Assembly (NCBI GenBank): GCA_029782355.1
Contig: JAKOUY010000040.1
Span: forward strand, 62,001-126,000
Direction of reading: 5' to 3'
Origin: Actinomycetes bacterium
Lineage (GTDB): Bacteria; Actinomycetota; Acidimicrobiia; Acidimicrobiales; Ilumatobacteraceae
DNA length: 64,000 nt
Part shown: piece by piece, positions 1-64,000 of the stretch
Layout of the letters: the number at the start of each line of letters is the position of its first letter
How positions within the stretch are numbered: position 1 is the stretch's first letter
Position numbers and translations under genes: made by a program
The notes under the pieces: model-generated
Databases searched by the model: none
Told to the model about the DNA's origin: nothing
The model's input: the letters and a program-made list of their open reading frames with translations, nothing else

Positions 1-1052
1 CCGACAGCTACGACGGGGTCATCCTCGGCGCGCCCGGTGGCCGCCTGGTGGTGCGCACGGGGCATCGCGGCTGTCACGGGATTGCCGTGGTCGACCCGGC
101 CGGCGGACCGCCGGCGGAGATCGTCGGCGGACGGCGCTGTGCGTCGCCGGTGGCGGTGGCCGGCGAGCGCCTGGTGTTCACCTCGATGTCGGCGTCGGCG
201 ATGGTCGAACTGCACGTCGCCGAGCTGCCGACCGGCCGTGGCGAGCGCCCGCTCACCGCGTACGCCGCTCGGGCGCCGCGGCCGGCGGCCGTCACCCGAT
301 GGTGCGTCGGCCGGCTGGATGGGTGGATGGTGCACCCGCCGGCGGACCATCGCCGCGCTGGCCCACCTCCCGCCGTCGTGGTCGTCCACGGCGGCCCGCA
401 CTACGCCTACGGCGAGGCCTTCTCGATCGACGCCCAGGTGCTCGCCGCGGCCGGCTTCGCCGTGCTCTACACCAACCCGCGGGGATCCACCGGCTACGGC
501 GAGGAGTTCGCCCACCGGGTTCATGGCGATTGGCCCGGCGCCCTCGCCGACGTGCTCGCCGTGATCGACGACGCGGTCGGGGCCGGATGGATCGACGGCG
601 CCCGGCTGGGCATCGCCGGCAACTCCTACGGTGGATACCTGGCCTGCTGGGCGGCGGCGACCACCGAGCGGTTCCGGGCCGCGGTGGCCGAGAACCCGGT
701 CACCGACCTGGTCTCGATGTACGGCACCAGCGACATCGGCCCGACGTTCCTGCCCCGCCAGTTCGGCGGCGCCCCGCACGAGCAGTGGGAGCGCTACGTC
801 GCCCAGTCGCCGATCCGCCACGCCCACCGGGCGCGGACGCCGACGCTGTTCGTCAGCGGGACGGACGACCGGCGGTGCCCACCGGGGCAGGCCTGGGCCA
901 TGCATCGTGGGCTCCTGGCAGCCGGGACGCCGAGCGAGGTGCTCGTCCTCCCCGGGTCGGCGCACGAGGGCAGCACCTACGGCCCGCCGGCCTGCCGGGT
1001 GGCCCACGATCAGGCCGTGGTGGCGTGGATGCGACGGTGGCTGGTCGGATGA
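1..1052 (+). CDS. S9-family serine peptidase, C-terminal part (partial at left edge)
   Basis: The frame is open from base 3, so the N-terminal part (probably a beta-propeller) lies outside the window. What remains is the alpha/beta-hydrolase catalytic domain of a prolyl-oligopeptidase or acylaminoacyl-peptidase type enzyme, which cleaves short peptides. Visible motifs are VVVHGGPH near the domain start, the nucleophile elbow GNSYGG, the acid segment SGTDDRRCPP and the catalytic His in GSAHEG, all in family order. The last four bases (ATGA) overlap the next gene's start, so the two are probably co-translated. The family is clear; the exact substrate is not. Confidence 0.85.
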   Translation, partial: DSYDGVILGAPGGRLVVRTGHRGCHGIAVVDPAGGPPAEIVGGRRCASPVAVAGERLVFTSMSASAMVELHVAELPTGRGERPLTAYAARAPRPAAVTRWCVGRLDGWMVHPPADHRRAGPPPAVVVVHGGPHYAYGEAFSIDAQVLAAAGFAVLYTNPRGSTGYGEEFAHRVHGDWPGALADVLAVIDDAVGAGWIDGARLGIAGNSYGGYLACWAAATTERFRAAVAENPVTDLVSMYGTSDIGPTFLPRQFGGAPHEQWERYVAQSPIRHAHRARTPTLFVSGTDDRRCPPGQAWAMHRGLLAAGTPSEVLVLPGSAHEGSTYGPPACRVAHDQAVVAWMRRWLVG

Positions 1053-2767
1053 GCAGCGATCAGCCGGTCGAGCGGCTGGATGCGACCCTGGCTCGGTGGG
1101 TGGAGCGGCTGCTGGGAGCGGACGATCGGCCGTGGGACCACGGTCCGGCGGCGCCGGGCGCGGCCTGGGGGATCGTCAGCGGCGGCCGGCTGGTTCGGGC
1201 CGGGGGTGCCGGGGTGCACGTCTGGCCGGACGGCGAGCCTCCCACCGCCGGCACCGTGTTCCGCATCGCCTCGATGACCAAGAGCTTCACCGCGGCGGCG
1301 GTGCTGCAGCTTCGTGATCGTGGGCTGATCGACCTCGACCAGCCGGTCCTGCGCCACGTGCCCGAGGCCATCGGGCTGGCCGGGCTCGGCCGGGCGGGCC
1401 GCGGTCCGAGCATCGACGGGTTGTTGCGCATGGCCGGCGGGCTGGCCGAGGACGACCCGCTCGGCGATCGCCTCCAGGGGCTGTCGGCTGCAGGCTTCGA
1501 CGCCATGCTGGCCCAGACGGCCGTGCCGGCCACGGCGGGGGCCTTCGAGTACTCCAACCTCGGCTACGCCGTGCTCGGGCGGCTCATCGAGCGGGTCGGC
1601 GGGTCGCCCTTCGCCACGGCCATCGGTGCCGGGCTGCTCCGCCCGCTCGGGCTGTCGTCGACCACCTGGACCGCCCCGCCCGGGATGGCCGGCGGCTACG
1701 TGTGGCGCGATGCCTGGCAGCTCGAGCCGGTGGACCCGCCCGGCGCCTTCGGGGCCATGGGCGGCCTGTTCAGCACCGTCGCCGACCTGGCCGTGTGGGT
1801 TGCCCACCTGTCGAGCGGTGATCCGGGTGGCGGGTTGGCGGTGGCCAGCCGGGCCGATCTGGCGATGCCGCGCACCCGGCGCCCACCGCTGCGCCTGCAC
1901 GACGCAGTGGGCCCGATCCCGGCCTGGTACGGCTACGGCTTGAACGTCGCCGAGTCGCCCACCGCCGGCCCGCTGGTGTGGCACAGCGGTGGGTACCCCG
2001 GATTCGGGTCGTGCATGGCCTGGGCGCCCGAGCACGACCTGGGAGCGATCCTGCTGATGAACGGTCGGTACGCCCCCGCCAGCCGGGCGCTGCTCGCCGC
2101 GCTCCACCATGCCGTGGAGCACCGGGGGGTCGGGGGGCGTCGGCCCACCGCTCCCGCCGGGCCCGGAGGTCGGTCGGACGACGGCGAGTGCGCCGCCCAC
2201 CCGGGGTTCGCCGAGCTGCAGCAGGCCGTGTCCGAGCGGCTGGAGGCCCTCCCGGGGGATCTGCCGATGGCGCTGAACATCGAGCTGGACGAGCCGTGGG
2301 AGCAGCGGCGGGTGGCGTGGGCGCATGCCCGGGAGGTGCTCGGGCTCACGCCGGCGGTGACCGCGACGCGCCTCGACACCCCGCTGCGCGGCACGTGGAC
2401 CCTGGCCGGCGCATCGGGTACGGCGCGGGTGACGATGATGCTAGGCCCGGTCGAGCCGCTGCAGATCCAGTCGCTGGACCTCGACGTGGCGGTTCGCCCG
2501 GGCGAGGCGATGGTGGTGGCAGGTCGTGCCCTCGTCGCCGTCTGGGATGCCCTGGCCGCCGGGCAGGCGGCCGATCGGCTCGGCACGGTGTGGTCCGCCC
2601 TCGACCAGGTCGCCGTCGCCCGGCGGGTCGGCGAGCCGGTGGCCGAGGCCGGGGACGGCCGGCGCTGGACCCGCTGGCGGGTGCCGACCACCGACGGCGA
2701 CGTGCAGGTCACCCTGGTACTCGACGACGCCGGTCGGCCGGTGACACTGCAGGCGGTGCCGGCCTGA
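1049..2767 (+). CDS. beta-lactamase-family serine hydrolase (class C / esterase-like)
   Basis: This 572-residue protein belongs to the penicillin-binding-protein/beta-lactamase fold, which includes esterases, D-aminopeptidases and carboxypeptidases. The SxxK motif is S75-M-T-K78. It is followed by a YSN motif in FEYSNLGY and, in the KTG position, HSGG in VWHSGGYPG. No signal peptide is seen, so it is probably cytoplasmic. About 200 residues after the catalytic domain form an extra C-terminal region that I cannot assign. The ATG overlaps the TGA of the upstream peptidase (ATGA). The pairing of a peptidase with a PBP-fold hydrolase suggests peptide or ester turnover rather than drug resistance. 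Confidence 0.8.
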   Translation: MSSDQPVERLDATLARWVERLLGADDRPWDHGPAAPGAAWGIVSGGRLVRAGGAGVHVWPDGEPPTAGTVFRIASMTKSFTAAAVLQLRDRGLIDLDQPVLRHVPEAIGLAGLGRAGRGPSIDGLLRMAGGLAEDDPLGDRLQGLSAAGFDAMLAQTAVPATAGAFEYSNLGYAVLGRLIERVGGSPFATAIGAGLLRPLGLSSTTWTAPPGMAGGYVWRDAWQLEPVDPPGAFGAMGGLFSTVADLAVWVAHLSSGDPGGGLAVASRADLAMPRTRRPPLRLHDAVGPIPAWYGYGLNVAESPTAGPLVWHSGGYPGFGSCMAWAPEHDLGAILLMNGRYAPASRALLAALHHAVEHRGVGGRRPTAPAGPGGRSDDGECAAHPGFAELQQAVSERLEALPGDLPMALNIELDEPWEQRRVAWAHAREVLGLTPAVTATRLDTPLRGTWTLAGASGTARVTMMLGPVEPLQIQSLDLDVAVRPGEAMVVAGRALVAVWDALAAGQAADRLGTVWSALDQVAVARRVGEPVAEAGDGRRWTRWRVPTTDGDVQVTLVLDDAGRPVTLQAVPA

Positions 2768-2792
2768 CCGGCCACCCGGCCGGACGAGGCCG

Positions 2793-3341
2793 TCAGGGTG
2801 CCGGCGTCGTCTCCGCCGGTGCGGGAGGACCGCTGCCCGGCACGACCACGGCGCGGGCGGCGAGGATCGCCCCGACGGTGTCGAACGGCCACCCAGTCGG
2901 CATGGTCAGCGACAGCGTGCTGTCGCCGACCGACAGGTAGCGCTGCTCGCCCCGATCGACGTAGCCGAGTTGCTCGCGAGCGGCCTGGCGGGACCCGGCG
3001 TCGGTGTTCAACCGGGTGATCTCGGCCTGCAGGGCGGCGTTGGCGTCGCGCAGCACGTCGAGGTCGTGCTGGCGCTTGGCCAGATCGTCGCCCTGGTGGA
3101 TCCACGACTTGACGGGCAGGACGAACAGCATGGCCACCAGCGCGGTGAACGTGGCGACGGCCAGCAGGGCGATCATCGCCCGGTTGCGCGCTCCGAGGAC
3201 CAGGCGCTTCTCCGCCGGGAGCGGCCGGGTCAGATCGTCGAGCACCCGGCGCGGTCCGCTGCGTGGTGGGGCCGGCGGGGTGTCCGAGCGTGGCCGGCGG
3301 ATGGACGCGGTGCGGTGCGCATCGGGAATCCGCTTGGGCAT
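2793..3341 (-). CDS. ftsB: FtsB/DivIC-type septum formation initiator
   Basis: The product is a 182-residue, single-pass division protein expected to join FtsL and FtsQ in the divisome. It has a basic, Pro/Arg-rich cytoplasmic N-terminus of about 50 residues and one membrane helix (MIALLAVATFTALVAMLFVL region). A heptad-type coiled coil follows (LAKRQHDLDVLRDANAALQ region), then the family's short RExLGYV-like segment, here AAREQLGYVDRGE. The frame is open further upstream, but ATG 3341 is chosen because the longer reading overlaps enolase and is not protein-like. Its position next to eno matches the actinobacterial order mazG-lipoprotein-eno-ftsB. Confidence 0.82.
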   Translation of the reverse strand: MPKRIPDAHRTASIRRPRSDTPPAPPRSGPRRVLDDLTRPLPAEKRLVLGARNRAMIALLAVATFTALVAMLFVLPVKSWIHQGDDLAKRQHDLDVLRDANAALQAEITRLNTDAGSRQAAREQLGYVDRGEQRYLSVGDSTLSLTMPTGWPFDTVGAILAARAVVVPGSGPPAPAETTPAP

Positions 3342-3384
3342 GGCGATCAGTCTCCCACGACGGGCGCGGCCCGTCCGGGCATGG

Positions 3385-4671
<1,287 letters not shown>

Positions 4672-4682
4672 CTACCCAGCGC

Positions 4683-6113
4683 CTACTCGGCGGCCTTGAT
4701 CGCCTCCCACAGTTCGTCGAGGGTGGCCAGGTCGGTGCCCGGCAGGTCGAGGCCGCGTTCGGCGGCGAGTCGTTCGACGCCCTCGAACCGGCGGCGGAAG
4801 CGGTGGACGGCGGCGCGCAGCGCCGCCTCGGGCTCGACGCCGAGATGGCGGGCGACGTTGACCACGGCGAAGAGCAGGTCGCCGACCTCGTGCGCCAGGG
4901 CGTCCGGGTCGTGGCCGGCCTCGACGATCTCGGCGGCCTCCTCGGCGATCTTCGGCAGGGCGCCGTCGACGGTGGGCCAGTCGAAGCCGACCTTGGCCGC
5001 CTTGCGCTGCACCGCCCAGGCGTACATCAGCGACGGTTGCCCGGCGGCCACACCGTCGAAGGCGGAGGTCCGGCCCTTCTCGGCCCGCTTGATGGCGTCC
5101 CAGTTGGCGACGACGTCCTCGGCCGAGCCCACCTCGACCTGCCCGAACACGTGGGGGTGGCGGCGGACCAGCTTGTCGTGGACCGAGCGGGCCACGTCGG
5201 CCATCGTGAAGCGGCCCTGCTCCTCGGCGATCACGGCGTGGAACTCGATCTGGTACAGCAGGTCACCGAGCTCCTCGATCAGGGCCTCGTCGGTGGCCGG
5301 GTGCTCGGGGTCGAGCGCGTGCAGGGCGTCGACCACCTCGTAGGTCTCCTCCAGCAGGTACTGGACCAGGCTGTCGTGGGTCTGGCGCTGGTCCCACGGG
5401 CAGCGTCGGCGGAGCACCTTGGCCAGCTCGTGGAACCGAACCAGCTCGCCGCCCACGGGTGCCGCGAGGTGCGGGACGTAGACACAGGTCAGGTGATCGG
5501 CCTCGACGGCGCGGTCGAGGTCGGCCCAGGTGGTGTGGGAGATCCGTTCGTCGTCGGTGCCGAGGCGTTGGAGGACGATCACCGGCTCGTCGCCGGATGC
5601 CGACTCGACGGCCAGCTTGATGTCGCTCAGCACCCAGTTGGCGTGGGTGTGGGCCACCAGCAGCGGCCCGCTGAGCCCGGCCGCGGCGGTGGCAAACTCG
5701 TGGCCGTCGACCAGGGTGACGCGGTGCTCGACCGGATCGATGCCGAGGCGTGCCCAGGCCAGGTCGAGGAAGCTCAGCGCCGGGAGCACCTCGCAGGCCA
5801 CCCGATGGTCGGCCCGGAGCAGCTCGACGGTGCGCTCGAGGATCAGCGGCGACCCGGGCACGGCATAGAGCGCGTCGCCATGTTCGGTCGCCGCGGCCAC
5901 CAGTCGCTCGACGATCTCGGCGTACACGTCGGCGAAGGTCTCGGCCGCGTCGTAGATCTCGTCGAAGGCGATGGCCGGCTCGACGAGCGCCGCCGAGGGG
6001 TGCCGGGTCGTGCGCACGTAGCGGTGGGGGATCGCGGCGATGGCGTCCAGCGTCCGCCGGCTGACGTCGGCCGGGCTGCCCGGGCCGAGGCCGACGACGA
6101 CGAGGCGCGGCAT
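4683..6113 (-). CDS. mazG: MazG nucleotide pyrophosphohydrolase with N-terminal tetrapyrrole-methylase domain
   Basis: This 476-residue protein combines two modules. Residues 1 to about 220 resemble the SAM-dependent tetrapyrrole methylase fold (MPRLVVVGLGPGSPADV; later AVPGSPLILERTVELL). The rest is a two-repeat MazG NTP pyrophosphohydrolase with RRRCPWDQRQTHDSL, the acidic helix EELGDLLYQIEFHA, the KLVRRHPHVFG segment and a second EVGDLLFAVVNVARHLG. MazG removes non-canonical or excess NTPs. Start ATG 6113 overlaps the upstream lipoprotein stop by one base (TGATG). The same methylase-MazG fusion is known in Bacillus YabN and other Gram-positives. Confidence 0.93.
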   Translation of the reverse strand: MPRLVVVGLGPGSPADVSRRTLDAIAAIPHRYVRTTRHPSAALVEPAIAFDEIYDAAETFADVYAEIVERLVAAATEHGDALYAVPGSPLILERTVELLRADHRVACEVLPALSFLDLAWARLGIDPVEHRVTLVDGHEFATAAAGLSGPLLVAHTHANWVLSDIKLAVESASGDEPVIVLQRLGTDDERISHTTWADLDRAVEADHLTCVYVPHLAAPVGGELVRFHELAKVLRRRCPWDQRQTHDSLVQYLLEETYEVVDALHALDPEHPATDEALIEELGDLLYQIEFHAVIAEEQGRFTMADVARSVHDKLVRRHPHVFGQVEVGSAEDVVANWDAIKRAEKGRTSAFDGVAAGQPSLMYAWAVQRKAAKVGFDWPTVDGALPKIAEEAAEIVEAGHDPDALAHEVGDLLFAVVNVARHLGVEPEAALRAAVHRFRRRFEGVERLAAERGLDLPGTDLATLDELWEAIKAAE

Positions 6114-6640
6114 CAGGCCCGGTTGAGCTGGTCGACCACCTTGGTGCCGTCCCACACCCCGATGCGCGGGTCGACGTGGACGTTGGCGGTGGCGATCAGC
6201 CGGCGGATGGTCAGCTCGTCGAGCTGGCCGGCCTGGGCCATGGCGTAGGCCGCCGAGTTCTCGACGGCGAACTGCTTGAGCGTCGCCGGGGCATCGGACC
6301 AGGTGGTCGGGTGATTGGTCGACAGGGCCTGTTCGGCCGCCTTGGTGTCCAGCTTGGCGCCGACGGCGCTGCGGACCAGCTGGACCACGACCCAGCCGTT
6401 GACCAGTTCGCGGGCGGTGCCACCGCTGAACACGCCCGACTGTGTCTGGTCGGCGCCGACCTGCATCCACTCCTGACCGAAGGCGCTGGTGATCCAGGTG
6501 TTGAACTCGTCGCTGGAGAGGTGCATGCCGTTGACCACGGCGGCGTCGCGGCGGGTCTCGATCGAGCTGCACGACGCCAGCGGCAGCACGGCGACCAGCG
6601 ACGCGAGGACGGCGGACAACACGGCGGGGCGGCGACTCAC
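6113..6640 (-). CDS. lipoprotein with SurA N-terminal-like region
   Basis: The product is a 175-residue secreted lipoprotein. The signal peptide ends in a lipobox LAS-C24 (PLASC). The mature part begins with an Ala/Val-rich AAVVNGMHLSSDEFNTWI segment resembling the SurA/PpiD N-terminal chaperone helix bundle, but no parvulin catalytic domain follows. I infer a cell-surface chaperone or assembly factor. The start is GTG 6640: a -10-like TAACGT (6648-6653) lies 7 bases before it, suggesting leaderless expression. It is translationally coupled to mazG (TGATG). In mycobacteria the same slot between mazG and eno also holds a lipoprotein gene, though of a different family. Confidence 0.6.
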   Translation of the reverse strand: MSRRPAVLSAVLASLVAVLPLASCSSIETRRDAAVVNGMHLSSDEFNTWITSAFGQEWMQVGADQTQSGVFSGGTARELVNGWVVVQLVRSAVGAKLDTKAAEQALSTNHPTTWSDAPATLKQFAVENSAAYAMAQAGQLDELTIRRLIATANVHVDPRIGVWDGTKVVDQLNRA

Positions 6641-6666
6641 CCCGGCGACGTTAGCGGGTCGACTGG

Positions 6667-7905
6667 TCAGGGATTCCGGTCATCCGCCCCGGATTCGCTG
6701 ACCGGTTCGGCCGCGTCGGGGGCGGTGAGGGCCTGCTCGGCGAGCTTGATCCACGAGCGCACGGCCAGGTCGAGGCCGACATCGGTGCCGGCCGCCTCGC
6801 TGAGGTACCAGCGGTGCTCGAGGATCTGGTGGTAGATCTCGGCCGGCTCCAGCTTGCCGACCAGGTCGGCGGGGATCGCCGCCAGCGCCGGTTGGAACCG
6901 CTCGGACAACCACAGATCGGCGATGATCACCGGGCGCTGCTTGGCGCCCATCCGCTGCTCGGTGACCACGCCGTAGCGCTGGACGTCCTGCAGCAGGCGG
7001 CGAGCCTGGTTCTCCCCGGTGCGCAGCCCGGTCAGCTCGAACAGCTCACGGGCATGGAAGCCGTGCTCGACCACCCGCGGGACGAGCCGCAGGTGGGTCC
7101 CGCCGGCCGTGGTCTCCAGGTCGATCTCCTCGGCATCGAAGCCGAGCTCGTGCAGCCGGTCGAGACGCTGGGCGACGCGGAACGACTCGTCGACGTGGAA
7201 CTCCTCGGTGCCGGTCAGTTCGAGCCACAGCCGGGCGTAGGTCTCCTCGATCGCCAGGGCGACCTGCCACGGGTCGACCTCGTCGCTGAGCCGGCCGGCG
7301 GCCTGCAGGTCGAGCAAGCCACCGGCCACGTTCTCCGTGGCGATCGACAGGTCGAGCAGCCGTTGCCCGTCGGTCAGCTCGGCATGGCGCTCGCCGGTCT
7401 CCAGGTCGATGATGAACGCCGACAGTGCCCCGGCGTCGCGGCGGAACAGCGTGTTGGACAGCGAGCAGTCACCCCAGAAGAACCCGGCGAGGTGCAGGCG
7501 GACCAGCAGGCCGGTGAGCGCATCGAGCAGCCGCTCGCCGAGCGACGGGATCCGCAGACCACGCCCGGCCAGCAACGTCCGGTACGGCAGGGAGTAGTCG
7601 AGAAAGCGGGTGATCAGCAGGCCGTCCTGGCCGCGCGGACGGTCGGTGACCACCCCGACGATCTCCACGGTGGGCACGCCGGCCTCGTGCAGCTCGCGCA
7701 GCAGGCGGGACTCGCGCTCGGCGAGCCGGTCGGGCAGCTCCTTGACCACGTACGACACCGGGTCGAGCTCGACCAGTCGCACCTCGTGGCGGTGCAGCCC
7801 GGCAACCGGCTGCAGGTGATCGAGCTGCCATGAGCCGAGCGGATCGGCGAGCGGCCAGCCGACCACCGCCGGGTGCTCGCTCGGCTTGGAGAGCTGCAGG
7901 CGCAT
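6667..7905 (-). CDS. DUF4032 protein with LPS-kinase-like (protein-kinase fold) domain
   Basis: This 412-residue protein matches the actinobacterial DUF4032 architecture, an N-terminal Kdo/WaaP-type kinase-fold domain followed by the DUF4032 domain. A full kinase residue set is visible: a Lys in YVVKELP (K55), acidic residues in AERESRLL, a catalytic loop WGDCSLSN (D146, N151) and a metal-binding Asp in FIIDLETGE (D167). The C-terminal 170 residues contain GLRTGENQARRLL and HRWYLSEAAG. It starts 12 bases after the ABC ATPase gene, so it probably shares the sugar-transport transcript. The substrate is unknown; a role as a sugar kinase or regulator is inference from position. Confidence 0.7.
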   Translation of the reverse strand: MRLQLSKPSEHPAVVGWPLADPLGSWQLDHLQPVAGLHRHEVRLVELDPVSYVVKELPDRLAERESRLLRELHEAGVPTVEIVGVVTDRPRGQDGLLITRFLDYSLPYRTLLAGRGLRIPSLGERLLDALTGLLVRLHLAGFFWGDCSLSNTLFRRDAGALSAFIIDLETGERHAELTDGQRLLDLSIATENVAGGLLDLQAAGRLSDEVDPWQVALAIEETYARLWLELTGTEEFHVDESFRVAQRLDRLHELGFDAEEIDLETTAGGTHLRLVPRVVEHGFHARELFELTGLRTGENQARRLLQDVQRYGVVTEQRMGAKQRPVIIADLWLSERFQPALAAIPADLVGKLEPAEIYHQILEHRWYLSEAAGTDVGLDLAVRSWIKLAEQALTAPDAAEPVSESGADDRNP

Positions 7906-7917
7906 CCCCCGGGGCGA

Positions 7918-9117
7918 TCAGCCCTTGTCCAGCTCGTTCGGCGAGCTGGAATCGGTGACCCGACCGGCGGCGTCGCGGCCGATGGCCAGGCCGGTGTCCA
8001 GGTCGAACAGGTGGACCCGATCGATGTCGACGGGCAGCTCGACCGTGGAGAACACCTCGACCTTGCGGCGCGGGTCCATGCTGGCGATGACCATCGAGGT
8101 CGGTTTGTCCGACTGCTCGACGCCGGTGTCGATGGCGCGCACCGCCGGAGCATTCACCGTGCCGTGGACCAGCAGCTCGCTGCCCAGCATCTCGACCAGC
8201 TCGACCTGCATGGTCAGCCGGCCGCTGCCGTCGCCGCCGAGCGCCTCGGGACGCACGCCGAAGGCGACGTCCCGGCCGATCATCTCGCCGATCCCGGGGA
8301 ACCGGGCCGCGCCGACCGATCCGAGCTCGACGGTCTGGTCACCGATCTGCACGCCGGGGCCGTGGTCGGTGGACACCACCGTGCCACGGACCACGTTCAT
8401 CGACGGCGAGCCGATGAACTGGGCGACGAACAGGTTGTCCGGGCGCTCGTACAGCTCCTGCGGGCTGGCGCACTGCATCAGCACGCCCCGGCGCAGCACG
8501 GCCACCCGGTCGCCCATGGTCATCGCCTCGACCTGGTCGTGGGTCACGTACATGGTGGTCACGCCGAGCCGGCGCTGCAGCCGGGCGATCTCGGCGCGGG
8601 TGTGGACGCGCAGCTTGGCGTCGAGATTGGACAGCGGCTCGTCCATCAGGAACAGCTTCGGGTGACGGACGATGGCCCGGCCCATGGCGACGCGCTGGCG
8701 CTGGCCACCGGAGAGCTGGCCGGGCTTGCGGTCGAGGACCTTGTCCAGCTCGAGCAGCTCGGCGACCTCTTTGACCTTCTGGGCGATCTCCGCCTTGGGG
8801 GTCTTGCGCAGCTTCATGGCGAAGGCGATGTTGTCGCCGACGGTCATGTTCGGGTACAGCGCGTAGCTCTGGAACACCATGGCGATGTCGCGCTGCTGGG
8901 GGCCCATGTCGTTGACCCGCGCCCCGTCGATCAGCAGGTCGCCGCCGGAGATGTCCTCCAGCCCGGCGACCATCCGCAGCACGGTCGACTTGCCGCAGCC
9001 GGACGGCCCGACCAGGACGAGGAACTCGCCGTCCTTGATCTCCAGGTCCAGCCCGGGCACCGCCTCGTAGCCGTTGGCGTAGCGCTTCTGCAGGTTGACC
9101 ATCGTGAGCGTCGACAT
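7918..9117 (-). CDS. sugar ABC transporter ATP-binding protein (UgpC/MsmK type)
   Basis: The product is a 399-residue ATPase subunit for a carbohydrate ABC importer. Visible are Walker A GPSGCGKST, the Q-loop region MVFQSYALYPNMTV, the signature LSGGQRQRVAMGRA, Walker B LFLMDEPLSNLD and the switch His in YVTHDQVEAM. The C-terminal 160 residues form the regulatory TOBE/OB region typical of MalK, UgpC and MsmK. It starts 3 bases after the stop of the second permease. Having its own ATPase means this importer need not share one ATPase among several sugar importers. Confidence 0.93.
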   Translation of the reverse strand: MSTLTMVNLQKRYANGYEAVPGLDLEIKDGEFLVLVGPSGCGKSTVLRMVAGLEDISGGDLLIDGARVNDMGPQQRDIAMVFQSYALYPNMTVGDNIAFAMKLRKTPKAEIAQKVKEVAELLELDKVLDRKPGQLSGGQRQRVAMGRAIVRHPKLFLMDEPLSNLDAKLRVHTRAEIARLQRRLGVTTMYVTHDQVEAMTMGDRVAVLRRGVLMQCASPQELYERPDNLFVAQFIGSPSMNVVRGTVVSTDHGPGVQIGDQTVELGSVGAARFPGIGEMIGRDVAFGVRPEALGGDGSGRLTMQVELVEMLGSELLVHGTVNAPAVRAIDTGVEQSDKPTSMVIASMDPRRKVEVFSTVELPVDIDRVHLFDLDTGLAIGRDAAGRVTDSSSPNELDKG

Positions 9118-9120
9118 GAC

Positions 9121-10059
9121 TTACCCCTTCACACTTCCGGCCAGCAGGCCACGGACGAAATAGCGCTGAAGACTGATGAACACCACGAGCGGGACGATCA
9201 TCATGATGAACGCACCGGCAGTGAGCAGCTGCCAGTCGTTGCCCCTCGACCCGACCACGTCGACCACCGCCTTGGTGATCGGCTGGTTCTGGGCGTTGCC
9301 GCCGAACACCTTGCCGACGAGCAGGTCGCTCCACACCCACAGGAACTGGAAGATCCCGATGGAGGCCAGCGCCGGGACGGACAGCGGGAGGACGAGCTTG
9401 GCGAAGATCGTCAGGTGCGAGGCGCCGTCGACACGGGCCGCCTCCATGACCTCGCGGGGCAGCGCGCCGATGAAGTTCTTCAGCAGGAAGATGGTCAGCG
9501 GCATGGCGAAGATGGCGTGAGCGATCCAGATCTTCACGAAGCCGTTGTCGCCGATGTGCAGCCAGGAGAGGTTGAACAACTTCAGCAGCGGGATCAGGCA
9601 CATCTGGATGGGGACCACCATCAGTCCGACGACCACCACGAACAGCCAGTCGCGGCCCTTGAAGTGCATCCAGGAGAAGGCGTAGGCGGCCAGGGCGGCG
9701 ATGACGATGGGGATGACCACCGCCGGGATGGTGATCTTCACCGAGTTCCAGAAGTACTGGCTGAAGGGGATGCCGCCGACCTTGGTGCTCAGCACCTGGG
9801 AGTAGTTCTTCGTGGTCATGTCACCGAGGTGACCGAAGGCGTTCCACCATCCGGTGGTCTTGATCGCCTTCTCCGGACGGAACGAGGAGACCAACAGGCC
9901 GAAGGTCGGCACGGTCCACAGCAGCGCCAGGATCCAGACGACGATCCGCCCGACGCGCCCCGACGCCGTGCGGGCCAGCTTGGTGCCGAGCGGTGTCTGG
10001 TCGGTGAACGTGACCGCCCCGACCGCGGCGTCCTCGGCATGGATGGGAACGGTGCTCAT
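9121..10059 (-). CDS. carbohydrate ABC transporter permease (MalG/AglG-like)
   Basis: The product is a 312-residue inner-membrane permease with six likely membrane helices. The first is IVVWILALLWTVPTFGLLV after a 35-residue cytoplasmic tail. The EAA loop contacting the ATPase reads EVMEAARVDGASHLTIFAKLVLPLS, and the C-terminus SLQRYFVRGLLAGSVKG is typical of MalG-type subunits. The ATG at 10059 overlaps the upstream permease stop (TGATG). It acts with the preceding permease, the ATPase and the binding protein at 11208-12554. Confidence 0.92.
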   Translation of the reverse strand: MSTVPIHAEDAAVGAVTFTDQTPLGTKLARTASGRVGRIVVWILALLWTVPTFGLLVSSFRPEKAIKTTGWWNAFGHLGDMTTKNYSQVLSTKVGGIPFSQYFWNSVKITIPAVVIPIVIAALAAYAFSWMHFKGRDWLFVVVVGLMVVPIQMCLIPLLKLFNLSWLHIGDNGFVKIWIAHAIFAMPLTIFLLKNFIGALPREVMEAARVDGASHLTIFAKLVLPLSVPALASIGIFQFLWVWSDLLVGKVFGGNAQNQPITKAVVDVVGSRGNDWQLLTAGAFIMMIVPLVVFISLQRYFVRGLLAGSVKG

Positions 10060-11084
10060 CAGCCCTGCCTCAGTTCCTTCTGGTTGCGGTTGTTGATCAC
10101 GACGATGGGGATCACGGCGAGGAACAGCACCACGGCCAGGGCCGCGCCGTAGCCGGGTTGGCTCTGGGTGAACGACTTGACGTACATGTCGTTGGCCACC
10201 GTGTCGGTGTGGAATTGCCCGCCCGTGGTCGACTGGATGATGTCGAACACCTTCAACACGGCGATCGTGGTGGTGGTGGCGACGGTGATGACGGTCGGCT
10301 TGACGTAGGGCAGGACGATGCGGAAGAAGGCCTGGCGGTCGCTGGCCCCGTCGATCTTGGCGGCCTCGACCAGGTCGTCGGGGACGCCCTTCATGGCCGC
10401 CGAGATGACCGTGGTGGCGAACCCGGCCTGGATCCAGATCATGATGATCATCAGGAACAGCGTGTTCATGCCCGGCAGGAAGCTGCTCTTGATGCCGAAG
10501 AACTTGTCGTTCTGCAGCCAGAACTGGGCGGTCTGCTTGCCGGGCAGGATCGGGTCGAGCTTGACCCACAACCAGTTGAGCAGGCCGATCTGCTTGGACT
10601 GGTTGCCACCGCCGCTGTTGGCGTACATGAACTTCCAGATGATGCCGGCGCCCACCATCGAGACCGCAGTGGGCAGGAAGATCAGCGCCTTGGCCACTCG
10701 CTCGCCGCGCATCCGGTCGGCGAAGCGGGCGATCATCACGCCGATGGCGGTGCTGAAGACGGTGACGATCAGCGCCCACCAGATGTTGTTGCGCAGCACC
10801 AGTGGGTTGTCGCCCTCGGTGAAGATCCGCTTGAAGTTGGACAACCCGGCCCACACGTCCGGGCCGTCGCCTTTGTAGAAGGCCATCCGCACGGTGGCGA
10901 CGGCCGGGTAGATCAGCCCGATGGCCAGCAGCAGGAGGGCCGGGCCGACGAAGACGCCGACACGACCGCGCTCCCGCCACGGCTCACGCAGCTGGCTGAC
11001 CAGCCAGTAGAGGATGCCGATGATCGCCCCGAAGGCGATGATGCCGATGGCGACCAAGGCCAGCGTGCTCAACAGTTGACCCAT
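10059..11084 (-). CDS. carbohydrate ABC transporter permease (MalF/AglF-like)
   Basis: The product is a 341-residue permease of the MalF/AglF group. An N-terminal helix (LALVAIGIIAFGAIIGILYWLV) precedes the core helices, and the EAA motif reads DLVEAAKIDGASDRQAFFRIVLPYVKP. An insert at about residues 165-200 (GGGNQSKQIGLLNW...FGIKSSFLPG) resembles the periplasmic loop of alpha-glucoside transporters. It pairs with the MalG-like permease by stop/start overlap. The gap of 123 bases to the upstream binding-protein gene holds a hairpin (11127-11174). Confidence 0.92.
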   Translation of the reverse strand: MGQLLSTLALVAIGIIAFGAIIGILYWLVSQLREPWRERGRVGVFVGPALLLLAIGLIYPAVATVRMAFYKGDGPDVWAGLSNFKRIFTEGDNPLVLRNNIWWALIVTVFSTAIGVMIARFADRMRGERVAKALIFLPTAVSMVGAGIIWKFMYANSGGGNQSKQIGLLNWLWVKLDPILPGKQTAQFWLQNDKFFGIKSSFLPGMNTLFLMIIMIWIQAGFATTVISAAMKGVPDDLVEAAKIDGASDRQAFFRIVLPYVKPTVITVATTTTIAVLKVFDIIQSTTGGQFHTDTVANDMYVKSFTQSQPGYGAALAVVLFLAVIPIVVINNRNQKELRQG

Positions 11085-11126
11085 GAACCCCCCCGGTGGG
11101 TGAGCGGAATGCGTGTGGAGTATGGC

Positions 11127-11174
11127 AGGGGCCGGACATCGCCACGAACTGGTTCGCTGCGACGCCCGGCCCCT
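11127..11174 (-). terminator. intercistronic hairpin between binding protein and permease genes
   Basis: Nine-base arms AGGGGCCGG (11127-11135) and CCGGCCCCT (11166-11174) are perfectly complementary. They enclose an inner CGAAC/GTTCG stem around 11145-11156. There is no U-tract. In sugar ABC operons such hairpins after the binding-protein gene often act as 3' RNA stabilisers or partial terminators, giving more binding protein than permease. That role is inferred here. Confidence 0.5.
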
Positions 11175-11207
11175 ACCGGTCAGTGGTTCGGGATCAGACC
11201 GGCCGGA

Positions 11208-12554
11208 TCACTTCGGCCAGGAGGCCTCGATCTTGTCGAGCGCGTCCTTGGTGCTCTCTCCGAGCACCCAGTTGACCAGTTCCTTCCACTCCGTGCCGGC
11301 GCCCACGGCGCTCGGCATCAGGTCGGAGCCGTCGAAGCGGAAGATGTCGGCGCCGGTCAGGGCCTTCTGGAACGTCTGCTCCAGCGGGTCCTTCAACAGG
11401 GTGGCGTCGGTCTGCTTGTTCGGCGTGAAGTAGTTGCCGAGGGCCATGCGGGCGTTGCCCCAGTCCTTGCTGGCGAGGAACGTGGCCACGGCGACGGTCT
11501 CCGGCTTGTCGTTGAACGCACCGATGATCTCCCCGCCGCCGAGCATCGGCTTGGGGTCGCCGGCCTTGGCCTCGGGCAGGTAGAAGGCGTTGACCTGGGC
11601 GTCGGGGCCCTTGGTCGTGCCCTCCGGCCACTGGTTGCCGTAGAAGCTGGCCATCCGGTACATGTAGCAGCTGCCGTCGAGGATCGGCAGGCCGCCGTCC
11701 TGGAAGGTGGTCGACGGGATGGACTGGACGCCGTTGTAGACGTAGCTGTCGTTCTTGACGATCGCCCCGACCTTGTCGAGCGCATCGGCGATCTTCGGGT
11801 CGTTGAACGGGATCTCGTGCTTGACCCACTGGTCGTAGACGTCCTTGCCCTCGAAGCGCAGCACGGCGTCCTCCAACCAGTCGGTGAGCGGCCATCCGGT
11901 GGCGTCACCCGAGCCGGCGGCGACGCACCACGGCTTGCCGCCGTCGGCGACGATCTTGTCGCTCAGCTTGATCATGTCGTCCCACGTCTGGGGAACCTCG
12001 TAGCCCTTCTCCTTGAACTTGGCGGGGCTGTACCACACCCAGCTCTTGGTGTTGGCGCCGAATGGCGGACCGTAGAACTTGCCGTCGACCGTGCCGAGGT
12101 CGACCCAGTCCTGGCCGTCGGCGGCCAGCGTCGAGTCCTTCAGCGAGTCGAGGGCGACGAGCTTGCCGGTCTTGGCCATCGTCGCGACGAGACCTGGCTG
12201 GGGGATGAACGCCAGGTCGGGGGCGTTGCCGCCTTCGACGCGGACCTTCAGGTCGGCCTCGAACGAGCCGGAGCCCTCGTGCTGGATGGTGATGCCGGTC
12301 TGCGTCTCGAAGCAGCTCCAGGCCTTGGCCAGGAGCTCGTCCTCTGGGGCGCGGATCGAGCTGAAGATGTTGACCGACTTGCCCTTCAGCGGCTGGTCGG
12401 CGTTCGGCGTGCACTCCTGCGTGGAGGCTGCCGCGGTGCCGGCCGTGGCACCGCCCGAGGTGGGCGGTGTGGTCGCAGATGCGGTGGCGGCGCCGGCGGC
12501 GAGTGCCGACAGCGCGACTGAGGCGGCGATGCCCCAGCGGCGGCGGATGGCCAT
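11208..12554 (-). CDS. extracellular solute-binding protein, alpha-glucoside type (AglE-like)
   Basis: The product is a 448-residue family-1 carbohydrate-binding protein. A Sec signal peptide (RRRWGIAASVALSALAAGAATASA) is followed by a Thr/Gly/Ala linker and a mature domain with VNIFSSIRAPEDELLAKAWSCFE, PDLAFIPQPGLV and WPLTDWLEDAVLR, motifs I associate with AglE-like proteins. No lipobox Cys follows the signal, which is unusual for a monoderm binding protein. It is first in the transport operon and follows a strong promoter with a LacI operator (12599-12640). A Shine-Dalgarno-like AGGGGG lies about 10 bases before the ATG. The sugar is probably an alpha-glucoside, judged from the amylosucrase and trehalose synthase nearby. 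Confidence 0.88.
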   Translation of the reverse strand: MAIRRRWGIAASVALSALAAGAATASATTPPTSGGATAGTAAASTQECTPNADQPLKGKSVNIFSSIRAPEDELLAKAWSCFETQTGITIQHEGSGSFEADLKVRVEGGNAPDLAFIPQPGLVATMAKTGKLVALDSLKDSTLAADGQDWVDLGTVDGKFYGPPFGANTKSWVWYSPAKFKEKGYEVPQTWDDMIKLSDKIVADGGKPWCVAAGSGDATGWPLTDWLEDAVLRFEGKDVYDQWVKHEIPFNDPKIADALDKVGAIVKNDSYVYNGVQSIPSTTFQDGGLPILDGSCYMYRMASFYGNQWPEGTTKGPDAQVNAFYLPEAKAGDPKPMLGGGEIIGAFNDKPETVAVATFLASKDWGNARMALGNYFTPNKQTDATLLKDPLEQTFQKALTGADIFRFDGSDLMPSAVGAGTEWKELVNWVLGESTKDALDKIEASWPK

Positions 12555-12598
12555 GGGTGGTTTCCCCCTACGTGTTGGGAGTGACGGGTGCCACTCGG

Positions 12599-12640
12599 TG
12601 TAAGCGCTTTCAACGTAGCCGGTGGACGGCTGCCAGTCAA
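12599..12640 (-). promoter_or_regulatory. binding-protein operon promoter with LacI-type operator
   Basis: On the minus strand, -35 TTGACT (12635-12640), a 17-base spacer and -10 TACGTT (12612-12617) form a near-consensus sigma70 promoter. The palindrome TGAAAGCGCTTACA (12599-12612 on this strand) begins at the last base of the -10 and covers the expected transcription start. This is a classic repressor-blocking position. The central AAGCGCTT is the usual LacI-family core, and a near-identical site lies at 13751-13764. Confidence 0.75.
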
Positions 12641-12662
12641 GTGCCCGCCGGGGTCCGGTCGG

Positions 12663-13703
12663 CTAGGACCCGGGCGGCGGTGGGGCGCTGCTCGATCGCT
12701 CGATCAGCTCGACGCCGACGTGATGCGGGCCGCCGTGGGCGTCCGGATCGCCGATGCGGTCGAGCAGGTAGTGGGTGGCCGTGCGGCCCATGTGGCGCAC
12801 CGGTTGGCGGATCGTGGTCAGGCCGAGCGCGCCCGACACCGTGTGGTCGTCGAAGCCCACCAGCGAGAGCTGCTCGGGGATCCCCACGCCGCGCTCGCGG
12901 GCGGCGTGGATCACCCCGATGGCCATCTCGTCGCTCATGCAGAACACGGCGGTGGGCGGATGCCGCAGCGAGAGCAGCTCGTGGGCGGCCAGCCGCCCGC
13001 CGTCGATGCTGAACCCGCCGTCGAACCGGTACCGGTCGGGCAGGTCGAGCCCGGCAGCCGCCAGCGCGGCGACGAACCCGTCGGCGCGCAGCACGGGCAC
13101 GCTGGCCCGGATCAGCGGATCGGCGCCGCCGGAGATCATCGCGATCCGTCGGTGGCCCAGCTCGACGAGGTGTTGAGCGGCCAGCGCGGCCCCGTGGCGG
13201 TTGTCGACCGAGATCGACGGGAGGGCGTGCAACCGCTCGCCGAGGACCACCGTGGGTAGCCCGGCGCGGGCCATCGCCGCCGCCCCGGCCTCGGTGCAGA
13301 AGACGTCGACCAGCAGCACCCCGTCGACCCGCTGCCGAAAGGCCGCGTCCCCGCTCAGCACCCGCTCGCGCACCCGGGAGGTGGCCGTGCCGATCAGCAG
13401 GTCGACATCGGCGGCACCGAGGACGTCCTCGACGCCGGCCAGCACCTCGCTGGTGTACCAGCTGGTCAGGATCGGGGCCAGCACGCCGATCGTGCCCGAG
13501 CGGCCCGACGCCAATCGCGAGGCGTTCGGGTTGGCCACGTAGCGCAACTCGTCGGCCGCGGCGCGCACCTTGCGCCGGGTCGGCTCGGTCACGTTCGGGT
13601 GGTTGCGCAGGGCCCGGCTGACCGTGGCGGTGGACACCCCGGCGCGCCGGGCGACGTCGTCGATCGTCGCCGGGGATGAGGGCGTCAGCGACGGGCCGGC
13701 CAT
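12663..13703 (-). CDS. LacI-family transcriptional repressor
   Basis: The product is a 346-residue LacI/GalR regulator. The N-terminal helix-turn-helix reads TIDDVARRAGVSTATVSRALRN and the hinge helix ANPNASRLASG. A periplasmic-binding-protein-like effector domain follows (TIGVLAPILTSWYTSEVLAGVE; VGFDDHTVSGALGLTTIRQP near the end). ATG 13703 is preferred over an upstream in-frame ATG (13781) because the latter would place the operator and promoter inside the coding region. It lies between the ABC operon and amylosucrase and probably represses both and itself through operators at 12599 and 13751. The effector is likely an alpha-glucoside. Confidence 0.9.
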   Translation of the reverse strand: MAGPSLTPSSPATIDDVARRAGVSTATVSRALRNHPNVTEPTRRKVRAAADELRYVANPNASRLASGRSGTIGVLAPILTSWYTSEVLAGVEDVLGAADVDLLIGTATSRVRERVLSGDAAFRQRVDGVLLVDVFCTEAGAAAMARAGLPTVVLGERLHALPSISVDNRHGAALAAQHLVELGHRRIAMISGGADPLIRASVPVLRADGFVAALAAAGLDLPDRYRFDGGFSIDGGRLAAHELLSLRHPPTAVFCMSDEMAIGVIHAARERGVGIPEQLSLVGFDDHTVSGALGLTTIRQPVRHMGRTATHYLLDRIGDPDAHGGPHHVGVELIERSSSAPPPPGS

Positions 13704-13750
13704 GTCTCGACCGTGGACCGACGACCGGACCCACGCCGCGCCGGGCGACG

Positions 13751-13786
13751 TGAAAGCGCTTGCACCCCGGAGAGAATACACTCCGG
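13751..13786. promoter_or_regulatory. divergent lacI / amylosucrase control region
   Basis: The palindrome TGAAAGCGCTTGCA (13751-13764) matches the operator at 12599-12612. Next to it, AGAATACACT (13773-13782) contains a rightward -10-like TACACT 7 bases before the amylosucrase ATG, and a leftward -10-like TATTCT for lacI. A CCGGAG/CTCCGG inverted repeat (13767-13786) frames these. A repressor bound here would block both promoters. Confidence 0.65.
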
Positions 13787-13789
13787 CCG

Positions 13790-15712
13790 ATGATCCGCCA
13801 GCACGATGCGACGCCCGGCGCCGGGCCGTCGGAGCAACGGGAGACGGTCCTCGACCCGCTGCGCCGGGCGGTGCTCGACGCCCGCCTGGCTCGCCGCTGG
13901 CCCGTGGTGCGCGCCGGCCTCGACGCCCTCTACCCGCCCGTCGCCGAGGCGCTGGGCGAGGTGCTCCACCAGCGAGCCGAGCGGTTCATCGCCGATCGCG
14001 ACCCCGCGCTGTTCCGTCGCGACCTGCAGCGCGACGCCGACCCGGGGTGGTTCCAGCGCAGCGAGCAGATCGGCTACGTGTGCTACGCCGACCGCTTCGC
14101 CGGGTCGTTGGCCGGCGTGGCCGAGCACCTCGACCACCTCGAGCGACTCGGGGTCACCTACCTGCACGTGATGCCCGTGCTGCGGGCCCGCGAGGGCGAG
14201 AACGACGGTGGGTACGCCGTGGTCGCCTACGACGAGATCGAGCCGGCGCTGGGCACCATGGACGACCTCGCCGCCCTGGCCGGCTCGCTGCACGGCCGGG
14301 GGATGAACCTGTGCGTCGACGTGGTCCTCAACCACACCGCCGCCGAGCACCCCTGGGCGCGCCGCGCCCGCCAGGGCGATCCGGTCGCTCGCGGCTACTA
14401 CTTCTTCTTCCCCGACCGGACCATGCCGGATCGCTACGAGGCCACCCTGCGGGAGATCTTCCCGACGTTCGCTCCCGGGAGCTTCACCTGGCTGGAGGAC
14501 TGCCGGCAGTGGGTGTGGACCACGTTCCACGAGTTCCAGTGGGACCTGAACTGGTCCAACCCGGAGGTCTTCGCCGAGTTCGTCGACATCATGCTCGGCC
14601 TGGCCGAGCGCGGCGTCGACGTGCTGCGCCTCGACGCCGTTCCGTTCCTGTGGAAGCGCGAGGGCACGTCCTGCGAGAACCTGCCCGAGGTCCACGTGCT
14701 GCTGACCACCCTGCGGGCCGTGCTCGCCGTGGCGGCCCCGGCGACCATCGTCAAGTCGGAGGCCATCGTCGCGCCGGACGACCTGCTGGCCTACCTGGGT
14801 GCCGGCCAGCCACCGCGCCACGAGTGCGACATCGGCTACGACAACCAGCTGATGGTCCAGCTGTGGAGCTCGCTGGCCGCCGGTGACGCTCGGGTGATGG
14901 GCCATGCCCTCGGTCGGATGGGTCATCCACCGGCGAACGCCGCGTGGGTCAACTACGTGCGCTGCCACGACGACATCGGCTGGGCGGTGATGGACGAAGA
15001 CGCCGCGGTGGCCGGCTGGAGCGGGCCGGCCCACCGGTCCTTCCTCAACGAGTTCTACAGCGGGCGGTTCCCCGGCTCGTACGCCACCGGCGAGGTCTTC
15101 CAGTTCAACCCGGCCACCGGCGATGGGCGGATCTCCGGGTCGGCGGCGGCGCTGTGCGGCATCGAGCGGGCCCGCCGGACCGGGGACGGCGCGGCCCTCG
15201 ACCTGGCCTGCCGGCGCCTGGAGCTGCTCTACGCCGTCGTCTACGCCTACGGCGGGATCCCGCTCGTGTACATGGGCGACGAGATCGGCTTGGGCAACGA
15301 CCACGCCTATCTCGACGACCCGGCACGCCGTGACGACAACCGTTGGATGCACCGCCCGGCCATGGACTGGGCGGCTGCGGCGCGAGCCGCTCGGGCGGGC
15401 ACGTTGGAGGCCCGCCTGTTCGACGCCTTCGTGGCCCTCGGTCGGGCCCGGCGTGGCGCGCCGGCGCTCGATGCGGCGTGCCCGGCCGACGTCGTCGACC
15501 TCGGCGAACCGAGCGTGCTGTGCCTCAGCCGGACCCACCCGGTGCACGGCCGATTCGTCGTGCTGGCCAACGTCGGCCTCGGCCCGGTGGCGGTAAGTAC
15601 CGATCGCCTCGGCCTGCCTGCGGCCACGCTGCACCACGGGTCCGCAGCCCACCTCGCGCTCGGGATGGTCCACCTCGACAGCCTCGGCTACGCCTGGCTC
15701 ACCCCCGGCTGA
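13790..15712 (+). CDS. amylosucrase (GH13 sucrose glucosyltransferase)
   Basis: The product is a 640-residue enzyme that transfers glucose from sucrose to alpha-1,4-glucan and releases fructose. The family length is about 630-650. The N-terminal helical domain is followed by a (beta/alpha)8 barrel with DRFAGSLAGVAEHLDHLERLGVTYLHVMP, VVLNHTA, the nucleophile Asp in VDVLRLDAVPF, the acid/base Glu in IVKSEAIV and the transition-state Asp in CHDDIGW. The last two motifs match amylosucrase better than maltogenic relatives. ATG 13790 is chosen because the -10-like TACACT lies 7 bases upstream, suggesting a leaderless message. The 3' end overlaps the convergent mfd gene by 14 bases. Confidence 0.9.
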   Translation: MIRQHDATPGAGPSEQRETVLDPLRRAVLDARLARRWPVVRAGLDALYPPVAEALGEVLHQRAERFIADRDPALFRRDLQRDADPGWFQRSEQIGYVCYADRFAGSLAGVAEHLDHLERLGVTYLHVMPVLRAREGENDGGYAVVAYDEIEPALGTMDDLAALAGSLHGRGMNLCVDVVLNHTAAEHPWARRARQGDPVARGYYFFFPDRTMPDRYEATLREIFPTFAPGSFTWLEDCRQWVWTTFHEFQWDLNWSNPEVFAEFVDIMLGLAERGVDVLRLDAVPFLWKREGTSCENLPEVHVLLTTLRAVLAVAAPATIVKSEAIVAPDDLLAYLGAGQPPRHECDIGYDNQLMVQLWSSLAAGDARVMGHALGRMGHPPANAAWVNYVRCHDDIGWAVMDEDAAVAGWSGPAHRSFLNEFYSGRFPGSYATGEVFQFNPATGDGRISGSAAALCGIERARRTGDGAALDLACRRLELLYAVVYAYGGIPLVYMGDEIGLGNDHAYLDDPARRDDNRWMHRPAMDWAAAARAARAGTLEARLFDAFVALGRARRGAPALDAACPADVVDLGEPSVLCLSRTHPVHGRFVVLANVGLGPVAVSTDRLGLPAATLHHGSAAHLALGMVHLDSLGYAWLTPG

Positions 15713-18700
15713 CCGCGGCGCCGGCCGGATCCCAGGCTGGCGGCGGGGGCGGCGGCGGGGCGACCTCGGCCAGCAGGTCGGCCAGCCAGCGCGCCGGATC
15801 GACCCGGCGGGGGATGGCCACCACCACCTGGCGCAGATCGGCCTTGTAGATCGCCTCGCGATGCAGGCGCTTCAAGCGCATCTCCTCGCTGACCTTCAGC
15901 TGCAGCGGACCGAGGCGGGCCTGGCCGCCGACGATGGACACGTCGCGCAGTCCCAACCGATGGCACTCGGCGCGCAGGTAGCCCACCGCCAGCAGTGCCT
16001 CGGCCGGCTCCGGGACCGGGCCGTAACGGTCGACCCACTCGGCGCGGATGTCGTCGACCTCGCCAGCCGAGGTGACCCCGGCCAGGCGCCGGTAAGCCTC
16101 CAGGCGCAGCTCCTCCTTGGTCACGTAGTCGGCGGGGAGGAAGGCGTCGGTGGGCACGTCCAGCTTGACCTCGGCCGGCTGGCGGACCGGCTCGCCCTTC
16201 ATCTCACCGACGGCTTCGGTGACCATCTGGCAGTACAGGTCGTAGCCGACGGCGGCGATGTGCCCGGACTGGGCTTCGCCCAGCAGGTTGCCGGCGCCGC
16301 GGATCTCCAGGTCGCGCATCGCGATCTTGAACCCGCTGCCCAGCTCGGTGGCCTCGCCGATGGTCCGCAGCCGCTCGTAGGCCTCCTCGGTGAGGTTGGC
16401 GTCACGCGGGTGGAACAGGTAGGCGTAGGCCCGGCTGCCGCTACGCCCGACCCGGCCGCGCAGCTGGTGCAGCTGGCCGAGGCCGAGCAGGTCGGCACGT
16501 TCGACCACCAGGGTGTTGACGGTGGGCATGTCGATGCCGCTCTCGATGATCGTCGTGCACACCAGCACGTCGAACCGCCCGTCCCAGAAGTCGAGGACCA
16601 CCTGCTCCAGCGTGCCCTCGTCCATCTGTCCATGGGCCACGGCGATGCGCGCCTCGGGGACCAGCTGGCGCAGCCGGGCGGCGGTCTGCTCGATGGAGCG
16701 GACCCGGTTGTGCACCCAGAACACCTGGCCCTCGCGCAACAGCTCGCGGCGGATCGCCTCGACGGCCACGCGCTCGTCGTCGTCGCCGACGTAGGTCAGG
16801 ATCGGCTGGCGGTCCGCAGGCGGCGTCTGCAGCAGCGACAGGTCGCGGATGCCCACCAGGCTCATCTCCAGGGTGCGCGGGATCGGCGTGGCGCTGAGCG
16901 CCAGCACGTCGACGTTGGTGCGCAGCTGCTTCATCGCCTCCTTGGCCTGGACGCCGAAGCGCTGCTCCTCGTCGACGATCAGCAGCCCGAGGTTCTTGAA
17001 GCGGACGCCCTCCTGGAGCAGCCGGTGGGTGCCGATCACGCAATCGACCTCGCCGGAGGCCAACCCGTCGATCACCACCTTGGCCTCGCGAGCGGTGAGG
17101 AACCGGCTCAGCGTCTCGACCCGGATCGGGTAGCCGGCGAAGCGGTCGGCGAAGGTGTTGCCGTGCTGGGTGGCCAGCAGCGTGGTGGGCGCCAGGACGG
17201 CGACCTGCATGCCGTCCTGGATCGCCTTGAACGCGGCACGCACCGCCACCTCGGTCTTGCCGAAGCCGACATCGCCGCACAGCAGGCGGTCCATCGGGTA
17301 CGGCCGTTCCATGTCGGCCTTGATGTCGGCGATGGCGGTGCGCTGGTCGGGTGTCTCCACGTAGGGGAAGGCCTGCTCCATCTCCGCCTGCCATGGGGTG
17401 TCGGCGGGGAAGGCGTGGCCCGGGGCGTGGACCCGCTTCTGGTACAGCACCACCAGTTCCTGGGCGATCTCGCGCACCGCGCTGCGCACCCGTGACGTCG
17501 CCTTGGCGAAGTCGGCGCCGCCCAGGCGATGCAACACCGGCGTCTCGCCGCCCACGTACTGGCGGATCGCGTCGATCTGGTCGCTCGGCACGTACAACTT
17601 GTCGCCGCCCTTGTAGGCGACCAGCAGGTAGTCGCGCTCCACGCCGCCGATGGTCCGTTTGACCATGCCCTCGTACTTGCCGACGCCGTGGGTGTGGTGG
17701 ACGACGTAGTTGCCGGGCTTGAGGTCCTCGAACACGCCGGTGCCGGCGCGCCGGGCCGGCCGGGGTCGGCGGTGGGTCCGCCGGCGGCCGGTGAGGTCGC
17801 CCTCGGCGATGACCGCGACGCGGATCTCCGGCAGGGTGCAGCCACGGTGCAGCGGAGCGACGGCCAGGTACCCGCCCGGCCGGCCGAGGTCGGTGTCCGG
17901 GCCGGCGTGGCGCAGCTCGATGCCGTGCTCCAGCAGCAGGTCGCCGAGCCGCTGCGCCGACCCGGCGCCCTCGGCGGCCACCACCGTGCGATACCCCTGG
18001 GCGATCAGCTCGCCGACCCGGCGGATCACGCCGGTGGGGTCGCCGGCCACCGGGGCCCATCCGCTGGCGGCCACCATCGGGGCGTCGGGGTGCTCGGGGG
18101 TGGAGGCGATGGTCCACATCGCCTGGTGGGCGGCCAGCACGCGTTCGGGCTCGACGTGCAGGCGGGGGAACGGGCGGTCCGGTTCGCGGGCCCAGGTGCC
18201 GGCCAGCGACCGGGCCAGGTCGTCCTCCTCGGCCAGCAGGTCGGCGGCCCGATCGCGCATCCGCCGTGGCTCGACGAGCACCAGCTTGGCGGTGTCCGGG
18301 AGGGCGTCGGTCAGCAGGCGGTCCTCGCCGACCAGCCACGGCAACCAGCTCTCCATGCCGTCGAAGAAGGTCTGCTCGGCCAGTCGCTCCCAGTGCTCGC
18401 GTCCCCACGGTTCCCGGCCGATCAACCGGCGCGCCGCGTCCGCCACCGCCTCGGTCGGCAGCAGCTCGCGCGAGGGGAAGATCCGGACCAGCTCGACGTC
18501 GTCGGTGGAGCGCTGGTCGTTGACGCCGAACTGGCACAACCGGTCGACCTCGTCGCCCCACAGGTCGATGCGCACCGGGGCGTCGGCGGTGGAGGGGAAC
18601 ACGTCGATGATCGCCCCGCGGCGGGCGACCTCGCCGCGGTGCTCGACCAGCTCCTCGCGGCGGTAGCCGAGGCCGATCAGCCGGACCAGCAGGTCGTCGG

Positions 18701-19166
18701 CGTCCAGCACCTGGCCACGGCGGATCTCCACCGGTTCGACGGTCGTGGCCTGCGGGCCGAGCCGCTGCAGCAGGGCGCGCACGCCGGTCACCACCACGGC
18801 CGGAGCCTGGCCCGGGGTGCGCAGCCGCCAGAGCACCTCCAGGCGGCGGCCCATGGTCTCCACGCTGGGGCTGACCCGCTCGAAGGGCAAGGTCTCCCAC
18901 GCCGGGAACAGGGCGACCTGGTCGGCGCCGAGGAACTGGGTGAGGTCGTCGGCCAGCTGGCCGGCGTCGGTCCCGGTGGCACAGGCGACCACCAGCGGGC
19001 GCCGCCCGGACAGCTCGGCGAGGCCGGCGATGGTCAGCGCCCGACCGGCCTCGGGGACGGCGACGAACCCGTTCTGGTCGCCGAGGGCGGCGACCACCGC
19101 CGGCTCGCCGCGCAGCAGGGGCGGGAGCGCACCCAGGGGTGCGGTGGGCGAGGCGTCCGTCGACAT
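15699..19166 (-). CDS. mfd: transcription-repair coupling factor Mfd
   Basis: This 1155-residue translocase removes RNA polymerase stalled at DNA lesions and recruits UvrA. The N-terminal UvrB-like region is followed by the RNA-polymerase-interacting domain (VVHHTHGVGKYEGMVKR, KLYVPSDQID). The RecG-like helicase core has Walker A LLCGDVGFGKTEVA, DEEQ in LLIVDEEQRFGV, the SATPIPRTLEMSL motif and GRVGRSG. The C-terminal TRCF domain closes the protein. ATG 19166 is preferred to an in-frame GTG 12 bases upstream, because that GTG forms part of a -10-like TAGCGT. In mycobacteria mfd is followed directly by mazG; here the sugar module separates them. Confidence 0.96.
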   Translation of the reverse strand: MSTDASPTAPLGALPPLLRGEPAVVAALGDQNGFVAVPEAGRALTIAGLAELSGRRPLVVACATGTDAGQLADDLTQFLGADQVALFPAWETLPFERVSPSVETMGRRLEVLWRLRTPGQAPAVVVTGVRALLQRLGPQATTVEPVEIRRGQVLDADDLLVRLIGLGYRREELVEHRGEVARRGAIIDVFPSTADAPVRIDLWGDEVDRLCQFGVNDQRSTDDVELVRIFPSRELLPTEAVADAARRLIGREPWGREHWERLAEQTFFDGMESWLPWLVGEDRLLTDALPDTAKLVLVEPRRMRDRAADLLAEEDDLARSLAGTWAREPDRPFPRLHVEPERVLAAHQAMWTIASTPEHPDAPMVAASGWAPVAGDPTGVIRRVGELIAQGYRTVVAAEGAGSAQRLGDLLLEHGIELRHAGPDTDLGRPGGYLAVAPLHRGCTLPEIRVAVIAEGDLTGRRRTHRRPRPARRAGTGVFEDLKPGNYVVHHTHGVGKYEGMVKRTIGGVERDYLLVAYKGGDKLYVPSDQIDAIRQYVGGETPVLHRLGGADFAKATSRVRSAVREIAQELVVLYQKRVHAPGHAFPADTPWQAEMEQAFPYVETPDQRTAIADIKADMERPYPMDRLLCGDVGFGKTEVAVRAAFKAIQDGMQVAVLAPTTLLATQHGNTFADRFAGYPIRVETLSRFLTAREAKVVIDGLASGEVDCVIGTHRLLQEGVRFKNLGLLIVDEEQRFGVQAKEAMKQLRTNVDVLALSATPIPRTLEMSLVGIRDLSLLQTPPADRQPILTYVGDDDERVAVEAIRRELLREGQVFWVHNRVRSIEQTAARLRQLVPEARIAVAHGQMDEGTLEQVVLDFWDGRFDVLVCTTIIESGIDMPTVNTLVVERADLLGLGQLHQLRGRVGRSGSRAYAYLFHPRDANLTEEAYERLRTIGEATELGSGFKIAMRDLEIRGAGNLLGEAQSGHIAAVGYDLYCQMVTEAVGEMKGEPVRQPAEVKLDVPTDAFLPADYVTKEELRLEAYRRLAGVTSAGEVDDIRAEWVDRYGPVPEPAEALLAVGYLRAECHRLGLRDVSIVGGQARLGPLQLKVSEEMRLKRLHREAIYKADLRQVVVAIPRRVDPARWLADLLAEVAPPPPPPPAWDPAGAAVSRG

Positions 19167-19199
19167 GGGCCGCGCCACGCTACCGAGACCCGCTCGGGC

Positions 19200-22136
19200 T
19201 CAGTCCAGGGCGCGGGTCACTCGGCGCAGGGCGGCGGCGGCGCCCGGCACGGCATCGGCGACGGCGGTCAGGCGCTGCCACAGGCGGTAGGTGTCGACGA
19301 GGAGTCGACGATGATCGGGCGGTGGCAGGGCCGCGCCGGAGGCCTCGTATCCGGCCCACATCGACCGGACCAGCGGCGCGGCGCGACGGCCGGCGGCGTC
19401 CTCGATGGCGCAGGTCAGCTGGGCCACGTCACGCAGCGGCGAGCGCTTCAGGATCCGCTCCTCCAGCGGGGCCCGCCCGTCGCCCCCCAGCCCGACCACG
19501 GCGACCGTCGTCCCATCGACGTGGAACGAGTCGAGGGTGACCGAGCCGAGGATCCGCTGGCGGGTGGCGGCCAGCACACCGTGGCGCAGGCCGTCGATGC
19601 ACCGCAGGACGGCGGCGGCGTCGATCGCCCCCTCGCCGGCGACCCGTTGGGCCCGGCGCAGCGCGCCGTGGACTCCCTGGTAGATGGCCCGCTGGGCCAG
19701 GGAGGTCATCGCCACCGGGACGAAGCGCTCCGCTGAGTGGCCGGCCACGGCATCGTGGAACCTCCCGAGGGCCTCGCCGATGGCGCGGCTGGTTGCGGCG
19801 TCGAGGCCCGGCCCGAGGACCGAGGCCGGCCGGCCCGGGGGCAGGTCAACGACGGTGACCAACGGCTCGTCGGTGGCCGAGGCGAACAGGACCCGCTCGA
19901 CGGCGGTGAATCCGTTGGCCCACGCCGCGCCGAACATGGAGACGTCCGGGTTCTCCCCCCGCTCGACGCGGTGGTGGAGCGACACCCGCAGGCGGTCCAT
20001 GGTCGAGCCGGTGTCGGTGCCCAGGGTGCGGACGTGCAACGTCGCTCCCCGGCGGGGAGGCCGAGCGAGGTGTGGCGCCGCGAACGCCCGGATCATCGCC
20101 GCCACGTAGGACCCGTCGACCAGGTACCGGGTGGCCCCGACACGGGCGATCACCGCCTCGGGATGCTCGGCCCCCAGGCGTTCGCCGTCGGCGGCGCCGA
20201 CGACCGCCAGCATGGCGGACCACCGCGGTGCCGGACGGCGCCCGGCGTCGACCTCGAACACGGCGATCCGTCCGTGGCAGCGGTCCAGGGCGGGCATGGT
20301 CAGGCCGTCGACCCAACGGATCCGGCGGACGTCGGCTGCCGGCACGGTGAACCACGGCTGGCGGACCAGCCAGGCCCGGACCGCGTCGAGTTGAACGGAT
20401 GACTCGGGGTCGTCGGCGTCGGCCGGGCTGATGGCCGGCAGCGTCGGGCGGGTCGCCGTCGAGGCCGGCCGGGCCAGCGCCAGCCACGAGTAGGCGTACG
20501 GCGACAGCGTCAGGCGGAGCGGACCGGTGCCGATCGCCCCGACCGAACCGCCGCCGAACACGTCACGGGTGCGCAGCCCGGCGTACTCGGCCAGGTCGAG
20601 CTCGACCGCCTGGAGCCGGTCGCTGAGGTTGACCACCACCAGCACGGGATCATCCGCCGAGCCGGGGGCGGGCGTGCGCACGAATGCCAGCACGGCGTCG
20701 TTGTCCGGCGCGAGGAACGTCGCCCCGCCGGTGGCCAGCACGGGCATCGAGCGACGGGCGCCGATCAACCGGCGGATCGCCCACCACTGCGAGGTCGGGT
20801 CGGCCTGCTGCTGGGCGACGTTGACCCGCTCGTAGTGGAACCGCCGGTCGGTGATCAGCGGCAGGTACAGGGCCTGCGGGTCGGCGGTGCTGAACCCGGC
20901 GTTGGTCTCGGCGTTCCACTGCATCGGCGTGCGCACGCCGTCGCGGTCGGGCAACCAGACGTTGTCGCCCATCCCGATCTCGTCGCCGTAGTACAGCACC
21001 GGCGTGCCGGGCATGCTGAACAGCAGGGCGTTCATCACCTCGATGCGCCGGCGGTCGCCGTCCATCAGCGGCGCCAGCCGGCGGCGGATCCCGGCGTTGA
21101 TCCGCATCCGCGGCTCGGGCGCGTAGTGGTTGCGCATCTCCACCCGCTCCTCGTCGGTGACCATCTCCAGGGTCAGCTCGTCGTGGTTGCGCAGGAACAT
21201 CACCCACTGGCAGCCCTCGGGGATGGGCGGGGTCTGCTCGAGGACGTCGGTGATCGGGTGGAAGTCGGCGCGGGCCAGGGCCATGTACAGCCGGGGCATA
21301 ACCGGGAAGTGGAACGCCGTGTGGCACTCGTCCCCATCGCCGAAGTAGGCCAGCGTGTCCTCCGGCCACTGGTTGGCCTCGGCCAGGAACATCCGTCCGG
21401 GGAACGTGGCGTCCATCCGGGCCCGCAGCGCCTTCAGGAAGGCGTGGGTCTCGGGGAGGTTCTCGCAGTTGGTCCCGTCGCGCTCGTACAGGTAGGGGAT
21501 GGCGTCGAGGCGGATCCCGTCGACGCCCATCGCCAGCCAGTGGTCCATGGCGGCGAAGACCGCCTCGTGCACGGCCGGGTTGTCGAAGTTGAGGTCCGGC
21601 TGGTGCGAGTAGAAGCGGTGCCAGAAGTACTGCTGGGCGACCGGGTCCCACGTCCAGTTGGACTGCTCGAAGTCCTCGAAGATGATCCGCGTCTCGGCAT
21701 AGCGATCGGTGGTGTCGCTCCACACGTAGAAGTCGCGTTCGGGACTGCCGGACGGCGCCCGCCGGGCCCGCTGGAACCACGGATGCTGGTCGGATGTGTG
21801 GTTGATGACCAGTTCGGTGATCACCCGCAGCCCGCGGCGGTGGGCCTCGTCGAGGAACCGGCGGAACTGGCCGAGGTCGCCGTAGCGCGGGTTGACCGTC
21901 TCGTAGTCGGCGATGTCGTAGCCGTCGTCACGCAGCGGGGAGGGGTAGAACGGCAGCAACCACACCGCAGTGACGCCGAGCTCGGCCAGGTAGTCGAGCT
22001 TGGCCAGGAGTCCCTCGAAGTCGCCGATCCCGTCGCCGTTGCCGTCGGCGAAGGCCTTGATGTGCAGCTGGTAGATGACGGCGTGCCGGTACCACAGGGG
22101 GTCGACCGGCAGCGCGGCGGAGGCGTCGGCGGGCAT
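19200..22136 (-). CDS. treS: trehalose synthase fused to a degenerate maltokinase-like domain
   Basis: This 978-residue protein combines two modules. Residues 1 to about 550 form a GH13 trehalose synthase interconverting maltose and trehalose. The sequence starts WYRHAVIYQLHIKAFADGN and has nucleophile Asp in VDGIRLDAIPYLYERDGTNCENLPETH, acid/base Glu in FLAEANQWPED and the third acid in FLRNHDELTLEM. Residues about 580-978 align with maltokinase (Mak/Pep2), ending in KRSPLRDVAQL, but the catalytic HGD is LGS (863-865), DFEGEP is GLGGDG (882-887) and the ATP-binding Lys in the ...KLFRR... strand is Ser (VSLHHRVERGENPD). The kinase half is therefore probably inactive and may be structural or regulatory. 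It lies 33 bases downstream of mfd's start codon, in the same direction. Confidence 0.88.
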   Translation of the reverse strand: MPADASAALPVDPLWYRHAVIYQLHIKAFADGNGDGIGDFEGLLAKLDYLAELGVTAVWLLPFYPSPLRDDGYDIADYETVNPRYGDLGQFRRFLDEAHRRGLRVITELVINHTSDQHPWFQRARRAPSGSPERDFYVWSDTTDRYAETRIIFEDFEQSNWTWDPVAQQYFWHRFYSHQPDLNFDNPAVHEAVFAAMDHWLAMGVDGIRLDAIPYLYERDGTNCENLPETHAFLKALRARMDATFPGRMFLAEANQWPEDTLAYFGDGDECHTAFHFPVMPRLYMALARADFHPITDVLEQTPPIPEGCQWVMFLRNHDELTLEMVTDEERVEMRNHYAPEPRMRINAGIRRRLAPLMDGDRRRIEVMNALLFSMPGTPVLYYGDEIGMGDNVWLPDRDGVRTPMQWNAETNAGFSTADPQALYLPLITDRRFHYERVNVAQQQADPTSQWWAIRRLIGARRSMPVLATGGATFLAPDNDAVLAFVRTPAPGSADDPVLVVVNLSDRLQAVELDLAEYAGLRTRDVFGGGSVGAIGTGPLRLTLSPYAYSWLALARPASTATRPTLPAISPADADDPESSVQLDAVRAWLVRQPWFTVPAADVRRIRWVDGLTMPALDRCHGRIAVFEVDAGRRPAPRWSAMLAVVGAADGERLGAEHPEAVIARVGATRYLVDGSYVAAMIRAFAAPHLARPPRRGATLHVRTLGTDTGSTMDRLRVSLHHRVERGENPDVSMFGAAWANGFTAVERVLFASATDEPLVTVVDLPPGRPASVLGPGLDAATSRAIGEALGRFHDAVAGHSAERFVPVAMTSLAQRAIYQGVHGALRRAQRVAGEGAIDAAAVLRCIDGLRHGVLAATRQRILGSVTLDSFHVDGTTVAVVGLGGDGRAPLEERILKRSPLRDVAQLTCAIEDAAGRRAAPLVRSMWAGYEASGAALPPPDHRRLLVDTYRLWQRLTAVADAVPGAAAALRRVTRALD

Positions 22137-22157
22137 GCGCCGTGGAGTGTATGAGCC

Positions 22158-22874
22158 TCAGCCCAACCGCCGGGCCAGGGCGTCGAGGTCGCCGGGCGTG
22201 TCCACGTCGGCCGCCCATCCGCCGCTGTCGGCCACCTCGACGATCGACGCGCCGTCGTAGATCGCCCGGACCGCCAGCCCGTGCGCCGGCCCCAGCCGGT
22301 GCAGCCGGTCCACCACGGCGCCCCCGCGCCACACCGCCGCCAAGACGTGCCGCCGCCGCTCGACGTCGACGAGCACGGCGACCTCACCGCCCCCCTCCCC
22401 GCCGGTTCCGCCCCCTCCCCCCTCCCCGCCCGTTCCGCCGCGGACCCCCTCCCCGGCCGTTCCGTGGAGGGACAGAACGCGACGTTCCGTTCCGTTCCTC
22501 CACAGATCGTCCGGCGGAGGGTCACCCGGGCGGCGGGGGAGGGCCGCGACGAGGGTGGGCACGGCACCGCCGATCAGGGGTTGGTCACCGGCCGTGACCA
22601 GGATCAGGTCGTCGGGCCCCGGTGCGAGGGCCGACACGCCAGCGGCCAGGCCGGCCAGGGGTCCGCCGCCGGGTGGATCCTCCCGACACCAGGTCACCTC
22701 GGCCTCCGTCGGACGCCGCGGGCCGACGCACACGATGCGGGTGCATCCGGCCCGAACCACACCGGTCAACGTCCAGTCGAGCAGCGCCCGTCCGGCCACG
22801 ATCACGGCGAGCTTGTCGGCACCGCCGAAGCGGGCGCCGGCACCGCCGGCGAGCACCACCGCTGACCAGGTCAC
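22158..22874 (-). CDS. MobA-like nucleotidyltransferase with Gly-rich insert
   Basis: This 238-residue NTP-transferase-fold protein resembles molybdenum-cofactor guanylyltransferase MobA. The nucleotide-binding start is VVLAGGAGARFGGADK, the metal-site region is LVTAGDQPLIGG and the end is DVDTPGDLDAL. Between about residues 125 and 165 it carries an insert rich in Gly and Glu (GGTGGEGGGGGTGGEGG), encoded by a C-rich tract and an imperfect palindrome (22385-22510). This is not seen in typical family members and interrupts the usual strand before VAVLVDVERRRHVL. It overlaps pth by 4 bases (ATGA). The substrate could also be another sugar phosphate. Confidence 0.7.
   Translation of the reverse strand: MTWSAVVLAGGAGARFGGADKLAVIVAGRALLDWTLTGVVRAGCTRIVCVGPRRPTEAEVTWCREDPPGGGPLAGLAAGVSALAPGPDDLILVTAGDQPLIGGAVPTLVAALPRRPGDPPPDDLWRNGTERRVLSLHGTAGEGVRGGTGGEGGGGGTGGEGGGEVAVLVDVERRRHVLAAVWRGGAVVDRLHRLGPAHGLAVRAIYDGASIVEVADSGGWAADVDTPGDLDALARRLG
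22464..22503. repeat. imperfect palindrome inside the MobA-like coding region
   Basis: Outer arms GTGGAGG (22464-22470) and CCTCCAC (22497-22503) and inner arms GAACG/CGTTC (22475-22479, 22483-22487) are each perfect. A run of CGTTC-like direct repeats lies on the right side. It adjoins a C-rich plus-strand tract (22390-22460). It is read in frame as part of the Gly-rich insert of the MobA-like protein, which suggests insertion of a small palindromic element. Confidence 0.5.
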
Positions 22875-23464
22875 GACGGTGGCGGTTCGCCGGTGGTGGC
22901 GTGGAAGCGACGCATCGCCGCCTGCGGCCCCTCGGCCAGGATGACCTCGACGGCGTCGGCAGCGGTGACCACGGCGATGTCGAAGCGCTCACGTTCGGAC
23001 GTCGACACCCGGCTGAGCACGTGGTCGGCGCCGTGCTCCTTGCTGCGCGGCTTGCCGATGCCGATCCGGACGCGCACGTAGTCCTGCGTCTTCAGGTGCT
23101 GGGTGATGCTGCGCAGGCCGTTGTTGCCGGCCAGGCCACCCCCGGCCTTGATCCGCACCTGACCCGGCGGCAGATCGAGCTCGTCGTGGACGACGATCAG
23201 CTGGGTCGGATCGGTGAGCCGGTAGCGGCGCATCATCGCCCCGACGGCCTGACCGCTCTCGTTCATGTAGGTGAGTGGGAAGGCGAGCACGACCCGTTTC
23301 CCGGCCAGCCGGGTCTCGGCCACCATCGCCCGGTCGCGGCCGGCCTTCAGGCGCTGGCCGGCGCGCTGGGCCAGCAGGTCGACGCACTCCTGGCCGAGGT
23401 TGTGCCGGGTCCGCTGGTACTCCCTGCCCGGGTTGCCCAGGCCGACGACGAGGGCGTCGACCAC
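22871..23464 (-). CDS. pth: peptidyl-tRNA hydrolase
   Basis: The product is a 197-residue Pth that frees tRNA from dropped-off peptidyl-tRNAs. All key residues are visible: Asn in VVGLGNPGREY, catalytic His in RTRHNLGQE, Asp in VVHDELDLPPG, and Asn in GGGLAGNNGLRS. It lies 9 bases downstream of rplY, the same pair as in mycobacteria, and overlaps the MobA-like gene by ATGA at its 3' end. Confidence 0.96.
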   Translation of the reverse strand: MVDALVVGLGNPGREYQRTRHNLGQECVDLLAQRAGQRLKAGRDRAMVAETRLAGKRVVLAFPLTYMNESGQAVGAMMRRYRLTDPTQLIVVHDELDLPPGQVRIKAGGGLAGNNGLRSITQHLKTQDYVRVRIGIGKPRSKEHGADHVLSRVSTSERERFDIAVVTAADAVEVILAEGPQAAMRRFHATTGEPPPS

Positions 23465-23473
23465 GGTCGCCGG

Positions 23474-24142
23474 TTACTCGGCGCTGTCGCCGGAGGCCTC
23501 GCCGCCAGCGGATGCCCCGGCCTCGCCGTCGGCGGCAGCCTCGCCGTCGACCGCCGCGTCCATCGCCTCGATCTCGGCGACCGCCGCGGTGTCGAACAGG
23601 ACGGTGACGATGGGCATCTCCGGATCCCCGGTGGCGGTCACGCCCGTGGGCATGGCCAGGTCGGCCAGGCGGATGACGGTGTCAGGCTGCATGTCGCTGA
23701 TGTCGACGACGAACTCGGCCGGCATGTTGGCCGGGGTGGTGACCACCTCGATGGTGTCCACGGCCGGGTCGACCAACCCGCCGGCGGTCTGCACGGCCTT
23801 GGCCTCGCCCTCCAGGCGCAGCGGGATGTGCACGGTGATCTCTTCGTGCATCGACACCTGCAGGAAGTCGACGTGACTGACGGTGCGCTTGACCGGGTGG
23901 CGCTGCAACTCCTTGACCACGGCGTTGTACGCCGAACCGTCGACCGTCAGGTTCAGCACGGTGTTGACGCCGGCCGGCCCGCTGAGGGCCAGGCGCAGGT
24001 CACGGCGCTCGACGGTGAGGGCCAGCGGGGTCATCCCGTGGCCGTACAGCACCGCCGGGATCTGGTCCTGCGCCCGCAGCCGGCGGCTGGCGGCCGAGCC
24101 GGTGGCACGACCGGAGGAAGCGACAAGCGTGGAAGTGGACAT
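23474..24142 (-). CDS. rplY: 50S ribosomal protein L25/general stress protein Ctc
   Basis: The product is a 222-residue, two-domain bL25 (TL5/CTC type) that binds 5S rRNA. The N-terminal L25 domain contains GRATGSAASRRLRAQDQIPAVLYG and VKELQRHPVKRTVSHVDFLQV. The C-terminal TL5-type beta domain follows, then an acidic Ala/Gly/Glu tail of about 35 residues, as in other Actinobacteria. It sits between prs (54 bases upstream) and pth, matching the mycobacterial order. Confidence 0.94.
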   Translation of the reverse strand: MSTSTLVASSGRATGSAASRRLRAQDQIPAVLYGHGMTPLALTVERRDLRLALSGPAGVNTVLNLTVDGSAYNAVVKELQRHPVKRTVSHVDFLQVSMHEEITVHIPLRLEGEAKAVQTAGGLVDPAVDTIEVVTTPANMPAEFVVDISDMQPDTVIRLADLAMPTGVTATGDPEMPIVTVLFDTAAVAEIEAMDAAVDGEAAADGEAGASAGGEASGDSAE

Positions 24143-24196
24143 GACTGGCCTCGAAACGTCGGAGGAGGTGGGAGAACGGCGGACCAGCCTACCGGA

Positions 24197-25189
24197 TCAG
24201 CTCTGGTTCTCGCCGCCGAAGATCTCGCTGACGCTGGTGTCGTCGAAGACGGCGTTGAGGGCATCGGCGATCAGCGGGGCGATCGACAGCACCTCGATCT
24301 TGTCGATCTGCTTCTCCGGCGGCAACGGGAGGGTGTTGGTCAGCACCACCCGGCTGAGCTGGCTGTTCTTCAGCCGGTCGATCGCCGGCCCGCTGAGCAC
24401 GCCGTGGGTGGCCATCGCCCACACCTCGGTGGCGCCGCGGGCCATCAGGATCTCGGCCGCGCTGCAGATCGTGCCGCCACTGTCGATCATGTCGTCGGTG
24501 AGGATGCACAGCCGGCCGTCGACGTCGCCGATGACCTCTTTGGCCTCGACCACGTTGGCGGTGCCCTTCGGCCGCCGCTTGTAGATGAACGCCAGGTCGG
24601 CACCCTTGTCCGTGAGGTGCTGGGCCATCCGCTCGGCCACCTTGATCCGCCCGGCGTCGGGCGAGACGATGACTGCGTTGTCGGCGTGCTCCCGCACGTA
24701 GTTCTCCAGCACGGGCATGGCGGTGAGATGGTCGACCGGGCCGTCGAAGAAGCCCTGGATCTGCCCGCTGTGCAGATCGATCGAGACCATCCGCTTGGCC
24801 CCGGCGGCGCGGAACAGGTCGGCCACCAGCCGGGCGGTGATCGGCTCGCGCCCCTCGGCCTTGCGGTCCTGGCGGGCGTAGCCGTAGAACGGGCAGACCG
24901 CGGTGATCCGCTTGGCCGAGGCACGCGACGCGGCGTCGATCATGATCAGCTGCTCCATGATCGAGTCGTTGACGCTGAGGCCGTCGTGGCCGCAGTGGGT
25001 CTGCATGATGAACACGTCGCAGCCGCGCACGCTGTCGGAGTAGCGCGGCCGGAACTCCCCGTTGGCGAACTGGACGACGTTGGCCTGACCGAGCTCGATG
25101 CCCAGGTGTTCGGCGACCTCCTCGGCCAGCGCCGGATGGGTGCGGCCGCTGAACAGCGACATCCGCTTGGTGGTGACCTTCTCCATCAT
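24197..25189 (-). CDS. prs: ribose-phosphate pyrophosphokinase (PRPP synthetase)
   Basis: The product is a 330-residue class I PRPP synthetase making PRPP from ribose 5-phosphate and ATP. Visible are VVQFANGEFRPRYSDSVRGCDVF, the flexible-loop region PFYGYARQDRKAEGREPI, SIDLHSGQIQGFFD and the PRPP-binding loop LTDDMIDSGGTI. ATG 25189 overlaps the glmU stop as ATGA. A second ATG directly follows, so the true start could be one codon later. The glmU-prs order is typical of Actinobacteria. Confidence 0.96.
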   Translation of the reverse strand: MMEKVTTKRMSLFSGRTHPALAEEVAEHLGIELGQANVVQFANGEFRPRYSDSVRGCDVFIMQTHCGHDGLSVNDSIMEQLIMIDAASRASAKRITAVCPFYGYARQDRKAEGREPITARLVADLFRAAGAKRMVSIDLHSGQIQGFFDGPVDHLTAMPVLENYVREHADNAVIVSPDAGRIKVAERMAQHLTDKGADLAFIYKRRPKGTANVVEAKEVIGDVDGRLCILTDDMIDSGGTICSAAEILMARGATEVWAMATHGVLSGPAIDRLKNSQLSRVVLTNTLPLPPEKQIDKIEVLSIAPLIADALNAVFDDTSVSEIFGGENQS

Positions 25190-26304
25190 GCTCCCTGGGC
25201 CGAGTGCTCCTCCGCAGTGTAGAACGCGCCGGTCGTCAGGCCAGCAGGCACCATCGAGCCCTCGGGCAGGTGGGCGAAGGGGCCGACCTGGGCACCGTCG
25301 CCGACGGTTGCGCCGACCCCGACGGTGTGCTGCACGGTGCACCCGGCGCCGATGCGGCAGTCGGTCAGCCGGGCGCTGGGGCCGATCTCACTGCCGTCGC
25401 CGACGGTGGTCGAGCCCTGCAGGATGGTGCCGGGGAACAGCGTGACGTCGCGCCCGAGGGTCACGGTGACGTCGATGAAGGTCTGGCGTGGATCCAGCAT
25501 GGTGACCCCGTTGAGCAGCCACCGCCGGTTGGTCCGGTTGCGGAACTCCCGTTCGGCGAGGGCCAGCTGCCAGCGGTCGTTGATGCCGAGGGTTTCGTCG
25601 AGTGAGGCCTGCACCGTGCCCACCTGGTGGCCGAGGGCGGCGAGGATGCCGACGACGTCGGTCAGGTAGTACTGCTGCTGGGCGTTGTCCGGGCTGAGCC
25701 GGCGCAGTGCCGGGCCGAGCAGGTCACCGCGAACGGCCATCACCCCGGTGTTCCACTCGCCGATCGCCAGCTCCTCGGGCGTGGCGTCACGCTGCTCGAC
25801 GATCCGCAGGACCCGCCCGTCGCCGGACTTCGACGGGGCCCGGACGATGCGCCCGTAGCCGGTGGCGTCGCCCTCGACGCAGGTCAGCAGGGTGGCGGCG
25901 CGCTGGTGGGCGACGTGCTCGCTGACCAGCGAGTCGACCGTCTCGGCGCGCAGCAGCGGCAGGTCGCCGAACAGGGTCACCACCGTGGCGTCGTCGAGGT
26001 GGTCGAGCTCCTCGTGGGTCAGCGCGGACATGCCGGCGGCGACGGCGTCGCCGGTGCCGAGCTGGCGCTCCTGGCGGGCGAAGGTGACCCCGGCCCACGC
26101 CGGGGCCTGCTCGCCGACCTTGCGGATCACCTGCTCGGCGCCGTGGCCGACGACCACGACGGTGCGATCCGGCTTGACCTGCTCGAGGGCGTGGATCGCG
26201 TGCATGACCATCGGCCGGCCGCAGATCAGGTGCAGCGGTTTGGGACGGTTGGATCGCATCCGCGTGCCCTCACCGGCCGCCAGGACGATGGCAACGACGC
26301 TCAT
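25186..26304 (-). CDS. glmU: GlmU-type UDP-GlcNAc pyrophosphorylase lacking the acetyltransferase active site
   Basis: The product is 372 residues, against about 450-490 for normal bifunctional GlmU. The N-terminal uridylyltransferase domain is intact: VVAIVLAAGEGTRMRSNRPKPLH, RQLGTGDAV, LFGDLPLL, ATGYGRIVR and GEWNTGVMA. The left-handed beta-helix starts (GVTMLDPRQTFID) but ends after VGPFAHLPEGSMVPAG...TAEEHSAQGA. The coils that would carry the catalytic His and the acetyl-CoA site are missing. prs starts in the stop codon, so there is no room for a frameshifted remainder. The protein should make UDP-GlcNAc from GlcNAc-1-P but probably cannot acetylate GlcN-1-P. Confidence 0.85.
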   Translation of the reverse strand: MSVVAIVLAAGEGTRMRSNRPKPLHLICGRPMVMHAIHALEQVKPDRTVVVVGHGAEQVIRKVGEQAPAWAGVTFARQERQLGTGDAVAAGMSALTHEELDHLDDATVVTLFGDLPLLRAETVDSLVSEHVAHQRAATLLTCVEGDATGYGRIVRAPSKSGDGRVLRIVEQRDATPEELAIGEWNTGVMAVRGDLLGPALRRLSPDNAQQQYYLTDVVGILAALGHQVGTVQASLDETLGINDRWQLALAEREFRNRTNRRWLLNGVTMLDPRQTFIDVTVTLGRDVTLFPGTILQGSTTVGDGSEIGPSARLTDCRIGAGCTVQHTVGVGATVGDGAQVGPFAHLPEGSMVPAGLTTGAFYTAEEHSAQGA

Positions 26305-26352
26305 CGCTCCGTTCTACCAGGAGGCGCACGGACCGGCGGGCCCGCCGGCGGG

Positions 26353-26423
26353 TTCCGGGGAGAGGACTCGAACCCCTACAAACGGGACCAAAACCCGCTG
26401 TCCTGCCATTAGACGACCCCGGA
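26353..26423 (-). tRNA. tRNA-Gln (anticodon TTG)
   Basis: A 71-base cloverleaf can be read. The acceptor arms TCCGGGG (26423-26417) and CCCCGGA (26360-26354) pair with discriminator A. The anticodon stem CGGG/CCCG encloses loop TTTTGGT with anticodon TTG, and the T-loop reads GGTTCGAGTCC. The 3' CCA is not fully encoded (ACCC follows). It lies just upstream of glmU on the same strand. Confidence 0.93.
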
Positions 26424-26476
26424 TCGGGCCAGCCGACCGGCCGCCGGCTGCGTGGTTCGAGGCTAGCGGCCGGGCG

Positions 26477-27265
26477 TCAGCTCACGGCCGTGCCGAACAG
26501 CGCTCCGACGCCCGAGGTGACCGCCGCGGCCAGCACGACGATGGCCAGCTGGCGCAGTGCCCCGGTCCACGCCGAGCGCCCGGCCGAGCGGCTGACCCAC
26601 CCACCGACCGCCGCGCTGGCCAGGGCGGTCAGCACGATCGAGACGGTCACGGCGACGGCCCCGTGCGCCAGGAACCACGGCACCAGCGGGACCGCGGCCC
26701 CGGCGGCGAACAGGCACAGCGAGCTGAGCGCGGCGACGCGGGGTGAGCCGAGCTCGGCCGGGTTGACGCCGAACACGGTCTGTGCGGTGAAGTCGAGGAA
26801 GCTGACGTGATCGAGGGGGAGCTCGGTGGCCACCCGCCGGGCGGTCTCCCGGGTGAACCCGGTGCCGACCAGGCGGTCGGTCAGCGTGTCGAGGACCAGC
26901 CGTGGGTTGCGCCGGACCAGGGCGCGCAGCTCGCCGAGCACACCCTGGAACAGCTCGACCTGGCTGCGCACGCTGACCCATTCGCCGACCGCCATCGAGA
27001 CCGCCCCGGCGATCAGGCTGGCGAAGCCGGCGATGCGCACCGCCGAGGCACTGCCGTTCGCCGCGGCGATGCCGAGGATCAGGCAGATGTTGGTGACCAG
27101 GCCGTCGTTGACGCCCAGCACCGCGGCGCGAGCGCCGCCGCGCGAGACGGCATCGGCACGCTGGCGCAGTTCGGCCGCGTCGCGCCCGCCGTCGGTGACG
27201 GTGGGGTCGATCGGCTCGGTGTACGCGGCCCGCGGCGGCGCGATGGGGGCTCCTTGATCGGTCAG
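26477..27265 (-). CDS. VIT1/CCC1-family iron/manganese transporter
   Basis: This is a membrane protein of the VIT1/CCC1 family, which moves Fe2+ or Mn2+. The first membrane segment contains VLGVNDGLVTNICLILGIAAA, followed by AVSMAVGEWVSVRSQVEL. A cytoplasmic domain with ETARRVATELPLD comes next and three hydrophobic helices lie near the C-terminus. The reading frame is protein-like back to TDQGAPIAP, yet no ATG, GTG or TTG lies in frame between there and GTG 27121. I take CTG 27265 as a possible start because it would give MTDQGAP and overlaps the upstream peroxiredoxin stop. GTG 27121 would cut off about 48 residues before helix 1. Start uncertain, family fairly sure. Confidence 0.75.
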   Translation of the reverse strand: MTDQGAPIAPPRAAYTEPIDPTVTDGGRDAAELRQRADAVSRGGARAAVLGVNDGLVTNICLILGIAAANGSASAVRIAGFASLIAGAVSMAVGEWVSVRSQVELFQGVLGELRALVRRNPRLVLDTLTDRLVGTGFTRETARRVATELPLDHVSFLDFTAQTVFGVNPAELGSPRVAALSSLCLFAAGAAVPLVPWFLAHGAVAVTVSIVLTALASAAVGGWVSRSAGRSAWTGALRQLAIVVLAAAVTSGVGALFGTAVS

Positions 27266-27723
27266 CGTGAGGCCGCCTCGATGTCGGCGAGCACCGCCGC
27301 GGCATGACCGGCGACGTCGGTGACGTCGTAGGTGGCGCGGATGACCCCGTCCGGATCGATCAGGTAACTGTGCCGCTTGGGGAAGTCCTTGAACTTCTCG
27401 TCGGGGTCGCGGACCACTCCATAGGCCGCGCCGACCTGCCGGTCGACATCGCTCAGCAGGTGGAACGGGAAGCGTTGGGAGGTGGCGAACTCGAGGTTCT
27501 CGGCGGGGGTGTCGAACGAGGCCCCGAGGACGACGGCGTTGGCCGCCTGGTACGCGTCGGCGCTGTCACGCAGCGCCTGGCCCTGGATCGTTCAACCAGG
27601 CGTCGATGCTTTCGGATACCACCACAGCAGCACCCAGTGGCCGCGCAGGTCGGCGAGGTGCACCGGGTTGCCGTGTTCGTCGGGCAGGGTGAAGTCGGGT
27701 GCGGTCGTGCCGGGATGGAGCAT
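27262..27723 (-). CDS. BCP-type peroxiredoxin with in-frame TGA at the peroxidatic Cys (probable selenoprotein)
   Basis: Read through one TGA, this frame gives a 153-residue thiol peroxidase of the AhpC-TSA/BCP group. It has a thioredoxin-fold start (TAPDFTLPDEHGNPVHLADL), WWYPKASTPG, then codon 44 = TGA (27594-27592), then TIQGQALRDSADAYQ and SQRFPFHLLSDVDRQVGAAYGV. The family active site is YPKxxTPGCT, so TGA falls exactly on the peroxidatic Cys. The 110 codons after it are intact and family-like. There is no other Cys, so no resolving Cys, implying a one-Sec mechanism. A hairpin fitting a bacterial SECIS follows (27559-27577). Conceptual start is ATG 27723. A nonsense mutation is the alternative, but less likely given the position and hairpin. 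Confidence 0.85.
27559..27594 (-). promoter_or_regulatory. candidate bacterial SECIS element after UGA codon
   Basis: On the minus strand the UGA (27594-27592) is followed by 14 bases, then GGCGCUG, loop CGUGA and CAGCGCC (27577-27559). This is a perfect 7-bp stem with a 5-base apical loop carrying G at its second position. The loop lies 22-26 bases after UGA. That matches the known bacterial SECIS layout (apical loop roughly 16-37 bases downstream, G near the start of the loop). It lies inside the coding region, as bacterial SECIS elements do. Confidence 0.75.
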
Positions 27724-27788
27724 CGGCCCATGCTGCCACGTCCGACGAGTTTGCGCGTCGACGGCCAGCCGCTAGCGTGCTGCGAGCT

Positions 27789-27878
27789 ATGGGATCGTTG
27801 ATCAAGAAGCGCCGCAAGCGGATGCGCAAGAAGAAGCACAAGAAGATGCTCCGCCGGACGCGCCACCAGCGCCGCTAG
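27789..27878 (+). CDS. 29-residue basic ribosomal protein bS22 (AURKAIP1/COX24-like)
   Basis: A 29-residue peptide starting MGSLIKKRRKRMRKKKHKK and ending MLRRTRHQRR closely matches the tiny actinobacterial 30S protein bS22 described from the mycobacterial ribosome. That protein begins MGSVIKKRRKRM and has the AURKAIP1/COX24 motif. More than half of the residues are Lys or Arg. A -10-like TAGCGT lies about 10 bases upstream of the ATG, suggesting a very short or absent leader. It is divergent from the peroxiredoxin gene, with 65 bases between starts. Genes this short are often missed. Confidence 0.9.
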   Translation: MGSLIKKRRKRMRKKKHKKMLRRTRHQRR

Positions 27879-27937
27879 CCACGGCGCCGCCCGGGCCGTC
27901 GTCGCCCGTTTCGTTCGTGCCCACCGGCCGCCGGGGT

Positions 27938-28705
27938 TCAGCTCCGGCGGCCGGTGCGCGTCCGGACCACCAACGCGTCCGGCAGGGCGGCGCGCAGTGC
28001 GCCGACGTCGATGTCGTCGCCCTCCAGGAACCACGTCGCCCCGCTGCCGGCCAGCATCGGGCGCCGTCCGGCGGCGTCGGTGATCCGCTGGCGCCAGCCG
28101 GCGAGGGCCGGCTCGACCGCCAGGGCAGCCGGCTCCAGGTCGTTGCCGGCGTCGCCCACCGGGCCGCCGAGCTGGTCCCATGCCCGGTAGGCCGCCGGGG
28201 TGCTGACCGCCAGCGGTGGCACCACCAGGGTGACGGCAACGTCGACCTCCTCCAGCGGCTCGACGATCTCGCCGACGCCGGTGACCCGTGCCCGGCCGCC
28301 GACGACGCAGAACGGGACGTCGGCGCCGAGGCTGGCGGCCACGGTCGGGTCACTCACGCCGGCCCACCGGAGCACGGCGGCGGCGTCCGCCGAGCCACCG
28401 CCCAGCCCGCCGCCGTGGGGTAGCTGCTTGTCCAGATCGACGTGGGCCGGCCGCCCGGTGAGCGCCAGGGCGCGCCACACGAGGTTGCCGTCGTCGGTGG
28501 GCACCCCATCGGCGAACGGTCCGCTGACCCGGATCGAGGTGGTCTCGGCCCCGGTGATGGTCAACCGGTCGGCCCATCGGAGGGTGATCATCTCGGCGTC
28601 CAGCAGGTGGTAGCCGTCGGCCCGAACCCCGGTGATCCGCAGGCTGCGGGTCAGCTTGGCCGGGGCGGACAGCACCGCGCCGGCGGACGTCGCCGGTCCG
28701 TTCAC
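27938..28705 (-). CDS. ispE: 4-diphosphocytidyl-2-C-methyl-D-erythritol kinase
   Basis: The product is a 255-residue GHMP kinase of the MEP isoprenoid pathway. Visible are the N-terminal PAKLTRSLRITGVRADGYHLLDAEM (catalytic Lys and His), ATP-binding PHGGGLGGGSADAAA (catalytic Asp) and GSGATWF. In the first motif the usual Asn after PAK[IL] is Thr, a divergence worth noting. The length is a little below the usual 280-310. GTG 28705 overlaps the ksgA stop (GTGA), giving the standard actinobacterial ksgA-ispE coupling. Confidence 0.9.
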   Translation of the reverse strand: MNGPATSAGAVLSAPAKLTRSLRITGVRADGYHLLDAEMITLRWADRLTITGAETTSIRVSGPFADGVPTDDGNLVWRALALTGRPAHVDLDKQLPHGGGLGGGSADAAAVLRWAGVSDPTVAASLGADVPFCVVGGRARVTGVGEIVEPLEEVDVAVTLVVPPLAVSTPAAYRAWDQLGGPVGDAGNDLEPAALAVEPALAGWRQRITDAAGRRPMLAGSGATWFLEGDDIDVGALRAALPDALVVRTRTGRRS

Positions 28706-29550
28706 CCCGTCGCCGCCGGTCCGCTGGCAGCGGCTGCGGCCAGCCGGCCCCAGGCGACGACGTCGAGCTGCTCGGGTCGGGCGGTCGGGTCGATGCCGGC
28801 TTCGGCGAAGGCCGCCTCGCCGACGCGGCCGGCCAGCGAGCGGCGGAGCATCTTGCGCCGCTGACCGAAGGCGGCGCGGACCAGGTCGAACAGCACCTCC
28901 GGTGAGGCGTCGGTGGCCGGCGTGGCCCGGCGGGTGATCGCCACGAGGACCGAGTCGACGTTCGGGCGGGGGACGAACACCGTCGCCGGCACCGCGCCGG
29001 CCACCGTGGCGGTGGCCCAGTAGGCGATCTTCACGCTGACCGCCCCGTAGGTCTTCGATCCGGGTCCGGCAGCCATCCGCTCGCCGACCTCGCGCTGCAC
29101 CATGACCAGCATCGTGGCGATCTGCGGGACGCCATCGAGCAGGTCGCACACCAGTGGCGTGGCCACGTTGTAGGGCAGGTTGGCCACCAGGGCCCAGGTC
29201 TGTCGCGGATCGCAGATCGCCGTCCAGTCGGCCCGGGTGGCGTCGGCCTCCACCACCTCGACCTGCCCGGCCAGTCCGCGATCGTCGATCACCCGGCGCA
29301 GGGTGGGCAGCACGCCGCGGTCGACCTCGACGGCGGTCACGCAGGCGCCGGTCTCGGCCAGCGCCAGGGTCAGCGAGCCCAGCCCGGCCCCGATCTCGAC
29401 GACGTGGTCGCCCGGCCCGACGCCCGCCATCCGGGCGATGCGCCGCACGGTGTTCGGGTCGGCGACGAAGTTCTGCCCCAGATCGCGGCGCGGCCGGCGG
29501 CCCTCGGCCGCCAGCAGGTCGAAGATGTCCTGGCGGGTGTGCACGGTCAC
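28702..29550 (-). CDS. ksgA: 16S rRNA (adenine1518-N6/adenine1519-N6)-dimethyltransferase
   Basis: The product is a 282-residue SAM-dependent rRNA dimethylase modifying two adenines in helix 45 late in 30S assembly. It has RRDLGQNFVADPNTVRRI, SAM motif I VVEIGAGLGSLT, acidic motif VTAVEVDR, catalytic NLPYNVATPLV, and VFVPRPNVDSVLV with AAFGQRRKMLRRSL near the end. GTG 29550 overlaps the stop of the upstream membrane-protein gene (GTGA). It belongs to the run metG-tatD-x-ksgA-ispE. Confidence 0.95.
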   Translation of the reverse strand: MTVHTRQDIFDLLAAEGRRPRRDLGQNFVADPNTVRRIARMAGVGPGDHVVEIGAGLGSLTLALAETGACVTAVEVDRGVLPTLRRVIDDRGLAGQVEVVEADATRADWTAICDPRQTWALVANLPYNVATPLVCDLLDGVPQIATMLVMVQREVGERMAAGPGSKTYGAVSVKIAYWATATVAGAVPATVFVPRPNVDSVLVAITRRATPATDASPEVLFDLVRAAFGQRRKMLRRSLAGRVGEAAFAEAGIDPTARPEQLDVVAWGRLAAAAASGPAATG

Positions 29551-30017
29551 CAGGTGATCCGCACGTGGACCGGCGAGTCGGCCAGGTCGGCGATCTTGGC
29601 GAAGTCCGAGGTGTTCATCAGGATGTTGATGTTCAGGTCGGTGATCGTGCCGCGTCGTGACGTGCAGGTGGTGCTCTGCCCGGTGTCCAGGTTGAGCACG
29701 GTGAGTCGCCGGCCCGACGGGGGGCCGATGACCACGCACACGCCCCCGCCCAGCTGGCGGTAGCCCATCATCGCCAGCATCCGGTTGGCCGGCGGTGGCG
29801 GGCCGGTGTCGTAGGAGATGTTGTCGGTGCCCGACGGGCCGTCGTTGCTGTCGACGAACACCGGCGTCAGCGGCTGGTAGGTGCTGGTGGTCACCGGCGC
29901 CGTCCCGGCGTCGCCCCGCTGGGCGGTGGAGCGGTGGTTGAGCCACCAGGCGAGCGGCACGATCAGCACGGTGAGCGCCGCCAGCACCAGGATGCGTCGT
30001 CGATCAGCGTGGGTCAT
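29547..30017 (-). CDS. membrane-anchored secreted protein, RlpA-like double-psi beta-barrel candidate
   Basis: This 156-residue protein has one N-terminal membrane helix (ILVLAALTVLIVPLAWWL) and a Thr/Pro-rich linker. Its extracytoplasmic domain includes PPSGRRLTVLNLDTGQSTTC, TSRRGTITDLNINILMNTSDFAKIADL and VHVRITW. The last part resembles the ending of RlpA-type double-psi beta-barrels, but the catalytic Asp/His pattern is unclear. In mycobacteria the slot between tatD and ksgA holds the resuscitation-promoting factor gene rpfB, so a peptidoglycan role is plausible by position. It is coupled to ksgA by GTGA. Confidence 0.5.
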   Translation of the reverse strand: MTHADRRRILVLAALTVLIVPLAWWLNHRSTAQRGDAGTAPVTTSTYQPLTPVFVDSNDGPSGTDNISYDTGPPPPANRMLAMMGYRQLGGGVCVVIGPPSGRRLTVLNLDTGQSTTCTSRRGTITDLNINILMNTSDFAKIADLADSPVHVRITW

Positions 30018-30047
30018 GGGCCGGCCTCGCGGGCGAACCCCGCCGGC

Positions 30048-30821
30048 TCAGGCTAGCTGGGCCAGCCTGGGGAAGGCCGTGCACGCGGTGGCGGCGATGC
30101 CGTCGACCACCGGCGTGACCGCCTGGTTGCGCAGCCCGGCGAGGGCGGCGACCACGTGGGTGACGTACGCCGGCTGGTTGGGCCGGCCGCGGTGGGGCAC
30201 CGGCGCCAGGTAGGGGCTGTCGGTCTCGGCCAGCAGCCGATCGGCGGGACACAGCCGGGCCGCGGCGTGGACGTCGGTGGCCGACCGGAAGGTGACGATG
30301 CCGCTGAAGCTCAGGTAGCCGCCGCGGTCGAGGCACTGGCGGGCCTCGTCGGCGCCGCCGGTGAAGCAGTGGAACACGACGCTGGGCGGTGCCGGGTGGG
30401 CGTCGAGGACGTCGAAGGTGTCGGCCCACGCCTCGCGGGTGTGGATCACGAGGGGCAGGGAGCGCTCGGCGGCCAGGGCCACCTGCTCGGCGAAGACGGC
30501 CCGCTGGACGTCGCGGGGCGAGTGGTCGTAGTGGTAGTCGAGCCCGCACTCGCCGACGGCGACGACATCGGGCGAGTCGAGCAGGGCGGCGATGCCGTCG
30601 AGGCCGTGGCGGGCCTCGTGCGGGTGGACCCCGACGGTCGCCGCCACTCCGGACTGTCGGGCAGCGATGGCCAGGGCGGCGCGTGAGGTGTCCAGGTCGC
30701 AACCGACGGTGATCATCGTGCCCACCCCCGCGGCCCGGGCGGCGTGCAGCACCGTGTCGAGGTCGTCGCCGCGGCGGTCGTCGAGGTGGCAGTGGGTGTC
30801 GACGTACCCGGTGATGCTCAC
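30048..30821 (-). CDS. tatD: TatD-family metal-dependent hydrolase (DNase)
   Basis: The product is a 257-residue TIM-barrel metallohydrolase of the TatD 3'-5' exonuclease family. Metal ligands are in YVDTHCHLDD, VGVHPHEA, the Glu of VGECGLDYHY, VIHTREAW, VFHCFTGG and ETDSPYLAPVPHRGRPNQP. GTG 30821 overlaps the metG stop (GTGA). The metG-tatD pair is standard in this phylum. Confidence 0.93.
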   Translation of the reverse strand: MSITGYVDTHCHLDDRRGDDLDTVLHAARAAGVGTMITVGCDLDTSRAALAIAARQSGVAATVGVHPHEARHGLDGIAALLDSPDVVAVGECGLDYHYDHSPRDVQRAVFAEQVALAAERSLPLVIHTREAWADTFDVLDAHPAPPSVVFHCFTGGADEARQCLDRGGYLSFSGIVTFRSATDVHAAARLCPADRLLAETDSPYLAPVPHRGRPNQPAYVTHVVAALAGLRNQAVTPVVDGIAATACTAFPRLAQLA

Positions 30822-32323
30822 GCCAGCTGCTTGCGCGGGAACAGGGGGGCGCCCTTGGTGACGACCGTGCCGCCCGGGTAGCCACCCCACTCGGCGGCGG
30901 CCGGCACCCGCTGATCGGCCGGCGAACCGCCGAGGCCGATCCGCCGCCAGACCTCCTCGGCGGTCGACGGAACCGCCGGCCAGCACAGCACGGCCACGAT
31001 GCGCAGGGCCTCCAGGGCATCGCCCATCACCCGGTCGAGCTGCTGGCCGGGCGGCAGCTTCCACGGCTCGTTGGCCTCCAGGTGGGCGTTGGTGGCGCGA
31101 ATCAGCGACCACGTCGCGTCGAGCGCCCGGCTCGGTTGGAACTCACCCCAGGCGGCGAGGTTGGCGCGCACCGCTTCGGCCGCCGCGCTGGACAGCGCCG
31201 AGTCGGACGACGGCGCCGGACCGACTCCCGCGCACCCCTTGCCCACCACGGTGGCGACGCGCGACACGAGGTTGCCGAGGTTGTTGGCCAGGTCGCTGTT
31301 GTACCGGCCGATCAGCCCTTCGACGGAGAAGTCGCCGTCCTGGCCGTAGGGCGTGTCGGCCAGCAGGTAGTAGCGGAACCCGTCGACGCCGACGTCGTCG
31401 ACCAGGTCGAGCGGGTCGACCACGTTGCCGGTGGTCTTGCTCATCTTCTCCCCGCCCACCAGCAGCCAGCCGCCCACGGCCCAGCCGGCCGGCGGCTCCA
31501 GGCCGGCGCTCAACAGCATCGCCGGCCAGTACACGCAGTGATGGCGGATGATGTCCTTGCCGATCAGGTGGTGGCCCGGCCAGCGCCGCTCGAACTGGGA
31601 ACGGTCGGTGCCGTAGCCGACGGCGGTGATGTAGTTGGCCAGGGCGTCGAACCACACGTAGGCCACATGGCGGGTATCCCACGGCAGGGGGATGCCCCAC
31701 GTCAGGCTGGTCCGGCTGACGCTGAAGTCGCGCAACCCGCCGCGGATCAACCCGAGTGCCTCGTTGGCCCGGAACTCGGGGCGGATCGCCCCGGGGTGGT
31801 CGGCGTACCACTGCAGCAGGCGGTCCTGGTAGCGGCTGAGGCGGAAGAAGTAGTTCTCCTCCTCGTAGATCTCGACCGGCAGCTTGTGGATCCGGCACCG
31901 GTCGCCCGGGTCCAGTTCGTCGTCGGTGTAGTACTCCTCGCACGCCACGCAGTACTTGCCGGAGTAGAGGTCGAGCTCGATGTCACCGGCGTCGTAGCAA
32001 GCCTGCAGCAGCTCGCCGACTCCGGCCCGGTGGCGGGCTTCGGTGGTGCGGATGAAGTCGTCGTTGGCCACCCCGAGGCGCTGCCAGGTCTGGGCGTACA
32101 GCGGGGCGATCGAGTCGACGAAGGCCTGCGGGTCCAGCCCAGCCGCCGAGGCGGCGTCGACCACCTTCTGGCCGTGCTCGTCGGTGCCGGTCAGGAAGTG
32201 GACCTCGTCGCCGAGCAGGCGGTGCCAGCGGGACACCGCATCGGCCACGATGGTCGAGTAGGCGTGGCCGAGGTGCGGACGGGCCGTGACGTAGTAGATC
32301 GGTGTGGTCAGGTAGAAGTTCAT
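30818..32323 (-). CDS. metG: methionyl-tRNA synthetase
   Basis: The product is a 501-residue class I synthetase. The HIGH-type motif is HLGH in ARPHLGHAY and the adenylate motif KMSKT in GGEKMSKTTGN. The zinc-knuckle region has CVACEEYYTDDELDPGDRC followed by RIH, giving C-x2-C and C-x2-H ligand pairs. The anticodon-binding helical domain follows (NSDLANNLGNLVSRV). It lacks the C-terminal tRNA-binding dimerisation domain, as in the short Gram-positive type. A Shine-Dalgarno-like AAGGACG precedes the ATG, so unlike many neighbours it has a leader. It heads the run through ispE. Confidence 0.96.
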   Translation of the reverse strand: MNFYLTTPIYYVTARPHLGHAYSTIVADAVSRWHRLLGDEVHFLTGTDEHGQKVVDAASAAGLDPQAFVDSIAPLYAQTWQRLGVANDDFIRTTEARHRAGVGELLQACYDAGDIELDLYSGKYCVACEEYYTDDELDPGDRCRIHKLPVEIYEEENYFFRLSRYQDRLLQWYADHPGAIRPEFRANEALGLIRGGLRDFSVSRTSLTWGIPLPWDTRHVAYVWFDALANYITAVGYGTDRSQFERRWPGHHLIGKDIIRHHCVYWPAMLLSAGLEPPAGWAVGGWLLVGGEKMSKTTGNVVDPLDLVDDVGVDGFRYYLLADTPYGQDGDFSVEGLIGRYNSDLANNLGNLVSRVATVVGKGCAGVGPAPSSDSALSSAAAEAVRANLAAWGEFQPSRALDATWSLIRATNAHLEANEPWKLPPGQQLDRVMGDALEALRIVAVLCWPAVPSTAEEVWRRIGLGGSPADQRVPAAAEWGGYPGGTVVTKGAPLFPRKQLA

Positions 32324-32418
32324 CGGGACGTCCTTTCGTGAACGGCGGCGCGGGTCAGCGGCCGCAGCGCATTCGACGGGGAGTGGTCCACGAATCCACG
32401 ACCGGCAAGGATACTGCG

Positions 32419-33207
32419 GTGGCCACCATCGGCGAGAGCGAGTTCGACCGGGCGACGAGGCTGATCGACGGCGTCGGGCAGATCGTCGACGGCTGGGACG
32501 TCGGCGGCAACGCCAACGGCGGCTACCTGCTGGCCATGGCCGCCCGGGGCATGGCGGCCGAGGCCGGGCGGCCGCACCCGATTACGGTGACCGGGCACTA
32601 TCTGGCGCCCGGGCGTCCCGGGCCGGTGACCCTCGACGCCGAGGTGGTGCGTGCCGGGCGACGCTTCGCCACGGTGCGGGCCACGCTGCAAGGCGCCGGC
32701 GGGGCGATCCTCGAGGTGCTCGGCTCGTTCGGCGATCTCGACGGCCTGCGCGGTGGGTTCTCCCACGTCCACGGCTCGCCGCCCCCGCTCGACCCACCCG
32801 CCAGCTGCGTCGAACTGGCGGCGGGTGCCCCGGCGCTGATGTCCAAGCTCGACGTGCGGGTCCGCCCCGGTGACGTCGGCTTCGGGGTGGGGCGGCCCTC
32901 CGGTGTGGCCGAGGTGGCCGGGTGGTTCGGGTTCGCCGACGGCCGCCCGGTCGATCCGCTGGCGCTCCTGCTGGTCAGTGACGCCATGCCCCCGGCGGTG
33001 TTCAACCTCGATCTGCGCCCCGGCTGGGTGCCCACGGTGGAGTTGACCGTGCACGTCCGGGCCGTTCCCGCGCCGGGCCCGCTGCGCTGCGTGTTCCGGA
33101 CCCGCTTCGTCCAGCACGGCTGTCTGGAGGAGGACGGCGAGGTGTGGGACAGCACCGGCGAGCTGGTCGCCCAGAGCCGCCAGCTGGGGTTGCTGCCGCG
33201 CGGCTGA
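32419..33207 (+). CDS. TesB-like acyl-CoA thioesterase family protein
   Basis: This 262-residue protein shows a double hot-dog arrangement. The N-terminal half contains IVDGWDVGGNANGGYLLAMAARGM and ITVTGHYLAPGRPGPVTLDAEVVRAGRRFATV. The second half includes FADGRPVDPLALLLVSDAMPPAVF, typical of the thioesterase-superfamily group related to TesB that hydrolyses acyl-CoA. GTG 32419 is chosen because AAGGA lies about 8 bases upstream and the longer frame overlaps metG's leader. It is divergent from metG and stands alone. The acyl substrate is unknown. Confidence 0.75.
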   Translation: MATIGESEFDRATRLIDGVGQIVDGWDVGGNANGGYLLAMAARGMAAEAGRPHPITVTGHYLAPGRPGPVTLDAEVVRAGRRFATVRATLQGAGGAILEVLGSFGDLDGLRGGFSHVHGSPPPLDPPASCVELAAGAPALMSKLDVRVRPGDVGFGVGRPSGVAEVAGWFGFADGRPVDPLALLLVSDAMPPAVFNLDLRPGWVPTVELTVHVRAVPAPGPLRCVFRTRFVQHGCLEEDGEVWDSTGELVAQSRQLGLLPRG

Positions 33208-33221
33208 GGCCGCGAGGACCG

Positions 33222-34055
33222 CTAGCGGCGGGCGTAGCGCATGCCGCCGGCGAACCCGAGTGCTCCCACCGCCGCCGTCCCCACCACCTGGCTGGCCCGG
33301 CGGACCACCGCCTTGGACCGGCGGGAGAACTCGACGATCGGCCACCCACGCTCGATGGCCACCCGGCTCAACTTGCCATCCGGGTTGACGGCCACCGGAT
33401 GACCGACGGCCTCCAGCATCGGCAGGTCGCTGGCCGAATCGCTGTACGCCCAGCAGTGGTCGAGCTCGTAGCCGTCCCAGCGAGCCAGAGCGGTGATCGC
33501 CGCCACCTTGCCGGCGCCGTAGCAGAACGGTGCGGCCAACTCGCCGGTGTACACCCCGTCGATGATCTCGCTGCGGGTGCCCAGCCCACCGGTCATGCCG
33601 AGGGCGATGGCCAGCGGCTCGACCAGTTCGATGGGGGAGGCGGAGACGATGTACGTCGCCCGGTGGGCGTGACGGTGCTGGTCGAGCAGGCGGCGGGCTT
33701 CCGGGCGCAGCTTGGCCATCAGCTTGGGAACGATCTCGGCGTTGAGGGCGACGAGGTCCTCGACGGCGATGCCGCGCACCGCCCCGAGGATCCGGTCGCG
33801 CACGCCCGTGGAGGTGTCGTCGCTGGCCCCGGACAGGCGGAAGCGCATGGCTGCGCCGGCGTCACGGACCAGCTGCCGCTTGGGGATCATCCCGGCCCGA
33901 GCGGCGGTGATGCCGAGCACGAAGGCGCTCGACCCGCTGATCAGCGTGCGGTCGAGGTCGAAGAACGCCGCCGTGGTGCCGTGAGCGGTGTAGGCCCGCC
34001 CCTCGGGCGAGGCGATCGGCTCGGCCGGCTGGCCCGGCGAGCGGGTGTCGGTCAT
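33222..34055 (-). CDS. HAD-superfamily IB phosphatase (SerB-like)
   Basis: This 277-residue hydrolase has the three HAD motifs: nucleophile DLDRT in AAFFDLDRTLISGS, motif II Ser in TYIVSASPIELVEP, and motif III YSDSASDLPMLE. The subfamily (HAD-IB, PSPase/CicA-like) is common in Actinobacteria and acts on small phosphomonoesters, possibly lysophospholipids. A basic, hydrophobic C-terminus (VVGTAAVGALGFAGGMRYARR) may touch the membrane. ATG 34055 overlaps the rsmI stop (ATGA). Confidence 0.82.
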   Translation of the reverse strand: MTDTRSPGQPAEPIASPEGRAYTAHGTTAAFFDLDRTLISGSSAFVLGITAARAGMIPKRQLVRDAGAAMRFRLSGASDDTSTGVRDRILGAVRGIAVEDLVALNAEIVPKLMAKLRPEARRLLDQHRHAHRATYIVSASPIELVEPLAIALGMTGGLGTRSEIIDGVYTGELAAPFCYGAGKVAAITALARWDGYELDHCWAYSDSASDLPMLEAVGHPVAVNPDGKLSRVAIERGWPIVEFSRRSKAVVRRASQVVGTAAVGALGFAGGMRYARR

Positions 34056-34891
34056 GCCGGCCCCAGGCCGAGGGCCAGGTCGTAGACCCGCCGCTTGGCC
34101 ACCCGGTGGCGGGCGGTGACCGCGGCGACGGCGGCCCGGCGATCGGCGCCGGCCGCCAGCTCGGCTCGCAGATCGGCGCGCAGGTCGTGGTCGTCGGGTG
34201 GCGGGGCGGGAGCCGCCCCACCGAGGACGACCACGTACTCGCCTCGTGGCGGGCGGCCGGCCAGGTGGGCGGCAGCCTCGGCCAGCGTTCCGCGCCAGAC
34301 CTCCTCGTGCAGCTTGGTGAGCTCGCGGGCCACGGCGACGGGGCGTTGCGGTCCGCAGTGCCGGGCCAGGTCGGCGATGGTCCGCTCGATGCGGTGCGGG
34401 GCCTCGTACAGCACGGTGGTGCGGGCCTCGGCGGCGACGGACTCGAGGCGGGCCCGGCGTTCGGTGCCCGAGCGCGGCAGGAACCCGTCGAACACGAATC
34501 GGGACGTGTCCAGGCCGCTGATCACCAGGGCGGCGATCAGCGCGGCCGGGCCGGGGACGGCGCTCACGGGCAGGCCGGCGTCGAGCACGGCCCGCACCAC
34601 CCGCGAGCCCGGGTCGGAGATGCCCGGTGTGCCGGCGTCGGTGATCAGGGCGACCGTGCCGCCGGCCTCGATGGCGGCGATCACCTCCGCCGCCCGGGCC
34701 GCCTCGGTGTGCTCGTTGCACACCGCCAGCCGGGCGCCGCGGATCCCGGCGTGGGCCAGCAGCTTGGCGCTGTGGCGAGTGTCCTCGCAGCAGATCAGCG
34801 TGGCGCGGCGCAGCGTGTCCTCTCCTCGCCGGCCGAGGTCGCCGAGGTTGCCGATCGGGGTGGCCACCAGGACCAGCCCGCCCACCGTCAC
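34052..34891 (-). CDS. rsmI: 16S rRNA (cytidine1402-2'-O)-methyltransferase
   Basis: The product is a 279-residue SAM-dependent methylase of the tetrapyrrole-methylase fold that modifies C1402 in the ribosomal P site. It has LVLVATPIGNLGDLGRRGEDTL, CEDTRHSAKLL, ALITDAGTPGISDPG, AVPGPAALIAALV and LYEAPHRI, all diagnostic of RsmI. GTG 34891 overlaps the DUF192 stop (GTGA), so DUF192-rsmI-HAD form one operon. The long overlapping frame on the opposite strand is not protein-like. Confidence 0.94.
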   Translation of the reverse strand: MTVGGLVLVATPIGNLGDLGRRGEDTLRRATLICCEDTRHSAKLLAHAGIRGARLAVCNEHTEAARAAEVIAAIEAGGTVALITDAGTPGISDPGSRVVRAVLDAGLPVSAVPGPAALIAALVISGLDTSRFVFDGFLPRSGTERRARLESVAAEARTTVLYEAPHRIERTIADLARHCGPQRPVAVARELTKLHEEVWRGTLAEAAAHLAGRPPRGEYVVVLGGAAPAPPPDDHDLRADLRAELAAGADRRAAVAAVTARHRVAKRRVYDLALGLGPA

Positions 34892-35217
34892 GGGCGGACC
34901 TCCACCACCGCACCGACCTGCAGCCCCCACCGGCCGAATGCCCCGGCTTCGGCTTCGACCACCCGGCGGGCCTTGACCACCGGTGCACCGACACGCAGCG
35001 GCGCCATCTGGACGGTCTTCAGCACCAGGCCGTCGCCGTCGAGGAAAGCGACGTCGAGCGGGAAGCGCATGCCGATGGTGTGCACCCAGCGGCACGGGTC
35101 GAGCACCAGCGCCCCGTCGATGCCGTCGCGCCCGAGCAGGCCCCGCCGACGGTCGCGCCGGCAGCCGGCGACGTCGGCGGATGCCAGCACCTGTCCGTCG
35201 CTGACCAACCAGGCCAT
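34888..35217 (-). CDS. DUF192 family protein (UPF0127)
   Basis: This 109-residue protein has the DUF192 core: AGCRRDRRRGLLGRDGIDGALVL, CRWVHTIGMRFPLDVAFLDGDG and the ending EAEAGAFGRWGLQVG. The function of the family is unknown. A -10-like TAGCTT (35225-35230) lies 7 bases before the ATG with no Shine-Dalgarno, which suggests a leaderless message. It is divergent from the metallo-hydrolase gene with only 18 bases between the two start codons. Confidence 0.85.
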   Translation of the reverse strand: MAWLVSDGQVLASADVAGCRRDRRRGLLGRDGIDGALVLDPCRWVHTIGMRFPLDVAFLDGDGLVLKTVQMAPLRVGAPVVKARRVVEAEAGAFGRWGLQVGAVVEVRP

Positions 35218-35235
35218 GGCTGCCAAGCTACTGGC

Positions 35236-36153
35236 GTGTCCCGACCAGCCGGTGCCGCCGACCGCCGGCTCAGCCCGCACGTCACCGTGCTGGAGGGCGC
35301 CGAGCACGGCAAGTACCCCGACGGGAACACGCTGCTGGTCGCCGGGACGGAGGCCACGGTGGTGGTCGACCCGTCGTTGACCGTGCACCGTCGCGGCGGG
35401 GTGGGGCGACCCGTCGACCGGGTGCTGATCAGCCACGCCCACGAGGACCATCTGGCCGGGCTGGGCGCGGTGGCCGGCCGGCAGGTGTCCGCTCACCATG
35501 ACGATCTGCTCGGCGTGCGCTCGCTGGACGGGATCATGGCGGTCTACGGCATCGACGATCCGGCCGACGCCGCGGCCTGGCGGGCCGAGCTGGTCGAGCG
35601 CTTCCACCTCCATGGCTGGCCGGGTGCCAGCGGGTTCGCCGACGGCGAGGTGTGGGACCTGGGTGGGGTCACGGTGAGCGCCCTGCACCTGCCGGGCCAC
35701 ACTCGCGGCCACACTGCCTTCCTGGTCGAACCCGACGGGGTGGCGTACGTCGGCGACATCGACCTCACCGGCTTCGGCCCGTACTACGGCGACCACTGGA
35801 GCGACCTCGACGACTTCGTCGCCTCCATCGAACGGGCCGCCGAGATCGAGGCTCGCTGGTTCGCCACGTTCCACCACAAGGGGGTGATCGACGGGCGCAG
35901 CGCCTTCGTCGAGCAACTGCACCGATTCGCCGCGGTGATCGACCGGCGCGACGACCGCCTGCTCGACCTGCTCGCCGGCGGGGCCACGACGCTCGACGCC
36001 CTGGTCGAGCACGGCATCGTCTATCGCCCGGGCACCCGACCGGCACTCTTCGGCACCTCGGTCGAGCGGCGGACGATCACGATGCACCTCGACCGGCTGA
36101 TCCGCGGCGGTGCGGTGCAGCGCGACGACGACGGTCGGCTGGCCCGCCGGTGA
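35236..36153 (+). CDS. metallo-beta-lactamase-fold hydrolase
   Basis: This 305-residue protein has zinc-site motifs HAHEDH (VLISHAHEDHLAG), a His in HLPGHTRGHTAF, Asp in YVGDIDLTGFGPYY and a final His in FATFHHKGV. A C-terminal helical region (LLDLLAGGATTLDALVEHGIVY, then TITMHLDRLIRGGAVQRDDDG) looks like the winged-helix tail of glyoxalase-II-like/LACTB2-like proteins. The chemistry is unknown. GTG 35236 is chosen because upstream sequence belongs to the divergent DUF192 gene. It is coupled to trmB by GTGA. Confidence 0.78.
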   Translation: MSRPAGAADRRLSPHVTVLEGAEHGKYPDGNTLLVAGTEATVVVDPSLTVHRRGGVGRPVDRVLISHAHEDHLAGLGAVAGRQVSAHHDDLLGVRSLDGIMAVYGIDDPADAAAWRAELVERFHLHGWPGASGFADGEVWDLGGVTVSALHLPGHTRGHTAFLVEPDGVAYVGDIDLTGFGPYYGDHWSDLDDFVASIERAAEIEARWFATFHHKGVIDGRSAFVEQLHRFAAVIDRRDDRLLDLLAGGATTLDALVEHGIVYRPGTRPALFGTSVERRTITMHLDRLIRGGAVQRDDDGRLARR

Positions 36154-36818
36154 GCGATGCAGTCCCGGCGGTCTCGGGTCACCCGCCGGCACGCAGCTTC
36201 CAGCCACGGCGCCGCAAGCTCGGCCCCACCCGGCTGGCGGCCTACGAGCGGCTCCGCCGCCGGTTCGGCATCGAGGTCACCGGTCCGCCGCTGGAGCCGG
36301 AGGCTGGCACGGTCCTCGACATCGGCTTCGGCTACGGCGCAGCGCTGATCGAGCTGGCCCGGGTGCGCCCCGGCGAGCCGGTGATCGGGGTCGAGGTGCA
36401 CACCCCGGGCGTGGCCAACGTGCTCGAGGCGATCGAGGCGGCCGGGTGGGACCACGTCCGGGTGGCGGAGGCCGACGTGCTCGACCTGTTGCCCCGGCTG
36501 CCGCCCGCCTCGCTGGCCGGCATCCGCATCTGGTTCCCCGACCCGTGGCCGAAGCTCCGCCAGCAGCGGCGCCGGCTGGTGCGACCGGAGGTGGTGGCTG
36601 TGCTCGTCGACCGGCTGGTGCCGGGCGGCTTCCTGCACGTGGCGACCGACAGCGCCGACTACGCCGCCCAGGTGCAGCGGGTCTGCGCGGCCCACCCCGA
36701 GCTTCGCGGCGGCATCATCGCCCGACCGGCCTGGCGCCCGGTGACCGCCTACGAACGCCGCGGCCTCGCCGCTGGCCGCCAGCCCCTCGACCTCTGGTAC
36801 GACCGCAACCCCGCCTGA
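36150..36818 (+). CDS. trmB: tRNA (guanine-N7-)-methyltransferase
   Basis: The product is a 222-residue TrmB making m7G46 in tRNA variable loops. SAM motif I is LDIGFGYGAALIELA, acidic motif II is VIGVEVHTPGVANVL, and the family signature is WFPDPWPKLRQQRRRL. ATDSADYA follows and the end matches family length. GTG 36150 overlaps the stop of the metallo-hydrolase. It is convergent with the sulfatase gene across a 171-base gap holding a C-rich tract and a large palindrome. Confidence 0.93.
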   Translation: MSDAVPAVSGHPPARSFQPRRRKLGPTRLAAYERLRRRFGIEVTGPPLEPEAGTVLDIGFGYGAALIELARVRPGEPVIGVEVHTPGVANVLEAIEAAGWDHVRVAEADVLDLLPRLPPASLAGIRIWFPDPWPKLRQQRRRLVRPEVVAVLVDRLVPGGFLHVATDSADYAAQVQRVCAAHPELRGGIIARPAWRPVTAYERRGLAAGRQPLDLWYDRNPA

Positions 36819-36989
36819 CCCCCGCCCCCGACGCCCCACCCCGCCCGCCCTCGACCCCACCCACCCCGCCCGCCTTGGACCCCCACCCAGCCCGCCCGCC
36901 CGTTCTGGTCGTGACAAGAACGGCACGTGCCGTTCCTGTCACGACGGGAATGTGGGGAGGAAGGGTCCGGACGGCCCTGGGCAGCCGGG
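36819..36989. repeat. C-rich tract plus 52-bp imperfect palindrome in convergent gap
   Basis: Bases 36820-36900 are almost purely C-rich on the plus strand (CCCGCC-like repeats). Bases 36901-36952 form an imperfect palindrome with no spacer. The inner 38 bases (36908-36945) have 19-base arms with one mismatch, centred on CGGCAC/GTGCCG. Over the full 52 bases 22 of 26 pairs match. It could be a bidirectional terminator for trmB and the sulfatase gene, or a dispersed palindromic repeat. The C-rich tract plus GAACG/CGTTC palindrome resembles the insert at 22385-22510. Confidence 0.6.
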
Positions 36990-38447
36990 TTACGGCGTGG
37001 GGAGGGGGTCGGGCCGGCGGCCGCGTGGGCCGGTGCGGCCGAGCAGGGTGCCGGTCAGGGTGCGGTCGGTGTGGTTGGCCCGCCAGGTCAGCATGGCCTG
37101 CAGCTCGCCGAGCAATGCGGCCGGATCGGTGACCTCGGTCTGCCAGGTCGGGTCGGCGGCCAGGTCGTAGCAGTGCCAGGAGCCGTTGCCGAAGTGCACC
37201 AGGGCGTGCTCGGCGGAACGGCGCACGGCCAGGTGCATGGTCTCGGCGTGCCGGTCGAAGGCTCCGCTCGGGATCAGGTCCCCGCCGGCGAGGTCGCGCC
37301 AGTCGAACTCGTAGTAGGCGGCGTCCTTCGGTGCCGGGTGCGGTTCGCCTCGCAGGTACGGGGTCAGCGGCTGACCGTCGCACTGCGCCGGGACCGCCTG
37401 GCCGATCGCCTCGCAGATCGTCGGAAGGATGTCGACGTTCTCCGTGAAGTCATCGACCACGGTCCCGTGGGCCGTCGGGTGAGCCGGGTCACGGACGATG
37501 CCGAGGATGTGGTAGCTGGACTCGAAGTGCAGCAGCTTGCCGCGCAGGCCCTGATCGCCCAGTTGCTCGGCGTGGTCGGCGGTGACGACGATCAGGGTCC
37601 GATCCCACTCACCCCTGGTGCGCAGCGTCTCCCAGATCCGCCCGAGGTGATGGTCGACCTCGGTGATCAATCCGTAGTACTGGGCGCGCATCGCCGCCAC
37701 GTCGGCGGGGGCGGCGGCCAGCGGGTGGGCCATCACCAGGTCGTGAACCGAGAGCCGGTTGGCCGGCACGGGCAGTGGCGCGGGGCTGTCGGCCGGGTCG
37801 TACATCGTGGCGTAGTGCCCGGCAGCGTCGAACGGTGGGTGGGGGCGCAGGAACGACAGGTGGGCGAACCACGGCTGGTGCTGCCCGTCGAGCCAGTCGA
37901 GGAACGTGTCGGTGAAGAACTGGGTCACGCTGTGCTCGGCCGGCCGGGTGGACTCGGTGGCGAGGGCGACATCCGGGTCGGTGACGTCGTATCCGAGACC
38001 GGCCAGCCAGTCCAGCCACGGCTGGTGGCGCTCGTCGAGATCGAGGATCAGGTCGAAGCCGGGCAGGACGCCCTCCCAGGTGAACAGACGGGGGTCGGCC
38101 GGGTCGTCCAGCCGGCGCGGGTCGTACCCCTGGTCCGAGTAGCCGAACAAGGCGGGGGCGTACCCGGCCCGCCGCCCGACCAGGGCGACGTTGTCGAAGC
38201 GGGCATCGAGCGGGGTGCCGTTGGCCACCACCCGGTTGTTCAGCTGGTACGTGCCGGTGTACAGCGCCGCCCGCCCGGGCGCGCACGGGGCGGCCTGGGC
38301 GTAGTGCCGGGCGAACCGGACACCCGCGGCGGCCAGGGCGTCGAGGTTCGGGGTGCGGACCACCGGATGACCGGCGCAGCCGAGGCTGTCGGCGCGGTAC
38401 TGGTCGAGGGTGATGAACAGCACGTTGGGGCGGTCCGCGGCCGGCAT
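36990..38447 (-). CDS. sulfatase (alkaline-phosphatase superfamily, formylglycine type)
   Basis: The product is a 485-residue type I sulfatase. The metal-site start is RPNVLFITLDQYRADSLG. The formylglycine motif C-x-P-x-R is C55-A-P-G-R59, and later metal ligands are in VVTADHAEQLGDQG. The FGly-generating enzyme needed for activity is not seen in the window. There is no signal peptide, so it is probably cytoplasmic. ATG 38447 is preferred: -10-like TACGGT (38455-38460) lies 7 bases before it, suggesting leaderless expression, and the longer frame overlaps that promoter. The substrate is unknown; choline-sulfatase or phosphonate-hydrolase relatives are possible. Confidence 0.85.
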   Translation of the reverse strand: MPAADRPNVLFITLDQYRADSLGCAGHPVVRTPNLDALAAAGVRFARHYAQAAPCAPGRAALYTGTYQLNNRVVANGTPLDARFDNVALVGRRAGYAPALFGYSDQGYDPRRLDDPADPRLFTWEGVLPGFDLILDLDERHQPWLDWLAGLGYDVTDPDVALATESTRPAEHSVTQFFTDTFLDWLDGQHQPWFAHLSFLRPHPPFDAAGHYATMYDPADSPAPLPVPANRLSVHDLVMAHPLAAAPADVAAMRAQYYGLITEVDHHLGRIWETLRTRGEWDRTLIVVTADHAEQLGDQGLRGKLLHFESSYHILGIVRDPAHPTAHGTVVDDFTENVDILPTICEAIGQAVPAQCDGQPLTPYLRGEPHPAPKDAAYYEFDWRDLAGGDLIPSGAFDRHAETMHLAVRRSAEHALVHFGNGSWHCYDLAADPTWQTEVTDPAALLGELQAMLTWRANHTDRTLTGTLLGRTGPRGRRPDPLPTP

Positions 38448-38521
38448 GGTCGTCACCGTACCCATCGTCGTACCAGGGCGGGCGCCGTGTCGATCGGCCC
38501 TCCGTCGCCCCACCGCACCAC

Positions 38522-38566
38522 GCTGATCATCGGATGTCGATGCATCGCCGACATTCGCTGATCAGC
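38522..38566 (-). terminator. symmetrical hairpin between SDR and sulfatase genes
   Basis: Outer arms GCTGATCA (38522-38529) and TGATCAGC (38559-38566) and inner arms ATGTCG (38534-38539) and CGACAT (38549-38554) are all perfect and share one centre. They form one long interrupted stem with a 9-base loop. It lies 30 bases after the SDR stop and about 75 bases before the sulfatase start. No U-tract follows, so it is either a U-less terminator or an operator for the sulfatase. Confidence 0.5.
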
Positions 38567-38596
38567 GGTACGGGGTCGGCTGGGGGAGTGGTGCGC

Positions 38597-39430
38597 TCAG
38601 TCGCGGAACTCCGGAGTCCACTGCACGCCGTTGATGTGCCCGCCGCCATCGACGAACAGCGTGTTGCCGGTGACGTAGCGACTGTCCTCGCTGGCCAGGA
38701 AGGCGGCCACCGGGGCGATGTCCTCGTCCGGGTCGCCGAGCCGGCCCATCGGGTGGGTCTCCTCGGAGACCCTGGCCATCTCCGGGTTGGCCTGGGCGTA
38801 GGCCCGGAAGGCGGCCGTCTTGGCGCCGGGGCAGATGATGTTGCAGGTGATCCCGGTGCGGGTCCACTCCCGGGCGGCCGTGCGGGTCAGGCCGCGCAGC
38901 GCCTCCTTGCTGGCGTTGTAGTCCACCGAACCCATGTGGGCGTTGACGCCGTTCAGCGAGCAGATGTTGATGACCCGACCCCAGCCGCGGGCGCGCATGT
39001 GCGGGAAGGCGGCCTGCATCGCCCACCACGGGCCGAGGTAGTTCATCTCGATCCCGTGCAGCATCGCTTCGTCGGTCTTCTGGTCGACCCGCTGCATCGG
39101 GCCGCCCCCGCCCCAGGCGTTGTTCACCAGGATGTCGATCGAGCCGTAGGTGTCCACGGCGTGCTGGACGAGGGCCAGGTTGTCGGCCTTCTTGGTGCAA
39201 TCGGCGTGCAGGTAGGTGGCGGTCCCGCCGGCGGCGACGATCTCGTCGGCCACCGCTTGACCCTTGGCGTCGTCGACGTCGGAGACGACCACGCTGGCAC
39301 CCTCGGCGGCGAAGCGCTTGGCCATCGCCGCGCCGATCCCGTCACCCGACCCGGTGATGGCGGCCACCCGCCCGGCGAGGCGCCCGGCGCTGGGTGTGCC
39401 CGGTCCGACGGTGGCGATGTCGTGCTGCAT
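38597..39430 (-). CDS. short-chain dehydrogenase/reductase (classical SDR)
   Basis: The product is a 277-residue NAD(P)-dependent oxidoreductase. The cofactor motif TGSGDGIGAAMAKRF is preceded by RVAAI. Asp in VVVSDVDD suggests NAD preference. NNAWGGGG and the catalytic Ser in NICSLNGVNAHMGSV with YNASK follow, and the C-terminus ends DGGGHINGVQWTPEFRD. ATG 39430 is chosen because a -10-like TACGGT (39438-39443) lies 7 bases upstream; the longer frame runs through tRNA-Leu. The substrate is unknown. Confidence 0.87.
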   Translation of the reverse strand: MQHDIATVGPGTPSAGRLAGRVAAITGSGDGIGAAMAKRFAAEGASVVVSDVDDAKGQAVADEIVAAGGTATYLHADCTKKADNLALVQHAVDTYGSIDILVNNAWGGGGPMQRVDQKTDEAMLHGIEMNYLGPWWAMQAAFPHMRARGWGRVINICSLNGVNAHMGSVDYNASKEALRGLTRTAAREWTRTGITCNIICPGAKTAAFRAYAQANPEMARVSEETHPMGRLGDPDEDIAPVAAFLASEDSRYVTGNTLFVDGGGHINGVQWTPEFRD

Positions 39431-39483
39431 GGCGGCGACCGTAGCGAACCGCGGCCGGCGGCCGACGAAGCGGGCCGGGCCGG

Positions 39484-39565
39484 TGCGGGCGGAGGGACTC
39501 GAACCCACACTCCTTGCGGAACAAGGACCTAAACCTTGCGCGTCTGCCAGTTTCGCCACGCCCGC
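39484..39565 (-). tRNA. tRNA-Leu (anticodon TAG)
   Basis: An 82-base class II cloverleaf can be read. The acceptor arms GCGGGCG and CGCCCGC pair with discriminator A. The anticodon stem CAAGG/CCTTG has loop TTTAGGT (anticodon TAG), a variable arm with CTTG/CAAG pairing follows, and the T-loop is GGTTCGAGTCC. The 3' CCA is not fully encoded (ACCG). The HerA-like gene ends 17 bases before its 5' side. Confidence 0.93.
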
Positions 39566-39581
39566 GGCGATGCCGGCCAGG

Positions 39582-42077
39582 TTACGGCACGGGGATCCAG
39601 GCGAGCACCAGCTGGGTGACGTTGACGTCGGCGCGCTCGAGGGTGATCGGGGTGGTGGTGATGTCCTGGGCGACCTGGTTCCACTGCGTGTCGATCTGGG
39701 TGACTTCGTCGGTCAGCTCCTTCTCCAGCTCCTGCAGCTGCTGGTTGAGGTCGTCGACCTTGCCCTCGGCCGCGTCGAGCCGCTCGCCCTGGGCGGCGGC
39801 TCGAGAATGCTTGGTGGCCACCGAACCAGCCGACTTGAACACCTTGCCGAGGATGCTGCTGCGGCTGCGACCACCGAGCAGGCCGCCGAGGATCGACCCG
39901 GCGGTCGACAGGATCTCGTCGCTGCGCGAACCACGGCGCTGCTCGCGCAGCACGTCGGCACGATCCTGGGCGTTCTGGATCTGGCTCTGGATGGCGGTGG
40001 TCTTGGCCTGGTACTTGTCGCGCAACTTGGCGGTGTCGGCGTCGGCCGCCTCGTTGGCCGCTGCGGCGCAGCGTTGGGCGAACTGCTCGGCGGTCTCGCC
40101 CGGGCGGGAGAACAGCTTGAGCTGCCGATTGACCTGCAGGTCGAGGGTCTGCGAGCGCACCAGGTAGTCGATCAGGCCGCGCTGGACCTGGGCGAACAGG
40201 TTCCGATCCTTGAGCGGGGCTCCGGTCAGCCGGTAGAGCACCTGCGCCGGCGGTTGGTCGCGCAGGTCACGGTCGTCGTAGTCGACGGCGATCGCCCGGG
40301 TCGGATCGACCTGCTCGCCGAGCGGGAAGATCACCGCCTCGTACTCGCCGTCGTGCACCAGGTCGGCCTTGGTGTCGTCGTAGCGCAGCGTCACCCGGGC
40401 GACGATGGCCGGCTCCCAGGCCGTGCCGCGGGCGTCGCCGCCGATGGCCGGCAACCACGGCGAGGCCGGGTCCGCCCAGCGAATGCCCGTGCCGGCGGCG
40501 ATCTCGGGCATGACCGGGGTGTCGTTCGATCCCGGTGCCATCGCCGCTGCTGCCCCGGCGGGGCCGGCGGGCGTCGGTTGGGGGGCCGGGGCCGGGGCGG
40601 CCGCCGCCGCGCCACTGGGCGGGGCGAAGCTGGACCGTGCCGGCGCCGTGCCGGCAACCGGCGGGGCCACCGGCGCGGTGGCCTGGGCGTTCTGGGCCAG
40701 GCCGCGCCGGGGGTCCATGAGCGTGGCGATCTGGTCGCGGGTCAGCGGGCCGCGTAGGTAGCTCATCGCCCAGCGGGTGGTGAACACCTCCGGCTGGTCC
40801 TTGCCGGCCCGGCGCAGCACGAACTCGCGCTTGGCCAGCCCGGAGATGGTGTCGCCGACCGCCTTGACGTCGACCCCACCGCTGGCCGCCGACATCCCGT
40901 CGAGCAGGCGTTGCTTGTCCCGGTCGGTCTGCAGCCGGCCGATCATCCAGGTGCCGGCATTGGAGATCGCCTTGTAGTCGATGTCCACCGGGTTCTGGGT
41001 GGCCAGGACGACGCCGACCCCGAAGGCCCGGGCCTGCTTCATCAGCGTCATGATCGGCTTCTTGGTGGGCGGGGCGGCGGTGGGGGGCAGGTAGCCGGCC
41101 ACCTCGTCCATGTACAGCAGGGCCCGCAGGTCGGTGGTGCCGCTCTGGCGGCGCATCCAGGTGACCAGCTGGCTGAGCACCAGCGTCGACACGAACTGGC
41201 GCTCCTGGTCGCTGAGGTGGGAGGTGGTCACGATGGCGCAGCGCGGCGTGCCCTCGGGTGTGCGCAGCATGGCGCCGATGTCGATGGGCGGACCGCTCAT
41301 CCACGCCCCGAACGAGGGCGAGGCCAGCAGCCCGTTGAGCCGCATGGCCAGCTGGGTGCGGTCGGCGGGCGGGAAGAACTGGTCGAGCTCGAAGACCCCC
41401 AGCTTGCGGATCGGTGGGTTCTGGACCATGCCGACCAGGCTGGGCAGGTCGAGGTTGCGACTGTTGGTCCACTCGTTGAGGATCAGGTTGGACAGCAGGA
41501 TGTGCTCTCGGCTGGACAGCGGATCAGCGTCGATGCCGACGAGGCCGAGCAGACCGCTGACGAAGCCCTGGATCTCGTCGCCGATGTTCTCGGTGTCGCT
41601 CATGTCGGGTGGGGCGGCCAGCGAGCCGACGATGTTCAGCCCGATCCCGGCGCTGGAGCCCGGGGTGTAGATGGTGAAGTCGACCCCGTCGACCAGCTTG
41701 GCGATGCGCTCGGGACCGATCCCCCAACCGGTGAGCCCGTCGGACCACGCCTTGGCCTGGGCGGCGGCGAAGTCGGCCACGCTCTGGCCGGCCTTGGTGG
41801 CGTCGCCCTCGTTGACCCACGGCTGGAAGTCGGCCGCGGCCATGTTCGGGAACATCAGGCACAGGTTGGTGAGGTCGCCCTTGGGGTCGATGAGCAGCGT
41901 CGGGATGTTGTTCGACAGGCACTCCTCGATGAGCACGACGCCGAGTCCGGTCTTCCCGGACCCGGTCATGCCGACGATCACGCCGTGGGTGGTGAGGTCG
42001 CCCGAGTTGACGACGGTGGCGGTGTCGGTCTTGTGGTGCGACGAGTCGATGTCGGCGCCGAGGGCGAGGTCAGCCAT
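39582..42077 (-). CDS. HerA-like ATPase (DUF853 family) with C-terminal coiled coil
   Basis: This 831-residue HerA/FtsK-type ATPase has Walker A GMTGSGKTG, TLLIDPKGDLTNLCLMFP, Walker B ALLYMDEVAGYLPPTAAPP and the downstream FGVGVVLATQNPVDIDYKAISNAGTWMIGRLQTDRDKQRLL typical of the group. A Pro/Ala-rich linker (about 500-540) leads to a beta-rich domain and then a long charged coiled coil containing a RRGSRSDEILSTAGSILGGLLGG hydrophobic patch. The function of the family is not established; DNA translocation or envelope assembly is possible. It is divergent from the PLP enzyme pair. A -10-like TACCGT precedes the ATG by 9 bases. Confidence 0.8.
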   Translation of the reverse strand: MADLALGADIDSSHHKTDTATVVNSGDLTTHGVIVGMTGSGKTGLGVVLIEECLSNNIPTLLIDPKGDLTNLCLMFPNMAAADFQPWVNEGDATKAGQSVADFAAAQAKAWSDGLTGWGIGPERIAKLVDGVDFTIYTPGSSAGIGLNIVGSLAAPPDMSDTENIGDEIQGFVSGLLGLVGIDADPLSSREHILLSNLILNEWTNSRNLDLPSLVGMVQNPPIRKLGVFELDQFFPPADRTQLAMRLNGLLASPSFGAWMSGPPIDIGAMLRTPEGTPRCAIVTTSHLSDQERQFVSTLVLSQLVTWMRRQSGTTDLRALLYMDEVAGYLPPTAAPPTKKPIMTLMKQARAFGVGVVLATQNPVDIDYKAISNAGTWMIGRLQTDRDKQRLLDGMSAASGGVDVKAVGDTISGLAKREFVLRRAGKDQPEVFTTRWAMSYLRGPLTRDQIATLMDPRRGLAQNAQATAPVAPPVAGTAPARSSFAPPSGAAAAAPAPAPQPTPAGPAGAAAAMAPGSNDTPVMPEIAAGTGIRWADPASPWLPAIGGDARGTAWEPAIVARVTLRYDDTKADLVHDGEYEAVIFPLGEQVDPTRAIAVDYDDRDLRDQPPAQVLYRLTGAPLKDRNLFAQVQRGLIDYLVRSQTLDLQVNRQLKLFSRPGETAEQFAQRCAAAANEAADADTAKLRDKYQAKTTAIQSQIQNAQDRADVLREQRRGSRSDEILSTAGSILGGLLGGRSRSSILGKVFKSAGSVATKHSRAAAQGERLDAAEGKVDDLNQQLQELEKELTDEVTQIDTQWNQVAQDITTTPITLERADVNVTQLVLAWIPVP

Positions 42078-42197
42078 AGGTGGCTCACGGTAGCCGTGGC
42101 ACACGGCGAAGTCCGGCGCGACCGAGCGATCGGCGCGGCCGTCGTGCCGGCGGTTCGGCCGGTGGCTGCGCGGCGGTGTCGGGCCGTCGGGCATCGC

Positions 42198-42205
42198 TTG
42201 ACAGA

Positions 42206-42212
<7 letters not shown>
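42198..42212. promoter_or_regulatory. palindrome over the start codon of the PLP enzyme gene
   Basis: TTGACA-GAA-TGTCAA (42198-42212) is a perfect inverted repeat with 6-base arms, and it includes the ATG at 42206. It could be an operator placed at the translation start, or ATG 42206 may not be the start and GTG 42215 may be used. No Shine-Dalgarno is seen for either. Confidence 0.4.
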
Positions 42213-43734
<1,522 letters not shown>

Positions 43735-43735
<1 letters not shown>

Positions 43736-45057
43736 TGCAGCGCTCGCTGGTGGCCGGCTGGCGCTGCCTGGTGTGCGGCGCCCATGTCGACGTCGGCGAA
43801 CCGCTGGCGTGGCGGTGCCCGAACTCGAGCGCGGCCGACCGCCGCCACGAGCTGGCGGTGGTGGCCGCCGAGGCACCGCTCACCGATCCCGGCCTCGACC
43901 AGGCCGAGGCGGTCAACCCGTTCCTGGCGTTCCGTGAGCACCTGGTGTGGGACGGCTTCGCCGCGGCCAACGGCATGACGGCCGCGGCCCGGGCGATCCT
44001 GCTCGACGATCTCGACCAGCGGGTGGCCGCGGTGGCCGGCACCGGGTTCCGGATCACCCCCTTCGCCCGGCACGAGGCGCTGAGCGCCGAGCTGGGCTTC
44101 ACCACCGACGGCGGGGTGTGGGTCAAGGACGAGACCGGCAACGTCGGCGGGAGCCACAAGGCCCGCCACCTGTTCACGATCCTGGCCCAGCTGGTCACGC
44201 TGGAGTCGCTGGGTCGGGCCCCGTGGGCGTCGACAGGTCGCCCGGACCTGGCCATCGCGTCGTGTGGCAATGCCGCCGTCGCCGCGGCCACGCTGGCTGC
44301 GGCCGTGGGCTGGCCGATCCGGGTGTTCGTGCCGGAGTGGGCCGGAGGCCCGGTGATGAGCCGCCTCACCGAACTGCAGGCCACGGTGGTCACCTGCCCG
44401 CGCCGACCTGAGGACCCGCCCGGCGACCCATGCGTGCTGCGCTTCCGCGAGGCCGTGGCGGCCGGCGCCATCCCGTTCAGCGTGCAGGGCCCGGAGAACG
44501 CCTGGTGTCTCGACGGTGGTCGCACGATCGGCTGGGAGATGGCCACCCAGATCGCCCGCCTGGATGCCTCCGGCCTCGATCACGTCGTGGTCCAGGTCGG
44601 CGCGGGTGCGCTCGCCGCGTGCGCGGCGGCCGGGTTGCGAGCCGGGGGGATCGGGGCACGCATCCACGCCATGCAGACCGAGGCCTGCGCCCCGCTGGAG
44701 CGGGCCTGGCGCCGCGCCGCGGACGCCGGTGGGGCCGACCACGCCGCCGACCGGTGGGCGGCGTGCATGTGGCCATGGGAGCCGGTCGGACAGACTGCCG
44801 CCGACGGGATCGTCGACGACGAGACCTATGACTGGCTGCCGGTCGTCGAGGCCATGGCGACCACCGGCGGGGGCCCGGTGGTGAGCCAGGAGCACGACGT
44901 GCTGCGTGGCTGGCAGCTGGTGCGCGACGTCGCCGGGATCGACGCCTCGGCCACCGGTGCGGCGGGCGTCGCCGGTCTGCTGACCCTGCTCGACCGCGGC
45001 GCCATCGATCCCGACCAGCGGGTGGCCGTGATCGTCAGCGGCGTTCAGCGGCGCTGA
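43735..45057 (+). CDS. PLP-dependent threonine-synthase-like enzyme with N-terminal Cys motif
   Basis: The product is a 440-residue fold-type-II PLP enzyme. An N-terminal CLVCGAHVDVGEPLAWRCPN segment resembles the Cys-containing N-terminus of threonine synthases. The Schiff-base Lys is in GGSHKARHLF, the phosphate and substrate loop includes IASCGNAAVAAATLAAAVG, and VQVGAGALAACAAAGL lies near the C-terminal domain. It is coupled to the preceding PLP enzyme by TGATG. Two linked PLP lyases/synthases suggest a short amino-acid conversion pathway; substrates are unknown. Confidence 0.75.
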
Positions 45058-45079
45058 GCGGGCGCCCGGTCGGTCCGGC

Positions 45080-45574
45080 TCAGGACCTCTTGCCGAGCAG
45101 CTCCTCGAGGCGATCGAGGGTGGCCGCCATGGACGTCAGCGTGCGCTGGCGCATCGGGCGCACCGCCGCCTTGAACTTCTCCTGGCTGATGTCCCAGCTC
45201 TCCCGCACGCGGGTCCCGCCGGTGGTCGGTTCGAGCTCGTAGCGCCAGATCCGCCCGCCGATGAACCGGCCGATCAGGGGCATCGCCCCGGTGGTCTGCC
45301 AGGCGATGCGCCGGTCCTGCTCGAACTCGACCACCGTGTTGGTCATCGAGTAGGGCAGACCCCAGCGCATGCTCATCCCGAACGTCGAACCGAGGGTCAG
45401 CTTGCGGGGTGTGTCCTTGGCCTCGCGCACCGTCCCCGACCCGTCGATCTCGTGATGCCGTGTGGGGTCGGCCAGGACGGCGAAGATCGCCTTGGCCGGG
45501 GCGTGGATGATCCGTTCGACCGAGGCCACGTCGGGGTTCGGTGCGGTCGAGCCGCCGGCAGTCGAGTCACTCAT
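45080..45574 (-). CDS. SRPBCC (START-like) family protein
   Basis: This 164-residue protein has the polyketide-cyclase/START-like fold: [31 protein letters not shown] at the start, [30 protein letters not shown] in the middle and [12 protein letters not shown] near the end. It probably binds a hydrophobic ligand. ATG 45574 is chosen over GTG 45583 because the -10-like TAGCGT (45582-45587) covers that GTG and lies 7 bases before the ATG. It is divergent from clpP. Confidence 0.75.
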
Positions 45575-45581
45575 GGCGGCC

Positions 45582-45600
45582 ACGCTACCCCCGGTAGCCT
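45582..45600. promoter_or_regulatory. back-to-back leaderless promoters, SRPBCC and clpP
   Basis: TAGCGT on the minus strand (45582-45587) precedes the SRPBCC ATG by 7 bases. TAGCCT on the plus strand (45595-45600) precedes the clpP ATG by 6 bases. Only 7 bases separate the two hexamers and neither gene has a Shine-Dalgarno, so both messages would begin at or next to the start codon. Confidence 0.6.
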
Positions 45601-45606
45601 GGGCGC

Positions 45607-46206
45607 ATGCCGACGCCGTCGCCCAGCCAGCCGCTCGCCCTCGACGGGGGGCTCGACCCGCGCAGCGAGGTGTTCAACCGCCTGCTGAAGAACCGCATCG
45701 TCCTGCTCGGCACCGACGTCAACGACGAGATCGCCAACCAGATCTGCGGTCAGCTGCTCTATCTCGACGCCGACGACGACAACTCCGACATCTGGCTGTA
45801 CGTCAACAGCCCGGGCGGATCGGTCACCGCCGGCATGGCCATCTACGACACCATGCAGTTCGTCAAGGCCGACGTGGCCACGGTGTGCATGGGCATGGCT
45901 GCCTCGATGGGCCAGTTCCTGCTCACCGCCGGCGCTCCCGGCAAGCGCTACACCCTGCCCAATGCCCGGATCATGATGCACCAGCCGCTCGCCGGCCTCC
46001 GTGGACAGGCCACCGACATCGCCATCCAGGCCGAGCAGCTGGCGTACACCAAGCGGCGGATGGCCGAGCTGATCTCCCAGCACAGCGGCCAGTCGATCGA
46101 GAAGATCCAGGCCGACAGCGAGCGTGACCGCTGGTTCACCGCCGAGGAGGCCAAGTCCTACGGGCTGGTCGACAAGGTGATCGTCCGCCGCGGCGAGATC
46201 GTCTGA
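45607..46206 (+). CDS. clpP: ATP-dependent Clp protease proteolytic subunit
   Basis: The product is a 199-residue ClpP. The catalytic Ser is in [16 protein letters not shown], His in [18 protein letters not shown], and the family Asp in [37 protein letters not shown] is also typical. Actinobacteria usually carry two or more clpP paralogues; only one is in this window and no clpX follows. A leaderless promoter lies directly upstream. Confidence 0.94.
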
Positions 46207-46224
46207 CGAGCCGCGGTCCGGCGA

Positions 46225-47445
46225 TCAGTGCGTCGCCGGCACCAACGCCCGGCAGTCGACGTGGGTGAACGCAGCGACCAGTTTGACGGCGCCCTGCAGC
46301 AACGTGGCCGTGGCGGCCGCGTCGAATGCCGTCGGTCCAGCCGCCACGATGCGCTGGAGGTCCTCCAGGTAGACCGACATGGCCGGGCGATCGGCGGCGG
46401 GAAGCAGACCGAGATCGGGCTGGGACAGGCGAAGCACTTCCAGGAGTCCTTGTGCATCGGCGAAGGTGGTGGCCGGGGCGTTCCCCACCCATGACGGTGG
46501 GGTCGACGTGGACAGCAGGTCGGTGACCAGCGCGGTGGACACGTCGGTCTGGCGGTCGAGCTTGGCGGGGTCGATGATGTCGACCTCGTCGTTCACCGTG
46601 TGGTAGCAGCCGTTGTTGGCGTCGGTGAAGAACACCACGGGGACATGGGCGCCGAACAGGACGGCGTGGTCGCTGCGGCCCTGGCCGAACAGCAGGCTGA
46701 GCTTCAGTTCGGTGAGCGGCGTCGACGCCGTCGCCCGGTCGAGCGCCTGCTGCAGGTTCGGTCCGCCGGTCTCGGCGCCGACGGCGACCGTGATGTCCCG
46801 CAGCGCGGGTGTCATCGAGGTGCCCTGGATGTCGAAGTTCACGTAGGCGACGACCTGATCGAGCGGGACGACCGGGTGGGACACGTAGTAGGTCGAACCG
46901 AGCAGGCCGTCCTCCTCGCGGTCCCACAGGGCGATGATCAGCGAGCGTTTCGGCGGGCCCGAGGCGGCGACGCGCCGTGCCAGGCTGAGCGCCTCGGCCA
47001 CGCCGGCCGCATTGTCCGAGGCCCCGTTGCAGATGGTGTCGGCGCCGTCCGCCGGGCAATCGGTCCCGAGATGGTCGTAGTGGGCGCCGACCATGACGTA
47101 CTGGTCCGGTAGTTGCGATCCGCGGATCACGGCCAGGATGTTGGTGCCCTGGTCGAACGGCTGCAGATAGGTGATCCCGGCCAACGGCGTGGTGAACCCG
47201 GCGAGCTGGTCGACGAGATAGCGCTGGGCCTGCGCCGACTGCGCTGTTCCGTTCGGGCGACCTCCGAGCACATCCGACGCCAGGTCGGCGACGACGTCCA
47301 TCGGCGACGGCGCGGTGGACGTGGGCGGCGCGGACACCACGGGGCCCGGACTCGTGGGCGGCGTGGTTGCCGCTGCCTGCGGGACACCGACGAGCGATCC
47401 GCCCAACCCGACGACGGCCAGGAGGGAACACCACCTTCGGTCCAC
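46225..47445 (-). CDS. secreted M28-family zinc aminopeptidase
   Basis: The product is a 406-residue exported metallopeptidase. The signal peptide is WCSLLAVVGLGGSLVGVPQAAA, followed by a Pro/Thr-rich linker. Zinc ligands are in MVGAHYDHLGTD, the bridging Asp in NGASDNAAGVAEAL, catalytic Glu in WDREEDGLLG and the last His in NGCYHTVNDEVDI. GTG 47445 is preferred because TACGGT (47452-47457) lies 6 bases upstream, fitting a leaderless start; the longer frame adds a non-protein-like 45 residues before the signal peptide. Confidence 0.87.
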   Translation of the reverse strand: MDRRWCSLLAVVGLGGSLVGVPQAAATTPPTSPGPVVSAPPTSTAPSPMDVVADLASDVLGGRPNGTAQSAQAQRYLVDQLAGFTTPLAGITYLQPFDQGTNILAVIRGSQLPDQYVMVGAHYDHLGTDCPADGADTICNGASDNAAGVAEALSLARRVAASGPPKRSLIIALWDREEDGLLGSTYYVSHPVVPLDQVVAYVNFDIQGTSMTPALRDITVAVGAETGGPNLQQALDRATASTPLTELKLSLLFGQGRSDHAVLFGAHVPVVFFTDANNGCYHTVNDEVDIIDPAKLDRQTDVSTALVTDLLSTSTPPSWVGNAPATTFADAQGLLEVLRLSQPDLGLLPAADRPAMSVYLEDLQRIVAAGPTAFDAAATATLLQGAVKLVAAFTHVDCRALVPATH

Positions 47446-47479
47446 GGTCGGACCGTACCACCGCCGGTTCGGCGCCCGA

Positions 47480-47977
47480 TCAGTGCGCCGGGGTGGACGA
47501 CTCGGGCACCGAGTCCGGTGCCTGGTCGGTGGGGGAGACCATGATCGTGTCGCGGGTGTTCGGGTTCTGCTGCGGCGCACTCCCCGGGACCTGGTCGCCG
47601 ATCAACACACCACAGATCTGCTGGGTGTACGCCACCACCTGATCGGCGGCCGTGCGGGCCAACCGGGCCGAGCGAGCCAGTTCGGCCAGCGCGGCAGGGT
47701 CGTTGCGGTCGACGCCGGCTGCCGCCCGGACCAACGCTTCCACGACCGCCCACTCCCGGCCGATGGCGAGCGGGGCGTGGGCGTGCATGTCCGCATAGAC
47801 CCCCAGGAGAGCCGGCACGTCGGCAGCGGCCGCCAGCAACGGCCGGCTCAGTTCGGCGCGATGGCGGTGGGTGGCGTCGCAGTAGGCGGCCTGGGTCGTG
47901 GCCGGCGGGTCGGTGCCACAGGCACCGGCCAGCGCCGCCATGGTGACGGCCAGCAGTGAGGCGGCGCGGCGACGCAT
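47480..47977 (-). CDS. putative lipoprotein of unknown function
   Basis: This 165-residue secreted lipoprotein has a signal peptide with lipobox LAGAC (Cys20). The mature part is Ala-rich and helical (about residues 30-120), with few aromatic residues, and the C-terminal tail is Pro/Ser/Thr-rich. I see no known domain. It is divergent from yifB across a 200-base gap that holds a promoter-like pair on the plus strand. Confidence 0.5.
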   Translation of the reverse strand: MRRRAASLLAVTMAALAGACGTDPPATTQAAYCDATHRHRAELSRPLLAAAADVPALLGVYADMHAHAPLAIGREWAVVEALVRAAAGVDRNDPAALAELARSARLARTAADQVVAYTQQICGVLIGDQVPGSAPQQNPNTRDTIMVSPTDQAPDSVPESSTPAH

Positions 47978-48065
47978 CCGGCCAGTCTCGCACGAGGCCC
48001 GTCGAACCCCTCGGCGCCGTTGGCGCCCCGGGTCGACGGGATCGCCAAACCGATGGCCGTCGAGG

Positions 48066-48093
48066 TTGTCGATCGGCGCGGCGTCGATAAGGT
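48066..48093 (+). promoter_or_regulatory. probable promoter for yifB-dprA-xerC
   Basis: -35-like TTGTCG (48066-48071), a 16-base spacer and -10-like TAAGGT (48088-48093) lie in the gap (47978-48177) before yifB. The gene itself has a Shine-Dalgarno GGAGG about 7 bases before its ATG, so this message has a leader of roughly 80 bases. I see nothing else distinctive in the gap. Confidence 0.4.
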
Positions 48094-48177
48094 CGGGCCG
48101 TACCGTCGTCGGGGCCGGTGTCGCCCCTTCCTCCGAGTCAGTCAGGCGTATCCCGCCATGTGAAATCGGAGGTCGCC

Positions 48178-49713
48178 ATGCTCGCCGCAGTTCGTTCTGC
48201 CACCCTGCTCGGCGTCCAGGGTCTGGCCACGACGGTCGAGGTCCACGTCGGACCGGGGCTGCCCGGTCTCAGCATCGTCGGTCTGCCCGATGAGGCATGT
48301 CGCGAATCGCGTGACCGGGTGCGCGCCGCGGTGTTGTCCAGCGGCTTGACCTGGCCGATGCAGCGGATCACCGTGAACCTCGTCCCGGCAGGCCAGCGCA
48401 AGGGTGGCTCGGGCCTGGACCTGGCCATTGCCGTGGGGATCCTGGCGGCCTCCGACCAGCTGGGTGAGGAGGGCGCGGTGACGCTGGCCGGGCTCGGCCT
48501 GGTCGGTGAGCTGGGCCTGGACGGAACGGTGCGGGCCATTCCGGGCATCGCTCCGATGGTGGCAGCAATGGCCGGGTGTCGACCGGTGGTCCCGCGTCGC
48601 TCAGCGGCCGAGTGCCGCGCGGTGGTCGGCGAGGCAATGTACGCCGTGGACACGCTGTCGGACTTGGTGGGCGCCATCGCCGGGTTCACACCGTGGCCGG
48701 AACCGCCGGAGCTCGGTCCGCCGGCGGTGAACGGGCCGGTGCCGGACCTGGCGGACGTCCGCGGGCAGCCGTTGGCTCGCCGGGCCCTCGAGGTGGCCGC
48801 CGCCGGGGGGCACCATCTCCTCATGGTCGGCCCGCCCGGGTCAGGCAAGACGATGCTGGCCAAACGGTTGATCGGATTGCTGCCCGCTCTCGATCAGCGG
48901 ACGGCGGTGGAGGCGACGATGATCCACTCGGCAATGGGGGTCGCCATGGCGGACGGGGAGCTCATCCGCCTGCCGCCCTTCTGTAGCCCGCACCACAGCA
49001 GCTCGATGGTGAGCCTGGTGGGGGGTGGTTCGGCCACGCTCCGCCCCGGCGAGATCTCCCGTGCCCACGGCGGTGTCCTGTTCATGGACGAGCTCGGGGA
49101 GTTCCAGCAACAGGTGCTCGATGCGTTGCGTCAGCCGCTGGAAGAAGGCGTGGTGCGTGTGTCCCGGGCGAGGGTCCACGCCACGCTGCCGGCCAGGTTC
49201 CTGCTGGTGGGGGCGACCAACCCGTGTCCGTGCGGTGGGGGCGCGCCCGGCGCCTGCGAGTGCGATGACCATGCCCGAGCTCGCTACCTGCGGCGCTTGT
49301 CCGGGCCGTTGCTCGATCGCTTCGATCTGCGCATTGCTGTCGCTCGCCCCGGTGTCGAGGCATTGCTCGACGCCGGCGACGAGGAGTCCACGGCCAGCAC
49401 GGCGGCGCGTGTCGGGCTCGCCCGCCAGCTGGCGATCGAGCAGCGGGGCATGCTCAACGGCGAGATCCCGGCCGAGCAGCTCGACCGCTTGGTCCCGCTC
49501 AGCGGCACGGCGCGCGCCCTGCTGCGCACGGAGCTGGAGCACGACCGCCTGACCGGTCGGGGTTTCCATCGGGTCCGCCGCGTCGCTCGCACCCTGGCCG
49601 ATCTGGACGCGGTCGCAGGCGGGGATGCAGCCGCACCCGTTGCCGCCACGCACGTCTCGCTGGCCTTGTCGATGCGCGTCCGTCTGGTCACGCCGCGAGG
49701 GGTGGCGGCGTGA
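48178..49713 (+). CDS. YifB/ComM-like Mg-chelatase-family AAA+ ATPase
   Basis: The product is a 511-residue protein with an N-terminal Lon-protease-like fold (PGLPGLSIVGLPDEACRESRDRVRAA). An AAA+ module follows with Walker A GPPGSGKTML, Walker B GGVLFMDELGEF and Cys-rich NPCPCGGG with GACEC. ComM-type helicases extend heteroduplexes during natural transformation, fitting the coupling to dprA. ATG 48178 is chosen for the GGAGG at 48167-48171. The overlap with dprA is GTGA. Confidence 0.92.
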   Translation: MLAAVRSATLLGVQGLATTVEVHVGPGLPGLSIVGLPDEACRESRDRVRAAVLSSGLTWPMQRITVNLVPAGQRKGGSGLDLAIAVGILAASDQLGEEGAVTLAGLGLVGELGLDGTVRAIPGIAPMVAAMAGCRPVVPRRSAAECRAVVGEAMYAVDTLSDLVGAIAGFTPWPEPPELGPPAVNGPVPDLADVRGQPLARRALEVAAAGGHHLLMVGPPGSGKTMLAKRLIGLLPALDQRTAVEATMIHSAMGVAMADGELIRLPPFCSPHHSSSMVSLVGGGSATLRPGEISRAHGGVLFMDELGEFQQQVLDALRQPLEEGVVRVSRARVHATLPARFLLVGATNPCPCGGGAPGACECDDHARARYLRRLSGPLLDRFDLRIAVARPGVEALLDAGDEESTASTAARVGLARQLAIEQRGMLNGEIPAEQLDRLVPLSGTARALLRTELEHDRLTGRGFHRVRRVARTLADLDAVAGGDAAAPVAATHVSLALSMRVRLVTPRGVAA

Positions 49714-50858
49714 GTGCGGTCGGGACAACCCGACCTGCCCAGGCGTGGGCCGCGGCGCTGGCCGGACTCGACGGCCTTGGCCCGGTGCGGCTGGCCGAAC
49801 TGCTCGGGCGCTACGAACCCGAACAGGCCTGGGCCGTCGTCCGGGGCCGGTCCGCCATGCCGGGCCGGCTGCGGCACGTCCTCGGCGGGGACGAGGGTTT
49901 GGATCTGCTGGCCCGCCAGGCGGCAGCGGTGTCGGTGGACGAGGTGTGGGAGCGCTGCCGCTCGCTGGGGGTGTGGGTCGAGGTGTTCGGCCACCCCGGG
50001 TATCCAGCCGTCCTCGCCGACGACCCGGTCCCACCCGTGGTCCTGTTCGGTCGTGGCGACGTCGAGGTTCTCGACCAGCGCCGGGTGGCGGTGGTCGGAA
50101 CTCGTTCGGCCACGGCGGCTGGGCGCTCGGTCGCCAGTCAACTCGGCTTCCAACTGGCCGAGGCGGGTGTGGCGGTGATCAGCGGGTTGGCCCGGGGCAT
50201 CGACGGAGCGGTCCATCACGGGGCCACCGCTGCGCACCAGGCCGGCGCGCCGGGTCGGCCCATCGGTGTCGTCGCCGGCGGCCTCGACGTGGTCTATCCG
50301 CGCGAGCACGGTTCGCTGTATGCCGAGGTGGCCCGTCGTGGCGTCCTGCTCAGTGAGCAACCGCCCGGCACGGGGTTGCGCCCCTACCGCTTCCCGCAGC
50401 GCAACCGCATCGTCGCCGCGCTGGCCGAGGCGCTGGTGGTGGTCGAATCCCGACATCGAGGTGGGTCGCTGCTGACGGTCGAGGAGGCCAACCGCCGCGA
50501 TGTCCCGGTCATGGCGGTGCCGGGGGCGGTGAGCAACCCGGCTGCCGCCGGCGTGAACGATCTGTTGCGCGACGGTGCCCACCTGGTGGTGGACGCATCC
50601 GATGTGCTGACGCTGCTCTCCATCGGCCACCACCGTGTCCGGCGGACGGGTGGCAACTCGGGCGCGCCGAGCCCACCGTCGCCGACTCGGCACGCCGAGC
50701 TCTACCTGGCGTGCCTCGGCTCGGCCCGCACCGTCGAACAGCTCGCCGTGCACCTGGGCAGCGACCTGGCGGTGGTCGCCGGTGCGGTGCACGATCTGGT
50801 GGCGGCGGGTTGGCTGACCGATCACGGTGGATGGTACGAAGCGGCGGATCCGACATGA
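49710..50858 (+). CDS. dprA: DNA-processing protein DprA
   Basis: The product is a 382-residue DprA/Smf that loads RecA on incoming single-stranded DNA. The Rossmann-like domain reads [17 protein letters not shown] and the DNA-binding region [60 protein letters not shown] and the C-terminal winged-helix domain follow. It starts with GTG inside the yifB stop. Together with yifB it suggests competence-related recombination, or a housekeeping role kept in many Actinobacteria. Confidence 0.93.
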
Positions 50859-50889
50859 CGACCGCCGGCGCTCCCTATGGTGGGGGCCG

Positions 50890-51789
50890 ATGCCGACGTC
50901 CCCGGCCTTCGAGGTCCCGGCCGCCTGGCGGCTGGAGCAGTTTGCCGCCTCGCTCACCCGCGCCGCACCGAACACCGTGGTTGCCTACGTGGGCGACATC
51001 GCCGGGTTGGCCGAGTGGATGGGCCGCGGTGGCGTCGAGGACCCCGTGGCGGTCGACCGCTCGTTGCTGCGCCGCTACGTGGCCTGGATGCACACCCGTC
51101 ACGTGGCCAAGCGGACCATCGCCCGCAAGGTCTCGGCGGTGCGCCGCTACTACGGGTTCCTGCGCCGCACGGGTGTGGTCGACGTCGACCCGACCACCAC
51201 GCTGCGGGCCCCGTCGGGCGAGAGTCGGCTGCCCCACGTGCTCGATGACGCCGATCTGGCAATCCTGCTCGATGCCCCACCCCCCGACGACGAGCCGGTG
51301 TGGCGCCGCCGCCGGGATGACGCCGTGCTGGAGGTGCTGTACGGCAGCGGGCTGCGCGTCGGCGAGTTGTGTGGCATGGACGTCCACGCCGCCGACCTGG
51401 CAGCCGGTGCCGTGGTGGTGGTGGGCAAGGGGTCGAAGTCCCGGCGGGTGCCGCTCAGCCAGCCGGCGATCGACGCCATCGGTGCCTGGCTCGCCGTGCG
51501 TCACGAGGTGGTCGCCGAGTCGTCCGGGTCGGCCATGTTCGCCAACGAGCGCGGCAAGCGGCTCACGCCGCGCGACGTGCGGCGGATCCTCGACCGCCGC
51601 TCGGCGCGGCCCACCCACCCCCATGCGCTGCGTCACAGCTACGCCACCCACCTGCTGGACGGCGGGGCGGATCTGCGCGCCGTGCAGGAGCTGCTCGGCC
51701 ATGCCGACGTCGCCACCACCCAGCGCTACACCCACGTCAGCAAGGAGCGCTTGCGCCTGGTGTACCAGGGCACGCACCCGCGGGCCTGA
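50890..51789 (+). CDS. xerC: XerC-type tyrosine recombinase
   Basis: The product is a 299-residue site-specific recombinase for chromosome-dimer resolution. The N-terminal SAM-like DNA-binding domain ends near residue 100. Catalytic residues are Arg in [13 protein letters not shown], Lys in [13 protein letters not shown], His and Arg in [12 protein letters not shown], His in [11 protein letters not shown] and Tyr in [13 protein letters not shown] 50890 is chosen; upstream sequence in the frame is not protein-like. The yifB-dprA-xerC-M23 series is an actinobacterial neighbourhood upstream of rpsB. Confidence 0.92.
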
Positions 51790-51813
51790 GCCCGTCGGCG
51801 CTGGCGGGCGGCG

Positions 51814-52317
51814 ATGATCGCCGCGTTCGCCGTGGCGGTGGCCACGTGCTGGGTGCCGCCGGTCGAGGCGCCCGTCCGTATCGGGTTCGAGGCCCCGGCC
51901 TGCTCGTGGTGCCCCGGCCACCGCGGCGTGGAGTTCGCCACCGCCGCCGGTTCGGTGGTCCGTGCCGTCGAGGCCGGGGTGGTGAGCTTCGCCGGCACCG
52001 TCGTCGGTCAGCGGTTCGTGACCGTCACCGACCATGCCGGGTGGCAGGAGACCTACGGCTACCTGTCGGGCGCCGCGGTCACCCAGGGCCAGGCGGTCGC
52101 CGCCGGCCAGCCGGTGGGCACCGCCGGCACGACCCTGATGTTCACCGTCCGCGTCGCCGGTGTGTACGTGGACCCGGGGCCGATGCTCGGCAGCTGGCGA
52201 TGGCCGGCCCGGCTGGTCCCGCTCGACGGCGCTGCGCCCCGCCCGGTCGGTCCGCCGGCGTTGTCGTGTGCCCGGCCGGTCGTCGCTCCGGTAGGCGGCC
52301 CACGCCTGGCCCGATAG
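51814..52317 (+). CDS. M23/LytM-like secreted protein with altered zinc ligands
   Basis: This 167-residue exported protein has a short hydrophobic N-terminus (MIAAFAVAVATCWVPPVEA) and a LytM-like beta domain. GHRGVEFATAAGSVVRAVEAGVVSFAG and AVAAGQPVGTAG match M23 peptidases. The usual HxxxD is HRGVE, and the HxH near the end is absent: where LHWG or LHFE is expected, it reads LMFTV. It is therefore probably not an active endopeptidase and may be an activator or binding module. It lies between xerC and rpsB, where an M23 gene is usual. Confidence 0.7.
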   Translation: MIAAFAVAVATCWVPPVEAPVRIGFEAPACSWCPGHRGVEFATAAGSVVRAVEAGVVSFAGTVVGQRFVTVTDHAGWQETYGYLSGAAVTQGQAVAAGQPVGTAGTTLMFTVRVAGVYVDPGPMLGSWRWPARLVPLDGAAPRPVGPPALSCARPVVAPVGGPRLAR

Positions 52318-52434
52318 CATCGATCGGCGCCGTCCGCCTGCGGTCGGCCCACATCACCAATCCGTGCCGGCCCACCCTGCGGTCGCTTCGGCGCTCGGGC
52401 CCGGCACTCCGCAACCGCAGGAGAGGAGTCACTC
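52318..52434 (+). promoter_or_regulatory. rpsB upstream region with strong Shine-Dalgarno
   Basis: The 117-base gap before rpsB ends in AGGAGAGGAG about 7 bases before the ATG, the strongest ribosome-binding site in the window. A -10-like TAGCAT overlaps the stop codon of the previous gene (52315-52320). I see no clear r-protein autoregulatory structure by eye. Confidence 0.35.
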
Positions 52435-53628
52435 ATGGCAGTCGTCACCATGCGCCAGATGCTCGAAGCTGGCGTGCACTTCGGTCACCAGACCCGCCGG
52501 TGGAACCCGAAGATGAAGCGGTTCATCTTCGGTGAGCGCAACGGGATCTACATCATCGACCTCGAGCAGACCCTGACGCGGGTCGAGGCGGCCTACAACT
52601 TCGTGCGCGACCTGTCGGCCAAGGGCGGCACGGTGCTGTTCATCGGCACCAAGAAGCAGGCCCAGGACCCGGTGCGCAACTATGCCGACCAGTGCGGCAT
52701 GCACTACGTCAACGAGCGTTGGTTGGGTGGCATGCTCACCAACTTCGAGACGATCGCCAAGCGCGTCGGCAAGATGCAGGAGTACGAGCGGATGAAGGCC
52801 TCGGGCGAGTTCGAGGCGATGCCGAAGAAGGAGGCCCTGCTGCTCGGCCGTGAGCTGGAGAAGCTGCAGAAGAACCTCGGCGGCATCCGCGGCATGACCA
52901 AGCGGCCCGATGCGGTCTTCGTGCTCGACACGAAGAAGGAGCAGATCGCCGTGACGGAGGCCAACAAGCTGAAGATCCCGGTGATCGCCGTGGTCGACAC
53001 CAACGTCGACCCGGACGTGATCCAGTACCCGATCCCCGGCAACGACGACGCCATCCGGGCCAATGCGCTGATGGCCCGGGTCATCGCCGAGGCGGTGCAG
53101 GAGGGCCGGTTCATCGCCAACAAGCGCGCCCCGCAGCAGCCCGAGGCCCCCAAGCGCACCGCCGAGGACGAGGCTGCCTTCGCCGCCGCCCAGGCCGAGG
53201 CCCGCCGCCAGGCTGCGGCCGCCCAGGCCGAGCGCGACGCCAAGGTTGCCGCAGCACGTGCCGCCAAGGACGCCGAGCAGGCGGCCGGTGGTGCGGACGC
53301 CGAGCAGGCGTCCGACACCGGCGACGCGCAGCAGGACGGCGACGCCACGGCCCACGCCGACGCCGCAGCCGGCACCTCCCACGCACGGGGACTGGCGGAC
53401 CTCACGCCGGCATCCTCGGGCGACGACGTGCCGGCCGGCGCCCGCCGCGCCGACGGACCGGAGGCGCCCGAGGGCTACACCATCAAGGGCAACGCCGACT
53501 CCGGCCTCTACCACACCACCGAGTCGCCCTACTACGGGCGGACCAAGGCGGAGCTGTGGTTCGACACCGAGGACCACGCAACCGCCGCGGGGTTCACCCG
53601 CTGGGACCGCAAGCACACCGAGAGCTGA
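52435..53628 (+). CDS. rpsB: 30S ribosomal protein S2 with long C-terminal extension
   Basis: The product is 397 residues, against 230-300 for most S2 proteins. Residues 1 to about 235 are canonical: [42 protein letters not shown] and [13 protein letters not shown], followed by the IPGNDDAIR segment. The extension has an Ala/Glu-rich charged helix (about 236-290), an acidic Ala/Asp linker, and a compact final domain of about 50 residues ([45 protein letters not shown] region). I know similar small domains as tails on other proteins, but not as part of S2. Confidence 0.95.
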
Positions 53629-53643
53629 GAAACACCGATCACC

Positions 53644-54432
53644 ATGGCATTCACCGCGAAAGACGTACAGGCACTGCGCCAGGCAACCGGCGCCGGGATG
53701 ATGGACGCCAAGAAGGCCCTGGAGGCCAACGACGGCGACATGGAGGCAGCCAAGCAGTGGCTGCGCGAGAAGGGCTTGGCGGCCAGCGCCAAGCGTGACG
53801 ACCGGGAGAACACCCAGGGCGTGGTCGCCCTGGTGGTCTCGGGTGGCGTCGGCGCGATCGTCAAGCTCAAGTCGGAGACCGACTTCGTCGCCGGCTCGGA
53901 CCAGTTCAAGGCCGAGGCCGACACCCTGGCCCACCTCGTGGCCGCCAACGGCGAGGACGCCGTGGCCAGCCGAGCCGCCGAGCTCGAGGATCTGAAGATC
54001 ACCCTCAAGGAGAAGATCGAGCTCGGCGAGGTGATCCGGATCCAGGCCGCCGAGGGCAACATCCTCGGCCACTACCTGCACGTCCAGGGTGGCCGTGGCG
54101 TCAATGCCGTCCTGGTGGAGATGGCGGGGGCCGACTCGCAACTGGCCCACGACGTCGCCGTGCACGTCGCCTTCGCCCGGCCCAAGTACCTGTCGCGCGA
54201 CGAGGTCCCGGCTGACGTCGTCGCCCACGAGCGGGCCACGCTGGAGACCTTGAGCCGCAACGAGGGCAAGCCGGAGGCGGCGCTGCCGAAGATCGTCGAG
54301 GGCCGCCTGGGCGGGTTCTTCAAGGACGTCGCCCTGCTCGAGCAGCCCTACGCCAAGGACGACAAGCAGAGCATCACCCAGCTGATCGGCAAGGCCACCA
54401 TCGTGCGCTTCGCCCAGGTGGAGATCGGCTGA
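53644..54432 (+). CDS. tsf: translation elongation factor Ts
   Basis: The product is a 262-residue EF-Ts, the nucleotide exchange factor of EF-Tu. The N-terminal UBA-like signature is [21 protein letters not shown], followed by [16 protein letters not shown]. The core contains [14 protein letters not shown] with the family TDFV. The C-terminal segment [20 protein letters not shown] is also typical. It starts 15 bases after rpsB. Confidence 0.96.
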
Positions 54433-54437
54433 TCCCG

Positions 54438-55163
54438 ATGACCGCCTCACCCCGGTGGAAGCGGATCGTCTTCAAACCGTCGGGTGAGGCGCTCGCCGGC
54501 CCGTCCGGCTCGGGTCTCGACGGCGCCACGCTGGCGGCCACGGCCGAGGAGATCGTCGCCGTACGCCAGATGGGCGTCGACGTCGCCGTCGTCGTCGGCG
54601 GCGGCAACTTCTGGCGCGGACGTACCGGTGCGATGTCCGGCATGGACGCCACGCAGAGCGACCACATCGGCATGCTCGGCACGGTGATGAACGCCTTGGC
54701 CCTGCAGGACGCGCTGGAGCGCGCCGGCATGGACACCCGGGTGCAGAGCGCCATCGAGATGCCGCGCATCGCCGAGCCGTATATCCGTCGCCGGGCGATG
54801 CGCCACCTGGAGAAGGGCCGGGTGGTGATCTTCGCCGCCGGGACCGGCAACCCGTTCTTCACCACCGACACCGCTGCGGCGTTGCGCGCCGCCGAGATGG
54901 ACGCCGACGCCCTGCTGAAGGGCACCCACTCGGGCGTCGACGGCGTGTACGACGCCGACCCGCGGACCAACCCCGATGCCCGCAAGATCGACGAGATCTC
55001 CTACCTCGACGTGATGACCAAGGACCTCAAGGTCATGGATGCCACGGCGATCGCCTTCTGCCGGGACAACCAGATCCCGATCGTGGTGTTCGACATGTCT
55101 GCGCCGGGGGCGTTGCAGGCGATCCTGCGGGGCGAGCAGGTCGGCTCGATCGTCCAGGGCTGA
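54438..55163 (+). CDS. pyrH: UMP kinase
   Basis: The product is a 241-residue bacterial UMP kinase of the amino-acid-kinase fold. The ATP-binding start is [13 protein letters not shown], followed by [45 protein letters not shown] and the ending [17 protein letters not shown]. It starts 5 bases after tsf, as in most Actinobacteria. The first lysine motif reads KPSGEAL, close to the common KLSGE. Confidence 0.95.
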
Positions 55164-55196
55164 GCAGCATGCGCCATTCGCGACGGGGTCGGTCAG

Positions 55197-55202
55197 TACG
55201 CT
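55197..55202 (+). promoter_or_regulatory. -10 element of a leaderless frr promoter
   Basis: TACGCT (55197-55202) lies 7 bases before the GTG start of frr, and no Shine-Dalgarno follows. This implies frr can be transcribed apart from pyrH with an mRNA starting at its initiation codon. No good -35 hexamer is visible. Confidence 0.45.
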
Positions 55203-55209
55203 GGGTGCA

Positions 55210-55767
55210 GTGACCGAAGAGACCCTGCTCGAAGCGATCGACAAGATGGAAAAGGCCGTCCATCATGTCCAGACGCAGTTCACCACCGTTCGAACCGGTC
55301 GGGCGACACCGGCGCTGGTCGAGCGCCTGCTGGTCGACTACTACGGCTCGCCGGTTCCGGTGCAGCAGCTCGCCGGGTTCCAGGTCCCCGAACCGCGCCA
55401 GCTGGTGGTGAAGCCGCACGACCGCGGCTCGCTGCCGGCCATCGAGAAGGCCATCCGCGACAGCGACCTGGGCGTCAACCCCAGCAGCGACGGCGTGGTC
55501 ATCCGTCTGAACTTCCCTCCGCTCACCGAGGAGCGTCGCAAGGAGTACGTCAAGATCGTCAAGCACATGGCTGAGGAGGGACGGGTCGCGGTGCGCAACA
55601 TCCGCCGCGACGCGCGCAAGCACCTCGAGGCCAGCGAGAAGGCCGGGGAGATCTCCGCCGACGATCTCGAGCGCGCCGAGAAGGAGCTCGAGAAGATCAC
55701 ACACGAGCACGTCGATCACATCGACAAGGCCGCTGCTCGCAAAGAGCACGAGCTGCTCGAGGTATGA
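55210..55767 (+). CDS. frr: ribosome recycling factor
   Basis: The product is 185 residues, the standard RRF length. Visible are HHVQTQFTTVRTGRATPALVE, DYYGSPVPVQQLAGF, EKAIRDSDLGVNPSSDGVVIRLNFPPLTEERRKEYVK and the ending KITHEHVDHIDK. GTG 55210 is the start because the frame upstream runs into pyrH and the -10 element lies 7 bases before it. The 46-base gap to pyrH contains that promoter. Confidence 0.95.
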   Translation: MTEETLLEAIDKMEKAVHHVQTQFTTVRTGRATPALVERLLVDYYGSPVPVQQLAGFQVPEPRQLVVKPHDRGSLPAIEKAIRDSDLGVNPSSDGVVIRLNFPPLTEERRKEYVKIVKHMAEEGRVAVRNIRRDARKHLEASEKAGEISADDLERAEKELEKITHEHVDHIDKAAARKEHELLEV

Positions 55768-55785
55768 GCCCAAGGGGGAACTCAC

Positions 55786-57159
55786 ATGGCTGATGAAGGA
55801 TGGCGTCGGCGCCGGGACGAGGACGACTTCGGACCGCCGCTGTTCGCCGATGAGCCCACCGGGCAGGTGCCCCGCAGCGAGCTCTCGTTCGGCGACGGCG
55901 ACACCGGCCCGCTGCCGCACTGGACCGAGCCGCCCACGGGCGAGATGCCGCGCCTGCTCAGCAAGCCGGCCGAGCACGACGACGTCGACGTGTGGTCGAG
56001 CTTCTCCGACCAGGGCCCGGTGTGGGGCGACGACTCGGGCGGCACGGGCGGCGCCGGCGGCTACGCCGACCCGCCCCCGGCGCGTGACCCGTCGGGCTCG
56101 ATGGGCGCCCTCGACGATCCGTACCACGACGAGTCGGCGCCGGTGCGCCGCGAGCCGGGCCGGATCCAGATCGGCACCGACCCCACCGGCGGCGAGCCGC
56201 GTCCGGCTCCGGCCGGTCGCCGGAGGCCCGGCGAATCGGCGGCCCGCGGCTCGCGCCGTCCGGTGGCCGGACCGCGTGGCGGTCAGCGCCGCCCCGTCGC
56301 CGCCACTGCCTCGGCGGGCGGGCGGGACATGCCCACGGCGGTGGCGGTCGGCCTCGGCATCGCCGCCCTGTTCCTCGTCGCCGTGCGCTGGAAGCCGGAG
56401 GCCGCCCTGGCCATCGCCGTGCTGGTGCTCGGCTTGGCGGCCGTCGAGTTCTTCGACAAGGTGACCGAGAAGGGCTATCAGCCGGCCACCATCGCCGGCA
56501 TCCTGGCCTGCGTGGCCATGCCGCTGGCGGCGTGGTGGGTCGGCCCAGGAGCCATCCCGCTGGTCGTGGTGCTCACCCTGCTGGCCGCCTGCGTCACGTT
56601 CCTGGCGTCGCACGGCATCGAAGCCAACCCGTTGCCGAATGCGGCCATCACGATGCTCGGCGTGTCGTGGGTCGGGGTGCTGGGCGGGTTCGCCGGGTTG
56701 ATCCTGCGCTGGTCGAAGTTCGGCGGGCCGGTGGGGACCGACACGCTGACGCTCATCGCCGTGGGCGTGGCCCTCAACGACATCGGTGCCTTCTTCGTCG
56801 GCCGTGCCGTGGGCCGGCGCCCGCTGCGCGCCTGGGTCAGCCCGGGCAAGACCGTCGAGGGGTTCCTCGGGGGCACCGTGCTGACCGTGGTGGCCATGCT
56901 GCTGGTCGGGGCGTTCAAGTGGTCGGACTCCTGGACCAAGACCTCGCACCTGTTCCTGCTCGGGGTGGTCATCGCCATCGCCGCCCCGCTCGGCGACCTC
57001 GTCGAGAGCATGTTCAAGCGCAACCTCGACATCAAGGACTTCGGCACGCTGGTCCGCGGCCACGGTGGGGTACTCGACCGCTTCGACGGGTACCTGTTCA
57101 CCTTGCCGGCGGTCTACTACCTGGCCCACGTGCTGTTCCACATCCCTGCCTCGTTGTAG
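55786..57159 (+). CDS. cdsA: phosphatidate cytidylyltransferase with disordered N-terminal extension
   Basis: This 457-residue protein makes CDP-diacylglycerol from phosphatidate and CTP. Residues 1 to about 180 are polar, with many Gly, Pro and Asp, and look disordered. About seven or eight membrane helices follow. The family signature SMFKRNLDIKDFGTLVRGHGGVLDRFDG is complete, and SPGKTVEGFLGG precedes it. Usual length is about 270-290 without the extension. It starts 18 bases after frr. Confidence 0.94.
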   Translation: MADEGWRRRRDEDDFGPPLFADEPTGQVPRSELSFGDGDTGPLPHWTEPPTGEMPRLLSKPAEHDDVDVWSSFSDQGPVWGDDSGGTGGAGGYADPPPARDPSGSMGALDDPYHDESAPVRREPGRIQIGTDPTGGEPRPAPAGRRRPGESAARGSRRPVAGPRGGQRRPVAATASAGGRDMPTAVAVGLGIAALFLVAVRWKPEAALAIAVLVLGLAAVEFFDKVTEKGYQPATIAGILACVAMPLAAWWVGPGAIPLVVVLTLLAACVTFLASHGIEANPLPNAAITMLGVSWVGVLGGFAGLILRWSKFGGPVGTDTLTLIAVGVALNDIGAFFVGRAVGRRPLRAWVSPGKTVEGFLGGTVLTVVAMLLVGAFKWSDSWTKTSHLFLLGVVIAIAAPLGDLVESMFKRNLDIKDFGTLVRGHGGVLDRFDGYLFTLPAVYYLAHVLFHIPASL

Positions 57160-57219
57160 GCACGGCCGGCGCCGGGGGCGGTGTGTCCGCCCGTCGGCGC
57201 TGCGAGACTGGCGTCCGCC

Positions 57220-58380
57220 ATGCCTGCCACTCGTGTCGTGCTCGCCGGGTCGTCCGGGTCGATCGGTCGCCAGACGCTCGACATCGTCCGCGCCCGTCCG
57301 GAGCGCTTCGAGGTCGTCGCCGTGGCGGTGGCCGCGTCGGCCGACGTGGTCATCGCCCAGGCTCGTGAGTTCCGTCCGGAGCTGGTGGCCGTCGCCGATC
57401 CCGGAGCCCGCCGTCGGGTCGCCGAGGCGTTGCGCGGCAGCGCCATCGAGGTGGTCGACGACGTCACCGTGGCGATCCCGGGTGCCGACGTGGTGGTCAA
57501 CGCCGTGGTCGGCTTCGCCGGGCTCCCGGTCACGGTGGCCACCCTGCGGGCCGGCCGGCGTCTCGGTCTGGCCAACAAGGAGAGCCTGATCGCCGCCGGC
57601 CCGGTGGTCCAGCCGCTGCGAGCCACGCCGGGGGCCGAGTTGGTGCCGGTCGACAGCGAGCACTGCGCGCTGCACCAGTGCCTGCGCTCGTCGGGCGATG
57701 CCGAGCGGGAGCTCTCCCGCCTGGTGCTGACGGCCAGCGGCGGTCCGTTTCGTGGGCGCACGGCGGCCGAGCTGGCCGACGTCACCGTTGCGCAGGCCCT
57801 GGCCCACCCGACGTGGAGCATGGGTCCGAAGATCACGGTCGACTCCAGCACGCTGATGAACAAGGGCCTGGAGGTGATCGAGGCCCACGAGCTGTTCGGG
57901 GTCGACTACGACCGCATCGAGGTGGTGGTCCACCCGCAGTCGGTGGTCCACTCGATGGTCGAGTTCTCCGACGGCTCGACGATCGCCCAGCTCAGCATGC
58001 CGGACATGCGCCTGCCCATCGGGTACGCCTTGGACTACCCGCGGCGACTCGATCTGGCCCATGGGAGGATCGACTGGACGGAGGTCGCCCGCCTGGACTT
58101 CGCCGCCCCCGATCGGTCGACGTTCCGCTGCCTCGACCTGGCCTACGCCGCCGGCCGGGAGGGTGGCGCCGCCCCCGCCTGGCTCAGCGCGGCCAACGAG
58201 GTTGCCGTGCAGGCGTTCCTCGACGGTCGGCTGACGTGGCCGGCTATCGCCGAGGTCAACGCCGCGGCACTCGACGCGTTCGAGCCCGTGACCCTGTCCA
58301 GCGTCGACGACGTGGTGGCGACCGATGCCGCCGGGCGCCGAGTGGCAACATCGATCATCGAGCAAAGGACGGCTGCGTGA
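57220..58380 (+). CDS. dxr: 1-deoxy-D-xylulose 5-phosphate reductoisomerase
   Basis: This 386-residue enzyme makes MEP from DXP, the committed step of the MEP pathway. The NADPH-binding start is RVVLAGSSGSIGRQTLDIVR, followed by GLANKESLIAAG, VPVDSEHCALHQCL (metal region, with C where S is common), TASGGPF, HPTWSMGPKITVDSSTLMNKGLEVIEA and HPQSVVHSMVEF. ATG 57220 is preferred to an upstream in-frame ATG because MPATRVVLAGSSG is the usual start. It overlaps rseP by GTGA. Confidence 0.95.
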   Translation: MPATRVVLAGSSGSIGRQTLDIVRARPERFEVVAVAVAASADVVIAQAREFRPELVAVADPGARRRVAEALRGSAIEVVDDVTVAIPGADVVVNAVVGFAGLPVTVATLRAGRRLGLANKESLIAAGPVVQPLRATPGAELVPVDSEHCALHQCLRSSGDAERELSRLVLTASGGPFRGRTAAELADVTVAQALAHPTWSMGPKITVDSSTLMNKGLEVIEAHELFGVDYDRIEVVVHPQSVVHSMVEFSDGSTIAQLSMPDMRLPIGYALDYPRRLDLAHGRIDWTEVARLDFAAPDRSTFRCLDLAYAAGREGGAAPAWLSAANEVAVQAFLDGRLTWPAIAEVNAAALDAFEPVTLSSVDDVVATDAAGRRVATSIIEQRTAA

Positions 58381-59627
58381 CCGACGCCTATGTGAAGCTG
58401 CGCAACGAGGTGATGGCGGGCGGGACCGAGGGCCCGGATGGCGGCGCGCCCGTCTCCGGTGCCCGAGCGGTGCTGGGTCTCGGCATCATCGCCGCCCTGC
58501 TGGTGTGGCTGGCCGCCACCAACATCTGGATGTTCGTCTTCGCCGTCGGCATCCTGGTCTCGATCTTCCTCCACGAGCTCGGCCACTTCAGCACCGCCAA
58601 GCTCACCGGGATGAAGGCCACCCAGTTCTTCCTGTTCATGGGTCCGAAGCTGTGGAGCTTCCGGCGCGGCGAGACCGAGTACGGGGTTCGTGCCTACCCG
58701 GTCGGTGCGTTCGTCCGGATCATCGGGATGAACAACCTCGACGAGGTCGATCCGGCCGACGAACCGCGGGCCTACCGAACCAAGAGCTTCCCCCGGCGCC
58801 TGCTGGTTATCACGGCCGGTTCGCTGATGCACATGATCCTGGCCGTCGCCCTGCTGTTCGGCGTGTACGCGGTCAACGGTCGGCGGGTGTCGGCCGAGCG
58901 GGTGCGCATCGCCAGCGTGGTCGAGTCCGGCCCGGCAGCCAGCCAGGGGGTCCGCCCCGACGACGTGGTCATGGCGATGGACGGTGCCCGGCAGACGTCG
59001 GGCAGCCAGTTCGTGGCAGCCATCCGCACCCACCGTCCCGGCGATGTCGTCCGCCTCACCCTGCTCGGCCCCGACGGCACGACGCGTGAGGTCGCCGTGA
59101 CCCTCGCCGGCCGGCCCGATGATCCCGCCGCCGGCTTCCTCGGGGTCAGCAGCGGCACGGAGCTGCACTGGAACCAGGAGTCGGTGTCGTCGGCCGCCGT
59201 GCACAGCGTGACCGATCTCGGCCACATCATGTGGCAGTCGGTCGGCGGGCTGGTCACCATCGCCAACCCGGTGAACATCATCCATCACCTCACCGATCGC
59301 AACGCCGACCCGACCACCCAGCCGGGCACGCTGGTGGGGGCCACCAAGTTCAGCTCGGTGATCGGCTCCGAGCTGGGGTTCTCCGGGGTGATGCTGCTGC
59401 TCGCCGGGTTCAACGTGTTCATCGGGTTGTTCAACATGGTCCCGTTGCTGCCCTTCGACGGTGGCCACGCGGCGATCGCCGTGTACGAGCGGCTGCGCTC
59501 GCGGCGTGGCCGGCAGTATCACGCCGACGTCCGCAAGCTGATCCCGGTGTCGATGGTGACCCTCGGGTTCCTCGTGTTCCTGTTCATGTCGGCGCTGTAC
59601 CTCGACATCGCCAGGCCGGTGAAGTGA
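58377..59627 (+). CDS. rseP: RseP-type site-2 intramembrane metalloprotease
   Basis: The product is a 416-residue zinc protease that cuts within the membrane, such as anti-sigma factors. The zinc motif is HELGH in SIFLHELGHFSTAKLTGM and the third-ligand region NMVPLLPFDGGH. A PDZ domain lies between (SAERVRIASVVESGPAASQGVRPDDVVMAMDG). Four membrane helices are predicted. GTG 58377 overlaps dxr (GTGA), and its stop overlaps ispG (TGATG). Confidence 0.93.
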   Translation: MTDAYVKLRNEVMAGGTEGPDGGAPVSGARAVLGLGIIAALLVWLAATNIWMFVFAVGILVSIFLHELGHFSTAKLTGMKATQFFLFMGPKLWSFRRGETEYGVRAYPVGAFVRIIGMNNLDEVDPADEPRAYRTKSFPRRLLVITAGSLMHMILAVALLFGVYAVNGRRVSAERVRIASVVESGPAASQGVRPDDVVMAMDGARQTSGSQFVAAIRTHRPGDVVRLTLLGPDGTTREVAVTLAGRPDDPAAGFLGVSSGTELHWNQESVSSAAVHSVTDLGHIMWQSVGGLVTIANPVNIIHHLTDRNADPTTQPGTLVGATKFSSVIGSELGFSGVMLLLAGFNVFIGLFNMVPLLPFDGGHAAIAVYERLRSRRGRQYHADVRKLIPVSMVTLGFLVFLFMSALYLDIARPVK

Positions 59628-60856
59628 TGCAGGGCGCCGAGTCGCGCTACCCGCGCCGCCCGACCCGCCAGCTGCACGTCGGGTCGGTCGCCGTCGGCGG
59701 TGGAGCGCCGGTCAGCGTGCAGTCGATGACGATCACCAAGACCGCCGACGTCGAGGGCACGCTGGCTCAGATCTACGCCTTGGCTGCAGCGGGGTGCGAC
59801 ATCGTTCGTTGCACCTGCAACGAGGCCGAGGCCGCCGAGGGGCTGGCCCAGATCGTGCCGCGTTCACCGATCCCGGTCATCGCCGACATCCATCACCAGT
59901 ATCGGATGGCCCTGGCGGCGATGGAGGCCGGCGTCCACGGCCTGCGGCTCAACCCGGGGAACATCCGCCGCCCCGAGCACATCAAGGCGGTGGCCAGCGA
60001 GGCCCGCGACCGCGGGCTGCCGATCCGCATCGGGGTCAACGGCGGCTCGCTCGATCCGTCGCTCTACGAGCGCTTCGGCGGGGTCACCCCGGAGGCGATG
60101 GTCGCCTCGGCGTTGCAGGAGATCGCCTACTTCGACGACGTCGGCTTCACCGACTACAAGATCAGCGTCAAGGCCAGCAACGTGCCGCTGATGGTCGAGG
60201 CCTACCGGCAGCTCAGCGAGGCCACCGACGCCCCCTTGCACCTCGGCGTCACCGAGGCCGGTCCGCCCCCCGCCGGGTTGGTCAAGGCCACCGCCGGGAT
60301 GGCCACGCTGCTGCTGGAGGGCATCGGCGACACGATCCGCTACTCGCTGACCGCCGATCCGGTGGAGGAGGCCCGTGCCGGGCGCCAGCTACTGGAGGCC
60401 CTCGGTCTGCGCGAGCGCAAGAACGTCGACCTGATCGCCTGCCCGAGCTGCGGGCGTGCCGAGGTCGACGTGATCGACGTGGCCAACCGGGCGATGGCCG
60501 CATTCGGCGAGCGTCAGCTGCCCCTGCAGGTCGCGGTGATGGGCTGCGTGGTCAACGGTCCCGGCGAGGCGCGCGAAGCGGATCTCGGCATCGCCGCCGG
60601 CAACAAGCGCGGCCACCTGTTCGTCAAGGGTCGCAACGTTGCCGTGGTGCCGGAGTCGGAGATGGTCGATGCCCTCGTCGAGTGGGCCGAGTACATCCAC
60701 GAGCACGGCACCGAGGCCGCCCTGGCCCGAGCCGACGTGACCGTCGCCGAGCGCGAGGCGGCCCGCGACCGCAGCGCCCTGCTGGACGCCAAGGGCGCCG
60801 ACGCCAACCACGCCCAGGAGCGGATCGTCGAGATCCGCCGGACGGTGGCCGAGTGA
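59627..60856 (+). CDS. ispG: 4-hydroxy-3-methylbut-2-enyl-diphosphate synthase
   Basis: This 409-residue [4Fe-4S] enzyme makes HMBPP from MEcPP, late in the MEP pathway. The N-terminal TIM-barrel begins RQLHVGSVAVGGGAPVSVQSMT. Cluster ligands are in LIACPSCGRAEVD and VMGCVVNGPGEA, two Cys plus a third. GLRLNPGNI and GITE-type GVTEAG are also seen. ATG 59627 overlaps the rseP stop. dxr-rseP-ispG is the usual actinobacterial trio. Confidence 0.95.
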   Translation: MQGAESRYPRRPTRQLHVGSVAVGGGAPVSVQSMTITKTADVEGTLAQIYALAAAGCDIVRCTCNEAEAAEGLAQIVPRSPIPVIADIHHQYRMALAAMEAGVHGLRLNPGNIRRPEHIKAVASEARDRGLPIRIGVNGGSLDPSLYERFGGVTPEAMVASALQEIAYFDDVGFTDYKISVKASNVPLMVEAYRQLSEATDAPLHLGVTEAGPPPAGLVKATAGMATLLLEGIGDTIRYSLTADPVEEARAGRQLLEALGLRERKNVDLIACPSCGRAEVDVIDVANRAMAAFGERQLPLQVAVMGCVVNGPGEAREADLGIAAGNKRGHLFVKGRNVAVVPESEMVDALVEWAEYIHEHGTEAALARADVTVAEREAARDRSALLDAKGADANHAQERIVEIRRTVAE

Positions 60857-61638
60857 CGCCCGGCGCGGGTCGGGGTTTCGCACCGCACGAGCATCCGCTG
60901 TTCGAGTTCGATCCGTCGCGTCAGGCGGTCATCAACCCGTCGATCCACGCCGCCCAGCTGGGGTTCCCTCGCCATGCGGTGACCTGCTGGTTCGGCAACG
61001 TGGTCGCCGAGCGCACCGCCGGGTTGGACGTGGTCTACCAGGTGCCGTTCGAGCACGGCGACCACGGCATCTTCGTGGTCGAGCACCGCGGCGTCGCGGT
61101 GGCGCTGGTCAGCCCCGGCGTCGGGGCCCCGGCGGCGGTGACCACGCTGGAGGTGCTGGTCGCCCTCGGGGCGACGTCGATCGTCGGGTGCGGCGGCGCC
61201 GGGATCGTCCGCCCTGGCTTCGACGTCGGTCACGTGCTGGTGCCCACCGGGGCGGTGCGAGACGAGGGGACCAGCTACCACTACGCGCCGGCCGGGGAGC
61301 CGGTGGCTCCCCATCCGCGGGCGCTGGCGGCCATCGACGCCGTCCTGGCCGAGGCGGGCGTGCCCCACGACCGCGGCCTGACCTGGACCACCGACGCGTT
61401 CTTCCGCGAGACCCCGGCCAAGGTCGAACGGCGCCGCCAGCAGGGCTGCATCACCGTCGAGATGGAGGCCGCGGCGATGTTCGCCGCGGCGGCGTTCCGT
61501 GGCGCGGTGTACGGCCAGCTGCTCTACGCCGGCGACGATGTGTCCGCCGAGGAGTGGGACCATCGACACTGGGAGCGCCAGGGCTCGGCCCGTCAGCGCC
61601 TGCTCGATCTGGCCCTCGACGCCGTCGTCCGCCTGTAG
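60853..61638 (+). CDS. nucleoside phosphorylase (uridine phosphorylase-like)
   Basis: This 261-residue protein of the PNP/UDP phosphorylase family splits nucleosides to base and ribose 1-phosphate. Visible are VALVSPGVGAPAAVTTLEVLVALGATSIVGCGGAG (phosphate-binding and core), and the purine/uridine site CITVEMEAAAMFAAA. The group is closer to uridine or unspecific phosphorylases than to MTA phosphorylases. GTG 60853 overlaps the ispG stop (GTGA). Confidence 0.85.
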   Translation: MTPGAGRGFAPHEHPLFEFDPSRQAVINPSIHAAQLGFPRHAVTCWFGNVVAERTAGLDVVYQVPFEHGDHGIFVVEHRGVAVALVSPGVGAPAAVTTLEVLVALGATSIVGCGGAGIVRPGFDVGHVLVPTGAVRDEGTSYHYAPAGEPVAPHPRALAAIDAVLAEAGVPHDRGLTWTTDAFFRETPAKVERRRQQGCITVEMEAAAMFAAAAFRGAVYGQLLYAGDDVSAEEWDHRHWERQGSARQRLLDLALDAVVRL

Positions 61639-61701
61639 GCCGATCGACTCCGCAGCACGCCGCGGCGCGGGCGTACGATGGCGGTGGCCTGGAGGGTGCG
61701 G

Positions 61702-63456
61702 ATGGAGGCGTCGTCGGTCGGCGAGCGGGGTGCGGGATACCGTGTCCTGGCGTTCGACTTCGACGGCACGCTGACCGACGATCCGCCGCCACGGCCCGCG
61801 GTGCTGGCGGCCCTGGCCGAGGTGCGCCGCTCCGGGATGCGCCTGGTACTGGTCACCGGCCGGATCGTCGCCGAGCTGGCCGCCGTGTTCCCCGACTTCG
61901 AGGACCACGTCGACGCCGTGGTCGCCGAGAACGGTGCCGTGCTCAGCCGCCGGGGCCGGACCGTGCACCTGGCCCGGCCGATCGATCCCCGGCTGCTGGA
62001 CGCCTTGGACGCCGCCGGGGTCGCCAACCGCCGGGGAGAGGTGATCGCCGCCGCCAGCGCGACCGACTACGACGTGATCTGCCGGGAGGTGCGCCGGCTG
62101 GGCCTGACCGTGACCATCGCTCTGAACCGGAACGAGCTGATGCTCGTGCCGGCGGGTGTCACCAAGACGACCGGTCTGCGGGTGGCGCTGTCGGCGCTCG
62201 ACCTGTCGATCCACGACACCGTTGCCGTGGGGGATGCCGACAACGACGTCGACCTGCTCGAGGCGGCCGAGCTCGGTGTGGCCGTGGCGACGGCCGTCCC
62301 GGCGCTACGCGAGCGGGCCGACCTGGTCCTCACCGGCGGCGCGGGTGACGGGATTGTCGAACTGTGCGCCAGCGGTCTCCTGGCGGATCGGGCTGCGCAC
62401 CGGACCATGCGCCGCCGCCTGGTGCTGGGGCCCGACGCGTCCGGGGCGCCGGTCGAGCTGCCCGCAGCACCGATCGACATCATCGTCGCCGGGTCCAGCG
62501 GTTCGGGGAAGTCGTACGTCGCCGGGTTGCTGGCCGAGCAACTCATCCTCCACGGCTACTCGGTGCTGGTCATCGACCCGGAGGGCGACCACGCCGGGAT
62601 GGATTCGTTGCCCGGTGTCGTCGTGGTCGGTGGAGACCGCTATCTGCCGTCGGCACCATCGCTGGTGCTGCTGTTCACCGCCGGGCACGGCTCGGTGGTC
62701 GTCGACCTCTCCCACCTCGACCGGGCGGACCAGGACGCCTACCTGGCGACGTTGCCGGCGGAGATCGAGACCCACCGCCGGCTGACCGGCCAGCCGCACT
62801 GGCTGGTTCTCGACGAGGCGCACCGCACCGCCGGTGGGCAGGGCGTGTCGAAGAGCGAGTACGCGCCGACGCTGAAGGGCCACTGCCTGGTGACCTGGCA
62901 GGTCGGGTGGCTGACCCGCCCACAGCTGATGGCCACCGACGTGATGATCGCCGCCACCAGCCCGGAGCCGCCCGAGGATCTGGCGGCGATGCTCGCCGCC
63001 GTCGGAGCCGGCCAGGTGGCGAGCGCCGCCGTGCTGCTGACCCGCCCTCTCGGTCAGGTGGTCGTGGCCCGTCGGGACCGGCCGGGCGAGTTGGTCGTCG
63101 CCACGCCCACCGAGCGGGCCACGCTGCACACCCGCCACGAGCACAAGTACGAGTTGCACGGTCTCGACGATGCCCACGCCTTCCACGTCCGCGACGGCCA
63201 GGACCGTCCGACCGGCGTCCTGGTGCGCAGCCTCGACGAACTGCGCGAGGTGATCGCCTCGTGCCCGCCGGACGTCCTGATCCACCACTGCCGGGGCGGG
63301 GACTGGTCGCGCTGGGTCGGCGGGGTGTTCCACGACCACGTCCTGGCGGCGGCACTGTCTGCCGCCGAGCGCCGCCTGGTCGAGGGCGGTCCGGTCGCCG
63401 TCGACCCGGTCCGCCAGGACGTCATCGCCGCCCTGCGGGCCCGCCGGGCGACCTGA
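61702..63456 (+). CDS. HAD hydrolase fused to P-loop ATPase and C-terminal domain
   Basis: This 584-residue protein combines three modules. A Cof-type HAD phosphatase comes first (nucleophile AFDFDGTLTDD, motif III VGDADNDVDLLEAAELGVAV). A HerA/DUF87-like ATPase follows with Walker A AGSSGSGKSYVAG, Walker B LVIDPEGDHAGM-like strand and WLVLDEAHR. The C-terminal domain has HKYELHGLDDAHAFHVR, LVRSLDELREVIAS and HHCRGGDWSRWVGGVFHD, resembling DUF5752. ATG 61702 is chosen for GGAGG 7 bases upstream; a -10-like TACGAT (61674-61679) precedes it. The fusion of phosphatase and DNA-type ATPase is unusual, and its function is unknown. Confidence 0.8.
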   Translation: MEASSVGERGAGYRVLAFDFDGTLTDDPPPRPAVLAALAEVRRSGMRLVLVTGRIVAELAAVFPDFEDHVDAVVAENGAVLSRRGRTVHLARPIDPRLLDALDAAGVANRRGEVIAAASATDYDVICREVRRLGLTVTIALNRNELMLVPAGVTKTTGLRVALSALDLSIHDTVAVGDADNDVDLLEAAELGVAVATAVPALRERADLVLTGGAGDGIVELCASGLLADRAAHRTMRRRLVLGPDASGAPVELPAAPIDIIVAGSSGSGKSYVAGLLAEQLILHGYSVLVIDPEGDHAGMDSLPGVVVVGGDRYLPSAPSLVLLFTAGHGSVVVDLSHLDRADQDAYLATLPAEIETHRRLTGQPHWLVLDEAHRTAGGQGVSKSEYAPTLKGHCLVTWQVGWLTRPQLMATDVMIAATSPEPPEDLAAMLAAVGAGQVASAAVLLTRPLGQVVVARRDRPGELVVATPTERATLHTRHEHKYELHGLDDAHAFHVRDGQDRPTGVLVRSLDELREVIASCPPDVLIHHCRGGDWSRWVGGVFHDHVLAAALSAAERRLVEGGPVAVDPVRQDVIAALRARRAT

Positions 63457-63465
63457 CTGCTGCCC

Positions 63466-64000
63466 CTACCGCGGTGCCGGGTCGGACGGGCTGATCCAGA
63501 ACCAGGTCGCGGGTGCGGCGGCGCGCAGGTGCTCGCCGTCGAGGACCACGTAGCCCTCGCCGCGGTGCGCACCGGAGGTGCACACCCAGAGTCCCTCGCC
63601 GTAGATCTCGGCGTCGGTGGTGACCTCCAGGCGATGGACGACGAACGGCGCGCCCCGGGTGGGGTAGTACCACACGCCGTCGGCGGTGCGGTGCGGATGG
63701 ACGACCGGCTCGGCCAGCGGGGTGTAGTCCAGCGTGGCCAGCAGCGCCTCGACGTCGACGTGCTTGGCGGTCAGCCCACCACGGATGACGTTGTCGCTGG
63801 GGCCCATCACCTCGACCCCGGTCCCGCCGACGTAGGCGTGGAGGTTCCCCGGGGTCAGGTAGACGGCCTCGCCGGGCTGCAGGCGGACCCGGTTGAGCAG
63901 CAGGGTCACGGCGACGCTGGGCTCGCCCGGGTACCGGCGGTGGAGCTCGGTCACCAGGACGGCCTCGTCGCCGGCGGCCGCGGTGCACGCGGCAACGATC
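63466..64000 (-). CDS. manA: mannose-6-phosphate isomerase, class I, C-terminal part (partial at right edge)
   Basis: The frame stays open to the right window edge, so the N-terminal half is missing. The visible part has the cupin segment RLQPGEAVYLTPGNLHAYVGGTGVEVMGPSDNVIRGGLTAKHVDVEALL, matching phosphomannose isomerase metal and active-site elements (usual NLHAYL and SDNVLRGGLTPKH). It converts mannose 6-phosphate and fructose 6-phosphate. The C-terminal domain here is short. It is convergent with the HAD-ATPase fusion, 9 bases apart. Confidence 0.88.
   Translation of the reverse strand, partial: IVAACTAAAGDEAVLVTELHRRYPGEPSVAVTLLLNRVRLQPGEAVYLTPGNLHAYVGGTGVEVMGPSDNVIRGGLTAKHVDVEALLATLDYTPLAEPVVHPHRTADGVWYYPTRGAPFVVHRLEVTTDAEIYGEGLWVCTSGAHRGEGYVVLDGEHLRAAAPATWFWISPSDPAPR

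Follow-up and report, generated by a model that had tools for sequence, protein, structure and literature searches.

Peroxiredoxins bearing selenocysteine (Sec) are established bacterial proteins, as the earlier note on this DNA had held, and form the selenoprotein family Peroxiredoxin (Prx), which corresponds to COG1225 (Bcp) and carries the motif TxxU (PMC9312934); the family is also covered in PMC1088965, PMC1794560 and PMC13188914. A 2016 survey listed 91 Sec-peroxiredoxin genes in 78 organisms (PMC5029168), and 43 were reported from a Sargasso Sea set (PMC1088965). The actinobacterial entry with a Sec-peroxiredoxin in the accessible part of PMC1794560 is Symbiobacterium. The strings Ilumatobacter and Acidimicrobi are absent from the main text of PMC5029168, and searches limited to open-licence papers showed, among the titles listed, no description of this actinomycete branch or of the present gene. 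The gene lies in a 64-kb stretch of DNA (the window, meaning the whole stretch analysed) and resembles the known COG1225/TxxU proteins in being of the Bcp type, with a predicted Sec at the peroxidatic site and a putative SECIS element just past the UGA; it is placed among them by its AhpC-TSA domain and PxxxTxxU motif, the known members being compared by description. Its membership of a known kind of selenoprotein is well supported, and its addition to that kind is a well-defined actinomycete branch, distinguished by the lack of a resolving Cys in 22 of 23 genes and by a VIT1-family gene that is often adjacent.

Three other described systems serve to locate the protein more closely. Canonical PrxQ/BCP (model NF006960; C. 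glutamicum PrxQ) has the same fold, size and P-x3-T-x-x-C motif, but the window gene would replace its peroxidatic Cys by Sec and lacks the resolving Cys five residues further on, the residue by which atypical 2-Cys PrxQ/BCP enzymes are recognized. The score against NF006960 is 115 bits, below the cut-off of 140, and even so this is the best of the ten NCBIfam models matching the protein, none of which reaches its cut-off. PrxU (NCBIfam NF040737) belongs to the same peroxiredoxin superfamily and stands further away, scoring 53 bits where the cut-off is 270. Mycobacterium tuberculosis AhpE (structures 1xxu, 4x0x and 5id2) shares the fold (TM 0.81–0.87) and a single catalytic chalcogen residue, but has Cys in place of Sec and about 32% identity to the window protein; its designation as a 1-Cys enzyme is taken from the titles of the structure entries.

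The gene very probably encodes a BCP/PrxQ-type selenocysteine peroxiredoxin in which a hairpin would direct Sec insertion at codon 44, a reading drawn from sequence comparison and anticipated in the earlier note; it is supported by TGA in 22 relatives, a hairpin within published bSECIS constraints and a complete set of machinery genes. Coordinates are collected in the table below. The frame runs on the minus strand, left unstated in the earlier note, from an ATG at 27723 to a terminal TGA at 27264-27262, with 43 codons preceding the UGA and 109, rather than the 110 previously counted, following it. Its conceptual product (MLHPG...WWYPKASTPG-U-TIQGQ...) contains the sequence PKASTPGU, that is, P-KAS-T-PG-U or PxxxTxxU, and matches the AhpC-TSA domain (Pfam PF00578) with an E value of 3e-35 and 121 bits (cut-off 26), so that translation and domain search both confirm the proposed peroxiredoxin frame with TGA at codon 44. 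No Cys occurs elsewhere in the translated protein, position 44 being the only such site, as had been claimed. The prediction that standard annotation would mishandle the gene holds in that a plain ORF caller misses it, the ORF listing of the window containing no ORF of at least 80 aa in this frame; together with the sub-threshold NCBIfam scores, this means that routine annotation may split the gene or overlook it.

Table. Coordinates of the features discussed (plain numbers are window positions; the last two rows are given as genome:contig:positions in the genome from which the window derives).
Feature	Position	Strand	Description
Sec-peroxiredoxin gene (BCP/PrxQ type)	27262..27723	minus	153 codons + stop; UGA codon 44 taken as selenocysteine
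In-frame TGA, codon 44	27592..27594	minus	peroxidatic position of PxxxTxxU motif
Bacterial SECIS hairpin (predicted), GGCGCUG-CGUGA-CAGCGCC	27559..27577	minus	7-bp perfect stem, 5-nt loop
VIT1-family gene	26477..27256	minus	Pfam VIT1, E 2.5e-50; 5' end not fixed; downstream of peroxiredoxin
FdhA match (L121)	G000:C19:321819-323846		
SelD match	G000:C1:204945-205853		

The in-frame TGA is a shared property of a group of orthologues. Together with 22 genes that are 50–69% identical to it, the window gene makes up a set of 23 distinct genes, all with TGA at codon 44 and an intact frame downstream. A search of 150 family genomes, including the window's own, returned 16 orthologues at E < 1e-54, clearly set off from the next match at 5e-26; TGA occupies the same codon in 13 of these, and TGC in the other three (genomes G112, G123 and G090). 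A second collection (genome_contigs) contributed three more TGA genes (L045, L046 and L048), loci L041, L042, L043, L044 and L047 being left out of all counts as duplicates of L012, L021, L023, L020 and L018, respectively. The phylum sample of 396 genomes yielded 15 matches at E 1e-28 or better, namely the window's own gene, seven with TGA and seven with Cys, and the seven TGA genes come from other families (f47, f50 and f55) and are 50–56% identical to the window gene. Records of the named relatives are metagenome-assembled genomes entered as Ilumatobacteraceae, Ilumatobacter, Acidimicrobiales, Acidimicrobiia, Actinomycetes or actinobacterium. The alignment of relatives suggested earlier thus shows TGA in 22 further genes and TGC at codon 44 in the close relatives L021, L023 and L025 as well as in the more distant L112. 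Ordinary PrxQ genes, sampled as 14 loci (L027–L040) from a larger set of weaker family matches, have TGC or TGT at the peroxidatic codon. Two apparent further in-frame TGA genes, at G003:C1:11817 and G043:C452:3674, proved to be ordinary Cys PrxQ genes whose TGA is the normal stop.

The perfect 7-bp hairpin with its 5-base loop, reported earlier as beginning 14 bases past the UGA, was reproduced on the minus strand. Published bSECIS constraints comprise a loop of 3–9 nt, a stem of 4–16 bp, a G within the first two loop positions, a spacing of 16–37 nt and a minimum free energy of at most -7.5 (PMC13188914), and the window hairpin satisfies them with its 7-bp stem, CGUGA loop, spacing of 21 nt from UGA to loop and -12.1 kcal/mol. 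Taken singly it is only moderately better than chance. Compared with dinucleotide shuffles its z score varies with the stretch chosen for folding (-0.38, -2.31 or -0.71); out of 200 shuffles each, 62 fold as well for a 55-nt stretch, 6 for one of 51 nt and 52 for one of 81 nt. Comparison with synonymous recodings gave p = 0.03 in one test and 0.087 in another.

Across the relatives the picture is far more consistent. The scoring considered hairpins whose loop begins between 18 and 26 nt past the UGA and tolerated no more than a single bulge or mismatch. In every one of the 23 TGA genes the top-scoring hairpin has its loop at +22, with a 7-bp stem except in L107 (6 bp) and L012 (6 bp plus one mismatch), and with a single stem bulge in L015, L016, L022 and L045. 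A score of at least 12 was reached by 18 of the 23, where synonymous recodings of these proteins would lead one to expect 2.8, so that a chance hairpin is very unlikely; the corresponding figures are 1 of 10 (0.7 expected) for the other Cys homologues, the one being L114 with its loop at +25, and 0 of 14 (1.1 expected) for ordinary PrxQ. Separation is softer at a score of at least 11 with bulges allowed (22/23 TGA genes; 1/10 and 3/14 Cys genes), and the ordinary Cys PrxQ L027 has a bulged hairpin with its loop at +22, the same place as in the TGA genes. The strict, bulge-free form of the published constraints admits 17 of the 23 TGA genes, each of them at spacing 21, compared with none of the 24 Cys genes at this spacing and seven of them at another. 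Six TGA genes thus fail the strict form, and five TGA genes need a stem bulge or mismatch. Folding energies relative to synonymous recodings average z = -1.21 in the TGA group (p < 0.05 in 4/23) and -0.15 in the ten Cys homologues (p < 0.05 in 0/10), and the combined p of 3e-6 is no true probability, since the genes are related. Eighteen stems are free of bulges. In these, G-C and C-G replace each other at pairs 1, 4 and 5, and pair 3 is found as C-G, U-A or U-G; their loops are 5 nt long in seven, 6 nt in three and 7 nt in eight, with the 3' arm shifting to match. Within the loop, Arg is encoded by CGT in 22 of 23 TGA genes.

All four genes of the Sec machinery, for which a genome-wide check had been proposed, are present in the window's own genome. 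The tRNA-Sec lies on contig 7 (65.6 bits, over the cut-off; SeC(tca) according to ARAGORN), selB (263.9 bits) adjoins selA (369 bits) on contig 4, both over cut-off, and selD is on contig 1 (329 bits). In line with the note's remark that none is seen in the window, the selA, selB and selD matches sit on other contigs, and a search of the 64-kb window for tRNA-Sec found none; neither selA nor selB was seen by eye among ORFs of at least 250 aa in the 20 kb around tRNA-Sec (L009). Each of the 20 TGA-bearing genomes covered by the machinery counts (13 of the family and 7 others, those of L045, L046 and L048 being left out) has selA or selB over cut-off. Individually, selA is found in 19 (12/13 family, 7/7 others), the exception G089 having selB, and tRNA-Sec in 14 (11/13 family, 3/7 others), while all 13 family genomes have both selB and selD over cut-off. 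The six in which the search found no tRNA-Sec are G023, G067, G437, G330, G282 and G407, of which G330 is 94% complete. Sec machinery is widespread in the family in any case, with selA over cut-off in 112 of 150 genomes, and its presence therefore discriminates little. Indeed, the three family genomes with TGC at codon 44 retain tRNA-Sec, selA, selB and selD, so that loss of the machinery does not explain their Cys; among the seven phylum genomes with a Cys match, selA occurs in three and tRNA-Sec in four.

The codon, the hairpin and the machinery genes can be read off directly, and from them it may be envisaged that SelB carrying Sec-tRNA(UCA) binds the hairpin just past codon 44 and so brings about insertion of selenocysteine there. 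In keeping with what is known of the family, the selenolate at position 44, held in the PxxxTxxU pocket, would attack peroxide and become a selenenic acid. Across the 31 rows, Sec and Cys together, T41, G43 and R117 never vary. An AlphaFold model (31-row alignment, TGA read as Cys) has a mean pLDDT of 98.1 and places position 44 near the start of helix 42-53; among solved structures its closest matches are Bcp/PrxQ proteins, and M. tuberculosis AhpE appears from rank 16. Cys49, the resolving Cys of canonical PrxQ, is present in each of the 14 ordinary PrxQ sampled from the family, in a single Sec gene of 23 (L045) and in 5 of 10 other Cys homologues, and since the three nearest Cys relatives also lack it, its loss is not tied to Sec alone. 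Without Cys49 or any other Cys the selenenic acid could not form an internal selenenylsulfide. In C. glutamicum PrxQ, replacement of the resolving Cys abolishes nearly all thioredoxin-dependent activity (PMC5811025). From the missing residue and this dependence of the C. glutamicum enzyme on its own, we infer a 1-Sec cycle involving an outside thiol. The enzyme is thus most likely a 1-Sec peroxidase recycled in this way, and reduction of the selenenic acid would, on balance, probably fall to an outside thiol such as mycothiol with mycoredoxin, or to thioredoxin directly.

Two explanations would dispense with Sec altogether. The TGA might be a Cys codon, TGC or TGT, that has mutated in a pseudogene or been misread, and the Cys homologues do bear just these codons at this place; yet the identical TGA is shared by 23 distinct genes in separate genomes, the frames beyond it have neither decayed nor shifted, and selection persists past the stop, all of which makes this account extremely improbable. 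Purifying selection after the UGA is seen in close pairs, nine of which (eight of them Sec pairs) have Ka/Ks of 0.11–0.49 over codons 45-105. Ka/Ks of the last codons is as high as 0.71 (L011/L013), and the infinite value for the tail of L106/L110 is attributed to a one-residue gap in L110. These close pairs were used because pN/pS over all 253 Sec pairs (medians 0.43 upstream and 0.62 downstream, with window-gene pairs reaching 1.23 downstream) is uninformative, synonymous sites being probably near saturation. Alternatively, an ordinary tRNA (Cys, Trp or suppressor) might decode the UGA independently of the Sec machinery, the hairpin being a by-product of coding. The modest significance of the window hairpin by itself, the six TGA genomes in which tRNA-Sec was not found and the Cys genes that reach a score of 11 once bulges are allowed would all fit such read-through. 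It is nevertheless very doubtful in view of the two-sided changes in the stem, the near-constant CGT codon in the loop, the absence of strict hairpins at spacing 21 from the 24 Cys genes and the occurrence of selA or selB in every TGA genome searched.

A further possibility accepts Sec and concerns the chemistry, namely that the protein uses a resolving Cys on another protein, or acts as a thiol:disulfide oxidoreductase, instead of working as a 1-Sec peroxidase. The absence of its own resolving Cys and the behaviour of the C. glutamicum mutant would suit this reading as well. It appears unlikely, however, given the invariant Thr41 and Arg117, a Pro37 kept in 21 of 23 Sec genes (missing in L108 and L110), and closest folds that are peroxidases, 1-Cys AhpE among them.

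In the tree, one strongly supported clade (100/100) unites the Sec rows with four rows bearing Cys (L021, L023, L025 and L112) and stands apart from 20 Cys PrxQ rows. The four Cys rows are placed inside the Sec clade, L112 on a long branch, and the topology needs three Sec/Cys changes, two of them forced by the branches starred in the tree. Sec-to-Cys reversion is not taken as proven by these nested rows, since a constraint holding all Sec rows together survives the AU test (p 0.17, or 0.236 without L112 and L116). The branch supplies natural counterparts of one enzyme with Sec and with Cys, the closest three Cys forms coming from genomes that keep the Sec machinery, and hence a way to ask what selenium buys a peroxidase devoid of a resolving Cys.

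Why the Sec trait persists in this lineage is a related matter. According to a 2006 survey, every selenoproteome includes FdhA or SelD (PMC1794560). In the window's own genome, neither the SelD match nor any of five formate dehydrogenase alpha matches (one over cut-off) contains an in-frame TGA, which makes redox selenoproteins candidates for keeping the trait. The stretch ARVCHSPT in the FdhA match is presumably the formate dehydrogenase active site with Cys. In one relative (G037), SelD (L103, G037:C1:4687734-4688651) does carry a TGA in frame, which makes it a possible selenoprotein too. Outside the window, the own genome holds a second likely selenoprotein (G000:C14:36357-36920, L130/L141), with a TlpA/ResA-like thioredoxin fold, the sequence WFWAPT-U-GVC (UxxC) and a lipobox recognized by eye. 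No NCBIfam model scores over cut-off for it; an in-frame TGA occurs in 42 of the 49 matches listed and in 41 of 61 family genomes, one match also having a TAA, and in all ten loci fetched the TGA stands at the same UxxC place. A broader scenario, offered tentatively and more doubtful than probable, is that an actinomycete PrxQ lineage, once 2-Cys, took up Sec and lost its resolving Cys to become a 1-Sec peroxidase relying on a new external reductant, and that thiol-redox selenoproteins (the Sec-peroxiredoxin and the TlpA-like UxxC protein), not formate dehydrogenase or SelD, keep the Sec trait in the lineage.

Divergent from the peroxiredoxin gene, at 27789-27878 on the plus strand, the window could encode a very basic peptide of 29 residues, MGSLIKKRRKRMRKKKHKKMLRRTRHQRR, which resembles a small ribosomal protein of the AURKAIP1/bS22 type; tblastn at E 1e-3 did not find it in the other 25 loci whose gene neighbourhoods were compared. 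On the opposite side, the VIT1-family gene is possibly co-transcribed with the Sec-peroxiredoxin gene. Such a gene was not found in 12 of the 23 TGA loci, two of them (L106 and L110) offering little sequence downstream of the peroxiredoxin, and it directly follows the peroxiredoxin in the other 11 and in all three of the nearest Cys loci, an arrangement that hints faintly at a role in metal-linked peroxide defence.

Follow-up and report, generated by a model that had tools for sequence, protein, structure and literature searches.

The fusion gene and its reading frame

The window, which is the whole stretch of 64,000 nucleotides that was analysed, carries a single uninterrupted reading frame on the forward strand that begins at position 61678 or 61702 and ends at position 63456. 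The coordinates of the gene and its features are shown in Table 1. The ATG at 61702 is likely to be the true start because it has GGAGG 6 nt ahead of it. The in-frame ATG at 61678 is less favoured, and the protein is probably 584 aa long. Residue numbers in this work follow the 592-codon frame counted from 61678. The gene lies 63 nt downstream of a nucleoside-phosphorylase-family gene. That gene ends a row of same-strand genes at 55786–61638 that also includes cdsA, dxr, an rseP-like protease gene, and ispG, these four being named from reading of the sequence. The manA gene lies beside the fusion gene and is convergent with it on the opposite strand.

The length of the frame is not by itself evidence for a gene because open frames average 641 aa in GC-rich random 64-kb windows of the same dinucleotide make-up (n = 60). 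The reality of the gene is settled by homology: two Pfam domains, Hydrolase_3 (E 1.9e-23) and HerA/DUF87 (E 6.6e-9), both exceed their cut-offs in one frame, and full-length homologues occur in many phyla. The AlphaFold2 (AF2) model of the whole protein has a mean pLDDT of 88.8 and a pTM of 0.82. Databases name the protein merely 'HAD-IIB family hydrolase', which hides two thirds of it.

Table 1. Features of the fusion gene. Positions are those of the window; residues are numbered from 61678.
Feature	Position	Strand	Basis or remark
Ribosome-binding site, GGAGG (putative)	61691..61695	+	6-nt spacer to ATG 61702; sequence
Whole fusion gene	61702..63456	+	584 codons and stop from the likely start ATG 61702; kept full length in relatives
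HAD-IIB (C2B-cap) phosphatase domain	61738..62370	+	residues 21–231; Pfam, NCBIfam, fold, and motifs
Predicted HAD nucleophile D27 and acid/base D29	61756–61764	+	motif conservation
HerA-type RecA/P-loop ATPase core	62416..63159	+	residues 247–494; Pfam DUF87 (E 6.6e-9) and HerA 4d2i fold
Walker A, GSSGSGKS (K278)	62491..62514	+	K in 100/100 members
DPEGD motif, HerA/VirB4-like, after the second core strand	62575..62589	+	D300 and E302 in 100/100 members
Walker B acidic pair, D379-E380	62812..62817	+	D in 97/100 and E in 100/100 members
RHxxKY motif, bridging the ATPase core and the C-terminal module	63133..63150	+	R486, H487, and Y491 in 100/100 members
OrfY/DUF5752-like helical module, one copy	63175..63453	+	profile matches to DUF5752 and PDB 4cso; AF2 model

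The HAD-IIB phosphatase domain

The first module exceeds the cut-off of the NCBIfam model for the HAD-IIB subfamily (TIGR01484; 66.6 against 41.8 bits). HAD motifs I–IV are present (D27, D29, T60, K163, D186, and D190) and are 95–100% conserved among 100 aligned members. The closest fold identified by structural comparison of the AF2 model is PH1421 (PDB 1wr8; Z 26.3 over 219 residues), and TA0175 (1kyt) aligns at Z 23.1. The nearest NCBIfam equivalog is the archaeal phosphoglycolate phosphatase model TIGR01487, whose cut-off is missed by the window protein (85.8 against 122.75 bits). Judged from the model, the first module is a small-cap HAD-IIB phosphatase that is nearest to archaeal phosphoglycolate-phosphatase structures. 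The characterised members of the HAD class with a C2B cap are known to act on small molecules. The substrate would be a small phosphorylated metabolite, and we commit ourselves to nothing narrower.

The HerA-type ATPase core

The second module scores 36.6 bits against the Pfam DUF87 cut-off of 23.2 and consists of a RecA core with Walker A, Walker B, and the HerA-type DPxG(D/E) motif, which places it within the HerA/FtsK superfamily. Structural comparison aligned it best with HerA of S. solfataricus (4d2i; Z 22.4, rmsd 3.0, 234 residues aligned), followed by HerA-NurA, SIR2-HerA, DUF4297-HerA, and VirB4. Of the 355 chain residues over which HerA is aligned, no more than about 235 find a match, and the window protein lacks some 120 residues of the HerA core region. 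The alignment begins only at about chain residue 120 of HerA. The N-terminal HAS barrel of HerA has no counterpart in the model, where the HAD domain occupies that position. Among the 100 members R367 and R486 are conserved, and both are candidates for an arginine finger acting in trans. On the modelled fold, the second module is a pared-down HerA-type RecA core without the HerA barrel. The formation of a ring could differ from that in HerA because the barrel and the approximately 120 residues are absent.

The C-terminal OrfY/DUF5752-like module

The third module was modelled alone by AF2 with a pLDDT of 91.5. It has an invariant H537 and W546 and a near-invariant D542. Profile-profile comparison (hhalign) matched it to DUF5752 (E 8.8e-12, probability 97.5), and a profile search matched it to OrfY (PDB 4cso; E 1.6e-12). 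The match to 4cso occurs in two places, which shows that OrfY is a two-copy version of the module. DUF5752 proteins are themselves homologues of OrfY (E 1.5e-40). The window protein does not reach the gathering score of DUF5752 (Pfam PF19027; 12.4 against 23 bits), and the best fusion member matches this family at E 9e-6. By profile, the third module represents one OrfY/DUF5752-type unit, and 4cso provides the first structural handle on it.

The depositors of 4cso labelled it 'OrfY protein, transcription factor'. This label would fit a machine acting on DNA. Translocation would fall to the HerA core and DNA binding to the OrfY-like module, and the HAD domain would strip a phosphate from the ends of DNA or RNA or from a bound nucleotide, in the style of end-processing HAD/P-loop enzymes such as polynucleotide kinase-phosphatase (PNKP). 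HerA proteins are DNA translocases and align with the core at Z 20–22, and the layout of PNKP is likewise that of a HAD domain fused with a P-loop domain. We consider such a machine decidedly unlikely since the C2B cap marks a class with small-molecule substrates and the domain matches SPP, MPGP, and sugar phosphatases, the HerA barrel and the insert of about 120 residues are missing, and no nuclease or repair gene recurs beside the fusion. The label itself is annotation only, and no supporting paper for it was found in the literature searched.

Conservation and shared inheritance of the fusion

Protein searches identified full-length homologues with 28–47% identity in many phyla, including family- and order-level relatives (G025 and G088). 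The record titles span Actinomycetota, Cyanobacteria, Pseudomonadota, Planctomycetota, Nitrospirota, Acidobacteriota, Chloroflexota, Myxococcota, Rokubacteria, and a Bacteroidetes MAG. Replicons that carry full-length homologues were found in Synechococcus, Aminobacter, Caballeronia, Sinorhizobium, Agrobacterium, Paraburkholderia, and Nonomuraea.

A scan of the genome collection with the ATPase and C-terminal part as the query gave 367 confirmed relatives. The best-matching 80 and two further relatives make up the 82 loci examined, and the HAD domain lies in the same frame in virtually all of these, a selection that could miss rare HAD-less members. The domain was not seen in frame at L068, L078, and L104, which are cut by contig ends, and at L053 and L055, where it lies in a shifted frame; at L042 a closer inspection places it in frame. 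The copies at L053 and L055 are cyanobacterial and are frameshifted or degenerate around positions 7200–8000, with the HAD and ATPase parts in different frames.

The catalytic residues of both the HAD and the ATPase domains are 95–100% conserved among the 100 aligned members, and the three modules agree in their pairwise distances (correlation r 0.89–0.91). The window protein falls inside an actinobacterial clade with 15 members and full support. Judged from these alignments, the three modules have a common history and are inherited as one unit. The earlier note had read the gene as three modules in one frame with catalytic motifs in the first two, and this reading is borne out by the Pfam and NCBIfam matches and by the conserved motifs. 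The fold comparison narrows its P-loop ATPase to a HerA-type RecA core, and the profile comparison narrows its C-terminal domain to the OrfY/DUF5752 type. The note had also allowed that the parts might prove independent in relatives. The fusion is instead conserved, and a chance fusion or an assembly artefact is ruled out by the full-length architecture across about ten phyla and by the co-inheritance of the modules.

HAD-IIB enzymes are not known to need ATP, and the HAD part is the best-conserved module, with a mean identity of 0.55 where the ATPase core has 0.40. Both points would suit an uncoupled protein in which the HerA-like part serves oligomerisation or housekeeping and the HAD domain is an ordinary metabolite-repair phosphatase. 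We regard this arrangement as unlikely since the Walker A lysine, the DPEGD motif, and the Walker B glutamate do not vary across 100 diverse members and would not be needed by a scaffold alone.

The distribution of the fusion is patchy. It was found in 14 of the 396 genomes of the phylum; among near relatives 5 of 100 gave matches, of which only two are full fusions besides that of the window. Patchiness of this kind is consistent with an anti-phage or stress-triggered effector like SIR2-HerA or DUF4297-HerA, in which a HerA ring would switch on the HAD domain and so drain the pool of a phosphorylated metabolite or nucleotide. The HerA defence complexes 8xav, 8wld, and 9c1m are among the best folds for the ATPase core, and PADLOC gave weak matches to mad8 and HerA. 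PADLOC matches at E 1e-20 were nevertheless found in only 3 of the 96 neighbour genes (two mad3 and one reverse transcriptase), and across phyla neither mobile-element nor defence genes recurred as partners. A role in defence is very unlikely.

Genomic neighbourhood

The flanks of relatives were searched up to about 8 kb, or less at contig ends. None of manA, the nucleoside phosphorylase, ispG, rseP, dxr, and cdsA recurs near the fusion in the 14 relatives of the phylum. A partnership with manA or with the nucleoside phosphorylase was rejected on this ground. The hint at a sugar phosphate that the earlier note had drawn from manA is not supported, since that gene is convergent on the other strand and is near the fusion in 0 of the 14 relatives. 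No operon partner is conserved across phyla among the fetched loci, and the protein therefore most simply acts alone.

Of the 17 actinobacterial genomes that carry the fusion, 4 have a universal stress protein (Usp) gene no more than 2 kb away from it, against 0.36 expected (P about 4e-4, uncorrected), and 5 have one within 8 kb (P about 3e-3). This proximity is no more than suggestive, since Usp was singled out once the counts for 163 families were in view. The Agrobacterium member also adjoins a Usp gene. No recurrence of Usp was found among 42 co-directional neighbours in the wider clade. The loci with a Usp gene beside the fusion are L133 (G796, on both sides), L137 (G283), L136 (G468), L141 (G383), and L029.

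Genes for CBS-domain proteins and P-type ATPases lie near some members, a setting that resembles hypoxia or dormancy gene islands. A search for the DosR-type palindrome near actinobacterial members gave only scattered sites with two mismatches and without pattern. The Paraburkholderia and Synechococcus members (L030 and L022) are located amid oxidative-stress genes for hemerythrin, Mn catalase, flavohaemoprotein, Dps, and rubredoxin.

The substrate and the trehalose question

TreT is directly preceded by a stand-alone DUF5752 gene in at least 6 of the 10 actinobacterial loci with full-length DUF5752 (L116–L125). Pfam TreT_GT1 was identified beside DUF5752 at L116, L117, L119, L120, L123, and L124, and TreT at L121 by sequence only. 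L118 has OtsA, and L124 has a trehalose-phosphatase. The position of DUF5752 directly upstream of TreT in most of these loci suggests a role in trehalose metabolism or in its control.

The kinship of the C-terminal module with DUF5752 proteins encoded beside TreT, OtsA, and T6PP genes raises the alternative that the fusion is the trehalose-6-phosphate phosphatase, or one for a closely related disaccharide phosphate, of an unusual trehalose pathway. Genes for trehalose-phosphate synthase, a debranching enzyme, and GT4 occur close to the Aminobacter fusion, and the Caballeronia fusion has GT4 genes beside it. The window genome, however, has no homologues of OtsA (PF00982) and OtsB (PF02358), and in 14 of the 17 fusion-bearing actinobacterial genomes OtsB is encoded by a gene of its own. 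The domain scores as PGPase/Cof. Pfam Trehalose_PPase is absent from the matches of the window protein and gives weak matches in only 5 of 23 members (best E 7.8e-4). We judge this alternative highly improbable. Trehalose-6-phosphate is also unlikely as a general substrate, because of the lack of OtsA and OtsB in the window genome and the separate OtsB in the 14 genomes. Most related fusion-bearing genomes do have OtsA/OtsB homologues, unlike the window genome. A sugar phosphate or another small phospho-metabolite is a reasonable substrate on the grounds of the HAD-IIB class and the kinship of the C-terminal module with trehalose-operon proteins, and not on the grounds of manA.

Proposed function of the fusion protein

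The gene encodes three modules with predicted folds and intact active sites, which are conserved and inherited together. We tentatively explain it, at somewhat less than an even chance, as a stress-linked stand-alone metabolite phosphatase for which a HerA-type ATPase ring serves as both base and gate. The protein would be a soluble bifunctional enzyme and a single-gene unit. The HAD-IIB domain would hydrolyse a small phosphorylated metabolite of the phosphoglycolate or sugar-phosphate type through an aspartyl-phosphate intermediate, seated on the RecA core in place of the N-terminal HerA barrel. The core probably forms a hexameric ring in which ATP would be bound and hydrolysed at the subunit interfaces. 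Binding or hydrolysis of ATP may set the state of assembly or conformation and thereby gate the phosphatase. The OrfY-like module may close the ring, or it may sense or dock a partner or ligand. The physiological role is likely to be in stress survival or in compatible-solute and carbon-storage metabolism.

Enzymes that dock on HerA rings are known to be carried and activated by them, as in DUF4297-HerA, where assembly of the planar hexamer is reported to turn on both enzymes (PMC11291478). Dependence of the phosphatase on ATP, which the earlier note had supposed for the fusion protein, is plausible because both of its active sites have been retained together over large distances, and gating by ATP would be the most economical reason for this retention.

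HAD phosphatases normally work without energy input, and HerA-type motors normally act on DNA. Where the two are fused and both sites stay intact, as in about ten phyla, the product would be either a phosphatase under the control of an ATP motor or a motor that delivers dephosphorylation. It is possible, if somewhat unlikely, that the family represents a widespread, undescribed class of ATP-driven phosphatases in which the power strokes or the nucleotide state of a HerA-type ring open and close the HAD-IIB sites and the OrfY-like module reads a sugar or energy signal. Dephosphorylation of a metabolite would then be coupled to cellular ATP.

Comparison with known systems

No papers on the HAD-HerA fusion, DUF5752, or OrfY were found in the open literature searched, and as far as that literature shows, the fusion is an undescribed and widespread combination of known domains. 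The HAD domain is similar to PH1421 (1wr8), TA0175 (1kyt), and TIGR01487 in having a common fold over about 219 residues and the four catalytic motifs. PH1421 and TA0175 are free enzymes, whereas the HAD domain of the window protein forms the N-terminus of a HerA-type ATPase and does not reach the equivalog cut-off. The C-terminal module is homologous by profile to OrfY/DUF5752 (4cso), with which it has the H...D-F/Y-S-x-W pattern in common. Those are free proteins with two copies, whereas the window protein has one divergent copy that scores under the Pfam cut-off.

The ATPase core shares the RecA core, Walker A, DPEGD, and Walker B with the HerA translocases (S. solfataricus 4d2i, D. radiodurans, DUF4297-HerA, and SIR2-HerA), with Z 20–22 over about 235 residues. 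Unlike these, the window protein has a HAD phosphatase in place of the N-terminal barrel, about 120 residues fewer, and another C-terminal module. PNKP, which is a capless HAD phosphatase fused with a P-loop kinase, is similar in layout only, as a HAD phosphatase joined to a P-loop NTPase; the window protein joins a C2B-capped HAD domain to a HerA-type motor core.
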